Shown one piece after another: positions 1 to 37,438 of a DNA stretch of 37,438 nt. The stretch is from positions 1 through 37,438 of IMG/VR virus record IMGVR_UViG_3300027573_000076. One strand, 5' to 3'. Each line of letters begins with the position of its first letter. Position 1 is the first letter of the stretch. Position numbers and translations under genes: made by a program. The stretch comes from a virus. Under the pieces are notes generated by a model that saw only the letters and a program-made list of their open reading frames with translations, had not been told where the DNA came from and did not search any database.

Positions 1-192
1 AAGGAACTTACCACCGCTGGCGCTGTTCGACTCGCTAAGTCGCTGAAAGAAAAGAAAGAGGATCTGGATACACTCACGGACATTAACACGCGCCTTGATG
101 TGGAGCGCGAACTAAGAACCCTTGCTGTTGATCTCAAGAAGAAATACGACAGTGATCAAATTGAGTTACTAATTAAATTTTTAACTAAATAA
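1..192 (+). CDS. 3' end of a truncated gene, charged helical protein
   Basis: The first frame is open from base 1 to a TAA at 190-192 and gives a 63-residue C-terminal fragment; the start lies outside the window. The fragment is very rich in Lys, Glu, Asp and Leu, with a heptad-like pattern, so a helical or coiled-coil tail is likely. The stop is 6 bases before the ParB-like gene, so the two are probably co-transcribed. The visible part does not identify a family. Confidence 0.6.
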   Translation, partial: KELTTAGAVRLAKSLKEKKEDLDTLTDINTRLDVERELRTLAVDLKKKYDSDQIELLIKFLTK

Positions 193-198
193 TTAATC

Positions 199-1017
199 AT
201 GCAGATGACAATCGCGCCAACTCCTAAGAATGGCAGTGCGCAAAAAGTTCAGGTCATTACCGACCAGCCCGTTAACATGGTATACATCACCAGTAAATAC
301 GATCAGTTCAAAACATTGGCTGATAACCGGGAAGTTAATTCTCTCCATGTAAAACGCCTCGTTGAATCATTCAACGAAATGCACCTAGTGTGTCCGATCA
401 TCGTCAATGAAAAAATGGAGGTGATCGACGGCCAGCACAGACTACAGGCGAGTATTGAAACGGGTATGCCGATCTATTATATCCAAGTGCCCGGCTACGG
501 CATCAAAGAAGTTCAGCGCCTTAACGCGAATCAAAAGAACTGGACAAAGATGGATTTTCTTGAAATGTATTGCTCTCAGGGAAAAAAGACATACCTGGAA
601 TTCAGGGCCTTTATGGAAGAGTTCCCGGACCTCACATTCCAAGCATGTGAGCGTATACTCACCGGGTTTAGTCACGGCACGCGCACCGGCCGTGTTGAGG
701 GTAAGAGTGTTCAAATGATGGATTTTCAGGAGGGAAAATTAACGATACCTAATCCAGGCCTTTCACTAAAGAACGCAAAGAAGCTGATGGACTTCAAGGA
801 ATTCTACGAAGGATTTACCAGGGGTTCTTTTGTGTCGGCGGTCGTTCCGTTGTTCAAAAGTAAAAACTACGATCATAAGGAAATGATCTACAAACTCGGT
901 GTTGCTCCGATAAAATTAACGCACTGCCAAAACGTAGCGCAATATCGAATGCTCGTTGAGAATATCTACAACTGGAAGCGGCAGAAAGAAAACAAAGTAT
1001 CATTCAGGTACGAATAA
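199..1017 (+). CDS. ParB/sulfiredoxin-fold N-terminal domain protein
   Basis: A 272-residue protein. About residues 28-110 resemble the ParB N-terminal (ParB/Srx) domain: an N-proximal stretch preceding LVESFNEMHLVCPIIVNE, then the diagnostic IDGQHR motif near residues 76-81. In ParB relatives this fold binds and hydrolyses CTP or ATP. Many phage members are stand-alone proteins with unproven roles in DNA modification, regulation or partition. The remaining 160 residues are helical and unassigned; no clear ParB helix-turn-helix was recognised. The ATG at 199 is used; an in-frame ATG two codons later is an alternative. A partner ParA ATPase is not visible, so partition is not supported. Confidence 0.8.
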   Translation: MQMTIAPTPKNGSAQKVQVITDQPVNMVYITSKYDQFKTLADNREVNSLHVKRLVESFNEMHLVCPIIVNEKMEVIDGQHRLQASIETGMPIYYIQVPGYGIKEVQRLNANQKNWTKMDFLEMYCSQGKKTYLEFRAFMEEFPDLTFQACERILTGFSHGTRTGRVEGKSVQMMDFQEGKLTIPNPGLSLKNAKKLMDFKEFYEGFTRGSFVSAVVPLFKSKNYDHKEMIYKLGVAPIKLTHCQNVAQYRMLVENIYNWKRQKENKVSFRYE

Positions 1018-1021
1018 AAAA

Positions 1022-1044
1022 AGCCCCAGCTACTAACTAGGGCT
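1022..1044. terminator. hairpin after the ParB-like gene, weak terminator candidate
   Basis: AGCCCCAG pairs with CTAGGGCT around a 7-base loop, with one C/A mismatch. It begins four bases after the stop of the ParB-like gene. An A-run lies on its left side and no T-run follows on the plus strand, so a classical rho-independent terminator is not clear in that direction. It may be an RNA-processing or attenuation hairpin. Confidence 0.35.
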
Positions 1045-1171
1045 ACCCAACCGGGACCAACCTTTTAAAAAGTTGATCTCTTAGGGGACAAAGATAGATT
1101 AAAAAAGAACTCTTAAAACCAACCGGAGAAATTATGAAAACGATTAACCACTTTCTAAACCACTGCTTAAA

Positions 1172-1345
1172 ATGGGACTCTTTAAAAAACTTCTCCGGGT
1201 GGCGCTCCTTGCTGTCCTTCTCGGAACCGTTGTATCTGCTTGCTCAGACGACCCGGTCCAGGAACTTGAAGACGTTGGCTGTGCGCCCAATCTACCTGGA
1301 TGGCCTTGTTGCCTTCCTAACCCACCTCAAGGTGCTTGTGATTGA
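1172..1345 (+). CDS. small cysteine-rich lipoprotein in an overlapping frame
   Basis: This 57-residue reading frame begins MGLFKKLLRVALLAVLLG and has a complete lipoprotein signal peptide: positive n-region, leucine-rich h-region, and lipobox V-S-A-C at residues 21-24. Acylation at Cys24 would leave a mature peptide of about 34 residues with five Cys in all (24, 37, 46, 47, 56) and many prolines. It lies in a different frame from a longer open frame starting at 1134, whose N-terminal part has no recognisable features. It is followed directly, with overlap, by a multi-pass membrane protein. Small phage lipoproteins can block superinfection or act as Rz1-like spanins. The early position argues against lysis. 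Function is inferred only. Confidence 0.6.
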   Translation: MGLFKKLLRVALLAVLLGTVVSACSDDPVQELEDVGCAPNLPGWPCCLPNPPQGACD

Positions 1346-1865
1346 AGCATGGACAAATAATAGATTACGTGTAGGAATGCTAGTGGGGTTGGTGGCGGTG
1401 CCATCCTGGTACTGCCACCTTTTGTTCTCCATTGATACACGGATAGAGGGCTTTTATTACGTCAACTTTGCTTTCTACTTCAATACAATTCGCCCCTATC
1501 TCGCTGGAATATTTTTAGCAACTGGGGTGTTCATAGCGGCCCCGCAGAAATGGCAGTTTAGGTGGTGGGCGCTCCCGGTGGTTGTGTTCTGTGTGACGGA
1601 AATATACGCTGAATCCTTCTACACTAAATGGTCTGACTTCTATGAGATCATGCCGGGCTGGCAGGTGTGGATCATTGGAATATTTGCCGTCCCTGCTTTG
1701 TACTTCTCACTTAATTATCTGGCTTACCGGAAGTATCATTTGAAAGATGGAACGGCTGCACGTTTGATCGGCATCGTCAAAACTCCCGGTATTTCATTGG
1801 AACAGAAGATGGACATAATGGAGTCGCTTGTAAAAGAGTCTGAAAATTTTAACAGTCGCATATGA
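1338..1865 (+). CDS. multi-pass inner-membrane protein
   Basis: About 175 residues from a GTG at 1338, or 163 from the ATG at 1377. Four hydrophobic segments are visible: MLVGLVAVPSWYCHLLF, YLAGIFLATGVFIA, WWALPVVVFCVTEIYA and VWIIGIFAVPALYFSL. A soluble, charged C-terminal tail follows. The frame stays open back to an ATG at 1134, but that extension lacks membrane segments and covers the lipoprotein gene. The GTG overlaps the lipoprotein stop by 8 bases, which suits translational coupling. With the lipoprotein and the next single-pass protein it forms a small membrane cluster. No family was recognised. Confidence 0.6.
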   Translation: MIEAWTNNRLRVGMLVGLVAVPSWYCHLLFSIDTRIEGFYYVNFAFYFNTIRPYLAGIFLATGVFIAAPQKWQFRWWALPVVVFCVTEIYAESFYTKWSDFYEIMPGWQVWIIGIFAVPALYFSLNYLAYRKYHLKDGTAARLIGIVKTPGISLEQKMDIMESLVKESENFNSRI

Positions 1866-2002
1866 AACGCATTTTCGATTGGATTGAAGAACATTTCCCG
1901 CTTGCGCTGGCGGCCCTCTTTATAGTCGTTCCCTTTTGGCTGCTGTACAAAATATGCGCTGGCGCTTATCACTTACTGGATAAACTCATTGATAAACTCT
2001 AA
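1862..2002 (+). CDS. 46-residue single-pass membrane protein
   Basis: It starts at an ATG overlapping the previous stop (ATGA), a typical coupled arrangement. The protein has an amphipathic N-terminus (MKRIFDWIEEHF), one membrane segment (about residues 13-30, PLALAALFIVVPFWLLYKI) and a short charged tail. It is the third member of the membrane cluster at 1.1-2.0 kb. Function is unknown. Confidence 0.6.
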   Translation: MKRIFDWIEEHFPLALAALFIVVPFWLLYKICAGAYHLLDKLIDKL

Positions 2003-2007
2003 CCCCT

Positions 2008-2214
2008 ATGAACACACTCACTGACCGTAAAACAGGACTAGGCCATCAGAAAGCTTCCGAAAAAAAGAATCTGCTCGATGCAATGATGGACCTGCAAAGC
2101 GCCGGGAACAAAGTACTGAAACACACCAAACTGTTTATGCTTATTAACGAGGCCATCCTTGAGGCTAATTCACTGGCTTGTGCAGCAGAGGACAGACTAA
2201 ATGATGCGGCATGA
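2008..2214 (+). CDS. hypothetical small helical protein
   Basis: A 68-residue protein that is predominantly helical, with the C-terminal stretch LINEAILEANSLACAAEDRL. There are no membrane segments or recognised motifs. It begins five bases after the preceding stop and overlaps the next gene by four bases (ATGA), so it is part of the early operon. Confidence 0.55.
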   Translation: MNTLTDRKTGLGHQKASEKKNLLDAMMDLQSAGNKVLKHTKLFMLINEAILEANSLACAAEDRLNDAA

Positions 2215-2420
2215 CACTTGTAAAGGTTCCTACAGATCAGCGGGATTGCATTGCCAAAGAAATGGCTGACTTCGGATATACTGTAAGATTCTACACCATT
2301 GAAAATAATCCAGATGTAATGCAATTGGAGATAGACGAATCAGACCCGGTCATCCTTTTTTACTTAGGCAAGGCTTGCGGAAGTGCGATCACATTTAAGA
2401 ATTTAAAAAAATTAGTCTAA
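2211..2420 (+). CDS. hypothetical small soluble protein
   Basis: A 69-residue alternating beta/alpha-like protein (VRFYTIENN, VMQLEIDE, VILFYLGK) without a recognised motif. Its start overlaps the previous stop by four bases, which supports it as a real coupled gene. Function is unknown. Confidence 0.55.
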   Translation: MTLVKVPTDQRDCIAKEMADFGYTVRFYTIENNPDVMQLEIDESDPVILFYLGKACGSAITFKNLKKLV

Positions 2421-2446
2421 GCAATGGACGCTAAATATCAGAAGTC

Positions 2447-2836
2447 ATGGGAATGTTCGATACATTAAAAATAAACATGGATAAACTTCCACTTACACCG
2501 GAAGAAAGAAAAGGACTTGGTAAAGAACCTTGGTTCCAAACCAAAGATTTTGATTGCACTCTCACGGAAGTGTACATCACTGACGAAGGAGAATTAAAAA
2601 TAAATCGGTGGGAATATGAATCTGTACCGATGGAAGAAAGGCCGCACCCGAATGAAGAAGGACTGTTAGGTATAGTCGGTTCTCTCCGCCGTGGCAATGA
2701 ACGACTTGAAACAATTCCTTATCACGGGTATGTGAACTTTTACACCGATGGGAAAGATGATAGGTGGTATGAGTTCAATGCAAAATTTACTGATGGAAAA
2801 CTTGTTGAGGTCACAAAATCAATAACCGCTTTATGA
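2447..2836 (+). CDS. conserved phage hypothetical protein, MGMFDT type
   Basis: A 129-residue protein starting MGMFDTLKI. This N-terminus recurs in small phage proteins of unknown role, in which a short conserved start precedes a beta-rich region. The middle contains WFQTKDFDCTLTEVYITDEG, and the C-terminus (GYVNFYTDGKDDRWYEF) looks like paired beta strands. It overlaps the following gene by four bases. No enzymatic motif is visible. Confidence 0.65.
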   Translation: MGMFDTLKINMDKLPLTPEERKGLGKEPWFQTKDFDCTLTEVYITDEGELKINRWEYESVPMEERPHPNEEGLLGIVGSLRRGNERLETIPYHGYVNFYTDGKDDRWYEFNAKFTDGKLVEVTKSITAL

Positions 2837-3141
2837 CCACTGCAAAACTTAAACCTACAGAGTATCGCGGGTTCTGCGTTAATCCTGTATTTGATTTCCA
2901 AAATGGAAAGGGAGATTTTGAATTTTACCGCCTGTCCGATCCTGAGGAGTCAGGGCTAATGAGATTCAAAACACTTGAGTACGTTAAGGCTGAAATTAAT
3001 GCACGGCTTGAAGATCGTCCGGAAATGTTTGAAGTCAATGTAACCCGTGACGTAACAACCGTATGCCGTGGCCTTCTTAACGCTTTGGATTATGCAAGAT
3101 TCTGGAAAGGCAATTTGATAGCAGAGTTTAAAAACATTTGA
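2833..3141 (+). CDS. hypothetical protein
   Basis: A 102-residue mixed alpha/beta protein coupled to the preceding gene by an ATGA overlap. The pattern YRGFCVNPVFDF, FEFYRLSDPEESG, TLEYVKAEINARLED suggests a compact domain, but no known family was recognised. Confidence 0.55.
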   Translation: MTTAKLKPTEYRGFCVNPVFDFQNGKGDFEFYRLSDPEESGLMRFKTLEYVKAEINARLEDRPEMFEVNVTRDVTTVCRGLLNALDYARFWKGNLIAEFKNI

Positions 3142-3144
3142 GAT

Positions 3145-3246
3145 ATGGCAATGGGTTCGCAGGACACGAAAGATTCATTTATACCAAAACGTAAAAGGTA
3201 TCGTTGGGGATTACACAAATGGCAGGCCTGCAACCCATTTTTTTAA
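3145..3246 (+). CDS. possible 33-residue basic peptide
   Basis: An open frame starts at an ATG three bases after the preceding stop and encodes a short basic peptide rich in Lys and Arg (KRKRYRWGLHKWQ), with a hydrophobic end. Position and spacing fit an operon member, but nothing else proves translation. The next gene starts 69 bases further on. Confidence 0.3.
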   Translation: MAMGSQDTKDSFIPKRKRYRWGLHKWQACNPFF

Positions 3247-3315
3247 ACAAAAGTATATCTAACCCCCCTCACTCAATAACAAAAAAGGATTTAATCACAC
3301 CAAATATTAAAAATT

Positions 3316-4449
3316 ATGTTCAAAAAATTGGAAAACAATCGACCCTTTTTAAAGCTGGCCCTTGAAGGGTTCGCCGGGGACGGTAAAACATATACCGCCT
3401 CAGAGATCGCGATAGGTGTTCATAAACTTATCGGAAGTAAAAAGCCTATCGCTCTATTCGACACTGAACGAGCCCTAAAAGCACTCAAATGGAAATTCGA
3501 TGATGCCGCTATTGAGTCGGTGATTGAGGATGAAGAAAGAAGCCTTTTAGCCCTGAATCAATCAATCAAGTGGTGCGAGGATGGTAACGCCGACATTCTC
3601 ATTATCGACTCCATCACCCATGTTTGGGAAGAATTTTTACGGGCCTACATGAACCGGCCAGATAAGAACGGCAACCCGACGAAACGTAACCGCCTTGAGT
3701 TTCAGGATTGGGGAGTACTGAAACCTCAGTGGAAAGAGTTGTTTTCTACACCGTTCGTGATGGCTAAGTGTCACATCATTTTCACCGGCCGCGCTGGCTA
3801 TGAGTACACAGATGAAAAGAACGAGGACGGCAAGCGCGAGATATATAAGTCCGGTATCAAAATGAAGGCCGAAACGGAAACCGCCTTTGAGCCGGACATC
3901 CTGGTTCTCATGCAAAAGGTTACCGACCTGATAAGCGAAAAGAAAACGATCTACCGCGAGGCAATGATTGTGAAGGATCGGACGACACAGATCGACGGTA
4001 AGACTTTCAAAAATCCAACCTTTGAAAATTTCTACCCGGCAATAAAAGTCCTGCTGGACGGAACGCTGCGCGAAGTTCACGGCGCCACCATCCCCGACAC
4101 GTTTGAGGAATTTGAAAACCGTTTCAGTGAGTGGGGAAAAGAACGGGATGCAATGATAGCTGAGATCGATGGATGCTTTGAAGTGATGGGCCTCGGGACC
4201 GGCGCCAAAGACAAGCAGGTAAAAGCCTGGACCCTTAGCCGTGTGTTCAAAGTCAACAGCATGGAAATGGTTGCCAGGAAGGGTAACGCCATCATTCGTG
4301 AAGGAATGGGTACTATCCGGAAGTTCGCCGACAAATACAAAGTATATCTGAATCAGTGCCTTGACGCCGGTATCAATCCGGATGGCGAGAAGGTGAAAGA
4401 GCTTATGAAGGAGTTTGTTTCGGAGCCTGAGACAGAACCAGCAAAATAG
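3316..4449 (+). CDS. phage RecA-fold NTPase (AAA_24/Sak4-like)
   Basis: A 377-residue ATPase. Walker A is GFAGDGKT at residues 18-25. Walker B is ADILIIDS at about 92-99, followed by ITHVW. This layout matches single-domain phage P-loop ATPases of the AAA_24/Sak4 type, which assist single-strand annealing or replication; no annealase was recognised nearby. Residues from about 250 on are a helical, charged extension rich in Glu and Lys. The gene begins a new group after a 69-base gap. A small coiled-coil protein follows immediately, a pairing I recall from Bacteroidota phages. The assignment to recombination rather than another ATPase role is inference. Confidence 0.8.
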   Translation: MFKKLENNRPFLKLALEGFAGDGKTYTASEIAIGVHKLIGSKKPIALFDTERALKALKWKFDDAAIESVIEDEERSLLALNQSIKWCEDGNADILIIDSITHVWEEFLRAYMNRPDKNGNPTKRNRLEFQDWGVLKPQWKELFSTPFVMAKCHIIFTGRAGYEYTDEKNEDGKREIYKSGIKMKAETETAFEPDILVLMQKVTDLISEKKTIYREAMIVKDRTTQIDGKTFKNPTFENFYPAIKVLLDGTLREVHGATIPDTFEEFENRFSEWGKERDAMIAEIDGCFEVMGLGTGAKDKQVKAWTLSRVFKVNSMEMVARKGNAIIREGMGTIRKFADKYKVYLNQCLDAGINPDGEKVKELMKEFVSEPETEPAK

Positions 4450-4455
4450 GGAACC

Positions 4456-4821
4456 ATGACCACACTAAAAGAAAAACTGGATTCGATACGGGCTGCGCTT
4501 GACGTTGATGTTATTGGTGTGGACATCAGCTCACTCGTAGAGCAGGGCAAATCGTTGGCGCAGCTTATCGGGTTGAGTGCTGAATGTAAAGCAGAATCAA
4601 AGGCAAAATTAGAACGGGCAAGGGCAACGGCCTTCGCTACCCTGACGGATGATAAGCTCCCGCCCTCCGTTCTTTTAAAACTCATCGATGCTAACTGTGC
4701 CGATCAGATCCGCGACTTTGAATACGCCGACCGCCTTAACGCCGGAATAACTCATCAGCTTGACTTTTATCGGTCTGTGATCAGCCTTCATAAAACCGAA
4801 TTGGAGAACAGTTTGAAATGA
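4456..4821 (+). CDS. small coiled-coil partner of the P-loop ATPase
   Basis: A 121-residue, almost wholly helical protein. Heptad-like Leu/Lys/Glu stretches run through KEKLDSIRAAL, ECKAESKAKLERARATAFA and YADRLNAGITHQLDFYRSVI. It begins six bases after the ATPase stop, so the two are surely co-expressed. No catalytic motif is visible. A structural or loading role for the ATPase is possible but only inferred from position. Confidence 0.55.
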   Translation: MTTLKEKLDSIRAALDVDVIGVDISSLVEQGKSLAQLIGLSAECKAESKAKLERARATAFATLTDDKLPPSVLLKLIDANCADQIRDFEYADRLNAGITHQLDFYRSVISLHKTELENSLK

Positions 4822-4853
4822 TTCAACGGATAACGAAGTAACTCTAAAAAGTA

Positions 4854-5129
4854 ATGGAAAACTTTCTAGTTAATGAATTGACGAAAGAGTACAATGAACT
4901 CAACAAACAGCCGTTTCGTTTTCCAGATCAGTTTCGTAATGGTTACAAGTCCTGTATAAACGATCTTAGAATTATCCTGAAGGAAAAACCGCAGGAGGAA
5001 ATTGACCTCAAAAAAATACGCAGTTTAGCCGCGCAATTAGTCCGTGATTTAGACGGGCACCGATTAGGCGTTTTGCCTAGAGTGACACTTAACCAGCTGA
5101 TCGAAGCCCTTCAACCACAAAAACTATGA
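4854..5129 (+). CDS. hypothetical protein
   Basis: A 91-residue helical protein, charged, with no membrane segment and no recognised motif. It overlaps the next gene by four bases (ATGA), which supports the reading frame. Confidence 0.5.
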   Translation: MENFLVNELTKEYNELNKQPFRFPDQFRNGYKSCINDLRIILKEKPQEEIDLKKIRSLAAQLVRDLDGHRLGVLPRVTLNQLIEALQPQKL

Positions 5130-5314
5130 GCCAGCGCGAAATAAACGACATGTTCAAAGATGTTACCCGAAAGGTAACACCTACAGACTACGGGGAAGAT
5201 GATCCGAAGGAAACAAATAGACTTTGGGATGCTGTGGGTCTGGCTGCTTACGGAATGCTATGTATCCTTATCGGCATGGTGCTCCATAGCTTTATAATAT
5301 GGTTAATGAGTTAG
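5126..5314 (+). CDS. small protein with a C-terminal membrane anchor
   Basis: A 62-residue protein. The first 35 residues are polar (MSQREINDMFKDVTRKV). One membrane segment follows (LAAYGMLCILIGMVLHSFIIWL, about 39-60) and reaches almost to the C-terminus. This is a tail-anchored topology. It is translationally coupled to the upstream gene. Function is unknown. Confidence 0.55.
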   Translation: MSQREINDMFKDVTRKVTPTDYGEDDPKETNRLWDAVGLAAYGMLCILIGMVLHSFIIWLMS

Positions 5315-5318
5315 TTTC

Positions 5319-5334
5319 ATTGAAGAACCTGTAA
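5319..5334 (+). repeat. leader motif copy 1 (ATTGAAGAACCTGTAA)
   Basis: A 16-base motif ending four bases before the start of the helix-turn-helix gene at 5339. A copy differing at one base lies at 6953-6968, before the acidic zinc-ribbon gene at 6980. The two may be duplicated translation leaders or a regulatory site. Confidence 0.4.
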
Positions 5335-5338
5335 TGGT

Positions 5339-5755
5339 ATGAGAACAAGCGGTGTAATTGAAACTCAAGGTAGATATGTCTGGAAAATAACCGAAGAGGC
5401 TATTGTTAAGGCTAAATACGGAAGTATGGCAACCAAAGACCTTGCTATTGAGATCGGGTGTACTATAGATCAATTGAACAACAAGGCCCGTAAGTTGAAA
5501 CTTTGCAAGGGTGATTACTACCGATCTAAAATAGTCACACCGAAAGCAATGCGTATGCTTGAGTTGATCAGATTGCTTTTACGGCATGAACCGAATAACA
5601 CTTTGATTGAATCACTGGGTATCAGCATGAGAGCAATTTACAGATACATAGCAGTGTTTAGATTCATGGGGATAGAGGTTAAGTTGAATAACGGTAGTTA
5701 TTACATCGAGTCTACTAACTGCCCGATATGCGGCAAACAAAAACCACACGAATGA
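5339..5755 (+). CDS. DNA-binding protein with two helix-turn-helix regions and a C-terminal Cys pair
   Basis: A 138-residue protein. The region SMATKDLAIEIGCTIDQLNNKARKLKL (about residues 30-56) resembles a homeodomain-like or GcrA/sigma-like helix-turn-helix seen in phage proteins. A second winged-helix-like region follows (LRHEPNNTLIESLGISMRAIYRYI, then FMGIEVKLNNGSYYIES). The end has CPICGKQKPHE, one half of a zinc ribbon. It is likely a regulator of the adjacent operon. The following gene overlaps by four bases and is also a helix-turn-helix protein. Confidence 0.6.
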   Translation: MRTSGVIETQGRYVWKITEEAIVKAKYGSMATKDLAIEIGCTIDQLNNKARKLKLCKGDYYRSKIVTPKAMRMLELIRLLLRHEPNNTLIESLGISMRAIYRYIAVFRFMGIEVKLNNGSYYIESTNCPICGKQKPHE

Positions 5756-6036
5756 AAACTGAAAAGAACGTAGAGAAGCATTTGCGCTTATGGTTACTGG
5801 CCGGTAATACGATCACCCATAACGAAGCGCAAAAGAAATGGGGCACGAATCGTTTGGCAGAGTTCATCCGGCGATTGCGTCATGATCGCGGAAAGCAATC
5901 ACTGAAAATTGAAATGACAATGGTTTCAGAGAACGGCGATACCTATGGAGTTTATAAATGGATTCCTGATGAGAAGCCGAAAAGCAAAGTGAAAACAATC
6001 CTGGTAACACAGGATAGAGAATATCGACTCCGGTAG
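5752..6036 (+). CDS. small helix-turn-helix protein (HTH_39-like)
   Basis: 94 residues from the ATG at 5752, which overlaps the previous stop; an in-frame ATG at 5728 would overlap by 28 bases and is less likely. The pattern LLAGNTITHNEAQKKWGTNR followed by LAEFIRRLRH fits the phage HTH_39 family: a helix, then a 'leading' residue pair, then an arginine-rich recognition helix. The C-terminal part, SENGDTYGVYKW, is a beta wing. It is probably a DNA-binding accessory or regulator. It is the last gene before a 510-base gap. Confidence 0.7.
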   Translation: MKTEKNVEKHLRLWLLAGNTITHNEAQKKWGTNRLAEFIRRLRHDRGKQSLKIEMTMVSENGDTYGVYKWIPDEKPKSKVKTILVTQDREYRLR

Positions 6037-6049
6037 ACGACCGGGGTTC

Positions 6050-6115
6050 AGGGCTGGGCTCCAAAGGTAAGGTGAAAAAGTCGATGAATGTCTGTTTCAT
6101 GCCTAGCCCTTTTTT
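6050..6115 (+). terminator. long-stem hairpin with T-run after the HTH operon
   Basis: The ten bases at 6050-6059 (AGGGCTGGGC) pair with 6101-6110 (GCCTAGCCCT), with one G-T wobble, and a T-run follows at 6110-6115. The loop is about 41 bases, unusually large for an intrinsic terminator and free to fold internally. It lies 14 bases past the last early helix-turn-helix gene. It may be a terminator or a small RNA ending in a U-tract. Confidence 0.5.
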
Positions 6116-6138
6116 AAGATTTCATGGTCAGGGGTTTA

Positions 6139-6173
6139 GGTCGGTGCTTTCATATTCGGGCACCGGCCTTTTT
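6139..6173 (+). terminator. strong rho-independent terminator
   Basis: GGTCGGTGC (6139-6147) pairs with GCACCGGCC (6160-6168) as nine pairs including one wobble. The loop is 12 bases and is followed by TTTTT (6169-6173). This is a standard intrinsic terminator, ending the first early transcription unit or a short RNA from 6037 on. Confidence 0.8.
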
Positions 6174-6346
6174 CTGAACCACTGGAAAAGAAATTCTGTC
6201 GGCTGCTGAGGGTTTAAAAGACCCAATAAAGGACATGGGATTACCAAGCAGTTAGGACGTCCCCTCCAAACGACTTCGGAGTAATAGCGGCTAACCAATA
6301 GTCGAGCAGTCGTAAAAATCGGGGCGCCTCGGAAAGACGAGGATTT
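6174..6346 (+). ncRNA. candidate structured RNA upstream of the tRNA
   Basis: This stretch lacks any convincing reading frame but is rich in pairings. CGGCTGCT (6200-6207) can pair with AGCAGTCG (6305-6312), a helix of 8 pairs including one wobble that closes about 97 bases. Inside are a GGGT/ACCC hairpin near 6210-6224 and GTTAG (6251-6255) with CTAAC (6291-6295) around CTCC/GGAG. CCTCG (6327-6331) and CGAGG (6338-6342) form a hairpin directly before the tRNA. CGACT (6271-6275) can also pair with either of two AGTCG copies, allowing a pseudoknot. No known RNA family was recognised; a group I intron core was looked for and not found. Confidence 0.4.
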
Positions 6347-6451
6347 GACGGCGTGGCGAAACTGGTAGACGTGCGTTACCCTTTAGTGTGGGAGGCAGGC
6401 AACGGAAGGCGCGCTGAACGTTGTTTGTAGGTTCGAATCCTACCGCCGTCA
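6347..6451 (+). tRNA. abnormal class II tRNA (Leu-like), anticodon unresolved
   Basis: The 7-bp acceptor GACGGCG/CGCCGTC (6347-6353/6444-6450) and T arm GTAGG-TTCGAAT-CCTAC (6427-6443) are perfect. The D arm (GCG/CGT with loop AAACTGGTAGA) is Leu-type. The discriminator is A; CCA is not encoded. At 105 bases it is too long. One fold gives a variable arm AGGCAACG/CGTTGTTT (8 pairs) and an anticodon stem with an A-A mismatch and an 8-base loop (TTTAGTGT) that could expose UAG. The other pairs CGTT (6374-6377) with AACG (6401-6404) and leaves about 14 extra bases in the anticodon loop. It may be a degenerate, inserted or specialised tRNA. Confidence 0.7.
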
Positions 6452-6471
6452 CAAACTATTGAGGAACGTAT

Positions 6472-6519
6472 CCGGTGAGAGTTACCCGGTGACAAGCCGG
6501 GAAAGACCGGCAACTTTTT
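6472..6519 (+). other. nested hairpin with possible pseudoknot and T-run after the tRNA
   Basis: CCGGT (6472-6476) pairs with ACCGG (6506-6510), enclosing a CCCGG/CCGGG hairpin (6485-6501). AGTT (6480-6483) can pair across to AACT (6512-6515), which would make a pseudoknot. A T-run (6515-6519) follows. It may terminate the tRNA transcript or regulate the gene at 6547. Confidence 0.45.
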
Positions 6520-6546
6520 AAACCATAACTGTTAATTACTTTATAG

Positions 6547-6855
6547 ATGACGGCTGATACATTTTATCACATCCGACTTTACAGCAATGGTAAAGTGGAA
6601 ATATTTCAGAATGTATTTTATCACCACGTTCATGTTGTTGATGGCGTAGTTAGTTGGATTGAAATAAAATATAGTTCTCATAGGAATCGGGGTAATTGTA
6701 CCAATTCGTCTCGATCAATGGAGGGTGTCTATGACACTATTATTGGGGATGATCCCCATTGGGATAACTATATCGATGCTGCACCACGAGAAAGGGAAAT
6801 AATATTCCACGGACGATATCAAGCAGAACCAATACAAGGCCCACTTCGCCCATGA
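6547..6855 (+). CDS. hypothetical protein
   Basis: A 102-residue protein, beta-rich at the N-terminus (FYHIRLYSNGKVEIFQNVFYHHVHVV) and acidic in the middle. It opens the second early operon after the RNA island. Its stop overlaps the start of a tiny zinc-finger peptide (ATGA). No family was recognised. Confidence 0.5.
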   Translation: MTADTFYHIRLYSNGKVEIFQNVFYHHVHVVDGVVSWIEIKYSSHRNRGNCTNSSRSMEGVYDTIIGDDPHWDNYIDAAPREREIIFHGRYQAEPIQGPLRP

Positions 6856-6953
6856 ACAAGCGCCCTGACTCAGAATGCCTTTGCGGCCGAGATAAGACTA
6901 AAGTAACAAAGCCTTGTTGGTGGTGTTTGTACCTTAAACCAAAAGTGAAGTAA
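6852..6953 (+). CDS. 33-residue zinc-finger-like peptide
   Basis: The start overlaps the previous stop (ATGA). The peptide contains a CLC pair and a CWWC pair (residues 9-11 and 22-25), spaced as in a very small zinc-binding knuckle, and ends in a lysine-rich tail. The coupled start and the four Cys favour a real gene. Confidence 0.45.
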   Translation: MNKRPDSECLCGRDKTKVTKPCWWCLYLKPKVK

Positions 6954-6968
6954 TTGAACAACCTGTAA
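6953..6968 (+). repeat. leader motif copy 2 (ATTGAACAACCTGTAA)
   Basis: It differs at one base of 16 from the motif at 5319-5334. It lies 11 bases before the start at 6980, again in the leader of a small gene. The first base overlaps the preceding stop codon. Confidence 0.4.
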
Positions 6969-6979
6969 AAGAATGAGAT

Positions 6980-7195
6980 ATGGACGATGATTTTGAATTT
7001 AGCGAAGAAGATGAAGTAGCCGATTGCCCGAGCTGCGGCGATACTTACGACGATGCTGATGCAGACTTTCTTATCTGTAGCAAATGCGGTTATGATGCCG
7101 AAAAGAAAAACTTTGATCACCGGCGGATTGACAAATCAATGAAAGGTTACGGTATTGATTCTGATGTAACGCACAGAGTCAACCGAAATATTTGA
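6980..7195 (+). CDS. acidic zinc-ribbon protein
   Basis: A 71-residue protein with two Cys pairs, CPSC (16-19) and CSKC (33-36), forming a treble-clef or zinc-ribbon-like module. The Asp/Glu-rich N-terminus (MDDDFEFSEEDE) gives a strongly acidic start; a short basic tail follows. Such small phage proteins may bind host RNA polymerase or nucleic acid, but this is not shown here. Confidence 0.6.
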   Translation: MDDDFEFSEEDEVADCPSCGDTYDDADADFLICSKCGYDAEKKNFDHRRIDKSMKGYGIDSDVTHRVNRNI

Positions 7196-7226
7196 AGTTA
7201 AAACAAAGGGGGATGAATAAACAGGG

Positions 7227-7904
7227 ATGAGAGTACTGAATTTATATGCTGGTATAGGGGGAAATAGATTCTTTTGGAAGGATGTGGAAGTTACAGCTAT
7301 TGAAACGAATGATGATGTGGCGGCTATATATCGAAGTTTATTCCCAGATGACCAGGTGCTAGTTTGTGATGCCCATACGTATCTATTGAAACACTTCGAG
7401 GAGTTTGATTTTATATGGGCTTCTCCACCATGCCCAACGCACTCGAAAATGATGCGAACTAATTTTGTAAGGCATAGGCAGCGCGCGTACCCAGACATGA
7501 AATTGTACCAGGAGATTATTTTACTGAAAGAATTTTTTAAAGGGAAATGGGTGGTTGAAAATGTCAAGCCGTATTATCCCATGTTGATTCCCGGAAAAGA
7601 GATAGAACGGCATTTGTTCTGGTCAAACTTTCGCTTGTCTACATTTAAAGTTTCCAAGCCGATTAGAAAAAATATTATAGACACATCATTTGACGAACTA
7701 GTGGATTGGTTGGGATTCCCGCGGGAAGTGTTTGAAAAAAGTATTTATTTCCCTGGTAGCCATGACAGAACACAAGTGGTTAGGAATTGCGTTCATCCCG
7801 AGATCGGGTTACATATTTTTAATTGTGCTCAGGGAATAATGAATTATAAATCAGGGTCGCAAATGACATTTTGTGAATTGGATCAAAAACTAAATCAGGG
7901 ATGA
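7227..7904 (+). CDS. C5-cytosine DNA methyltransferase
   Basis: A 225-residue enzyme that would add a methyl group to C5 of cytosine in DNA. Motif I is LYAGIGGNRFF at the N-terminus. The catalytic motif IV is SPPCPTHS, with Cys as nucleophile, and motif VI is VVENVKPYY. The usual family length is 300-400 residues, so the target-recognition region is short, as in some phage orphan enzymes. No restriction endonuclease is adjacent, so self-protection against host restriction is the likely role. The gene is somewhat AT-richer than its neighbours, which may reflect separate acquisition. The start at 7227 follows a G-rich stretch (aaaggggga). Confidence 0.85.
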   Translation: MRVLNLYAGIGGNRFFWKDVEVTAIETNDDVAAIYRSLFPDDQVLVCDAHTYLLKHFEEFDFIWASPPCPTHSKMMRTNFVRHRQRAYPDMKLYQEIILLKEFFKGKWVVENVKPYYPMLIPGKEIERHLFWSNFRLSTFKVSKPIRKNIIDTSFDELVDWLGFPREVFEKSIYFPGSHDRTQVVRNCVHPEIGLHIFNCAQGIMNYKSGSQMTFCELDQKLNQG

Positions 7905-7952
7905 GAGATAAAGAAAAAGAGAGTTTCAAGGGGAGAATTACCAAAGGTTTAA

Positions 7953-8837
7953 ATGGCGCTTAGGGATCAACCATACATACCGCTGTACGTCCAGGATATA
8001 ATGACTGATGAGAAGTTGAACGAATGTTCAGCGGCAAGTCATGGCATTTATATCAAGGGAATTATGTGCCTTATGCACAAGTCTGAGCAATACGGTAAGA
8101 TTTTGTTGAAACAAAAGGATCAACAAACTGACAACAAGCTCAGGAATTTTGCTGTCAAAATTAAGAAGCATACCCCTTACACAGTGGAGGAAATAGAGGC
8201 TGCTTTGTTCGAATTATTGGCCGAAAAAGTACTGTATATCGAGGGTGATTCACTCTGCCAGAAGCGAATGATTGAAGATAATCACATCTCGCAAGTGAGG
8301 TCGGAGGCCGGAAAAACCAGCGCAGAGGTTAAAAAAACTAACAAAAAGAAAGTAAAGAAATTTGTTGGAACAAAAGCCTCAACAAACGGTACAACAAAAC
8401 CACCAACAAACACTGAATATGAAAGTGAAGTTGAAAGTGAATCTGGTTTTAAATATGAATTTAAAGAGTCGGCTGAATTTGAAAAACCAGACTTCCCAGG
8501 CGAAGATATAATTTTCCCGATCGATACCCCGGTAGTCCGTGAACTGTGGAGCCGGTGGAAGCAATACCGATGGGGCGAACATAAGCTCAGGTACGGTATG
8601 ATGGGAGAACAGGCGGCGCTCAAACAGCTTGAGGGGATGGACTACCCCAGGATTGAGGGAGCGATAATGAAAGCGATTGAAGCAGGATGGCAAAACTTAT
8701 ACCCGGAGAAAAATGGAAGAGCAAACAACCCAAAAAGCACTAACAAAAAGCAGCAGCAAACCAGCGACACTGGCGACTACCTCAAAAATCACTATGCTGC
8801 GAAAAGAGGTGGAACTGCGGAAGGTTCGCAGAACTGA
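7953..8837 (+). CDS. replisome-organizer-like protein
   Basis: A 294-residue protein. The N-terminal domain (PYIPLYVQDIMTDEKLNECS, then AASHGIYIKGIMCLMHKSE) resembles the winged-helix starts of DnaD/DUF1376-like phage replication initiators. A low-complexity Lys/Thr/Glu linker occupies about residues 118-180. The C-terminal motif (LWSRWKQYRWGEHKLRYG, with AIMKAIEAGWQNLYP) is the helical region that in such initiators contacts DNA or the helicase. The last 160 bases lie in the same stretch as the early codons of the next gene. Role in replication initiation is inferred from architecture and neighbours. Confidence 0.65.
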   Translation: MALRDQPYIPLYVQDIMTDEKLNECSAASHGIYIKGIMCLMHKSEQYGKILLKQKDQQTDNKLRNFAVKIKKHTPYTVEEIEAALFELLAEKVLYIEGDSLCQKRMIEDNHISQVRSEAGKTSAEVKKTNKKKVKKFVGTKASTNGTTKPPTNTEYESEVESESGFKYEFKESAEFEKPDFPGEDIIFPIDTPVVRELWSRWKQYRWGEHKLRYGMMGEQAALKQLEGMDYPRIEGAIMKAIEAGWQNLYPEKNGRANNPKSTNKKQQQTSDTGDYLKNHYAAKRGGTAEGSQN

Positions 8838-9552
8838 AACCGCGCTGGCGCTGGCTTCCGGTAAGTTCGACCAGGTAATAGGCTCCGTGGGTAATAGCGT
8901 TTCCACAATCCTTAACCGGCCTAATATTCGGATGCTGGCGAAGGCAGTGGATCCGCTGGCGCTCGAAATCTTCCTTGCCGCACAGATTCAAAAGCTTACT
9001 GAAAACGTCAACATCGACCAACGGCTGAATATCCAAGCTCACCAAATCCCCATCATTGCCGGGCAGTTGATCGAACTGTACCCGGTTGAAAGCCTGGAAG
9101 ATTTCGTGCTATGCTTCAAGCGCGGCGCCACCGGATTCTATGGCTCAATCTTCCGCCTGGATGCTGCGGTACTGAACGAATGGATGCGGGCCTACCTGGA
9201 GGAAAAGTATTCAGCCGTCGAGACTGAAAAAGCAAAGCAGAAGATGGAAGCCGATGCCGGTCATGCAATCAATTACGAGGCCTACAAGGAACGATTAGCA
9301 AAGCAGGCAGCAGAACCTCCACCACTCCCGAGTAACGTAAAGGATAACGAGTATCAGCGCTACAAACTGGAAAGAAATAGGAAGATTGAATTTCAAAAGA
9401 AGCTGCACCGGGAATCATCAGAGTTTTACGCGAAGCAAGGTAAGACGGGATTTGAGGTTAAAGTGTTCAATGATGAATCAGGCTTTGAGATCCTTGCCGA
9501 GAATGAAACAGACGCTTTAGAAATTTACAAAATAGCGACAGAAAGGAAATGA
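8713..9552 (+). CDS. helical protein, possible replication accessory
   Basis: 279 residues from the ATG at 8713. Alternatives are 8677 (291 residues) and 8794 (252 residues); all overlap the preceding gene, by 44-161 bases. The core (IPIIAGQLIELYPVESLEDF, CFKRGATGFYGSIFRLDAAV, LNEWMRAYLEEKY) recalls Bacteroidota phage proteins of unknown role that sit next to replication initiators. The C-terminal third is charged and helical. A helicase-loader or initiator-accessory role is inferred from position only. Confidence 0.55.
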   Translation: MEEQTTQKALTKSSSKPATLATTSKITMLRKEVELRKVRRTETALALASGKFDQVIGSVGNSVSTILNRPNIRMLAKAVDPLALEIFLAAQIQKLTENVNIDQRLNIQAHQIPIIAGQLIELYPVESLEDFVLCFKRGATGFYGSIFRLDAAVLNEWMRAYLEEKYSAVETEKAKQKMEADAGHAINYEAYKERLAKQAAEPPPLPSNVKDNEYQRYKLERNRKIEFQKKLHRESSEFYAKQGKTGFEVKVFNDESGFEILAENETDALEIYKIATERK

Positions 9553-9567
9553 TCAACCAGGGAACCT

Positions 9568-9960
9568 ATGGAAAATAAAAAAGTGAACAGTAAAGCAGTG
9601 ATACCCCTCCAGGATAAACTAGAAGCAATGGCAAGGTTCATGGGTGGAGTCATTCATGATCTTCCTGATGGTTTTGGTAATATAAATCGAAGGGTATATT
9701 TCCTTCCTGGTAATAACCCGAACCCACACTGCAACGCCGGAACCTATAAACGTCCTATCGATTTAGAGTATCACATACGTTACGACTGGCTCCACAGAGT
9801 GTGGGAGAAGTTCCGCGACTTGGAATTTATTGCTTTCAACTACGGTGTTCATAAAAATCATTGCACTGTAATATCAAATGCCTTAGTAAACGGCACCATC
9901 TCAGAAGCATTTGATGCCTTGTATAACGGGATAGAATTTGTAAACGGATTGAAGAAATGA
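9568..9960 (+). CDS. conserved phage hypothetical protein
   Basis: A 130-residue protein. The motif YHIRYDWLHRVWEKFRDLEF and the following region with a conserved Cys resemble a recurrent Bacteroidota phage family that has a Y-x-x-S/R-x-D-W-L motif. No catalytic site is evident. It overlaps the next small gene by four bases (ATGA). Confidence 0.6.
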   Translation: MENKKVNSKAVIPLQDKLEAMARFMGGVIHDLPDGFGNINRRVYFLPGNNPNPHCNAGTYKRPIDLEYHIRYDWLHRVWEKFRDLEFIAFNYGVHKNHCTVISNALVNGTISEAFDALYNGIEFVNGLKK

Positions 9961-10076
9961 AAAAGGGTCAGTGTAAAAATGGGCATCACAATTTCCAGAT
10001 CACAAGCAAGAAAGACCGTGAAGGCGTGGCTATCTGGGTGTGCGTTCATTGTCAGAAAAAAATAAGTTCAATGTAA
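9957..10076 (+). CDS. 39-residue zinc-ribbon peptide
   Basis: The start overlaps the previous stop (ATGA). Cys/His residues occur as C6, H10, H11 and CVHC (29-32), enough for a single zinc site. The peptide is basic (many Lys). It is one of three tiny Cys-rich genes in this half of the window. Confidence 0.5.
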   Translation: MKKGQCKNGHHNFQITSKKDREGVAIWVCVHCQKKISSM

Positions 10077-10124
10077 AACAGCATGACCCCTTCTGACTCA
10101 TTCTATAACTAAAAACTATGAACT

Positions 10125-10322
10125 ATGAAAACAATATTTATCTTAAAAACAGTCAACAGCATGGGAGTCGGTTACTATGATGGTGAGCACAATTGGAGCG
10201 CACATATACATGAAGCTAAACAATTCAATACATATCCCGAGGCTGAATCTTTCTTAAAGGACGCCATTGTAAATATGGGATGGGGTGGCTTCATTCAAAT
10301 AGAAAAATACTTCACTAATTAG
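10125..10322 (+). CDS. hypothetical small protein
   Basis: A 65-residue protein with a beta-alpha pattern (TIFILKTVNSMGVGYYD, then EAESFLKDAIVNMG) and no recognised motif. The intergenic space before it (48 bases) is A-rich. It stands seven bases before the next gene. Confidence 0.5.
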   Translation: MKTIFILKTVNSMGVGYYDGEHNWSAHIHEAKQFNTYPEAESFLKDAIVNMGWGGFIQIEKYFTN

Positions 10323-10329
10323 CAAGCCT

Positions 10330-10620
10330 ATGAAAACAGGAATTGAACTTATTGCCGAAGAAAGGCGTGAACAGATTGAAGCACACGGTTTTTCTGTTGA
10401 TGCTGACGCTGAACAATATCAGAAAAATGAACTCATTGATGCGGCCATGTACGCCGTCACTAAAGAACGAAAATATTATCCGGAAACATGGGACTTTTGG
10501 TTCCATAATAAAATGATGGACAAAGAGAAGCGTATGTCAGAACAGGAGTTTTGGATTGAACGCCTTAAAATAGCCGGAGCGCTGATCGCAGCCGAGATCG
10601 ACCGGGTTTCAAAAAGATAA
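10330..10620 (+). CDS. conserved phage protein (ELIAEERREQ family)
   Basis: A 96-residue helical protein. IELIAEERREQIEAHGF, ELIDAAMYAV and LKIAGALIAAEIDRV are the recurrent signature of a common phage family of unknown function. Similar helical proteins have been compared with MazG/dNTP pyrophosphohydrolases, but clear metal-binding Glu motifs are not evident here, so that link is weak. Confidence 0.6.
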   Translation: MKTGIELIAEERREQIEAHGFSVDADAEQYQKNELIDAAMYAVTKERKYYPETWDFWFHNKMMDKEKRMSEQEFWIERLKIAGALIAAEIDRVSKR

Positions 10621-10626
10621 TGCCGA

Positions 10627-11109
10627 ATGAAAGGTGACTCATTCTATAAAGACGTACCTCTAACAACCCCTATGCTGAAATTCAGAAAAATAACACCGAA
10701 ACCAAAGTCAGACCTTAAAAAGTTGGAGGATAAACTATGGGACGTATTTTCGATTTTTATCCGTTTACGTGACTCTGATTCCCAAGGCGTCTGCAAATGC
10801 TTTACCTGTGGAGCGTTAAAGCACTGGACAAAGGGAGACTGTGGGCACGGTATTCCACGACAGCACAAAGCAACGAAGTTCAGCGAAATGAATAACCATT
10901 TTCAGTGTAAAGGATGTAACGGCTTTGAAGGTGGAGCGCGGGAAAAATACAAGGAAGCAATGGACAAAAAATACGGAGCTGGCACATGGGATAAAATATT
11001 AGTCGCATCAAAGCAATCGGTTCACTGGACAGCGACGGTATTGCAAAATAACATTACTTATTACACGGCGGAGGTCGCCAGACTGAAAGAAGAAAAGGGG
11101 ATGGTTTAA
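10627..11109 (+). CDS. ninG: NinG/Rap-like HNH recombination nuclease
   Basis: A 160-residue protein. A treble-clef zinc site is formed by CFTCGALKHWTKGDCGHGIP and NNHFQCKGCNGFEGG. The Cys pairs and the DCGH/NNH residues match NinG, the Rap-type nuclease of lambda that cuts recombination intermediates such as Holliday junctions and D-loops. The family is usually 150-200 residues. The helical end (DKKYGAGTWDKIL) also fits. It sits in the replication/recombination half of the genome. Confidence 0.8.
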   Translation: MKGDSFYKDVPLTTPMLKFRKITPKPKSDLKKLEDKLWDVFSIFIRLRDSDSQGVCKCFTCGALKHWTKGDCGHGIPRQHKATKFSEMNNHFQCKGCNGFEGGAREKYKEAMDKKYGAGTWDKILVASKQSVHWTATVLQNNITYYTAEVARLKEEKGMV

Positions 11110-11119
11110 AATTAAATTT

Positions 11120-11299
11120 ATGATACACATTCACATCAAATGGATTTTAGTTATCGTTTTCACGCTTGCATACATCGTCACTATCTGGGCAATCAGTAAG
11201 CAAAGGGGCGGCGACTATTCATTTGGCCCTATCTTTGAATTCGGTGCCGCAACCCTTGGATACTTCTTCTTCTGGATTGTATGGCTAATAATTTGGTAA
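11120..11299 (+). CDS. 59-residue two-span membrane protein
   Basis: Starts ten bases after the NinG stop. Two hydrophobic segments are visible: WILVIVFTLAYIVTIWAI (8-25) and ATLGYFFFWIVWLIIW (44-59). A short loop rich in Gly lies between them. This implies a small inner-membrane hairpin protein. It overlaps the 5' part of a longer frame from 11281, whose real start is therefore placed later. Confidence 0.6.
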   Translation: MIHIHIKWILVIVFTLAYIVTIWAISKQRGGDYSFGPIFEFGAATLGYFFFWIVWLIIW

Positions 11300-11301
11300 C
11301 T

Positions 11302-11631
11302 ATGGAAAGGGAGCGCATGATTAATACAGAAACCGAATACTTCATTGTCTCACTAAGGCATACAATGAAGTGGCACAAGTACATTACACTTTGGCGACCA
11401 GACAACAAAGGGTATTCATGGCCTTTGGAATTATCAGGACGCTATCAAGGATACGAACCTGGATACCATAACGATGGCATAGGCGAAAATATTCCGGTGC
11501 CGTGTGCTGATATACCGCCGTCATTTATTATCAAAGACGACGAAGGCAGGGATTGCATAGCACACAAACGCAATGTTGTTCAATTTATAAAAAAGTATGT
11601 TAAGGTGACCTATACACAGACCCTTCATTGA
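11302..11631 (+). CDS. hypothetical protein
   Basis: 109 residues from the ATG at 11302, two bases after the upstream stop. An ATG at 11281 would overlap the membrane protein, and one at 11317 is also possible. The middle (HKYITLWRPDNKGYSWPLELSGRYQGYEPGYH) is rich in Tyr, Trp and Gly. It resembles phage proteins of unknown function and lacks enzyme motifs. Confidence 0.55.
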   Translation: MERERMINTETEYFIVSLRHTMKWHKYITLWRPDNKGYSWPLELSGRYQGYEPGYHNDGIGENIPVPCADIPPSFIIKDDEGRDCIAHKRNVVQFIKKYVKVTYTQTLH

Positions 11632-11638
11632 GAAAACT

Positions 11639-12178
11639 ATGAGTAAAGTAATTACGTTTAGCAGAGTGTTTCCCTCTTATCATCCAAGAGCAGGAAAGGA
11701 AACATATTTCGTCGAGAAGGTTTGGAAATCGCTGTGCCCTAATGTACCGGACTTAATGAAGCGACCTTTTGTAGATCACATTGAGGCGTACAATAACCTA
11801 ACAGCCAATACACCTACCGCTGAGTTGGTGGAATTTGAAGACCTTACACCCAAACACCACACCATCCGCGCCGGTCACCGTTGGAAAGTAGGGGATTGGT
11901 TCAGCCCTCGCGTGTGGTCAGGTAAGCCGTATAATTCAAAGCAAATAACCTTCGCGCCGGACATTCAGATTAAAAAGATTATAGATTTCAGCATCTTAAG
12001 CGGTGCAATCTGTATAGGTGAGTGGATTATGGACGGAGAAACGGAAGGCCATCACGAAACAGTCGAGCGCCTTGCTATGAATGACGGCTTGTCAAAGTCC
12101 GATCTGCTACAATGGTTCAGATACCCAAAAGCGTTTGACGGCCAGATACTTTGCTGGAATGGACAAATTGAATATTGA
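11639..12178 (+). CDS. ASCH/PUA-like domain protein
   Basis: A 179-residue protein. The N-terminus (VITFSRVFPSYHPRAGKETY) and the region KHHTIRAGHRWKVGDWFSPR-VWSGKPYNSKQI match the ASCH-type pattern of phage proteins, in which a compact beta barrel with a conserved TIR-x-G-x-RWK-x-GD element binds RNA or modified nucleic acid. Its neighbour, an RNA ligase two genes on, suggests RNA biology, but the substrate is unknown. Confidence 0.6.
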   Translation: MSKVITFSRVFPSYHPRAGKETYFVEKVWKSLCPNVPDLMKRPFVDHIEAYNNLTANTPTAELVEFEDLTPKHHTIRAGHRWKVGDWFSPRVWSGKPYNSKQITFAPDIQIKKIIDFSILSGAICIGEWIMDGETEGHHETVERLAMNDGLSKSDLLQWFRYPKAFDGQILCWNGQIEY

Positions 12179-12181
12179 CCT

Positions 12182-12679
12182 ATGAAAATACACGTATACA
12201 ACTCACCAGAAAATGAATTGCGTAAATCTGAGCAGCCGCCGAATCTTCCAAGTAGAATTGATTTTGCTTTCGGATATATTTACTATCAGGCTATTAATGA
12301 TTATCAGGCAACCCTATCCCGCACAAAGAAAGAATCAGTTTTGTTTGAGGATCAGAAGCTACTACAGAAACTTTTACTTGTGCCAATCCTGAAACCCGAT
12401 ACCTTCTACTCATTCGATTTCGATGGAAAAGTGGAGGTGGTTACTACGATGTCTGATGGATGGATCCCATCTTACAACAACCCTGATAATTCAGGATGCG
12501 AACAACCTGCAGAACCTATTGATCTTGCTTACCTCATCCCTGTCAAACAAGAGGAAAGCCAGGATCTCGAAAGGATGGCCGAAGATTATGCCGATAGTCG
12601 TGAACGCAGGGGTACTTCTTATTGGCAAGGCTTAAAGATCGGTTACATGGCCGGGCATATAAAAGCTACCTCCTTATAA
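12182..12679 (+). CDS. hypothetical protein
   Basis: A 165-residue protein with an N-terminal mixed region (SRIDFAFGYIYYQAINDYQATL) and an acidic Pro-rich middle. The C-terminal stretch (LERMAEDYADSRER, then GLKIGYMAGHIKA) is helical and recurs at the end of several phage proteins of unknown role. It starts four bases after the ASCH-like gene. Its last two bases overlap the first repeat copy that flanks the RNA ligase. Confidence 0.5.
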   Translation: MKIHVYNSPENELRKSEQPPNLPSRIDFAFGYIYYQAINDYQATLSRTKKESVLFEDQKLLQKLLLVPILKPDTFYSFDFDGKVEVVTTMSDGWIPSYNNPDNSGCEQPAEPIDLAYLIPVKQEESQDLERMAEDYADSRERRGTSYWQGLKIGYMAGHIKATSL

Positions 12680-12693
12680 CAAGTAAAGCAGAA
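12678..12693 (+). repeat. 16-bp direct repeat, left copy
   Basis: AACAAGTAAAGCAGAA occurs here and again at 13458-13473. The two copies bracket exactly one gene, the RNA ligase. Confidence 0.75.
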
Positions 12694-12718
12694 CTGAAAA
12701 AGTAGTAAATTTGAGATT

Positions 12719-13444
12719 ATGGATAAAGTGAAACCGGTTAAGCCACTAGGTATTAAAAGTTATGGATCAATTCCACACCTGGTTGGCTCTCGGATGGGGC
12801 CTGCTGATCATCACGCCTCACCCGGGCAATGCCGGATAGCTACAGAGAAACCACGTGATAAGCATGACTATATAATTGTGCAGGAAAAGCTCGACGGCGG
12901 AAACGTTGGGGTTGCGAAAATAAACGGACGTATCATTGCGCTTACGCGGGCCGGATACACCGCAGTTGACTCGCCATATAAGACACACCACTCATTTGAA
13001 AAGTACGTGCGAGAAAATGAAGCCCGTTTTAATTCGTTACTGAATGAAGGTGAGCGCGTTTGTGGCGAGTGGCTTTTAACTGCCGTAGGAACAATATATG
13101 ACTTACCACACGAACCATTTGTTTCTTTTGATTTAATCACCGGTACGGAAAGATTGTTATATTTCAAGGCCGCTGACCGTCTTAAAAGAGCTGGATTTAT
13201 ATTACCCCAATGCTTGAGTATTGGACAACCGTTATCAATAAACGAAGCCATGACAATGCTTGAAACATCCGGGCACGGTGCCACTGAATCTGTTGAGGGT
13301 GCGATCTGGAGAGTGGAGCGAAAAGGTAAAGTCGATTTTCTTTGCAAGTACGTTCGTCCTGATAAGGTTGATGGTAAATATTTGGATCATGATGTGTTTA
13401 ACAAAATACCTCCCAGGTTTGACTACCTGATTTATACGACTTAA
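12719..13444 (+). CDS. Rnl2-type RNA ligase
   Basis: A 241-residue ligase of the nucleotidyltransferase superfamily. Motif I is KLDG at 57-60 (Lys57 would carry AMP). Motif III has GEWL at 116-119 and IIIa is FVSFDL at 134-139. Motif IV is EGAIWR at 193-198, and motif V is FLCKYV at 207-212. It would join 3'-OH and 5'-phosphate RNA ends using ATP, typically in nicked duplex or in tRNA. The size suits a catalytic core without a large C-terminal domain. The gene is bracketed by a 16-bp direct repeat, and the window also encodes an odd tRNA. A role in RNA or tRNA repair against host nucleases is plausible but inferred. Confidence 0.85.
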   Translation: MDKVKPVKPLGIKSYGSIPHLVGSRMGPADHHASPGQCRIATEKPRDKHDYIIVQEKLDGGNVGVAKINGRIIALTRAGYTAVDSPYKTHHSFEKYVRENEARFNSLLNEGERVCGEWLLTAVGTIYDLPHEPFVSFDLITGTERLLYFKAADRLKRAGFILPQCLSIGQPLSINEAMTMLETSGHGATESVEGAIWRVERKGKVDFLCKYVRPDKVDGKYLDHDVFNKIPPRFDYLIYTT

Positions 13445-13457
13445 CTCACCTTTTCAG

Positions 13458-13473
13458 AACAAGTAAAGCAGAA
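13458..13473 (+). repeat. 16-bp direct repeat, right copy
   Basis: An exact copy of AACAAGTAAAGCAGAA. It lies in the 49-base gap between the convergent early and late transcription units. Together with the left copy it frames a 780-base segment containing only the RNA ligase. Confidence 0.75.
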
Positions 13474-13493
13474 GCCCCACAGAAGCAGCCCGG

Positions 13494-13967
13494 TTACTTT
13501 TGCACTTTCTTTTCTTCCGCCCGCTTTGATGTTCCGAAGTAGTAGCCGAATACAGTCAGGGCAACGCCCTCGATAATACCCATGAGTTGGTGGAAAATTG
13601 GGCTGTGTTCGACTCCAGCGGGTTTCCAGATTACAGCGTACACCATTGCTATGAATGTAAGGAGGGCCGTATAACCAGCGGAATACATCAAGTGATCAGA
13701 CTTACCGGTCTTTGCCAGCTCAACCTCACGGTTTCTTGCGCTCTCTCGGTCCTGAACTTCTAAAGCGTACATTTCGCGCTCGTGTTCAAAGATAAGCTTA
13801 TCGAATTGGGCTTGTTGCTCCGGCGGTAGGTTCTTTCCTTTTACTGCGGCAGTTAGGATTGAAACAAAGGGCACGTGGTCGTCGATCTTATCGAGAACAT
13901 CCGGAACGTGTTCCTTTACCCACTTGAATACGGCGGTATCTTTAAACTTCTTTCTCGGCTCACTCAT
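13494..13967 (-). CDS. holin-like membrane protein
   Basis: A 157-residue protein. A charged, helical N-terminal half includes the recognisable DRESARNREVELAKTG segment, followed by two hydrophobic spans (about 95-113 and 127-145) and the end GYYFGTSKRAEEK. The arrangement resembles the GTA/3TM holin family, which releases endolysin by making inner-membrane holes. It lies directly downstream of the muramidase (four-base overlap), supporting a lysis role. Only two spans are obvious, so topology is uncertain. It is the last late gene, facing the early unit. Confidence 0.65.
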   Translation of the reverse strand: MSEPRKKFKDTAVFKWVKEHVPDVLDKIDDHVPFVSILTAAVKGKNLPPEQQAQFDKLIFEHEREMYALEVQDRESARNREVELAKTGKSDHLMYSAGYTALLTFIAMVYAVIWKPAGVEHSPIFHQLMGIIEGVALTVFGYYFGTSKRAEEKKVQK

Positions 13968-14488
13968 ACTAAGTCAGGAAAGGAGTTAATTCTATTCAGC
14001 CAGCCTTTCAGGAAGACCTTTAACGCTGGCTTGCGTTCGGATAGGTCAATATAAAACTGAGCCCTTGCAGCTTTAAATTGATTGTAGAGGCTGATTTCGT
14101 CGGCCCCATTGATCGCAGCAAGTGTCTTATCACCCAGTGCCCCGTCATCTTTTTGAACCAAAATTCTTTGGATCAGCTTTATAGCCTGACCTCCAATGTT
14201 CACGTACCCGTCGAAAAGGATACCAGCTATGGCCTGTGATTCGATTTTATCACCCTGCATTTTATCCCAGAACTTTCTTTTATAGACTTCTTTGGCTTGA
14301 TCTTCGGTAAGGTTTTTAATATCAACATCGCCTTCTCCATCCCCGTCAAGGTCTACCATCCCGTCTATTTTACCATCGAGCCGGTCAGTTATTCCCCGGT
14401 TTGTTTCGCCGCCTGGATCTGCGGAATGATTTACGTACCCGCCTTCATGTGCTAGAACTCGCGGAATTTCTATTTCAAATTTTGCCAT
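13964..14488 (-). CDS. GH108 N-acetylmuramidase endolysin
   Basis: 174 residues from the ATG whose first base is 14488; a start six codons earlier would overlap the previous gene. The motif LAHEGGYVNHSADPGGETNRGIT is the GH108 signature, with catalytic Glu15 in HEGG. The C-terminal ILVQKDDGALGDKTLAAIN resembles the peptidoglycan-binding PG_binding_3 domain. Between them is an unusual acidic stretch, DLDGDGEGDVDI, that looks like a calcium-binding EF-hand-type loop. It would cleave the glycan strands of the cell wall at lysis. Confidence 0.85.
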   Translation of the reverse strand: MAKFEIEIPRVLAHEGGYVNHSADPGGETNRGITDRLDGKIDGMVDLDGDGEGDVDIKNLTEDQAKEVYKRKFWDKMQGDKIESQAIAGILFDGYVNIGGQAIKLIQRILVQKDDGALGDKTLAAINGADEISLYNQFKAARAQFYIDLSERKPALKVFLKGWLNRINSFPDLV

Positions 14489-14489
14489 G

Positions 14490-14702
14490 TTATTTCTTTT
14501 TCTCAACCACCGTTAACCTCACTTCATGGTCCACTAGTTTATCATCGTGGATATCCTGCTTCCTTACGAGTCTATTTAATATTCTCACAAGTAAATATCC
14601 AAGAATACCCATAAGGGTAGCCATCACCCATCCGGGATCTATATGCCAGCCGGTTGACTCTGTAGCCTTAACGATTTGCGCAAGTATCATCGTCGTTTCC
14701 AT
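14490..14702 (-). CDS. small membrane protein with charged C-terminus, holin/spanin-like
   Basis: A 70-residue protein with one membrane segment (WVMATLMGILGYLLVRIL, about 25-42). A charged, possibly coiled-coil tail (LVRKQDIHDDKLVDHEVRLTVVEKKK) follows. This type-III-holin- or Rz-like layout next to the muramidase suggests a lysis role. The stop lies one base before the muramidase start, and the start overlaps the next upstream gene by 16 bases. Confidence 0.55.
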   Translation of the reverse strand: METTMILAQIVKATESTGWHIDPGWVMATLMGILGYLLVRILNRLVRKQDIHDDKLVDHEVRLTVVEKKK

Positions 14703-15115
14703 ATCACATCATAAAGTAAAAACATTATCGGGAGGCCGACCATCTTCGCCAAAGTCAAGTCTATTGGCAGCGGGAACCGTCCGAAGTGGATCGACATTTG
14801 CGCCTCGTTGTATGTCAAAAAGTACTCTCCAAACTGGATGGCCTGAATCACAAACCATATGTGGAATATCATCTTGTACTCGCCGAACACTTTCATCCAT
14901 ACTCTTATATAAATCAACATCACTATATTCAAGCAAATACCACCGATGTAGCTCGGCCAGCTTATCTCCTGCTCAGAAAACCAGAACAATTTATACACGG
15001 GTATTTTGTTCGGGTCGTCATAAATAAAACTATCCGGGTGTAGCTGCCACAAGTACCGGATAATTAAAGTCGAAAGGAGAAGCCATACTAAATTCCTTCG
15101 CTGCCTTTCCGTCAT
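14687..15115 (-). CDS. four-span membrane protein in the lysis cassette
   Basis: A 142-residue protein with hydrophobic segments at about 8-24, 55-73, 80-100 and 120-138 (for example YIGGICLNIVMLIYI and LAKMVGLPIMFLLYDV). It has short cytoplasmic charged ends. It starts at an ATG overlapping the previous stop (ATGA). No family was recognised; a holin or antiholin role is inferred from position. Confidence 0.55.
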   Translation of the reverse strand: MTERQRRNLVWLLLSTLIIRYLWQLHPDSFIYDDPNKIPVYKLFWFSEQEISWPSYIGGICLNIVMLIYIRVWMKVFGEYKMIFHIWFVIQAIQFGEYFLTYNEAQMSIHFGRFPLPIDLTLAKMVGLPIMFLLYDVIWKRR

Positions 15116-15207
15116 CCGCCACCAGGTGGTTTCGTTGGAGGCTTAGGAGGGTTTTCAGAGCTTGTTGAAACTTTCGGTTTCTTAATCTTTTTCTTTGACT
15201 TTGCCAT
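15112..15207 (-). CDS. 31-residue basic, proline-rich peptide
   Basis: The sequence begins with a lysine-rich run (MAKSKKKIKKPK) and ends in PPKPPTKPPGGG. The stop overlaps the start of the next gene (ATGA). Its first 26 bases overlap the end of the preceding small membrane gene. Translation is plausible from the coupled layout. Confidence 0.4.
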   Translation of the reverse strand: MAKSKKKIKKPKVSTSSENPPKPPTKPPGGG

Positions 15208-15334
15208 TTTTGCGGTGTTTGTAGTTCGTTAACTCATTGCGGGATTTCATAAGCAGCCAATTCCAAACGAATATGGCCAGCCTATACCCGCCATAAGTTA
15301 CTGAAAATGCCACTAAGGCCGCTAGTATCTGCAT
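15182..15334 (-). CDS. 50-residue single-span membrane protein
   Basis: One N-terminal hydrophobic span (MQILAALVAFSVTYGGYRLAIFVWNWLL, about 3-28) is followed by a basic tail (YKHRKNGKVKEKD). The layout resembles small spanin or pinholin-like proteins in lysis cassettes. It lies six bases after the previous gene at 15341-15550. Confidence 0.5.
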   Translation of the reverse strand: MQILAALVAFSVTYGGYRLAIFVWNWLLMKSRNELTNYKHRKNGKVKEKD

Positions 15335-15340
15335 TGGTTT

Positions 15341-15550
15341 TTATTCTGCTTTCTCCGTGTCCTGCCTTAGATTTACAACTACATCATTATCGCGGATGGT
15401 AATTCGTTCCACTTTCGAGGCGTCTACATCAGCCCCGGCAATCACGAATGTTAAAATGTCTTTTTCTTCTTTAAGGATAGCGTTTTTCTTCGCTATGATT
15501 TCGTTGATAATCTTGATTTGGCCGGGTGATACTGGTATAATTTTTTCCAT
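15341..15550 (-). CDS. hypothetical small protein
   Basis: A 69-residue protein: a helical N-terminal half (QIKIINEIIAKKNAILKEEKD), then short beta strands (FVIAGADVDASKVERITI) and an acidic end. It lies two bases after the preceding gene. No motif was recognised; it may be a tail-fibre or lysis accessory protein. Confidence 0.5.
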   Translation of the reverse strand: MEKIIPVSPGQIKIINEIIAKKNAILKEEKDILTFVIAGADVDASKVERITIRDNDVVVNLRQDTEKAE

Positions 15551-15552
15551 AA

Positions 15553-15945
15553 TTAAATGTAATTTTTCCCAACCTTCACCAAGTAATCTGTTACTAGGTA
15601 GTTTATGTGACTGTCTGCGTTAAGATACCCGGCGACATTCTCGACAAGCGTCGAGCCTACAGCGTTGTCTTTAAAATTAAAGTCCCTCACTGTCATTCTC
15701 AACATCATAAATTCAATCAGGCTTGTGTCTGAACTTACGATAGGAAGATTATTTTGAATGTTACGCGCCGCTGCGATCATATACATTGCTTCCAATGACG
15801 CCGCAGACGTTTGGTCAACCTGATAAGCAACGCCACCCGTCGCTGTTCCGTCAAAAATCCTATTCACAAGATATACTCTAAATGCCACGCTGTCTGTGGT
15901 TTTCAGGGTATTCTTTTCCGCTTCTGTTAATGCTACTACTGCCAT
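15553..15945 (-). CDS. hypothetical structural/tail accessory protein
   Basis: A 130-residue protein with helical segments (TEAEKNTLKTTDSVAFRVYL, SLEAMYMIAAARNIQNNL) and a C-terminal region with many Asn and Val. It is located directly after the tail fibre, where fibre chaperones or accessory proteins often sit. No motif was recognised. Confidence 0.5.
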   Translation of the reverse strand: MAVVALTEAEKNTLKTTDSVAFRVYLVNRIFDGTATGGVAYQVDQTSAASLEAMYMIAAARNIQNNLPIVSSDTSLIEFMMLRMTVRDFNFKDNAVGSTLVENVAGYLNADSHINYLVTDYLVKVGKNYI

Positions 15946-15975
15946 TTTATTTCGGTCGTTTTAAAGTTTTATTTT

Positions 15976-17853
15976 TTAGTTTAAGTCAATTATTCTGTAA
16001 TACACTACTATCTGTGCTGTGCTGTCGCCTACCGTTGCATCTGTTGCTGTTCCGGCGATAAGCCCTATTGATAAGGCCCCGTTTATTTGACTAGCGATGG
16101 TTGTTTGCATACTGGTTAGTTGTGGCCACCTAGCTGAATACAACCCTGCTGTATTTAATACTGTGACCAACGGTGATGGCTGGGTAATAGCAGTGGCCCC
16201 AAGACGAAAGCCAAATGATCCAGTGGCCCCAGTAAAATCAAACTGAACCGTCCCGTAAATATGCCTATAGTACATGAATACAGGTTCAATAAGCAAACCA
16301 GCGCCGGGGGCCGCTAATAGTGTTATACCTGAATTGGGCATGGTCTTTATTTCTGCTGCTGTCGCTGTGTATTCAAGTCTTGTAAGTCCGGCAAAACTAT
16401 CTAGTTGCCTTACTTCAATGTTACCGCTACCGTCTCTTGTAAGAAATTCAGTATTGGTATTATCAGTTGTTGGTGTTGTGGTAATTTGAATAACCCCGGT
16501 AGATTTTATTCTGAACATTTCAGCAGCAGCAGCCCCGGCGGCCATGAGTTTAAAGGATAAATCGAAGTCCTCAGATGCTCCCGTAACATCCGTAGTAATT
16601 GCTTCTATGGTTGCCCCTATCTCATTGTTCGCGGCGGAGGTTTCCACTTCAAATTCTATTCCGACACCTATCCCCGCAGCTGGTGTACCGGTGGAGGTTG
16701 ACGTTATTCTGAATAATTGAGTCACGGTATTCGTCGCGGCATTGTCTGACTCTGCATGCAGTTGCCGATCTGGTGTCGCTGTGCCTATACCTAAGAAACC
16801 GGTAGACAATAAAACCAACCTATCTGTACCGTTAGTAAATCCCAAATGATCGGTAGCAGTAGATTTATACACCTGCCAAAACTGACCCGCTGTCCCAATA
16901 TTATTTTCTACAAATTCTAAGAACGGAGTTTGCCCGGTCGCTGCATTGATCCTTAGTATAGCGTTGGTGGCTGAAGCTGCATTTATTTGTATCTGCCTGC
17001 CGCTAACTGGCGATCCCCCTATCCCTAATTCTCCCGCGCTAGTGAATCGAAACTTTTCAGCAGCAGCGGCCCCAGCCAACATTAATTTAAGGCGTAAATC
17101 AAAATTCTCACTACCTGCCGTGCCCGATGCCCAAACAGCCTCAAGAATTGCACCTATTTCATTATTCGCTGATGCTGTCTGAACTTCAAACTCCATACCC
17201 ACACCAATTCCGGTTGCGTGTACTCCTGACGCTGTGTGCGTGATTCTATTAGTATAGGTTACCGAACTAGGTGACGCGTCGTCAACCTCAACATGAAATT
17301 TTCTATCCGCTGAAGCTGTCCCTATACCTATGCTTGTGCTGTTTTGAATAATTACAGAATCATTCAAAGATGTTGCAGACGCGGCTTTTGGAATAGCGTT
17401 AGTTGAAAGGCCAGAGATACCACCACCACCAACAACCCTGCCTAGTATCTGGAGGTTGGTGCCATCGTAGGCAAGCGCATAAATTTGAGCCGCCGCAATA
17501 TCTCCTGCCACCAAGGCATCCGCGCCGTTTTTAATAATGCTTTTCGCTCCGAGCGTATTAAGGTTAAGCGTTGCCGCTCCGGTGTTGGCGTTGGTGAATT
17601 TGATGTAGTAAACATCACCGGAAGTATACGCGGCTAGTACAGGCGTTAGTGATGCAGTGTATGTGTCAGTGCCGGAAGCTGTGGCTAAATACTTTTTGTA
17701 AATATCATCTTTAACGTTAAGGTAGGAATCTCTTATATCCTGCCCAAACTGTCTCATGTCGCCCTCACTTATCTGCCCCGTGGTGTTATCGGGAAAGGTT
17801 GTGCCAGAGCTTCCGTATAAATTGCCAAATGATGTACTGCCTAATTGACTCAT
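15976..17853 (-). CDS. tail fibre protein with an internal duplication
   Basis: A 625-residue protein rich in Ala, Gly, Thr and Asn, with little charge, typical of trimeric fibres. The N-terminal 45 residues (FPDNTTGQISEGDMRQFGQD) probably attach to the tail. About residues 55-145 form a beta-rich module (YTSGDVYYIKFTNANTGAAT). Two related blocks follow: about 175-273 (GIGTASADRKFHVEVDDA to FRFTSAG) and 355-453 (GIGTATPDRQLHAESDNA to FRIKSTG), sharing NNEIGA-x-xEA and AGAAAAE-x-FR. The region from about 475 on, with many aromatic residues, would be the receptor-binding tip. It likely determines host range. Confidence 0.75.
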   Translation of the reverse strand: MSQLGSTSFGNLYGSSGTTFPDNTTGQISEGDMRQFGQDIRDSYLNVKDDIYKKYLATASGTDTYTASLTPVLAAYTSGDVYYIKFTNANTGAATLNLNTLGAKSIIKNGADALVAGDIAAAQIYALAYDGTNLQILGRVVGGGGISGLSTNAIPKAASATSLNDSVIIQNSTSIGIGTASADRKFHVEVDDASPSSVTYTNRITHTASGVHATGIGVGMEFEVQTASANNEIGAILEAVWASGTAGSENFDLRLKLMLAGAAAAEKFRFTSAGELGIGGSPVSGRQIQINAASATNAILRINAATGQTPFLEFVENNIGTAGQFWQVYKSTATDHLGFTNGTDRLVLLSTGFLGIGTATPDRQLHAESDNAATNTVTQLFRITSTSTGTPAAGIGVGIEFEVETSAANNEIGATIEAITTDVTGASEDFDLSFKLMAAGAAAAEMFRIKSTGVIQITTTPTTDNTNTEFLTRDGSGNIEVRQLDSFAGLTRLEYTATAAEIKTMPNSGITLLAAPGAGLLIEPVFMYYRHIYGTVQFDFTGATGSFGFRLGATAITQPSPLVTVLNTAGLYSARWPQLTSMQTTIASQINGALSIGLIAGTATDATVGDSTAQIVVYYRIIDLN

Positions 17854-17859
17854 ATTATT

Positions 17860-20766
17860 TTAATCATAACCTCCACCAAACCCAATCGTAAAACCCGAAC
17901 TAAACGAAGACCCGCCGCCACTCTCTGTATAATCTATCAGCTCCAAAAACTCACCGTTGAATCTGTTGTTCAATTCGTCAATGCTTCCACTGATCGGCAG
18001 ATACTTTCTGTCGTCATCATTCGTCATTGAAAAAACATCAAGGAAAGTAAACGGCCTGTTCGGGCTGTAAAGACTTCCTGTAATTTTCTGCCAGGATCTC
18101 GCATACTGTACCGCTAATTGTCTGGATAGAGTAAGATGTAAAGACGTTTCTTCCGCGACTCCATCACGCGCCCAAATTTCATAACCAACCCCGTTAACGT
18201 CTCTGAAGTAGCCAGCGTAAAGAATATCTGCCGATAAAATATTTGTCGTTTGTGATGAACTACCACTTATTCCAAAAAAGAAAAGTGTGGTGATAAGACT
18301 TTGATAACTTCCGTGTGTTACTTCTTTTTCAAGTATGGCTGTATTCCTTGACTCTGCTGGAACTTCACGAACGATTGTATCTACTGACTGTTCACCGTTG
18401 GTAAGGAACTCGCAGGTTACTTTATCAAGCCAGAAAGGCGTAGTAAAACTTCCTGTAAGGATTATTTTTGAAACCCTTGTTTTCCTGATCCACTGCCGGG
18501 GATTATCAACCGCATGGTAATCGTCGGGCCTTAAAATAGTCGGGCTGCTTTCTGCATCGGTGTTATCTTCAAGTTCATAGTATTCCAAGTAAGATGATCC
18601 GCCGGGTGTTGTTTGTACTTCTGAGCGTGTGCCTGTTGGTAAAATGAAATCACCCGCATCAAACGTAGGCCGCGCTTTAAGGTCAGCGTAAGCTATGTAT
18701 TCAGAATGATAAATGTAGCTGTGGTAAATACGGGCCGTTAAATCAAAGCCTGATGTAGCATCGGCGTGAGGTTGTGGCGCTGTAATTTCCGTTTCAAGGA
18801 ATTTATCGAACTCGGTGACAAATACCGTAATGATATTAACCGCTGTCGTCCATCCTCCGCCAGCGGTTAAATAGTAATCACCATACCGTACAATTATTCT
18901 TACTTTTTGGTACGGAATATTTATGGTTTGGGTGATGTACTCTAATGCTACATTGATCGTACCAACAACCGGGGCCGGGACTTTGTATCTGAATTTAAAC
19001 CTCAGACTATTCGCAGCGCCCATCTTCACCGTATACGTGTCGCTTAAAATGTAAGCCTCTCCGGTGTTTACTGTGATGTCATCCCCGCCGGTAATTTTCC
19101 AGGCTACGTTACTACTATCACCATCATTCACGCGTTCAAGTCCTGATGTCAGCACGTAGTCTGACTGAACTAATTGCCACCCGAAAGTGTCAACCTCACC
19201 TATGTAACCTATCCCTGTAACAAATCTATACTTCAACCGAAAATCACCGTTCTCGAAAATATTTTGTCGTAACCCGAGCTTGTAAAATATCCTCACCTTC
19301 CCGTAACCAGGACAAAGTTTCATGTAATGATTCACGTCAGATAGGACCGCTTTACCTGTTAAATCAGATCCAGGATTTACTATTTCTACAATTGGATCGT
19401 AACTGCTGTTGGATACGTAAACGCCATCAGAATCAAATTCCCGATAGTCGTACTCGTCGATCAATTCTTCAACTCTCAGAATATTCCATACAGCATTCTC
19501 TTGGAATAATCTTACACCAAACGGCTCAAGTATTTGCCTTAATACATAGTCACACGTAGGCGCTGCTTCGTGAATGTAATAAGTGTCAGTATCGACATAG
19601 GCTTGATCTAACGGGTCATCGGAATCAGTAGCGGCCATTGTTGTGGCGTAAAGATTGATTGCAACCCGTATGTTAATATTTAACCGCGTCTTTTTCAGAA
19701 TGAAGGCAATCAATTCAATCGCTTTCATACTCCCATTGAAAGGATCTCCACCATCTTGGATGAAAGGAAAATCTTTAAGTGATGGTAGGCCGTCAGTGGC
19801 GACAACTTTAACATAATACGGTGACGCCTTGTAATCTTCTTCGTACTGCTGTGGTAGAACTTTGTAAATTCCTTTCAGCACTCCATTGCGATAGAAGTAA
19901 GGCCGAAATTCTTCCGGATTGTTGGTGTAAATACTTTGAAATTGAAAGTTTGTTTCGCTGGTTAGTCCTATGGTTACACTTGTCGCTAATATAGTCTCAA
20001 ACTTATTTTCGCTTCCCTCTCCGCGAAGGTCACGCGTGAAAGCAATATCTGCCCCGATTACTTCCGTCACATCGCCTGTATAAGCGAACTTTGAAATGTC
20101 AATTCTGCAAACATGCCCGGCTAGTGAATCAAATTCAAGGCGGTTGAGCGGTCCGTATGCTTCAGTGAATCCGACCGTTACTAGAACGTTGGCGAAGCAG
20201 TTAAGAGCATCCCTAAAGTAAACACGGTATTGCCCAGGTAGTAGGCCTGAAATAGTAGCCACCCCTGCGACTACAGCGGTTCCTGTTCCGTCATTGTAAA
20301 CGAAATCAGAACCTAGTCGATACTGAACAAGCTCAGTACTTGATACACTCAAAGCTATTACTCCGTCTGATTCTGTTTCTCCTGTCGCTGGTGTTATTAC
20401 AGGCACCCCAATGATTTGTAGATTACAAGTAGGTGGATTAACCGCACATCCAGGGAAGTCAGGAAAACCAATCATCAACAAGTACGGAAATGACATACTA
20501 AGGTGAGCTGGTGAAATACTTGTCGTTCCATTACATACACCGTTAGGCACTAAGTACTGTTCTGTGTAAGTCGTTCCTGGAGCTATCGGAATGTCGTTAC
20601 CTGTAAAGATTTCGATTCCATTTTTAAAGACAGATAACCCGTCTGTAAATCCATGTGGTATTGGTGTGGCGTTATCGTAATAAAAAGTCAATTCATCGCC
20701 TGCCACAAACTCCCCGAAAGGGTTGGTGTCAATAAATTGGATTCTATGTACGAGTACGTCTGCCAT
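17860..20766 (-). CDS. large tail protein with SprB-repeat-like domain
   Basis: A 968-residue protein between the tape measure and the fibre, where baseplate or tail-tip proteins lie. About residues 113-198 form a beta-sandwich repeat ending GQYRVYFRDALNCFANVLVTV, close in pattern to the SprB/PKD-like repeats of Bacteroidota adhesins (G-x-Y-x-V-x-x-x-D-A-x-x-C). From about residue 205 (YGPLNRLEFDS) a long beta-rich part resembles tail-tip proteins. Regions with DYVLRQILEPFGVRLFQ suggest a structural hub. The last residues (FSSGFTIGFGGGYD) are Gly-rich. It probably joins the tail tip to the fibre and binds the host surface. Confidence 0.65.
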   Translation of the reverse strand: MADVLVHRIQFIDTNPFGEFVAGDELTFYYDNATPIPHGFTDGLSVFKNGIEIFTGNDIPIAPGTTYTEQYLVPNGVCNGTTSISPAHLSMSFPYLLMIGFPDFPGCAVNPPTCNLQIIGVPVITPATGETESDGVIALSVSSTELVQYRLGSDFVYNDGTGTAVVAGVATISGLLPGQYRVYFRDALNCFANVLVTVGFTEAYGPLNRLEFDSLAGHVCRIDISKFAYTGDVTEVIGADIAFTRDLRGEGSENKFETILATSVTIGLTSETNFQFQSIYTNNPEEFRPYFYRNGVLKGIYKVLPQQYEEDYKASPYYVKVVATDGLPSLKDFPFIQDGGDPFNGSMKAIELIAFILKKTRLNINIRVAINLYATTMAATDSDDPLDQAYVDTDTYYIHEAAPTCDYVLRQILEPFGVRLFQENAVWNILRVEELIDEYDYREFDSDGVYVSNSSYDPIVEIVNPGSDLTGKAVLSDVNHYMKLCPGYGKVRIFYKLGLRQNIFENGDFRLKYRFVTGIGYIGEVDTFGWQLVQSDYVLTSGLERVNDGDSSNVAWKITGGDDITVNTGEAYILSDTYTVKMGAANSLRFKFRYKVPAPVVGTINVALEYITQTINIPYQKVRIIVRYGDYYLTAGGGWTTAVNIITVFVTEFDKFLETEITAPQPHADATSGFDLTARIYHSYIYHSEYIAYADLKARPTFDAGDFILPTGTRSEVQTTPGGSSYLEYYELEDNTDAESSPTILRPDDYHAVDNPRQWIRKTRVSKIILTGSFTTPFWLDKVTCEFLTNGEQSVDTIVREVPAESRNTAILEKEVTHGSYQSLITTLFFFGISGSSSQTTNILSADILYAGYFRDVNGVGYEIWARDGVAEETSLHLTLSRQLAVQYARSWQKITGSLYSPNRPFTFLDVFSMTNDDDRKYLPISGSIDELNNRFNGEFLELIDYTESGGGSSFSSGFTIGFGGGYD

Positions 20767-22551
20767 TTATCCTACTGCTCTTGTGAATGTGTTACCCCTT
20801 TGATAGTTCAATAGCATTACCCATAAGTCCTGCCCTTTGATTACGGTGACAAGTTCCGGCGCTGAGTTTTGCATCGAGGTTCCTGTTCTCTGAAATTCAG
20901 AACGACTTGAAGAACTTGAAGCCGATCTATTGCTACTTGATAGGTCAGGTCTTTTATTTACAGTGGCATGTAGGACCGTTCCGGCAGCAACCAGGGCAGC
21001 CCCGGCGATGATCATGCCTGGCCCGGAAAATGATTTAAAAGCAATCTCACCCACGCCTGTGGCTATCAATGCGGCTCCAAACTGCTGCATGAATCCACCG
21101 ACGACCTTCAAAACTTCCTTACCGAATTTGGCGGTTCCGGCAGCGGCCTCACCTGCTGCTGCTGCAATTCCTGCGATGACATTTGAAATGCCTGGCCCGA
21201 TATCAATAAAACTCTGCTTTATCCCTTCTGTAGTTTTCAGCGCCTCCGCTAGCATCCTGCGCATTTGATAAAGGAAATTATCAACCGCTTCCATGTCTAT
21301 TAAGTCGGATTTACCTATCAATGCTTTCTGTGATTTCTCACCTGGCTTTTTCATCACCAGTTCTTCATTGATTATCTTTTTTATTCGTTCAAGTTTTTCA
21401 ATTCTCTTTTCAAGGGCAGCATCTTCAAAGGCGAGAAGCCTTAACCGTGTACTGTTTTGAACATCCGTTGTTTCAAATGTTTCATTTACCTCGTTCTGTT
21501 TCTTTTGGAGATAGTCAAGAGTTATAATGAGTTTTTCTAAACCTGTGTTTGTTCCTTTAATCCAGTTCGGTGTACTCCGTGGATCAAAAAGTATTCTTAT
21601 AACGTCTGTTGCTGGGTCTGTAATCTTTACCAGCTTAACACCAAGTCGGTCTGCCCACTCGGCTATTTCCTTTTGCATTTGTATGCTGGCAAGGCTTGCT
21701 GTTATTCTCCTATCAAGTGGTAAATTTTTTCTATTAGCTTCTAGTCTGTTGAATTGATCAACAAACTCTTTTAGTCCACGGCTTGTAGCATTCTTTTCTA
21801 ACGCCTCGTTGATCTGATCAACTAGTTTAACAAGGCTCTCCATCCAGGAGGTAACTTTTGTGTTATTTATAAGCCGGCCGATACTAACACCAACGTTATC
21901 CCATGAAGCTGCCAGTCTATCCATTTTGGTGGCCGCGTTATCAGAAAAGCCAGCCATGTTTTTAAGACTGTCTGCTGCAATTTCTCCAACTGCTTTTGCA
22001 ACCTGTCCGACCGTTGCGGCCTCTGTGCTGACGCCGCCTAACTTCTGACTAAGGGCAACGGCTGATATTCCTAAGTTGTCAAGTATTAATTTTGATTTAC
22101 GACCGATACCGGTTACGATTGAATCAACTAGGTAGTCTACAGATTGCCCGGTTTGCTGTGCGCGGAGCGTGGCGAACTCCAATAATTTCGGAAGGGCAGC
22201 TAATTCGATATCAAAGTTTGACGCCATTACAGCGCGTTTCATTAACTCTAATTCGGAAACGGTGTTACCTGTCGCCTCCTTCAAATCCTTCATTAGGGCG
22301 ACTGAATTAGGAAGCCGACTAAAGGCAGCGGCTACCCCTTCAGCCTGCCCGGCTAATTTAGAGACAGCTATTCCAGCATCAAGTATTTGCTTGGCACCAA
22401 GACCAACACCGAGAACCGCCAATGATTTAGAAATCATCCCGGTGAATCGGCCTAGATTATTTTGAGTGTCCTTTAAAGCGCGATTAAACTCTGCGGTATT
22501 TGCAGAGATAATAACCGCCATTCTCGCCAGTACACTATTGCTTGCCGCCAC
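20767..22551 (-). CDS. tail tape measure protein
   Basis: A 594-residue protein. The N-terminal part (VLARMAVIISANTAEFNRALKDTQNN) matches phage tape-measure starts, and long alpha-helical stretches follow, with Ala/Gly-rich hydrophobic segments near residues 35-60 and 455-545. It starts at a GTG at 22551 and overlaps the upstream chaperone frame by 17 bases; an ATG at 22518 is an alternative. It sits next to a frameshifting chaperone pair, as tape measures do. The length would suit a tail of about 90 nm (using about 0.15 nm per residue), a rough estimate. Confidence 0.8.
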   Translation of the reverse strand: MAASNSVLARMAVIISANTAEFNRALKDTQNNLGRFTGMISKSLAVLGVGLGAKQILDAGIAVSKLAGQAEGVAAAFSRLPNSVALMKDLKEATGNTVSELELMKRAVMASNFDIELAALPKLLEFATLRAQQTGQSVDYLVDSIVTGIGRKSKLILDNLGISAVALSQKLGGVSTEAATVGQVAKAVGEIAADSLKNMAGFSDNAATKMDRLAASWDNVGVSIGRLINNTKVTSWMESLVKLVDQINEALEKNATSRGLKEFVDQFNRLEANRKNLPLDRRITASLASIQMQKEIAEWADRLGVKLVKITDPATDVIRILFDPRSTPNWIKGTNTGLEKLIITLDYLQKKQNEVNETFETTDVQNSTRLRLLAFEDAALEKRIEKLERIKKIINEELVMKKPGEKSQKALIGKSDLIDMEAVDNFLYQMRRMLAEALKTTEGIKQSFIDIGPGISNVIAGIAAAAGEAAAGTAKFGKEVLKVVGGFMQQFGAALIATGVGEIAFKSFSGPGMIIAGAALVAAGTVLHATVNKRPDLSSSNRSASSSSSRSEFQRTGTSMQNSAPELVTVIKGQDLWVMLLNYQRGNTFTRAVG

Positions 22552-22843
22552 TGTCTTTCTTTATTTTAGATCCCAACCTTGCTTTAGCTTCCTTAAAACC
22601 TATTTTTTCTTCTTTGATTTCAGATTGATCGGTTTTATCAAAACTCAATTTTATCAAGTCTGTCGGTTCAATTATGGTGTCATTCTTACCACGCATTACG
22701 TTTCTGATGGCAGCCCAAAGAATCCTCGTTTGATTCCATCCATTTTCAAACTGACTTTCTATTGTTTCAGATTGCTTATTGAACTTTTCGATATAGAGCA
22801 TGAGATCATAAAATGTCAGTTCTTCATACTCCCACGGCTTCAA
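22535..22843 (-). CDS. tail assembly chaperone, downstream (T) frame, made by -1 frameshift
   Basis: This frame has no ATG; the TTG at 22843 is the only conventional start in its beginning. It is open upstream to the slippery site and lies in the -1 frame relative to the preceding gene (22900-23238). With a -1 shift at 22918-22924 the product would be 234 residues: 107 of the upstream protein and 127 from this frame. The part seen here (KPWEYEELTFYDLMLYIEKF, then a charged C-terminus) resembles the G-T extension that loads the tape measure during tail assembly. The layout strongly favours a fusion rather than an independent gene. Confidence 0.75.
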   Translation of the reverse strand: MKPWEYEELTFYDLMLYIEKFNKQSETIESQFENGWNQTRILWAAIRNVMRGKNDTIIEPTDLIKLSFDKTDQSEIKEEKIGFKEAKARLGSKIKKDSGGKQ

Positions 22844-22892
22844 TCCACAATCAACAATTGCAAACTTTCTGAAATCAGGAAAGTCTAATACC

Positions 22893-22924
22893 GCCCCGTT
22901 TATTTCGGGGCTTGTCCGTTTTTT
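22893..22924 (-). promoter_or_regulatory. programmed -1 ribosomal frameshift site
   Basis: On the minus strand the heptamer A AAA AAC (22924 to 22918) lies in the zero frame of the upstream chaperone. After a 6-base spacer comes the hairpin GCCCCG-loop-CGGGGC (22911 to 22893, seven-base loop), which includes the zero-frame stop. This is the classical slippery sequence plus stimulatory stem, and the -1 frame opens straight into the downstream frame. Confidence 0.85.
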
Positions 22925-23238
22925 ATTTCAGGCGCGTCGAAAGCTTCATTCATAAGACTCAACCCCTCATCAAACCCAAGCTTTTCAATCCACTCTGCGG
23001 CATCGTCCTGGCTGTAGTTTTGTAATTTACTTGGCTTCTCTTGCCGGTCATACACCTTAGTACCTGCGTACAGAAAATTTACCAGTGTACTTATTCTTGG
23101 ATTTGCAAGTTCAGCTCCAACCTCTGCAAGGCTTGCGTTTTGAAGATCACCGAACATGGTAAGAGTCGCCATGTTGAACTTGAATAGGACTATTTTACCG
23201 CCGATCTCTTTTTCAACGACACCTTTGAATTGAAGCAT
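22900..23238 (-). CDS. tail assembly chaperone, upstream (G) frame
   Basis: A 112-residue protein (MLQFKGVVEKEIGGKIVLFKFNM) of the size and place of siphovirus G proteins. The C-terminus has DDAAEWIEKLGFDEGLSLMNEAF. The slippery heptamer is five codons before its stop, so most ribosomes would end here and a fraction would continue into the downstream frame as a G-GT fusion. The two products together chaperone the tape measure for tail-tube polymerisation. It is located between the tail tube gene and the tape measure. Confidence 0.8.
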   Translation of the reverse strand: MLQFKGVVEKEIGGKIVLFKFNMATLTMFGDLQNASLAEVGAELANPRISTLVNFLYAGTKVYDRQEKPSKLQNYSQDDAAEWIEKLGFDEGLSLMNEAFDAPEIKNGQAPK

Positions 23239-23247
23239 TAGGATTTA

Positions 23248-23652
23248 TTAAGTGTGATTTCCGTAGTTCCAGGTTCCCCTGATGTTGAATGTTCCACTGA
23301 ACACAGTAGCGGCATTCAACGGGCCGGACCAGTTCAGCGTAGGTAGAGAAGCGCGAGCAGCATGGATGTATAACCCGCCCGCAGCAGCAACTCCCATCCT
23401 TAGCGCAACTTCAGTTTTGTTTTTATGGACGGCCAGAAGCTCATCGAAGCCGTAAGTGGCGCTGGTGTCGAATGTTCCGTCGAACGTTATTGTCGCGGTG
23501 TTTCCGCCGGATAGTGAGTCGTAGGCCCCGTCGTTATCTTTGCAGGTAGCAGGGATTTCTTCGTTTGTCGAAGAAAACTCGTTGTTATTCAAACAACCTA
23601 TCGCAACATCGTTCACGTAAACGAGTAGAATGTTCCCTTTAATTTTTGTCAT
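23248..23652 (-). CDS. major tail tube protein
   Basis: A 134-residue beta-rich protein. The N-terminal ILLVYVNDVAIGCLNNNEFSS, CKDNDGAYDSLSGGNTATI and the end SGTFNIRGTWNY match the TP901-1-like phage tail tube family, in which the same pattern of a self-assembling beta barrel is seen. It lies directly upstream of the tail assembly chaperones, as expected. The start overlaps the stop of the previous small gene (ATGA). Confidence 0.8.
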   Translation of the reverse strand: MTKIKGNILLVYVNDVAIGCLNNNEFSSTNEEIPATCKDNDGAYDSLSGGNTATITFDGTFDTSATYGFDELLAVHKNKTEVALRMGVAAAGGLYIHAARASLPTLNWSGPLNAATVFSGTFNIRGTWNYGNHT

Positions 23653-23825
23653 TGCTTTATTTTCGGTTTAAAAAAATTCGTTTTCATTTTTGTTCTCGGT
23701 GGGTATTCACCCGTATATCTTTCAGCACTTTTTTCTCTGATCAACTTATTCGCCTTCGGCTCCCATACTTCAATCACGGACCCTATCGGGTACGCTTCCC
23801 ACTTTTTAAGTAGCCTGATCTTCAT
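23649..23825 (-). CDS. 58-residue basic phage protein
   Basis: It begins MKIRLLKKWEAYPIGSVIEV, a pattern common in short phage proteins (lysine-rich with a G-x-V-I-E-V strand). The start overlaps the end of the tail-terminator gene by 20 bases, and the stop overlaps the tail tube start by four. It is near the head-tail cluster; role unknown. Confidence 0.55.
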   Translation of the reverse strand: MKIRLLKKWEAYPIGSVIEVWEPKANKLIREKSAERYTGEYPPRTKMKTNFFKPKIKQ

Positions 23826-24225
23826 CTACCAATGCGATAAAACTGCTCGTCTTTACATGTAGACTGTATTGTTCAGAATACTGATCGAATGTGTTTACGT
23901 GCCTGATCTCCTGAAATATCACAGAGTTAAAAGTTCCACCATTCGGATGTATCAACGCCTCCACTACTGCGTCGTCAAGTTCTTCGCAGGCTTCATAACT
24001 TTCATGGAATGACGATACATCATATCGGTACTCGTAAGTATTTGGTACGGTGCCCTTACAGTCAATCGGCGTCTTTCCTGTCTGTCTTACTATTGAGTAA
24101 GGGAATTTTTCAGGCGCCGGGCAGATATTCGGGTAGGCTTTATATTTCGTGTTGGCCTTATTCCTACCGAGTAGATCCTGCGCGTGCTGCTCGTGAGTCA
24201 ATATGTAAGTGATACCCCTAACCAT
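23806..24225 (-). CDS. tail terminator/completion protein (DUF3168-like)
   Basis: A 139-residue protein. PYSIVRQTGKTPIDCKG-TVPNTYEYRYDVSSFH and the helix YEACEELDDAVVEAL follow the DUF3168 pattern of tail terminator proteins that cap the tail tube. It lies between the HK97-gp10-like gene and the tail tube gene, the usual order. The start overlaps the preceding gene by eight bases. Confidence 0.7.
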   Translation of the reverse strand: MVRGITYILTHEQHAQDLLGRNKANTKYKAYPNICPAPEKFPYSIVRQTGKTPIDCKGTVPNTYEYRYDVSSFHESYEACEELDDAVVEALIHPNGGTFNSVIFQEIRHVNTFDQYSEQYSLHVKTSSFIALVDEDQAT

Positions 24226-24676
24226 TTTTTATCGTCCGTCTCATAAACCGCCAAAGTGTTTTCCCGATCATGTCATTGATGGAATCCATAACTCTGTCTT
24301 TCGTTCTCTCCCAAGCGGGTTCCATAAATGGCTTCGCTTTCATCACGCCCCGGTTCGCGCCGTTCTTTTTAAGGCTCCGTGGCTTCGTTCCGTACTCAAC
24401 CAGGTGCCCGGCGTTGCCCTTATATCGTCCCCTGCGCGGCCCTGCCTGTATCAGTCCCAGCTCAGCAGCTTTCGAAAATGGCTCTTTGTACACTCCTATT
24501 GAGTCAATCAAATTTCCGGTAGGCCCTTCCGGTGCCATCAACTTCGCGGTGTCCACTGTTACCTTTGCTGCTGAAGCGTGGGCCTGCTGTAGAACTTTAT
24601 GATTGAGTTGTAGCGGTAAGCCTTTCAGCACCGCGTCAATCTCTTTCGCTCCGGTAAGCCTTAGTTTTACGTCCAT
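24218..24676 (-). CDS. HK97 gp10-like tail completion protein
   Basis: A 152-residue protein. The N-terminal LRLTGAKEIDAVLKGLP and the central HLVEYGTKPRSLKKNG, plus KAKPFMEPAWERTKDRVMD, match the HK97-gp10 family, a neck component between head and tail. The next genes toward the tail are as expected for this module. Confidence 0.75.
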   Translation of the reverse strand: MDVKLRLTGAKEIDAVLKGLPLQLNHKVLQQAHASAAKVTVDTAKLMAPEGPTGNLIDSIGVYKEPFSKAAELGLIQAGPRRGRYKGNAGHLVEYGTKPRSLKKNGANRGVMKAKPFMEPAWERTKDRVMDSINDMIGKTLWRFMRRTIKNG

Positions 24677-25029
24677 ACCTCAGTATCCAATAAGTAGCAC
24701 ATCACATCTAAGTATCTTTCCCTTCCGCTGTTGTTGATCAACACTGCGGTGATCTCGTAAACCCGGCCATCCCTCACCAATCTGTTTTCCGTGTTGATAT
24801 CGGTCCGGTGATCAACTATAGCCTTCGATTGCTGCACGTATGTTATGCGGTCTGCGATCACCACGTTATCACCTTTCAGATCCACCCACTTTGCCGCTAC
24901 TGTTGGATCGGTGTTAACCTCAACCCATCCGGTAATTTTATCCTCGTTTACCAGGTTGCTTCCGAGAACCTTTTGGATGAAGGTTACCTCTCTGTCCATT
25001 TCGCCGCGCCTTATACTTGACTGTAGCAT
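24667..25029 (-). CDS. head-closure/head-tail joining protein
   Basis: A 120-residue protein. RGEMDREVTFIQKVLGSN, WVEVNTDPTVAAKWVDLKG and the end NNSGRERYLDVMC match the phage head-tail joining protein family (PF05521), which closes the head after packaging. The ATG at residue 11 is an alternative start that would avoid the 19-base overlap with the upstream glycosyltransferase. Confidence 0.7.
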   Translation of the reverse strand: MLQSSIRRGEMDREVTFIQKVLGSNLVNEDKITGWVEVNTDPTVAAKWVDLKGDNVVIADRITYVQQSKAIVDHRTDINTENRLVRDGRVYEITAVLINNSGRERYLDVMCYLLDTEVWT

Positions 25030-25664
25030 ACTGGTTTACCCTTGTCTTTGAATTTATCCCACGGCCAAATATTCACTTCGCTTTTAAAGTCCATCGCGAG
25101 CATACCTTCGTATCGAACCATGCGCGGGTAAACTTTGATGTGCGCTAAATTGTCCATCATTGTATCGTCCAGGCATTTGTTAAGTTCTTTCCGGTATAAA
25201 CTTCCACCTAACTGTTCAACTACATCGCGCCTGATACATTTACCAACTCCAAGTACTGAGTAGTCATAGTCAAATTCTCTTGCTTCCTTCGTGTGGAAAT
25301 TGACAAACGTTACCCGGCTTACACCGAAAAACTTTTCCTTACTTTCAAAGAACGGCTGATAGATTTCGTCAATCAGTTTCGTTTTAATCACGCTGTCGGA
25401 ATTCATCATCATCAGGTATTCCCAATCTTTGAACTCCAGGGCACGTTTGATCCCTTTGTTTATCTTGTCGCCTAAAGGGTTGTTATCAGCGTAAATCCAA
25501 TTAAAGCCGTAATCATCACAAAACTGTATGTACTCAGACTCACTTATCACACACAGAACTCGTAACTCATGTTTTGATTCTGCGATCAACTTTTTTAATT
25601 CATCAAAACAAAACTTCGTTACCTCAGGACGTTTCCACAACGGTATAACTATCTTAATCTTCAA
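25011..25664 (-). CDS. GT-A fold glycosyltransferase inserted in the connector genes
   Basis: A 217-residue protein. The N-terminus (MKIKIVIPLWKRPEVTKFCFDEL) is the classical GT2-type nucleotide-sugar binding start, and MMMNSDSV (85-92) stands where the DxD-like metal-binding motif lies. Residues about 141-172 have YSVLGVGKCIRRD and DDTMMDN, seen in acceptor regions. It would transfer a sugar from a nucleotide donor. It overlaps its neighbours on both sides (4 and 19 bases), so it is embedded in the structural operon. The target may be a virion protein; this is inference. Confidence 0.8.
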   Translation of the reverse strand: MKIKIVIPLWKRPEVTKFCFDELKKLIAESKHELRVLCVISESEYIQFCDDYGFNWIYADNNPLGDKINKGIKRALEFKDWEYLMMMNSDSVIKTKLIDEIYQPFFESKEKFFGVSRVTFVNFHTKEAREFDYDYSVLGVGKCIRRDVVEQLGGSLYRKELNKCLDDTMMDNLAHIKVYPRMVRYEGMLAMDFKSEVNIWPWDKFKDKGKPVCYSQV

Positions 25665-26269
25665 AACTCATACAATTTATAAGTGTGGATCAGCGCGATA
25701 ACATGCTCCGGCATTGTAGTTATTGGCCTTTTATCCTGATCGTCATCACCACGTTTTGTAAAATAGAATGCAACCAGTTCTTTAATTGCGTGCCTTATAT
25801 CATCCGGAACTGCAGACGCGGCGCTACCGAAACCAGCAGTAAACGCTATTTCTATCGCATCCGGTCGCCCGTACTGCAGTTCTGGATAAGTGACACTGTA
25901 CTTTCTTACTATTCGTGCCGGGTCGGTTGTTGTCACAACCCAGTAATAATCTGATTCAGTCAATGTGGTTAGTGTGCCGTCAGTTGCACGGTACTTTACC
26001 ACCGGGCTGGCTGGCCCTGGTGATGCACCCGCGATCTGAAGTTTCCCGAAAGGAATAAGTAACTCGCTACACCATCTGTCGTAGTAAACTTTCCAACTTT
26101 GAGTGATCAAAGCCCGGTGCAGGTATCTTTCGATCTGTCCTCGCGCTGTACTGATCAAACCGGTGATATGGGTGTCTTTAGAAGTTCCGGATACATTTAA
26201 ATGCGTCTTTGCTTCTGTGAGAGTCACCGGCTCAATCGCTGGCCCACTTACTAAAACTGTTTTATGCAC
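25661..26269 (-). CDS. head-tail connector protein (gp6-like)
   Basis: A 202-residue protein. The N-terminal VTLTEAKTHLNVSGTSKDTH and IRHAIKELVAFYFTKRG match the phage gp6/phiE125-gp8 connector family, which forms a ring below the portal. The start is a GTG at 26269. It overlaps the upstream small gene by eight bases. Confidence 0.75.
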   Translation of the reverse strand: MHKTVLVSGPAIEPVTLTEAKTHLNVSGTSKDTHITGLISTARGQIERYLHRALITQSWKVYYDRWCSELLIPFGKLQIAGASPGPASPVVKYRATDGTLTTLTESDYYWVVTTTDPARIVRKYSVTYPELQYGRPDAIEIAFTAGFGSAASAVPDDIRHAIKELVAFYFTKRGDDDQDKRPITTMPEHVIALIHTYKLYEF

Positions 26270-26351
26270 GGATGTAGACCTTTCGCTGTTTAGGTTTAGA
26301 AGTGCCAGCCTTTTCTTTCACAGGCTGGACTTCTTGAACTTTCGTCACCAT
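26262..26351 (-). CDS. 29-residue basic peptide
   Basis: This short frame (MVTKVQEVQPVKEKAGTSK...) lies between the capsid and connector genes, and its stop falls inside the connector start region. It is basic and probably disordered. The position and coupling suit a small head-associated peptide, but translation is unproven. Confidence 0.35.
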   Translation of the reverse strand: MVTKVQEVQPVKEKAGTSKPKQRKVYIRA

Positions 26352-26366
26352 ATCGATTGCTACCCG

Positions 26367-27668
26367 TTAGGAAGCGGAAACCCTCATGTACTTCACAGGA
26401 TGGGTGCCAGCGTCCAGAAGATCCGTATCAAACCTCCAAAAAGCGCACAGCGCGATCTCGTCAGTGTCACCAAAACGTTCTTTCAGTCTGACAAGACGCA
26501 TGGAGTTTACATACCTCAGGATGAACTTTTTGAAGTCACCAAACAGCGCAATTTTTGCGTTATCATTTAACGTTGTTGACCCGCTGGTAAAAGCTGCCAT
26601 GTCATCATTGATGATATACTCATACCCTAGTATGGTGGCCGGTGCATTATCACGGAACGAAGGAACCCATAGTGGATATCCAACCGTAGCGGCGAGGGAA
26701 ACTTTCTTAACCTCCTTCAATACTGAATCATGGAACATCCATTTAGCGCCCCTCCGGCGATAAGCAGAACCTACTTCGTGTTCCAGGTTTATAAAGTCAT
26801 TCACAGCCAATGCCGCGTCATCTGCGGTGTTGTTACCGTGTGCTGCGGCAATCGTGATGCCTTTTGGCTTGCTTGAACCATCAGCCAGCGTACCGTAGTA
26901 GTTGATACCACGGCCCATGCGTTCAGTAAGGAAGTCGGTAACAATGCCGACCATATCAAAAGCGGAATCCTCCACAATCTCAGAGGTAAGTCGCAACATA
27001 CCAGAAGTGATCTTGTACGCTTCAAACTGTTGGTTGGCATCAGTGATTTTTACAGCCGAGGTTTCAGCGCTCACGGCCTCACCAATCAGATAAGCGCGAT
27101 TCATAGTATCGTTTACTTTCGGCCAATCAACTGTATTACCCTTGTCTGTTCTCCAAATACGGGCCGCTTGCTGGATACCGCCAAAGTCCAGTAATGCTTT
27201 TTCAAGCTCGGCCTGGAATCCCTGCGGAATGGTGTAACCGCCGGATCCGTCGGAGGTTGTTTGTTGCGCGGCGCGCGTCATGCCGAGTTTTTCGTACTCT
27301 TTTGCGATGAAGTCGTTATCGTCTTTTTCTGCTTTTGCTTTTTTGAAAAGCCCTTCCGCTTCTGGTGATATAGACCCCTTGAGATAAAGCTCCTTCAGGG
27401 CTACGTTAAGGACTTCGCGAGTTTTCTCCGGTGACATATCACCCGGTTTCAGGGTATTTTCCACCGCTGTCCGTTGTGTCGATTCTTCGATTTCTTTCTT
27501 TTCGAAGTCCTCAAACTTCTTCGCCTGCGCCATGAGTGAATCGAACTCTTTGTTCCACTCATCGAATTTCACATTGTCCTCCGGAGTGGTTACTTCTTTC
27601 GCGTACAAGTCTTTTATATTCCTGTACAGCGCCTCCGCCTTCTTCTTCAGTTCGTGACTCTTTGCCAT
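26367..27668 (-). CDS. HK97-fold major capsid protein
   Basis: A 433-residue protein. The first ~130 residues are charged and helical (AEALYRNIKDLYAKEVT, FEDFEKKEIEES), the scaffolding delta domain. The body begins GGYTIPQGFQAELEKAL and has GTLADGSSKPKGI and FRFDTDLLDAGTHPVKYMRV-like elements of HK97 capsids. The prohead protease genes lie directly upstream, so cleavage after the delta domain near residue 130-140 is expected. It makes the icosahedral shell. Confidence 0.85.
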   Translation of the reverse strand: MAKSHELKKKAEALYRNIKDLYAKEVTTPEDNVKFDEWNKEFDSLMAQAKKFEDFEKKEIEESTQRTAVENTLKPGDMSPEKTREVLNVALKELYLKGSISPEAEGLFKKAKAEKDDNDFIAKEYEKLGMTRAAQQTTSDGSGGYTIPQGFQAELEKALLDFGGIQQAARIWRTDKGNTVDWPKVNDTMNRAYLIGEAVSAETSAVKITDANQQFEAYKITSGMLRLTSEIVEDSAFDMVGIVTDFLTERMGRGINYYGTLADGSSKPKGITIAAAHGNNTADDAALAVNDFINLEHEVGSAYRRRGAKWMFHDSVLKEVKKVSLAATVGYPLWVPSFRDNAPATILGYEYIINDDMAAFTSGSTTLNDNAKIALFGDFKKFILRYVNSMRLVRLKERFGDTDEIALCAFWRFDTDLLDAGTHPVKYMRVSAS

Positions 27669-27672
27669 TTTC

Positions 27673-28029
27673 TTAGTTGATTTGTAATTGTTTTTCTGTT
27701 ATTGCCATCCTCATAGCGAGGCGTTTTTTCTTTGTTGTTTCGATTTGCTCGACTTGTTTTTCAGTGACTTTTCCCTGCACGTGATCGAGAACTTCCTGCA
27801 CCGTCATGTTCCTGATATCGCGCATGCTGATTGTTTCCGGCATGAAGCGCATGAGATAACCTAGCGCCGCGTCTGCATGGTGAGCAATTGAGCGCCCTAC
27901 AGCTTTAGGGTTGGAAGGAATGTTTACGATAGAGAACTCAAGTAATTCCTGTCCAGCGAAGTAGTATGTTTCGTTTTTACCGCCGCTTCTTTCTTCGCCT
28001 TCACCGTACTTACCATCACCTACCTCCAA
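27673..28029 (-). CDS. prohead protease, C-terminal part (split by frameshift)
   Basis: 118 residues from a TTG at 28029, in the -1 frame relative to the upstream half and overlapping it by ten bases. It contains ELLEFSIVNIPSNPKA, the C-terminal HK97-family protease motif with the third catalytic residue (Glu in LLEF), followed by a helical, charged end (VTEKQVEQIETTKKKR). Its beginning (VGDGKYGEGEERSGG) continues the logic of the first half directly. Fused in a -1 shift near 28025-28030 the two would form one complete protease. Confidence 0.65.
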   Translation of the reverse strand: MEVGDGKYGEGEERSGGKNETYYFAGQELLEFSIVNIPSNPKAVGRSIAHHADAALGYLMRFMPETISMRDIRNMTVQEVLDHVQGKVTEKQVEQIETTKKKRLAMRMAITEKQLQIN

Positions 28030-28394
28030 GATCCAACAGAGGTGGCGCGAAGGGTGCCGTTCAATACCTTTTGGAAAATCTTTTCTGCTAGCGGGTTGAT
28101 TTCTTTCGTCTCAAAGGTTACTGCACCGATAAGTTTTTCACCTTCAAGGAATGCGCGACCAGGGCCGAGTACGTCGTCAGGGTTTGGAGCGCTGCACATA
28201 TTTGCCCCGTAAACATTGTGCTGATATCCGACGATAGGGTTGAGGTTAAAATTTTCCAGCTCCCAACCTTTCATATTTAACACGGTCCTATGCCTGTCTT
28301 TGTCGGCAGACGAAATGATAAACTCAACCGTCCGGCTTTCCTCAGCTTTCTTCCGGTCGAACTCTCTTATATTTCCGAATGCAAATTTTTTCAT
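28020..28394 (-). CDS. prohead protease, N-terminal part (split by frameshift)
   Basis: 124 residues starting MKKFAFGNIREFDRKKAEES, the N-terminal part of an HK97-type prohead protease (peptidase S78/U35). Catalytic His59 is in GYQHNVYG and Ser119 in RATSVG. The frame then ends within five residues (GSWR-stop), so the Glu of the triad lies in the next, shifted frame. It would cleave the scaffold domain of the capsid protein. No canonical slippery heptamer was found at the junction. The start overlaps the portal stop by four bases. Confidence 0.8.
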   Translation of the reverse strand: MKKFAFGNIREFDRKKAEESRTVEFIISSADKDRHRTVLNMKGWELENFNLNPIVGYQHNVYGANMCSAPNPDDVLGPGRAFLEGEKLIGAVTFETKEINPLAEKIFQKVLNGTLRATSVGSWR

Positions 28395-29671
28395 GCTGCT
28401 TTGTCCTGTTGTGGTTGTGATTGTTGTTTTCCGAGCATCTCCACCGGCATCATTGTTCCATTCATGAAGAACTTATCGATTGACTCGGTGCCTTCCATTG
28501 GCCATCCTTCCGCCTCGCGTGGCTCCGATGGTTTGAGTATTCCGGTCTGCACCGCTGAATTGTATACCTCGTACCTGGTTTTGATATCGCCTTTTATCAG
28601 GTCGTCCAGGTTGAATTGAGACATAAATTTTCCGCGCTCTCCTTCAAAGAATAGTTTTTTGTCTATTTCCTGCTGGAATCGGCTTGCCCACGGAACGGCT
28701 ACATCTTTCGCAAATGATCTTTCTTGGCTGTCGATGTTGGAGTAATTCGCGTCATCCAGGATCCCGATTTTGTGCGGAGGCATCCGGAACCATCCCGCGA
28801 TTTCAGAACGGTCGAATTTCTTCGACTCCAAAAACTGTGCATCATTCTGTGGGATGGTGAGCTGCTGGTATTTAACCCCTTCTTCAAGGACGATTGTTTT
28901 GAATCTGTTTTTCGCTCCGCTGTGTTCTTTCTCGAAAGACTCTTTCAGGTTTTTTTGCTCCTTTCCTCCAAGTGTACCTGGTGTCATTAGTATACCGGAA
29001 GCCTTCCCACCATTGGTATAAAAAGCCCCTTCGTGCTGAGTTTTTACGATTGAATTGGCTAGTGTCTCGCGCTGCACCTGCGCTGTGCTGAGTCCGAGGA
29101 TCCCGTTTGTGCTGAAGTTCTTCAGGTGGATCATGTCGTCGGACATGACTATCTCCGCCTTTCCTTCTTTGTTCCACTCATAGTAGAGTTTTCCGCGCTC
29201 GGTAATCTTTGGCGTTATATCGTAAGCCGGAATGAGATGGATCTCGGTGGCGTTGGCGAAGCGGTCGCGTTTGATCCTGGAATAGCCATTACCCCATGAA
29301 GCGGCCCATACCACCATAGCAAAAACCCATTCGAATCGGTTTACGTCAGGCGATGGTTGCGCATGAAGTAGCCAGTAATTTGGGTGTGAAGTGTTTGCGC
29401 GGGTAGCCTTGCCGACTTTCTCGACTACTTCAAGGTCCATCGAGGCCATTGTCTCACCGAGAACTTTTAAGCAGGAGTAGTAAGCGCCGACGCCCAAGGC
29501 TTTTTCTTCATTTACGACGATGTTCGCGGTAGTTTTTTCCGCGCCCATTGCGTCCATGAAATGAGAAAGAGAAGTAGATGGGTTTTCCAACGAAGCACGT
29601 AGCTCCGGATAGAAATAGGAAAGCGTATGCCTTATAAACCCATTTTTCACCTTTGATTTTGGAATAACCAA
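28391..29671 (-). CDS. HK97-type portal protein
   Basis: 426 residues from a TTG at 29671; no ATG is nearby and the upstream frame ends in a stop a few codons before. The motifs YYSCLKVLGETMASMDLEV, WGNGYSRIKRDRFANATEI and DDMIHLKNFSTNGILGLS, and the later KFDRSEIAGWFRMPPHKIG, are HK97 portal hallmarks. It forms the ring through which DNA is packaged. It is coupled to the downstream protease by a four-base overlap. The Gln-rich end is disordered. Confidence 0.85.
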   Translation of the reverse strand: MVIPKSKVKNGFIRHTLSYFYPELRASLENPSTSLSHFMDAMGAEKTTANIVVNEEKALGVGAYYSCLKVLGETMASMDLEVVEKVGKATRANTSHPNYWLLHAQPSPDVNRFEWVFAMVVWAASWGNGYSRIKRDRFANATEIHLIPAYDITPKITERGKLYYEWNKEGKAEIVMSDDMIHLKNFSTNGILGLSTAQVQRETLANSIVKTQHEGAFYTNGGKASGILMTPGTLGGKEQKNLKESFEKEHSGAKNRFKTIVLEEGVKYQQLTIPQNDAQFLESKKFDRSEIAGWFRMPPHKIGILDDANYSNIDSQERSFAKDVAVPWASRFQQEIDKKLFFEGERGKFMSQFNLDDLIKGDIKTRYEVYNSAVQTGILKPSEPREAEGWPMEGTESIDKFFMNGTMMPVEMLGKQQSQPQQDKAA

Positions 29672-29729
29672 AGGTCCTTTTGATAACTAAGGTTTTAGGT
29701 TAAAGACTTTAACTTTCATAATTGGGCAT

Positions 29730-29756
29730 AAAAAAGCCCGGTTTGTGGGCCGGGCT
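29730..29756 (-). terminator. rho-independent terminator for the lipoprotein gene
   Basis: On the minus strand AGCCCGG (29756-29750) pairs with CCGGGCT (29741-29735) around an eight-base loop and is followed by a T-run of six (29735-29730). It lies just after the lipoprotein stop. Transcription may be reduced here before the portal gene, which would then need its own promoter or read-through. Confidence 0.75.
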
Positions 29757-29778
29757 GGAATGTTATTGGAGGGGCTGT

Positions 29779-30153
29779 TTATTTGATCAGTTCGTCAAAA
29801 AAGGCTTCGCGCTCGTAGGTGTTCAGGTCTATAATCACCACTTTATTTTTCACGAACAGACTGCCGAGTTCATTAAATATGCGCACCTCCATCGCGCGTG
29901 ATGGGTTGAGGATGGCCGGGCTGGCGTAAATGTAGTTCTGCCCATGAATAACATGCGCATTGGCTACCGCCTGCGCTTTCGTTGTGGTTTCAGCGATCAG
30001 GTTATTAGTCGGGATGGTTACACCGCGTTCTGCGGCCTCGGCTATAAAGGTGGTAACATAATTCTCAAGCTCAGGGGCTACTGAATAAGAGGTTTCGTTT
30101 TCTTCGCAGGCGAAGGCCACAAGAAGGAGGGCCGCAAAAATGTATTTTTTCAT
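29779..30153 (-). CDS. lipoprotein, degenerate metallopeptidase-like
   Basis: A 124-residue protein with a lipoprotein signal (MKKYIFAALLLVAFAC, Cys16). The mature part includes RIFNELGSLFV, which resembles the HELGH zinc site of Bacteroidota lipoprotein peptidases with both His lost (Asn and Ser), so enzyme activity is unlikely. It is flanked by a 45-base gap on one side and its own terminator on the other, like a 'moron' expressed from the prophage. It may act at the outer membrane, for example in superinfection exclusion; this is inference. Confidence 0.7.
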   Translation of the reverse strand: MKKYIFAALLLVAFACEENETSYSVAPELENYVTTFIAEAAERGVTIPTNNLIAETTTKAQAVANAHVIHGQNYIYASPAILNPSRAMEVRIFNELGSLFVKNKVVIIDLNTYEREAFFDELIK

Positions 30154-30198
30154 AAGGGAAGTGATTTGTTTTTGTCTTATAATAAAAGTAGCAACAAT

Positions 30199-30801
30199 TC
30201 AGCCAACTTCCACCGCTTTTCCTTTAATACACATGTGCCTGTACCATTCATAGGGATAAATAGCAATTTTTCCGGCGATATATTCGCGCATCTGGCTGGT
30301 TTGCTGCAGTCGTAAGGTGCCTCTATATTCGTTTACCCACGGTGTTTCCCCGCTTTTTAAGCAGTCCATAAGGAAGGATTTGCGCCAAATTGAGGGCTGA
30401 TGACTGACTAAATACTTGGAATTTGGCTCGAAAACCATACCATCTAGTGTGTAAAACGAGGCTTTTGGGCTAATTTGGAGGCGAAAAAGGCCGTATTTCA
30501 TAACAATCCTACATAGCTCGGCTAAATCTGGCGGTTTTTGGGTCGGCCAGTGGTCTTCCTGCATGTATAGGACGTAATCTGACGGGATCTGCTCGAGTAA
30601 TCGCCGTAGCCGGTCGGACCATTCACCAGGGCCGGAATAGAGCATTTTGAACGGTGGGCCTACTGTGTTTTCTGTTGGAATGTCTGATCCGAAGTAACAT
30701 TTATATCCTTCCAGGTTCCAATTTTCGCGGAATGCCTTGTAATACCCTGGCCATAGGTGCGCGTAGCCGTCGAAACTATGAACGAGTAGAGAGAGTGTCA
30801 T
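30199..30801 (-). CDS. glycosyltransferase-like protein (LPS-type)
   Basis: A 200-residue protein. WSDRLRRLLEQIPSDYVLYM and the acidic motif QEDHWPT (metal/nucleotide-sugar site, as EDxxPT in Bacteroidota sugar transferases) indicate a GT-A type enzyme. The N-terminal SLLVHSFDGYAHLWPGYY is family-like. It is the last gene of the sugar-modification cassette. It overlaps the next upstream gene by four bases, which shows one operon. Confidence 0.7.
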   Translation of the reverse strand: MTLSLLVHSFDGYAHLWPGYYKAFRENWNLEGYKCYFGSDIPTENTVGPPFKMLYSGPGEWSDRLRRLLEQIPSDYVLYMQEDHWPTQKPPDLAELCRIVMKYGLFRLQISPKASFYTLDGMVFEPNSKYLVSHQPSIWRKSFLMDCLKSGETPWVNEYRGTLRLQQTSQMREYIAGKIAIYPYEWYRHMCIKGKAVEVG

Positions 30802-31118
30802 TCGGAAACCATTTTTCCACTAAAAATAGTGCCTCGCTTAACCCCGTCGAATAACTTATATGTTTCTGCGTCGCTTGTGCTGATGCTCTTTAAAGCCGGA
30901 TGATCGACAACCTTGAAATAAATAGTACCTTTTCGGCGGGTGGTGTAGACAAGTTGAAAAGACAAATCCGCGTTACCTGGCACATACAAGCCCTCAAATG
31001 TAAATTCTTTATGTTCTGTCGGTTCGGTGAAGGTAGATTTTTCCATAGCCACAGGATATGGAGCCTCCGTTAATACACCGATTCTTTTTCCGTCAATACA
31101 AATTTCTAAGTTTTCCAT
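30798..31118 (-). CDS. hypothetical beta-rich protein in the cassette
   Basis: A 106-residue protein with alternating strands (LEICIDGKRIGVLTE, FTFEGLYVPGNADLSF, GTIYFKVVDH) and a charged end. The layout suggests a small beta-sandwich, perhaps a capsid-decorating or carbohydrate-binding protein. No motif proves this. It sits six bases after the methyltransferase and overlaps the next glycosyltransferase gene. Confidence 0.5.
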   Translation of the reverse strand: MENLEICIDGKRIGVLTEAPYPVAMEKSTFTEPTEHKEFTFEGLYVPGNADLSFQLVYTTRRKGTIYFKVVDHPALKSISTSDAETYKLFDGVKRGTIFSGKMVSE

Positions 31119-31124
31119 TGTGAA

Positions 31125-31823
31125 TCACAATTTAATAAATTCATCCCATGTGATCAGGTTGAGTAGTTCTTTTCTGTTTTCGTTGAAAAAGTCCCAATTC
31201 AAATACGAATATGGTTTATAGTATACATCATTAAGGCCCTTTGTATTTGAGTATACCAAGCATCCGTTATCAATATCCACTGTATATGTGCAGTGTTTTT
31301 CTAAACCAACCGCAAACTTATAAACGTCACCATTCCAATGGCCCCGAGCGGTTGGCCGTGGCACTATGGTATGTTCTTCCTGTAATGGGTTACAGTCATG
31401 TAAAACTATGAACCCATTCGGTGAAAGGATATTTAGCGCGTTCTCGAAATCTTTCTTTACCTGCTCGGCGGTATGGAGGCCATCGATGAAGATAAGATCT
31501 GCGTTCCATCCGAGTAACTCATTGTCTTCTATCCACCTTTGATCACTCCACCATCGATTGAAAAACTCATCGGACGTCATACAAAAAGTAGCCCTAGCGT
31601 TTGGATCGGGGTCTACCCCAATTTTATGTACCCCGCAAAGAATCTTATCGAAATTCAATTCCGGAACCTGCACACCTATTTCTAAATATCTTCTTAGGCG
31701 ATATTTTTCTACAAGGTGGTTGAGTAAATCTGTTCTGTTAGGCATACGGTTTGTTCCTTTTATCGTTTCAATTACTTTACCCACAGCTTCATCGACTGTT
31801 ATTTTTTTCCTGAGTTCTCCCAT
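31125..31823 (-). CDS. class I SAM-dependent methyltransferase
   Basis: A 232-residue protein. Motif I-like LEIGVQVPELNFD, then VDPDP, and LIFIDGLHTAEQV with NGFIVLHDCNPL follow the Methyltransf_24 (FkbM/TylF-like) plan. Such enzymes add methyl groups to sugars or other small acceptors. Within this cassette a sugar O-methyltransferase is the natural reading. A second methyltransferase of the same general type lies just upstream. Confidence 0.7.
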   Translation of the reverse strand: MGELRKKITVDEAVGKVIETIKGTNRMPNRTDLLNHLVEKYRLRRYLEIGVQVPELNFDKILCGVHKIGVDPDPNARATFCMTSDEFFNRWWSDQRWIEDNELLGWNADLIFIDGLHTAEQVKKDFENALNILSPNGFIVLHDCNPLQEEHTIVPRPTARGHWNGDVYKFAVGLEKHCTYTVDIDNGCLVYSNTKGLNDVYYKPYSYLNWDFFNENRKELLNLITWDEFIKL

Positions 31824-31942
31824 AGTTTGTAAATTATTTCCGCTGCTTTTTTACGGCTCATACCGGAATCACAGCACAGCTTCATAGACGAATCAATTTT
31901 ATCCTTAGTGACGCCTAATAATTTCAAGGCTTCATCTTCCAA
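31799..31942 (-). CDS. possible 47-residue helical protein
   Basis: From a TTG at 31942 the frame gives KLLGVTKDKIDSSMKLCCDS, then SRKKAAEIIYKLWENSGKK. It overlaps the following methyltransferase start by 25 bases and lies eight bases after the preceding stop. It fills a 126-base gap. It lacks a canonical start, so it may instead be a remnant or a mere gap. Confidence 0.3.
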   Translation of the reverse strand: MEDEALKLLGVTKDKIDSSMKLCCDSGMSRKKAAEIIYKLWENSGKK

Positions 31943-31949
31943 GCCTGTT

Positions 31950-32555
31950 TCATTTCTTTATCCTTAATATGCCAATACCTCCCCACCAAGATGCTTTTCT
32001 TTCCTCCAATGTGCCGAGAGTATACCCTTTTAATTCGTGCATTTCAAGTAAAGTAAATCCTAAATCTTTCACCGCTGACAGGCTGCAGGTTTTCATTTTG
32101 CTTAGGTCCCAATCGTCACACACGAAAGTAAATTCCTTAGCCAGCGCCCCGGCGAAGTGCATTAACGCATTGTATTGAGCTTCGGCGGTGTGTGCACCGT
32201 CGTAAAAGTAAAGGTCAATCGGCTGCTTTATTTTTTTAATGTTAAAGCTGAACGCGTCACCTTCATGAAACTCAAATTTAGCATCTTTGGTATTATCGAA
32301 AAACTCCTGCCTTGTGCCGGGTGACATAATGAAGTTATCAATAGCCACCGCATAAACTGGATTATTATACAGCGCCGCGAGTAGTGTTGAACCTTTGAAG
32401 CATCCTACCTCCAAATATGCTTTAGATTGAGCGACAAGATTATTCAGCAGGTGCCACACTTTAGGGCTGCTGAGTCCATCAAGTTTATGGATAACTTCTG
32501 CCGTTAGTTTCGATTTGCCGAAGTTGGCGCTGTCTATTGCTGTTTGAATGTTCAT
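31950..32555 (-). CDS. class I SAM-dependent methyltransferase
   Basis: A 201-residue protein. YLEVGCFKGSTLLAAL is motif I, AIDNF and GDAFSF follow, and LYFYDGAHTAEAQYNAL with FVCDDWD is the metal/SAM-associated part of Methyltransf_24 enzymes. It resembles the neighbouring methyltransferase in architecture but not closely in sequence, so the two may act on different positions. A sugar O-methyltransferase is the likely reading. Confidence 0.7.
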   Translation of the reverse strand: MNIQTAIDSANFGKSKLTAEVIHKLDGLSSPKVWHLLNNLVAQSKAYLEVGCFKGSTLLAALYNNPVYAVAIDNFIMSPGTRQEFFDNTKDAKFEFHEGDAFSFNIKKIKQPIDLYFYDGAHTAEAQYNALMHFAGALAKEFTFVCDDWDLSKMKTCSLSAVKDLGFTLLEMHELKGYTLGTLEERKASWWGGIGILRIKK

Positions 32556-32797
32556 TCTTTTACAAATTTTATGAATTTAGGTTTATCGTTTACGGACTTG
32601 AAAATAGCTGTGTACTTAGGCGACGCGCATTCAATAGTTTCGTCGAATAAGTTCGATGTGCCGTGAAATTCAACTACCCCAAAGCCTCTTTGCTCTTTGG
32701 CTTCAAGTTTAAAAACAGAAGCAAGTTCTATTTCTATTAAAGGCCAATTCCTATCGGCCATAATTTCATTTGTCACATTGAAGTGTCCGCGTCTCAT
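32552..32797 (-). CDS. hypothetical small protein in the cassette
   Basis: An 81-residue beta-rich protein (MRRGHFNVTNEIMADRNWP, IELASVFKLEAKEQ, FGVVEFHGTSNLFDE). It is one base from the sulfotransferase-like gene and overlaps the methyltransferase by four. No motif was recognised. Confidence 0.5.
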   Translation of the reverse strand: MRRGHFNVTNEIMADRNWPLIEIELASVFKLEAKEQRGFGVVEFHGTSNLFDETIECASPKYTAIFKSVNDKPKFIKFVKE

Positions 32798-32798
32798 T

Positions 32799-33215
32799 TT
32801 ATTTAAAGGAATTACATTGAATTAATTCTACTGGTTCAAATCCTAAAGTAGTGAGCATGTCGTCTAAATCAGATTGCAAAAACCCAAACCTTATAACGTA
32901 GTCGGGGGTAGCGTCCAAAAAATATGCTTCTGGTTTGAGCATTAGACTTATGTTATCAACCCCCTTTCTTTTAACTTCAGCTACCAATTCATCTAAAGTC
33001 ATTCCGTGTTTTGGCCCATGCCCGTATGCGCTTTTTATCCTGTCGTCGTATGGCCTGGTGATCGTGAATAGTTTATAGTCAGGATAATTTTTTCGGAACC
33101 ATGACGCGGGAAGGTGTCTATCAACTATCACCATTTTTAGCGCATTGCAGACGCTCACCCCGCCCGTGCGCGGGATATGGCAAAACGCTAATTTTCTCTT
33201 ATGGCATACCGGCAT
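32799..33215 (-). CDS. sulfotransferase-family protein
   Basis: A 138-residue protein. CHIPRTGGVSV (residues 12-22) is the PAPS 5'-phosphosulfate loop, and FTITRPYDDRIKSAY (50-64) holds the Arg/Ser that bind the 3'-phosphate; this is the Sulfotransfer_2 pattern. It is short compared with the usual 200-300 residues, so acceptor parts may be reduced. It would add sulfate to a carbohydrate hydroxyl. It lies one base from the GT-D gene in the operon, suggesting a sulfated sugar. Activity is unproven. Confidence 0.7.
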   Translation of the reverse strand: MPVCHKRKLAFCHIPRTGGVSVCNALKMVIVDRHLPASWFRKNYPDYKLFTITRPYDDRIKSAYGHGPKHGMTLDELVAEVKRKGVDNISLMLKPEAYFLDATPDYVIRFGFLQSDLDDMLTTLGFEPVELIQCNSFK

Positions 33216-33920
33216 TTATACCTTCAGTTTGTGGTGATAACTACGAGACTTCACCCCGCAAAATGGATCGAACACGCTGCCCACATCAATAAAAGTGTGA
33301 GGAAAGTCGGCAAAGTCGTCAATCAATACTTCACTCATCATAGATGCCGCGAACAATACGACCGCGTTGTAGGCTCCATCAACGTGAAATTCTACCTGCT
33401 CCCTGATCGATTTGTACTGTAGCCAGCAGTCTTTGTAAAGAGTTGTGATGTGAACACAGTCGAAAAGTTTTGAAAGGTGGGGAGGCCCGACCATTATAAC
33501 ATACCTTCCAAGTAGCGCGTCGGTAAATTTCTGTAGCTCCCCGTCAATGCTTGCGCTATGGAGTACGTCAGAGTTTACCCAATTGATATTTAACCCGCTG
33601 CAAAATTCTTTTATCTGTTCTGACCGCGCGTAAGTGGGCGACATAGATAACGGCTGAATACCTACGGTGTATTTTGGTTCCGCTAACACCACCCTGCGTA
33701 AGGCTTCGCCGAGGTCAGGAAAGTATTTATGCCCGTCGCAGTTCTGGCCGAGCTTGTTAAAGATGCAATTCCATTCACCATCCCCAAACCTGGAAAACTT
33801 AAAATTCTTGTAGCTTTTTAAGTCGTCGATCATTTTGGCGTAAGTAATTTTCTCATCCTCTACACCTTCCATGAACCACCGGCCGGTAGCCTCGTCCCTG
33901 TACGCTTTAATGCTGTCCAT
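33216..33920 (-). CDS. GT-D fold glycosyltransferase (DUF1792-like)
   Basis: A 234-residue protein. FSRFGDGEW carries the D-x-E motif of GT-D fold glycosyltransferases (PF08759), and TFIDVGSVFDPFCGVKSR is the matching C-terminal signature. Structural members of this family transfer glucose onto sugar chains of cell-surface glycoproteins. The gene abuts the sulfotransferase-like gene directly and overlaps the upstream glycosyltransferase by 14 bases. Confidence 0.7.
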   Translation of the reverse strand: MDSIKAYRDEATGRWFMEGVEDEKITYAKMIDDLKSYKNFKFSRFGDGEWNCIFNKLGQNCDGHKYFPDLGEALRRVVLAEPKYTVGIQPLSMSPTYARSEQIKEFCSGLNINWVNSDVLHSASIDGELQKFTDALLGRYVIMVGPPHLSKLFDCVHITTLYKDCWLQYKSIREQVEFHVDGAYNAVVLFAASMMSEVLIDDFADFPHTFIDVGSVFDPFCGVKSRSYHHKLKV

Positions 33921-34596
33921 GAATTCGTCTTATTGTGTTATACATCTCGTTTCTGTGAGGTTTGTGTAAATGGGGTATATGAATAAATTCAGTTCGTTGG
34001 GTGTAGTTCCACTCCATACAATAATGCGCGTTAGGCTGTTTCCAGTTCGTATGTCCGAAAGCTACCTGATCCCGCGAGCTGTATTTTAATACCTGTTCCC
34101 ACCATGCTTCACAGAATTTAACGGTGTTGCGTTCCTTTTGACGCATGAGTATACCGGAAGAAATTAGACCGTTATTTTTCGGGAGGCCCATATCTTCGTA
34201 GTCTGCATACTGCCTGGCTAACTTACCTGGATCATCCTTTTTTCCCTTCATGCAGGAAATAATATCTGTGTAAATGCAGTCATCAAACGGGTGCCGAATC
34301 GTTGTGAAGGGTGCCTGAAATCTTCTCCACCACCTACTGAGGTCGATGTTTATGAAGAATGTTGCGTCTATCCACATTGAGAACTCAGTTTCGATACACT
34401 TATGGAAGTTGATTTTATACCAACGCGCTGTTTTAACCGGACCGCAGTCCATCACAGGAACTTTTATTATCTCCCACGTCTCGCTTTTAAGGTCCTGATC
34501 GGTGAAGCAGACGTAACGCCAGTGCTGGTTTTTTACGAAAGGCTCTTTTAGATCGTCGTAGTTTCCGAAGATGGCGGTAAAAACTGTCTTTGTCAT
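33907..34596 (-). CDS. DUF616/TOD1-MUCI70-type glycosyltransferase
   Basis: A 229-residue protein. VFTAIFGNYDDLKEPF at the N-terminus, WRYVCFTDQDL, and MWIDATFFIN (acidic IDA motif in place of DxD) match the DUF616-type glycosyltransferases. The C-terminal HYCMEWNYTQRTEFIHIPHL is also typical. The start overlaps the stop of the preceding GT gene by four bases. The donor sugar cannot be read from sequence. Confidence 0.7.
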   Translation of the reverse strand: MTKTVFTAIFGNYDDLKEPFVKNQHWRYVCFTDQDLKSETWEIIKVPVMDCGPVKTARWYKINFHKCIETEFSMWIDATFFINIDLSRWWRRFQAPFTTIRHPFDDCIYTDIISCMKGKKDDPGKLARQYADYEDMGLPKNNGLISSGILMRQKERNTVKFCEAWWEQVLKYSSRDQVAFGHTNWKQPNAHYCMEWNYTQRTEFIHIPHLHKPHRNEMYNTIRRIHGQH

Positions 34597-35129
34597 TTAA
34601 GATGATCCTTGTTAGATAGTCCATTCATAAGCCTGTACGTATGCCACACGTATACACTTTCCATCCGGTAAATTTTTTTACCGCGCTCCAAAACATTTCC
34701 GGAGAAATCATTATCGACACCTAAGCACTTGCCGGACTCGCTGAACTTAATTTCGTTCCATGTTTTTTTACTGATCAGCATTAGAAACCCGCTGATTACG
34801 TGCTTTATTTCACTGACCATCACCCCAAATCTTTTCTGATTGTAGGCGAGCTGAACATGATACTCAACATTTGTGTTATCGCTTATATGCCCGTTGAGTA
34901 GTTGATCGGTAGATAGTGGATGAATACGATTTGTGTAGCAGGTAAAAATTCCAGCTTCCGGATAGTTTCGTGTATACTCGTACATTAAGTTGATTGCGTC
35001 ATAGGTCAGCAGTAAAACATCGTGATCCATGAAGCAAACCCAATCATTTTCACCAACACCTCCGAACGCCTGGTTGTACGCCTTGCCTAGATTCTTATCT
35101 TCTGAAAATGGAATTTTAACGTGAATCAT
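34593..35129 (-). CDS. GT-A glycosyltransferase (GT2-like)
   Basis: A 178-residue protein. KNLGKAYNQAFGGVGENDWV precedes CFMDHDVLL, whose DHD is the metal-binding DxD. The end, GVDNDFSGNVLERGKKIYR followed by VWHTYR, matches the C-terminal part of GT2-like enzymes. It is shorter than the usual 220-300 residues and starts at the level of the donor-binding motif, so the N-terminal strands may be missing or rearranged. The start overlaps the upstream gene by four bases. Confidence 0.75.
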   Translation of the reverse strand: MIHVKIPFSEDKNLGKAYNQAFGGVGENDWVCFMDHDVLLLTYDAINLMYEYTRNYPEAGIFTCYTNRIHPLSTDQLLNGHISDNTNVEYHVQLAYNQKRFGVMVSEIKHVISGFLMLISKKTWNEIKFSESGKCLGVDNDFSGNVLERGKKIYRMESVYVWHTYRLMNGLSNKDHLK

Positions 35130-35383
35130 TTTTTATGTCTGTATGAATAGCTCGCCTTATAACTTCCGTGATCTGAGTACCTACTTTTTCCAAAATAATG
35201 TTCATGCACTTCTTCGGCTTTGAAATAGGCATCGGTTAAACTGATATCCTCTTTCCGGAACGACATCACCAATTCATCGAAACTTTCCGCGCTCATGGAG
35301 GCATTTTTAAGAAGGTCCTTTGATATTGTCACTATATCGCATTTGCTTCCGTCTGTATGTATGAAGGTGTATTTTATCCCCAT
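35126..35383 (-). CDS. hypothetical small protein, first gene of the cassette
   Basis: An 85-residue soluble protein, charged, with a histidine/tyrosine-rich end (EEVHEHYFGKSRYSDH). It starts one base after the terminase stop and overlaps the first glycosyltransferase by four. No motif was recognised. Confidence 0.5.
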   Translation of the reverse strand: MGIKYTFIHTDGSKCDIVTISKDLLKNASMSAESFDELVMSFRKEDISLTDAYFKAEEVHEHYFGKSRYSDHGSYKASYSYRHKK

Positions 35384-35384
35384 C

Positions 35385-36965
35385 TTAGTCGATTGTTATT
35401 ACGCCGCGCTCACTGTAAACTGATTTCTTCGGCTTGACTTCTATCCAATTACGCACTGCCATTGCAAGGCTTACCCACGGATCAATCTTTTTATAGTCCT
35501 TTGGTTTTACGAATTTCTCCCTGAGTTCGTCATCGGTTTTTACTAAAATATTCTCAAGGCACCACGTAACCACTGCGTTACCGTTATGAATAAACTGCGC
35601 CGCTTTAATTTTCTCTTCAATTTTTTTTATTCCTACACTCAAGCCGTAACCTTGCTTTTCAATTATGGTTTCTATATCTAATTCATCCTGTAATTCAACG
35701 GCCATGTCAACCGTATTCCATTCATCATAACCCATTATAACTATTGAAAATTTGTCGCTGACCTTAATAATCCGATCCTTAACCCCATACGGGCCAACGT
35801 GTGTCCCTGCAACAATTTCTATGAACCCTAATTCCTCCCATTTATCATAAGGGATGTTGAATTTATCCTTTGATGTTTTCGCGCTCGCTTCGCTAATCCA
35901 CAGAAACCAGAATGGAATTAATATATCGGAATCCTCAAACAGAACGCAAAGAGAACTTATATCTTGAGTGCTGGACCTATCAACACCAAGCCAGCAGGGT
36001 TGCCCTATAAAGTCATCAATCTTTAAATCTTTATTCTGTAATGATGTCCATAGTTCGGTTTTCAGCCAACGTGTTTCTGAGGATGTCCACTGCCCGAGCC
36101 GTAACCGCCGGAAGGTATTTTCACCGGAAACATCATTCTTAACTTCGTTAGCTTCCGTTCTGATTGTGCGCCTTAAATTCTCTGAGTAGTCATATAGAGG
36201 GTTCGCTTTTCGCCATGTATCTTCGGAATAGATATCGTCATCTGGTGAGGACTCATATATCACACACCAAAAAGAATCGTCATTTATTGTTCCGCTTAAT
36301 ATTTTTTTTGAGTACTCGTAACGATTGAAACAGATTGAAAGCAGGTCGCTCCCTGGTGTTGTAATCACCCACATGATCGGGTTTGTACGTTGCGCCATTG
36401 ACGTCTTCAGGTTGTCGTGAAGGTCCCTGTTTTTCGCTACGTGTAGTTCATCATAGAAAACGCCGTGTGAATTTTTGCCATGTTTAGTGTCTGACTTAGC
36501 GGTGAGTTTTTGAATGTAGGAGTGTTTGTATGTTACTGAGCTTTGAAACCGCTTCATTGTTCTATTCAACTGAGGGTCCAATTCAATCATCTTTGACGCC
36601 GCGTTGAACAGCAGCCCGGCCTGCTCATCGTCACCTGCGCAGTTGTAAATCTGCGCCCCTTTCTCACCGTCATTCCCCAACATAGCAAGTTCGTTGGCTG
36701 CCATCATTGTGGTCTTTGCGTTCTTTTTCGGAGTCTGGATGTACACGTAATTGATCATCCGGCGACCGCCTTTCTTCTCCTTTAACCCGTAGACCGGGCG
36801 AATAATCTCGTCCTTAAAAACATCAGGGAGTATAAGCGGTTTTCCGTAAAGGTCGCCCTCCACATGACGGCAGTGCTTCTCTATAAAACGAATCTTCTCA
36901 GCGGCCGCAGCCTCATCATAGTAATATTTGCTTTTAAGTTGTTCGAAACGTTCTATAGGTGTCAT
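35385..36965 (-). CDS. terL: terminase large subunit
   Basis: A 526-residue protein. The ATPase domain has a variant Walker A, TPKKNAKTT (78-86), and Walker B GVFYDELH (168-175). The nuclease domain starts CWLGVDRSSTQDISSL with the first metal-binding Asp at about 329. Further acidic positions near MGYDEWNTVD and the C-terminal region complete an RNase H-like fold of the Terminase_1 family. It is the motor and cutter of DNA packaging. The start overlaps the small subunit gene by four bases. Confidence 0.9.
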   Translation of the reverse strand: MTPIERFEQLKSKYYYDEAAAAEKIRFIEKHCRHVEGDLYGKPLILPDVFKDEIIRPVYGLKEKKGGRRMINYVYIQTPKKNAKTTMMAANELAMLGNDGEKGAQIYNCAGDDEQAGLLFNAASKMIELDPQLNRTMKRFQSSVTYKHSYIQKLTAKSDTKHGKNSHGVFYDELHVAKNRDLHDNLKTSMAQRTNPIMWVITTPGSDLLSICFNRYEYSKKILSGTINDDSFWCVIYESSPDDDIYSEDTWRKANPLYDYSENLRRTIRTEANEVKNDVSGENTFRRLRLGQWTSSETRWLKTELWTSLQNKDLKIDDFIGQPCWLGVDRSSTQDISSLCVLFEDSDILIPFWFLWISEASAKTSKDKFNIPYDKWEELGFIEIVAGTHVGPYGVKDRIIKVSDKFSIVIMGYDEWNTVDMAVELQDELDIETIIEKQGYGLSVGIKKIEEKIKAAQFIHNGNAVVTWCLENILVKTDDELREKFVKPKDYKKIDPWVSLAMAVRNWIEVKPKKSVYSERGVITID

Positions 36966-37378
36966 TTCAATAAACTCAGTTCCGCCCCTTCATCCCTTTT
37001 TATCGATGGCACCCGGTACAGATCTGCCGGGGTCAACCCAAACTTTGCGCATAACCGCTCCACTGTTTTCGTGTTCATATCCATAATCTTCTCCCACTTG
37101 CCATCCTCTGGGTTGGTGATCAATTTCTTTTCCGCTTCCAGGGTCCGGTAGTATGCCCACGCAAGCCTGCGCATGGGTATGACCGTGGCCTTAGTCATGT
37201 ACCCTACCGGCTTCAGCACGTTCCCGATATCCCGCCAAATCACCTGCGCATCAAGGGGCCAATCTGAAGGAACGTTAGGCACCTTCTCGAAAGCCTCGTA
37301 TGAAACCGTAGGTAAAACCTCTTTCGATGGCTCAAAAGTGCCCTGCATTTCTTTTACTTCCTGCGAAATTGGCCTCAT
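36962..37378 (-). CDS. terS: terminase small subunit (P27-like)
   Basis: A 138-residue protein. The helical middle (VIWRDIGNVLKPVGYM, MRRLAWAYYRTLEAEKKLIT, TVERLCAKFGLTPADLYRV) matches the P27 family of small terminase subunits, which recognise the packaging site on DNA. It precedes terL with a four-base overlap, the usual order. It is the first late gene in the window. The 60 bases before it (37379-37438) hold no further gene or a clear promoter. Confidence 0.8.
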   Translation of the reverse strand: MRPISQEVKEMQGTFEPSKEVLPTVSYEAFEKVPNVPSDWPLDAQVIWRDIGNVLKPVGYMTKATVIPMRRLAWAYYRTLEAEKKLITNPEDGKWEKIMDMNTKTVERLCAKFGLTPADLYRVPSIKRDEGAELSLLK

Positions 37379-37438
37379 TTTAAAGTATTTAGAACTAAAC
37401 CTTTAGTTTCAAACATTGCGTAGCCAGAAACGATGCTG

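Follow-up and report, generated by a model that had tools for sequence, protein, structure and literature searches.

Few phages in culture have been shown to glycosylate their virions. The chlorovirus PBCV-1 uses its own glycosyltransferases (GTs) and methyltransferases to glycosylate its capsid protein in the cytoplasm, and the resulting glycan has been solved. For the founding GT-D enzyme the substrate is a protein-linked glycan (that of Fap1) in the cytoplasm. In mycobacteriophages, glycans are carried by subunits of the capsid and the tail tube (Freeman 2023, cited in both PMC12619734 and PMC12691614). The Cellulophaga phage phi18:1 (Helsingorvirus) has a gene, gp40, that carries the annotation DNA methyltransferase; for its gp41, LPS, DNA or other biomolecules have been put forward as possible substrates (PMC11946311). 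A literature search for DUF1792 or DUF616 in phages returned nothing relevant.

Here we analyze a 37,438-nucleotide stretch of phage DNA, hereafter the window (IMG/VR record IMGVR_UViG_3300027573_000076). As in the mycobacteriophages, insofar as the citing papers describe them, virion glycosylation would be phage-encoded, but glycans were observed there and are predicted here; unlike in the systems described in those papers, a cassette of DUF616, GT-D, orphan GT-A, methyltransferase and sulfotransferase genes lies between the terminase large subunit (terL) and portal genes of an uncultured lineage. PBCV-1, to which we claim no relatedness, is a eukaryotic algal virus. Phage phi18:1 is similar in that a gene like the methyltransferase MT2 described below (gp40) adjoins a DUF616::GT2 fusion in its head block, the two halves of the fusion (gp41) corresponding to two adjacent separate genes here, and differs in giving no match to GT-D, GT-A or the sulfotransferase. 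Streptococcal GalT1 (GT-D, DUF1792) shares a fold (Z 18) and a D-x-E motif with one cassette protein, which in contrast is phage-borne, falls below the Pfam cut-off and is 13-17% identical in structural alignments. Glycosylated phage particles are known, and as far as we found this enzyme set had not previously been tied to them.

Gene content between terL and portal

The block at 30199-35383 is bounded by terL and the portal gene, its edges coinciding exactly with ORF boundaries, and its short genes encode GT2-like, DUF616, GT-D and GT-A-fold transferases, two PF13578 methyltransferases, a sulfotransferase-like protein and small unknown proteins. The block and its surroundings are as follows.

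36962..37378, minus: terminase small subunit (context); PF05119, 2.4e-5
35385..36965, minus: terminase large subunit, terL (context); PF20441, 2.7e-31; PF03354, 5.5e-26
35126..35383, minus: core gene 1, 85-aa protein; in all 12 related contigs
34593..35129, minus: core gene 2, GT2-like glycosyltransferase; phrog_14179, 1.6e-26; phrog_26101 C-terminal half, 5.7e-17
33907..34596, minus: core gene 3, TOD1/MUCI70 (DUF616) glycosyltransferase; PF04765, 6.5e-11; phrog_26101 N-terminal half, 1.5e-15
33216..33920, minus: core gene 4, GT-D-fold glycosyltransferase; GalT1/DUF1792 profile and predicted fold; invariant R-x-G-D-G-E
32799..33215, minus: variable slot, short sulfotransferase-like protein; phrog_3347, 1.2e-4; HIPRTGG and RPYxDRIxS motifs
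32552..32797, minus: variable slot, 81-aa protein; no homologue found (Pfam, PHROG, terL-related contigs)
31950..32555, minus: variable slot, methyltransferase MT1; PF13578, 2e-7; phrog_1458, 3.1e-21; in 6/12 related contigs
31799..31942, minus: possible 47-aa ORF, doubtful gene; no homologue found
31125..31745, minus: core gene 5, methyltransferase MT2; PF13578, 2.4e-11; ORF opens at 31823
30798..31118, minus: variable 106-aa protein; no homologue found (Pfam, PHROG, terL-related contigs)
30199..30801, minus: core gene 6, GT-A-fold glycosyltransferase; predicted fold; invariant QEDH; no sequence-family match
29779..30153, minus: lipoprotein-like 124-aa protein, probably outside the cassette; no homologue in relatives
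29735..29756, minus: terminator-like hairpin and T run in the cassette/portal gap
28391..29671, minus: portal (context); PF04860, 4.8e-86
25011..25664, minus: second-site GT2-like glycosyltransferase within head genes; PF00535, 2.7e-4

An earlier note on this DNA had described about ten tightly packed minus-strand genes here, including two GT-A-like transferases, a DUF616-type transferase, a GT-D (DUF1792) transferase with a D-x-E motif and two SAM methyltransferases. We found 11-12 genes, and the enzymes it named were recovered. Several adjacent genes share 4 bases, one pair shares 14, and most remaining junctions fall within 7 bases. Its claim that the block forms one operon with the packaging and head genes agrees with the close spacing but is doubtful because a terminator-like hairpin (29756-29735) precedes the portal gene. 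Two related contigs, L006 and L008, have hairpins followed by T runs in the corresponding gap.

Glycosyltransferases

The GT2-like protein has pairwise identities of 43-73% among 12 phages, and the DUF616 protein scores 42.5 bits against a PF04765 cut-off of 21.4, covering profile positions 147-290 of 314. The GT-D gene product reaches only 13.5 of 27 bits against PF08759 (E 0.063); because this lies under the Pfam gathering cut-off, a score threshold and not a biochemical feature, we call it a divergent GT-D-fold enzyme on the basis of its predicted structure and not a PF08759 member. Its family profile matches GalT1/DUF1792 structures in the PDB (3.5e-4 to 9e-4), and its AlphaFold2 model (pLDDT 92.7) aligns to 5v4a with Z 18.3 (2.9 A, 198 residues) and to 4phr with Z 18.2, versus Z 10.9 for the best non-GT-D entry. 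The D-x-E motif (D47-G-E49, within R-x-G-D-G-E) is invariant in 12 sequences.

The GT-A gene product had no match in Pfam, PHROG or PDB sequence searches, and PDB searches with the GT-A, GT2-like, DUF616 and head-gene GT profiles yielded nothing useful. Structure prediction, a check that the earlier note had proposed and that was run for the GT-D and GT-A proteins, gave glycosyltransferase folds for both. The GT-A model (pLDDT 89.8) has a clear GT-A fold, matching TarS (4.7e-8) and SpsA (1.4e-7) by Foldseek and aligning to GT-A structures with Z 12-15 (Z 15.1 to B4GALNT1), and a QEDH motif is invariant in the family alignment.

The GT2-like gene at 25011-25664, overlooked in the earlier note, lies between genes for a head-tail connector and a head completion protein. 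Its PF00535 match is just under the cut-off, and it is conserved at 51-72% in the same position in every relative reaching that region. It co-varies with the cassette DUF616 gene (rho 0.74, Mantel p 0.0012, n = 7 phages, 11 comparisons) but not with its neighbors (connector, rho -0.03; major capsid protein [MCP], rho 0.01). No Ser/Thr-rich, acceptor-like C-terminal tail was seen by eye in the MCP alignment.

Tailoring enzymes and the variable slot

Because relatives of MT2 align solely from residue 26-30 of the ORF, its start is probably at 31745 rather than 31823. PHROG names and the phi18:1 annotation would make MT1 and MT2 DNA methyltransferases, a reading we do not favor because motif IV is absent: none of 11 aligned MT2 sequences contains [DNS]PP[FYW] or PC[QN], and the motif was not found in MT1. 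A PDB search gave MT2 a weak match to a methyltransferase domain. An MT1 homologue in cyanophage S-SSM2 has mostly hypothetical or metabolic neighbors.

The enzyme classes are supported computationally, with the sulfotransferase the weakest. Both PAPS-binding motifs (5'-PSB HIPRTGG and 3'-PB R-x-Y-x-DRI-x-S) occur in the cassette protein and, with single substitutions, in its two homologues from contigs L006 and L013 (HIPRTAG in L013), and a distant homologue (L059:396-929) belongs to PF03567 Sulfotransfer_2 (1e-8), but the protein itself has no Pfam match and its PHROG match is weak and spans residues 5-27 only. Among relatives the variable slot holds nothing, MT1, the sulfotransferase-like gene with or without MT1, or other methyltransferases.

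Conservation and linkage to virion genes

Relatives were retrieved by terL alone, and because all 11 of the IMG/VR contigs obtained carry the ordered five-gene core (85-aa protein, GT2, DUF616, GT-D, MT2) between terL and portal, the cassette is not a chance assembly; this also bears out the co-conservation that the earlier note had asked of related phages. Most relatives also have the GT-A gene, and contig L017, with a terL of just 24% identity, retains both the core and the portal gene. Between L021 and L018, dN/dS is about 0.09 (GT-A gene), 0.17 (MT2) and 0.06 (portal), showing that purifying selection acts on the two cassette genes measured. Megablast of the block, and tblastn of the GT-D, GT-A and sulfotransferase-like proteins, gave no match in cultured phages.

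Five other phages have related sets adjoining genes for packaging, head or tail; two of these sets include nucleotide-sugar enzymes, and one of the phages is cultured. In L085 the set lies between the terminase subunit genes with a GDP-mannose dehydratase and a DegT aminotransferase; in L055 it includes an epimerase, an aminotransferase and a sulfotransferase, and tail genes come next; L059 has the order sulfotransferase, GT-D, MT2, portal, protease, MCP; in L025 the set follows a baseplate-wedge-like gene; and in phi18:1 gp40 and gp41 lie between head and protease/MCP genes. The earlier note had taken homologues away from structural operons as evidence against a virion role, and some single-gene relatives in large phages do lie away from virion genes. 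In the 151-kb Pseudomonas phage PsgM04F a cluster of four GTs includes a GT2 homologue, a large cyanophage has a DUF616 relative in a sugar cluster away from virion genes, and many big phages have a GT-D relative without other cassette genes. Position alone therefore does not fix the substrate.

Proposed virion glycosylation

We consider it likely that the phage encodes a pathway for glycosylating its virions, with the cassette as its main part and a virion protein as the presumed target. The enzyme classes, conserved gene order, variable slot, linkage to virion genes in several phages and lack of membrane segments support this reading, and the earlier proposal of a set able to assemble a glycan, methylate it and sulfate it is consistent with them, less surely so for sulfation. 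Its further suggestion of a glycosylated capsid or tail draws support from the virion-gene linkage and the GT within the head genes, but the single-operon argument for it is weakened. The soluble GT2-like, DUF616, GT-D and GT-A enzymes and the head-gene GT2-like enzyme would act stepwise in the host cytoplasm, attaching sugars straight to a head or tail protein to form a short glycan, either ahead of particle assembly or in its course. The cassette must use host nucleotide sugars because it has no genes for making its own. Capping or charging of the glycan would then fall to MT2, joined in some phages by MT1, another methyltransferase or the sulfotransferase-like protein. Since the core transferases stay constant and the variable slot houses the tailoring genes, phages of the lineage probably share one backbone and differ in its terminal decoration. 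We infer the virion-protein acceptor, the step order, the sugars and the benefit, perhaps particle shielding or altered adhesion.

Host LPS and phage DNA had been named as alternative targets, and we retain both with low confidence, key features of each (GtrA, a membrane span, a hydroxymethylase, motif IV) not having been found. Modification of the host cell surface (LPS, capsule or a surface glycoprotein), potentially blocking superinfection or aiding progeny release, is unlikely, though surface-polysaccharide loci commonly hold methyltransferases, sulfotransferases and GTs, and the lipoprotein-like gene adjoins the cassette. Against it, the cassette genes are placed among late virion genes, the cassette proteins scanned contain no strongly hydrophobic segment typical of a membrane span, and the GtrA flippase (PF04138) is absent from 7 records while control genomes gave matches. 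Nor did the GT-A profile find a relative among GTDB genome contigs, no prophage or cellular copy being seen. LPS is nonetheless among the gp41 options named for phi18:1 (PMC11946311).

A non-virion acceptor (a small molecule, host protein or cytoplasmic carbohydrate), the late-gene position being historical, is improbable and ranks next. It would accommodate the core 85-aa protein, which lacks Pfam and PHROG matches and an assigned role, and the finding that, GT-D apart, pairwise identities of the cassette genes do not follow those of portal or MCP (versus portal, rho 0.01 for GT-A and 0.09 for MT2), but not the recurrence of such sets near packaging, head or tail genes across different phages or the further GT embedded in head genes.

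Least probable is hypermodification of phage DNA bases, as in T4, RB69 and 5mC-TET phages, evading restriction: phage GTs can act on DNA according to PMC13216743 (with Pyle 2024 cited there), the PsgM04F GT2 homologue adjoins DNA primase and polymerase genes and a partial C5-cytosine methyltransferase lies at 7227-7904, but the cassette is located with head and not replication genes, its methyltransferases lack motif IV, no oxygenase family appeared among the larger early proteins scanned, and thymidylate-synthase-type hydroxymethylase PF00303 is absent from 7 records, some of them fragments (9/14 controls matched). The Tet/JBP dioxygenase profile PF12851 matched neither the records nor the controls.

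If virion glycosylation is the correct reading, an entire lineage of environmental phages would have particle glycans as a constant trait made by several enzymes, with phage-specific terminal groups, and phi18:1 gp40 would be a glycan-tailoring enzyme. More tentatively, these loci may represent a widespread, previously unrecognized class of virion-glycosylation module, with a fixed DUF616/GT-D/orphan GT-A/GT2 backbone set and an exchangeable methyl/sulfate slot, some with their own sugar-nucleotide synthesis, that would diversify particle glycans as a phage counterpart of O-antigen variation. As a cultured relative, phi18:1 makes the question directly testable. A portal profile retrieved relatives of only 29-34% from GTDB genomes, and scarce Shine-Dalgarno-like sites together with the Cellulophaga link hint at a Bacteroidota host.

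Organization and transcription of the cassette

The minus strand of the window (IMG/VR virus record, 37,438 bases) carries, in order, terS, terL, the cassette, portal, prohead protease, major capsid protein (MCP), connector, head completion and tail genes. The block described in the earlier note as a sugar-modification cassette, 30199-35383, lies between terL and portal, and its limits coincide exactly with ORF boundaries.

Minus-strand cassette genes in transcription order, followed by two further ORFs.
Gene 1 (-): 85-aa protein, no function assigned
Gene 2 (-): GT2-like transferase
Gene 3 (-): TOD1/MUCI70 (DUF616) transferase
Gene 4 (-): GT-D transferase, by structure prediction
Gene 5 (-): sulfotransferase-like protein (ST), 138 aa
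Gene 6 (-): 81-aa protein, no function assigned
Gene 7 (-): methyltransferase MT1
ORF 8 (-): 47 aa, doubtful gene
Gene 9 (-): methyltransferase MT2
Gene 10 (-): 106-aa protein, no function assigned
Gene 11 (-): 200-aa protein, GT-A glycosyltransferase by structure prediction
29779-30153 (-): lipoprotein-like ORF between cassette and portal
25011-25664 (-): GT2-like gene between connector and head completion protein (PF00535 2.7e-4, just under the cut-off)

The block had also been read as one operon with the packaging and head genes. Tight gene spacing from terS to the 200-aa gene agrees with the packaging half of that proposal, but a terminator-like hairpin (29756-29735) and T run lie upstream of portal, and the related contigs L006 and L008 have hairpins followed by T runs in the equivalent gap. 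Because terminator-like sites across the whole region are not in excess (11 versus 9.8 in shuffled sequence), we regard this hairpin as a candidate terminator only; cassette transcription may be joined to that of the terminase genes and separate from that of the head genes.

Enzyme identities

For two of the transferases sequence alone left doubt, and structure prediction settled the identity. Gene 4 scored 13.5 bits in Pfam against the 27 needed, while a 12-member profile matched streptococcal GalT1/DUF1792 chains; its model (pLDDT 92.7) gave Z scores of 17.9 to 18.3 to GalT1/DUF1792 structures, far above the next entries, identifying it as a predicted GT-D transferase. The 200-aa protein had no family match in sequence searches; its model (pLDDT 89.8) is that of a GT-A glycosyltransferase, the best Foldseek matches include TarS and SpsA, and Z reaches 15. 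Its QEDH motif is invariant. The sulfotransferase assignment is weak, as ST is 138 aa long and its PHROG match spans 23 residues, but both PAPS-binding motifs are retained and a distant homologue in the phage contig L059 matches Sulfotransfer_2 (1e-8).

A conserved core with a variable slot

The cassette is conserved as a unit. A terL-only search, blind to the cassette, gathered 11 other contigs, and all 11 carry the ordered core 85aa-GT2-DUF616-GT-D-MT2 at the same site. The GT-A gene is absent from L009 and L013, and the L012 contig ends within it; one more contig, L017, shares portal and cassette, but its terL is only 24% identical. The interval separating GT-D from MT2 is a variable slot, which is empty in L018 and L004 and holds MT1 in L014, L007, L016, L012 and L017, ST together with MT1 in the window and in L006, ST in L013, and other methyltransferases in L015 and L008. 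Endonuclease-type ORFs (HNH/AP2-like, judged by eye) are also inserted between cassette genes (L016:6165-6590, L017:8946-9437 and L007:3652-3888). Low dN/dS between L021 and L018 (about 0.09, 0.17 and 0.06 for the GT-A gene, MT2 and portal, respectively) indicates purifying selection on these genes; silent sites between the window and L006 are mostly saturated, so no ratio is given for that pair.

The pathway appears to reach beyond this block, to the additional GT2-like gene at 25011-25664. This gene occupies the same position in every relative reaching that region (51-72% identity), with invariant IPLWKR and NSD motifs. Its pairwise identities track those of the cassette DUF616 gene (n=7; Spearman 0.74; Mantel p 0.0012) but do not follow the neighbouring connector (-0.03) or MCP (0.01), a covariation that, with 7 phages and 11 comparisons, is suggestive only.

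Related gene sets in other phages

A related enzyme guild is kept beside virion genes in other phages. In L085 the cluster, whose members include GDP-mannose 4,6-dehydratase and DegT-type aminotransferase genes, is bordered by the small terminase subunit on one side and by a terL-like gene, with portal next, on the other; in L055 the cluster lies upstream of tail genes, a tape measure protein among them, and its members include an epimerase, an aminotransferase, ST and an FkbM methyltransferase. L059 encodes ST-GT-D-MT2 followed by portal, protease and capsid, and L025 encodes a DUF616 fusion, GT-D, GT-A and MT2 downstream of a baseplate-wedge-like gene. Cellulophaga phage phi18:1, which is in culture, has a DUF616-GT2 fusion (gp41) and an MT2-like gene (gp40) flanked by a head morphogenesis gene and protease/MCP genes, and several of these neighbours carry annotations as virion proteins that rest on mass spectrometry. 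A 2025 study of phi18:1 left the role of gp41 open among LPS, DNA and other biomolecules, and counted one structural-module methyltransferase among DNA methyltransferases (PMC11946311).

Big phages also carry single GT-D, GT-A, DUF616 or GT2 relatives at sites away from virion genes. The virus contigs L026-L036 have the orphan GT-A domain within ORFs of about 1,400 aa, and the phage contig L047 (4700-19700) has a long series of ORFs that are sugar-related or resemble glycosyltransferases, GT-D and GT-A relatives among them. In L057, a DUF616-MT2-GT2-GT-D cluster is preceded by a protein with an ADP-ribosyltransferase domain (710-2179; PF03496 5.2e-20).

Proposed function and alternatives

The founding GT-D enzyme acts on the Fap1 adhesin glycan, by direct transfer from cytoplasmic nucleotide sugars onto protein. 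We favor such direct cytoplasmic transfer here because no cassette protein has a strongly hydrophobic segment, no GtrA-type flippase was found in a search of seven records, and no oligosaccharyltransferase was among the matches obtained. Sugars would be moved one after another from cytoplasmic nucleotide sugars directly onto protein, rather than through lipid-linked assembly and export, and methylation and sulfation would cap the chain. From gene position we infer that the acceptor is a virion protein; inspection of the MCP alignment by eye showed no acceptor tail. Modification of the host surface appears unlikely, given the lack of GtrA and of membrane proteins and a GT-A gene without a cellular homologue in our genome-contig profile scan.

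Hypermodification of phage DNA is a very unlikely role, which we retain because a partial C5-cytosine methyltransferase is encoded elsewhere in the window (7227-7904) and a GT2 homologue adjoins replication genes in a 151-kb phage. Such hypermodification requires a hydroxylated base, but no thymidylate-synthase-type hydroxymethylase was found in seven records by a search that matched control genomes, and DNA-methyltransferase motif IV is absent from MT1 and MT2; a Tet/JBP profile search matched neither the records nor the controls. The PF00145 match of the 7227-7904 (+) ORF is limited to the N-terminal third of the profile.

The earlier observation of a sugar-modification cassette is confirmed, and its interpretation as a set that could build, methylate and sulfate a glycan on the virion is upheld in part and extended. 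Phage-encoded virion glycosylation is known; the set described here would be a form of it with a fixed glycan-building core and a swappable tailoring slot.

Other features of the window

The lipoprotein-like ORF (124 aa, beginning MKKYIFAALLLVAFACEEN...) sits after the last cassette gene and before the terminator-like hairpin, has no homologue among related contigs, and is a candidate superinfection-exclusion protein. An inverted repeat of the ACCTTTGG...CCAAAGGT type is present at about 29640-29680 (-) and in the pre-portal gap of L006, L009, L013 and L018. In several relatives it overlaps or directly precedes the portal start, where it is possibly a translational control element, and translation of portal may begin some codons further downstream than 29671. 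The early genes end with an RNA ligase (12719-13444, +; PF09414 7.7e-17). The prohead protease (27673-28394, -) appears as two overlapping ORFs split by a one-base difference; it is one open frame in L018, L006, L014, L007, L013 and L008, and the split probably reflects an error of assembly or sequencing, or else a mutation that arose recently.
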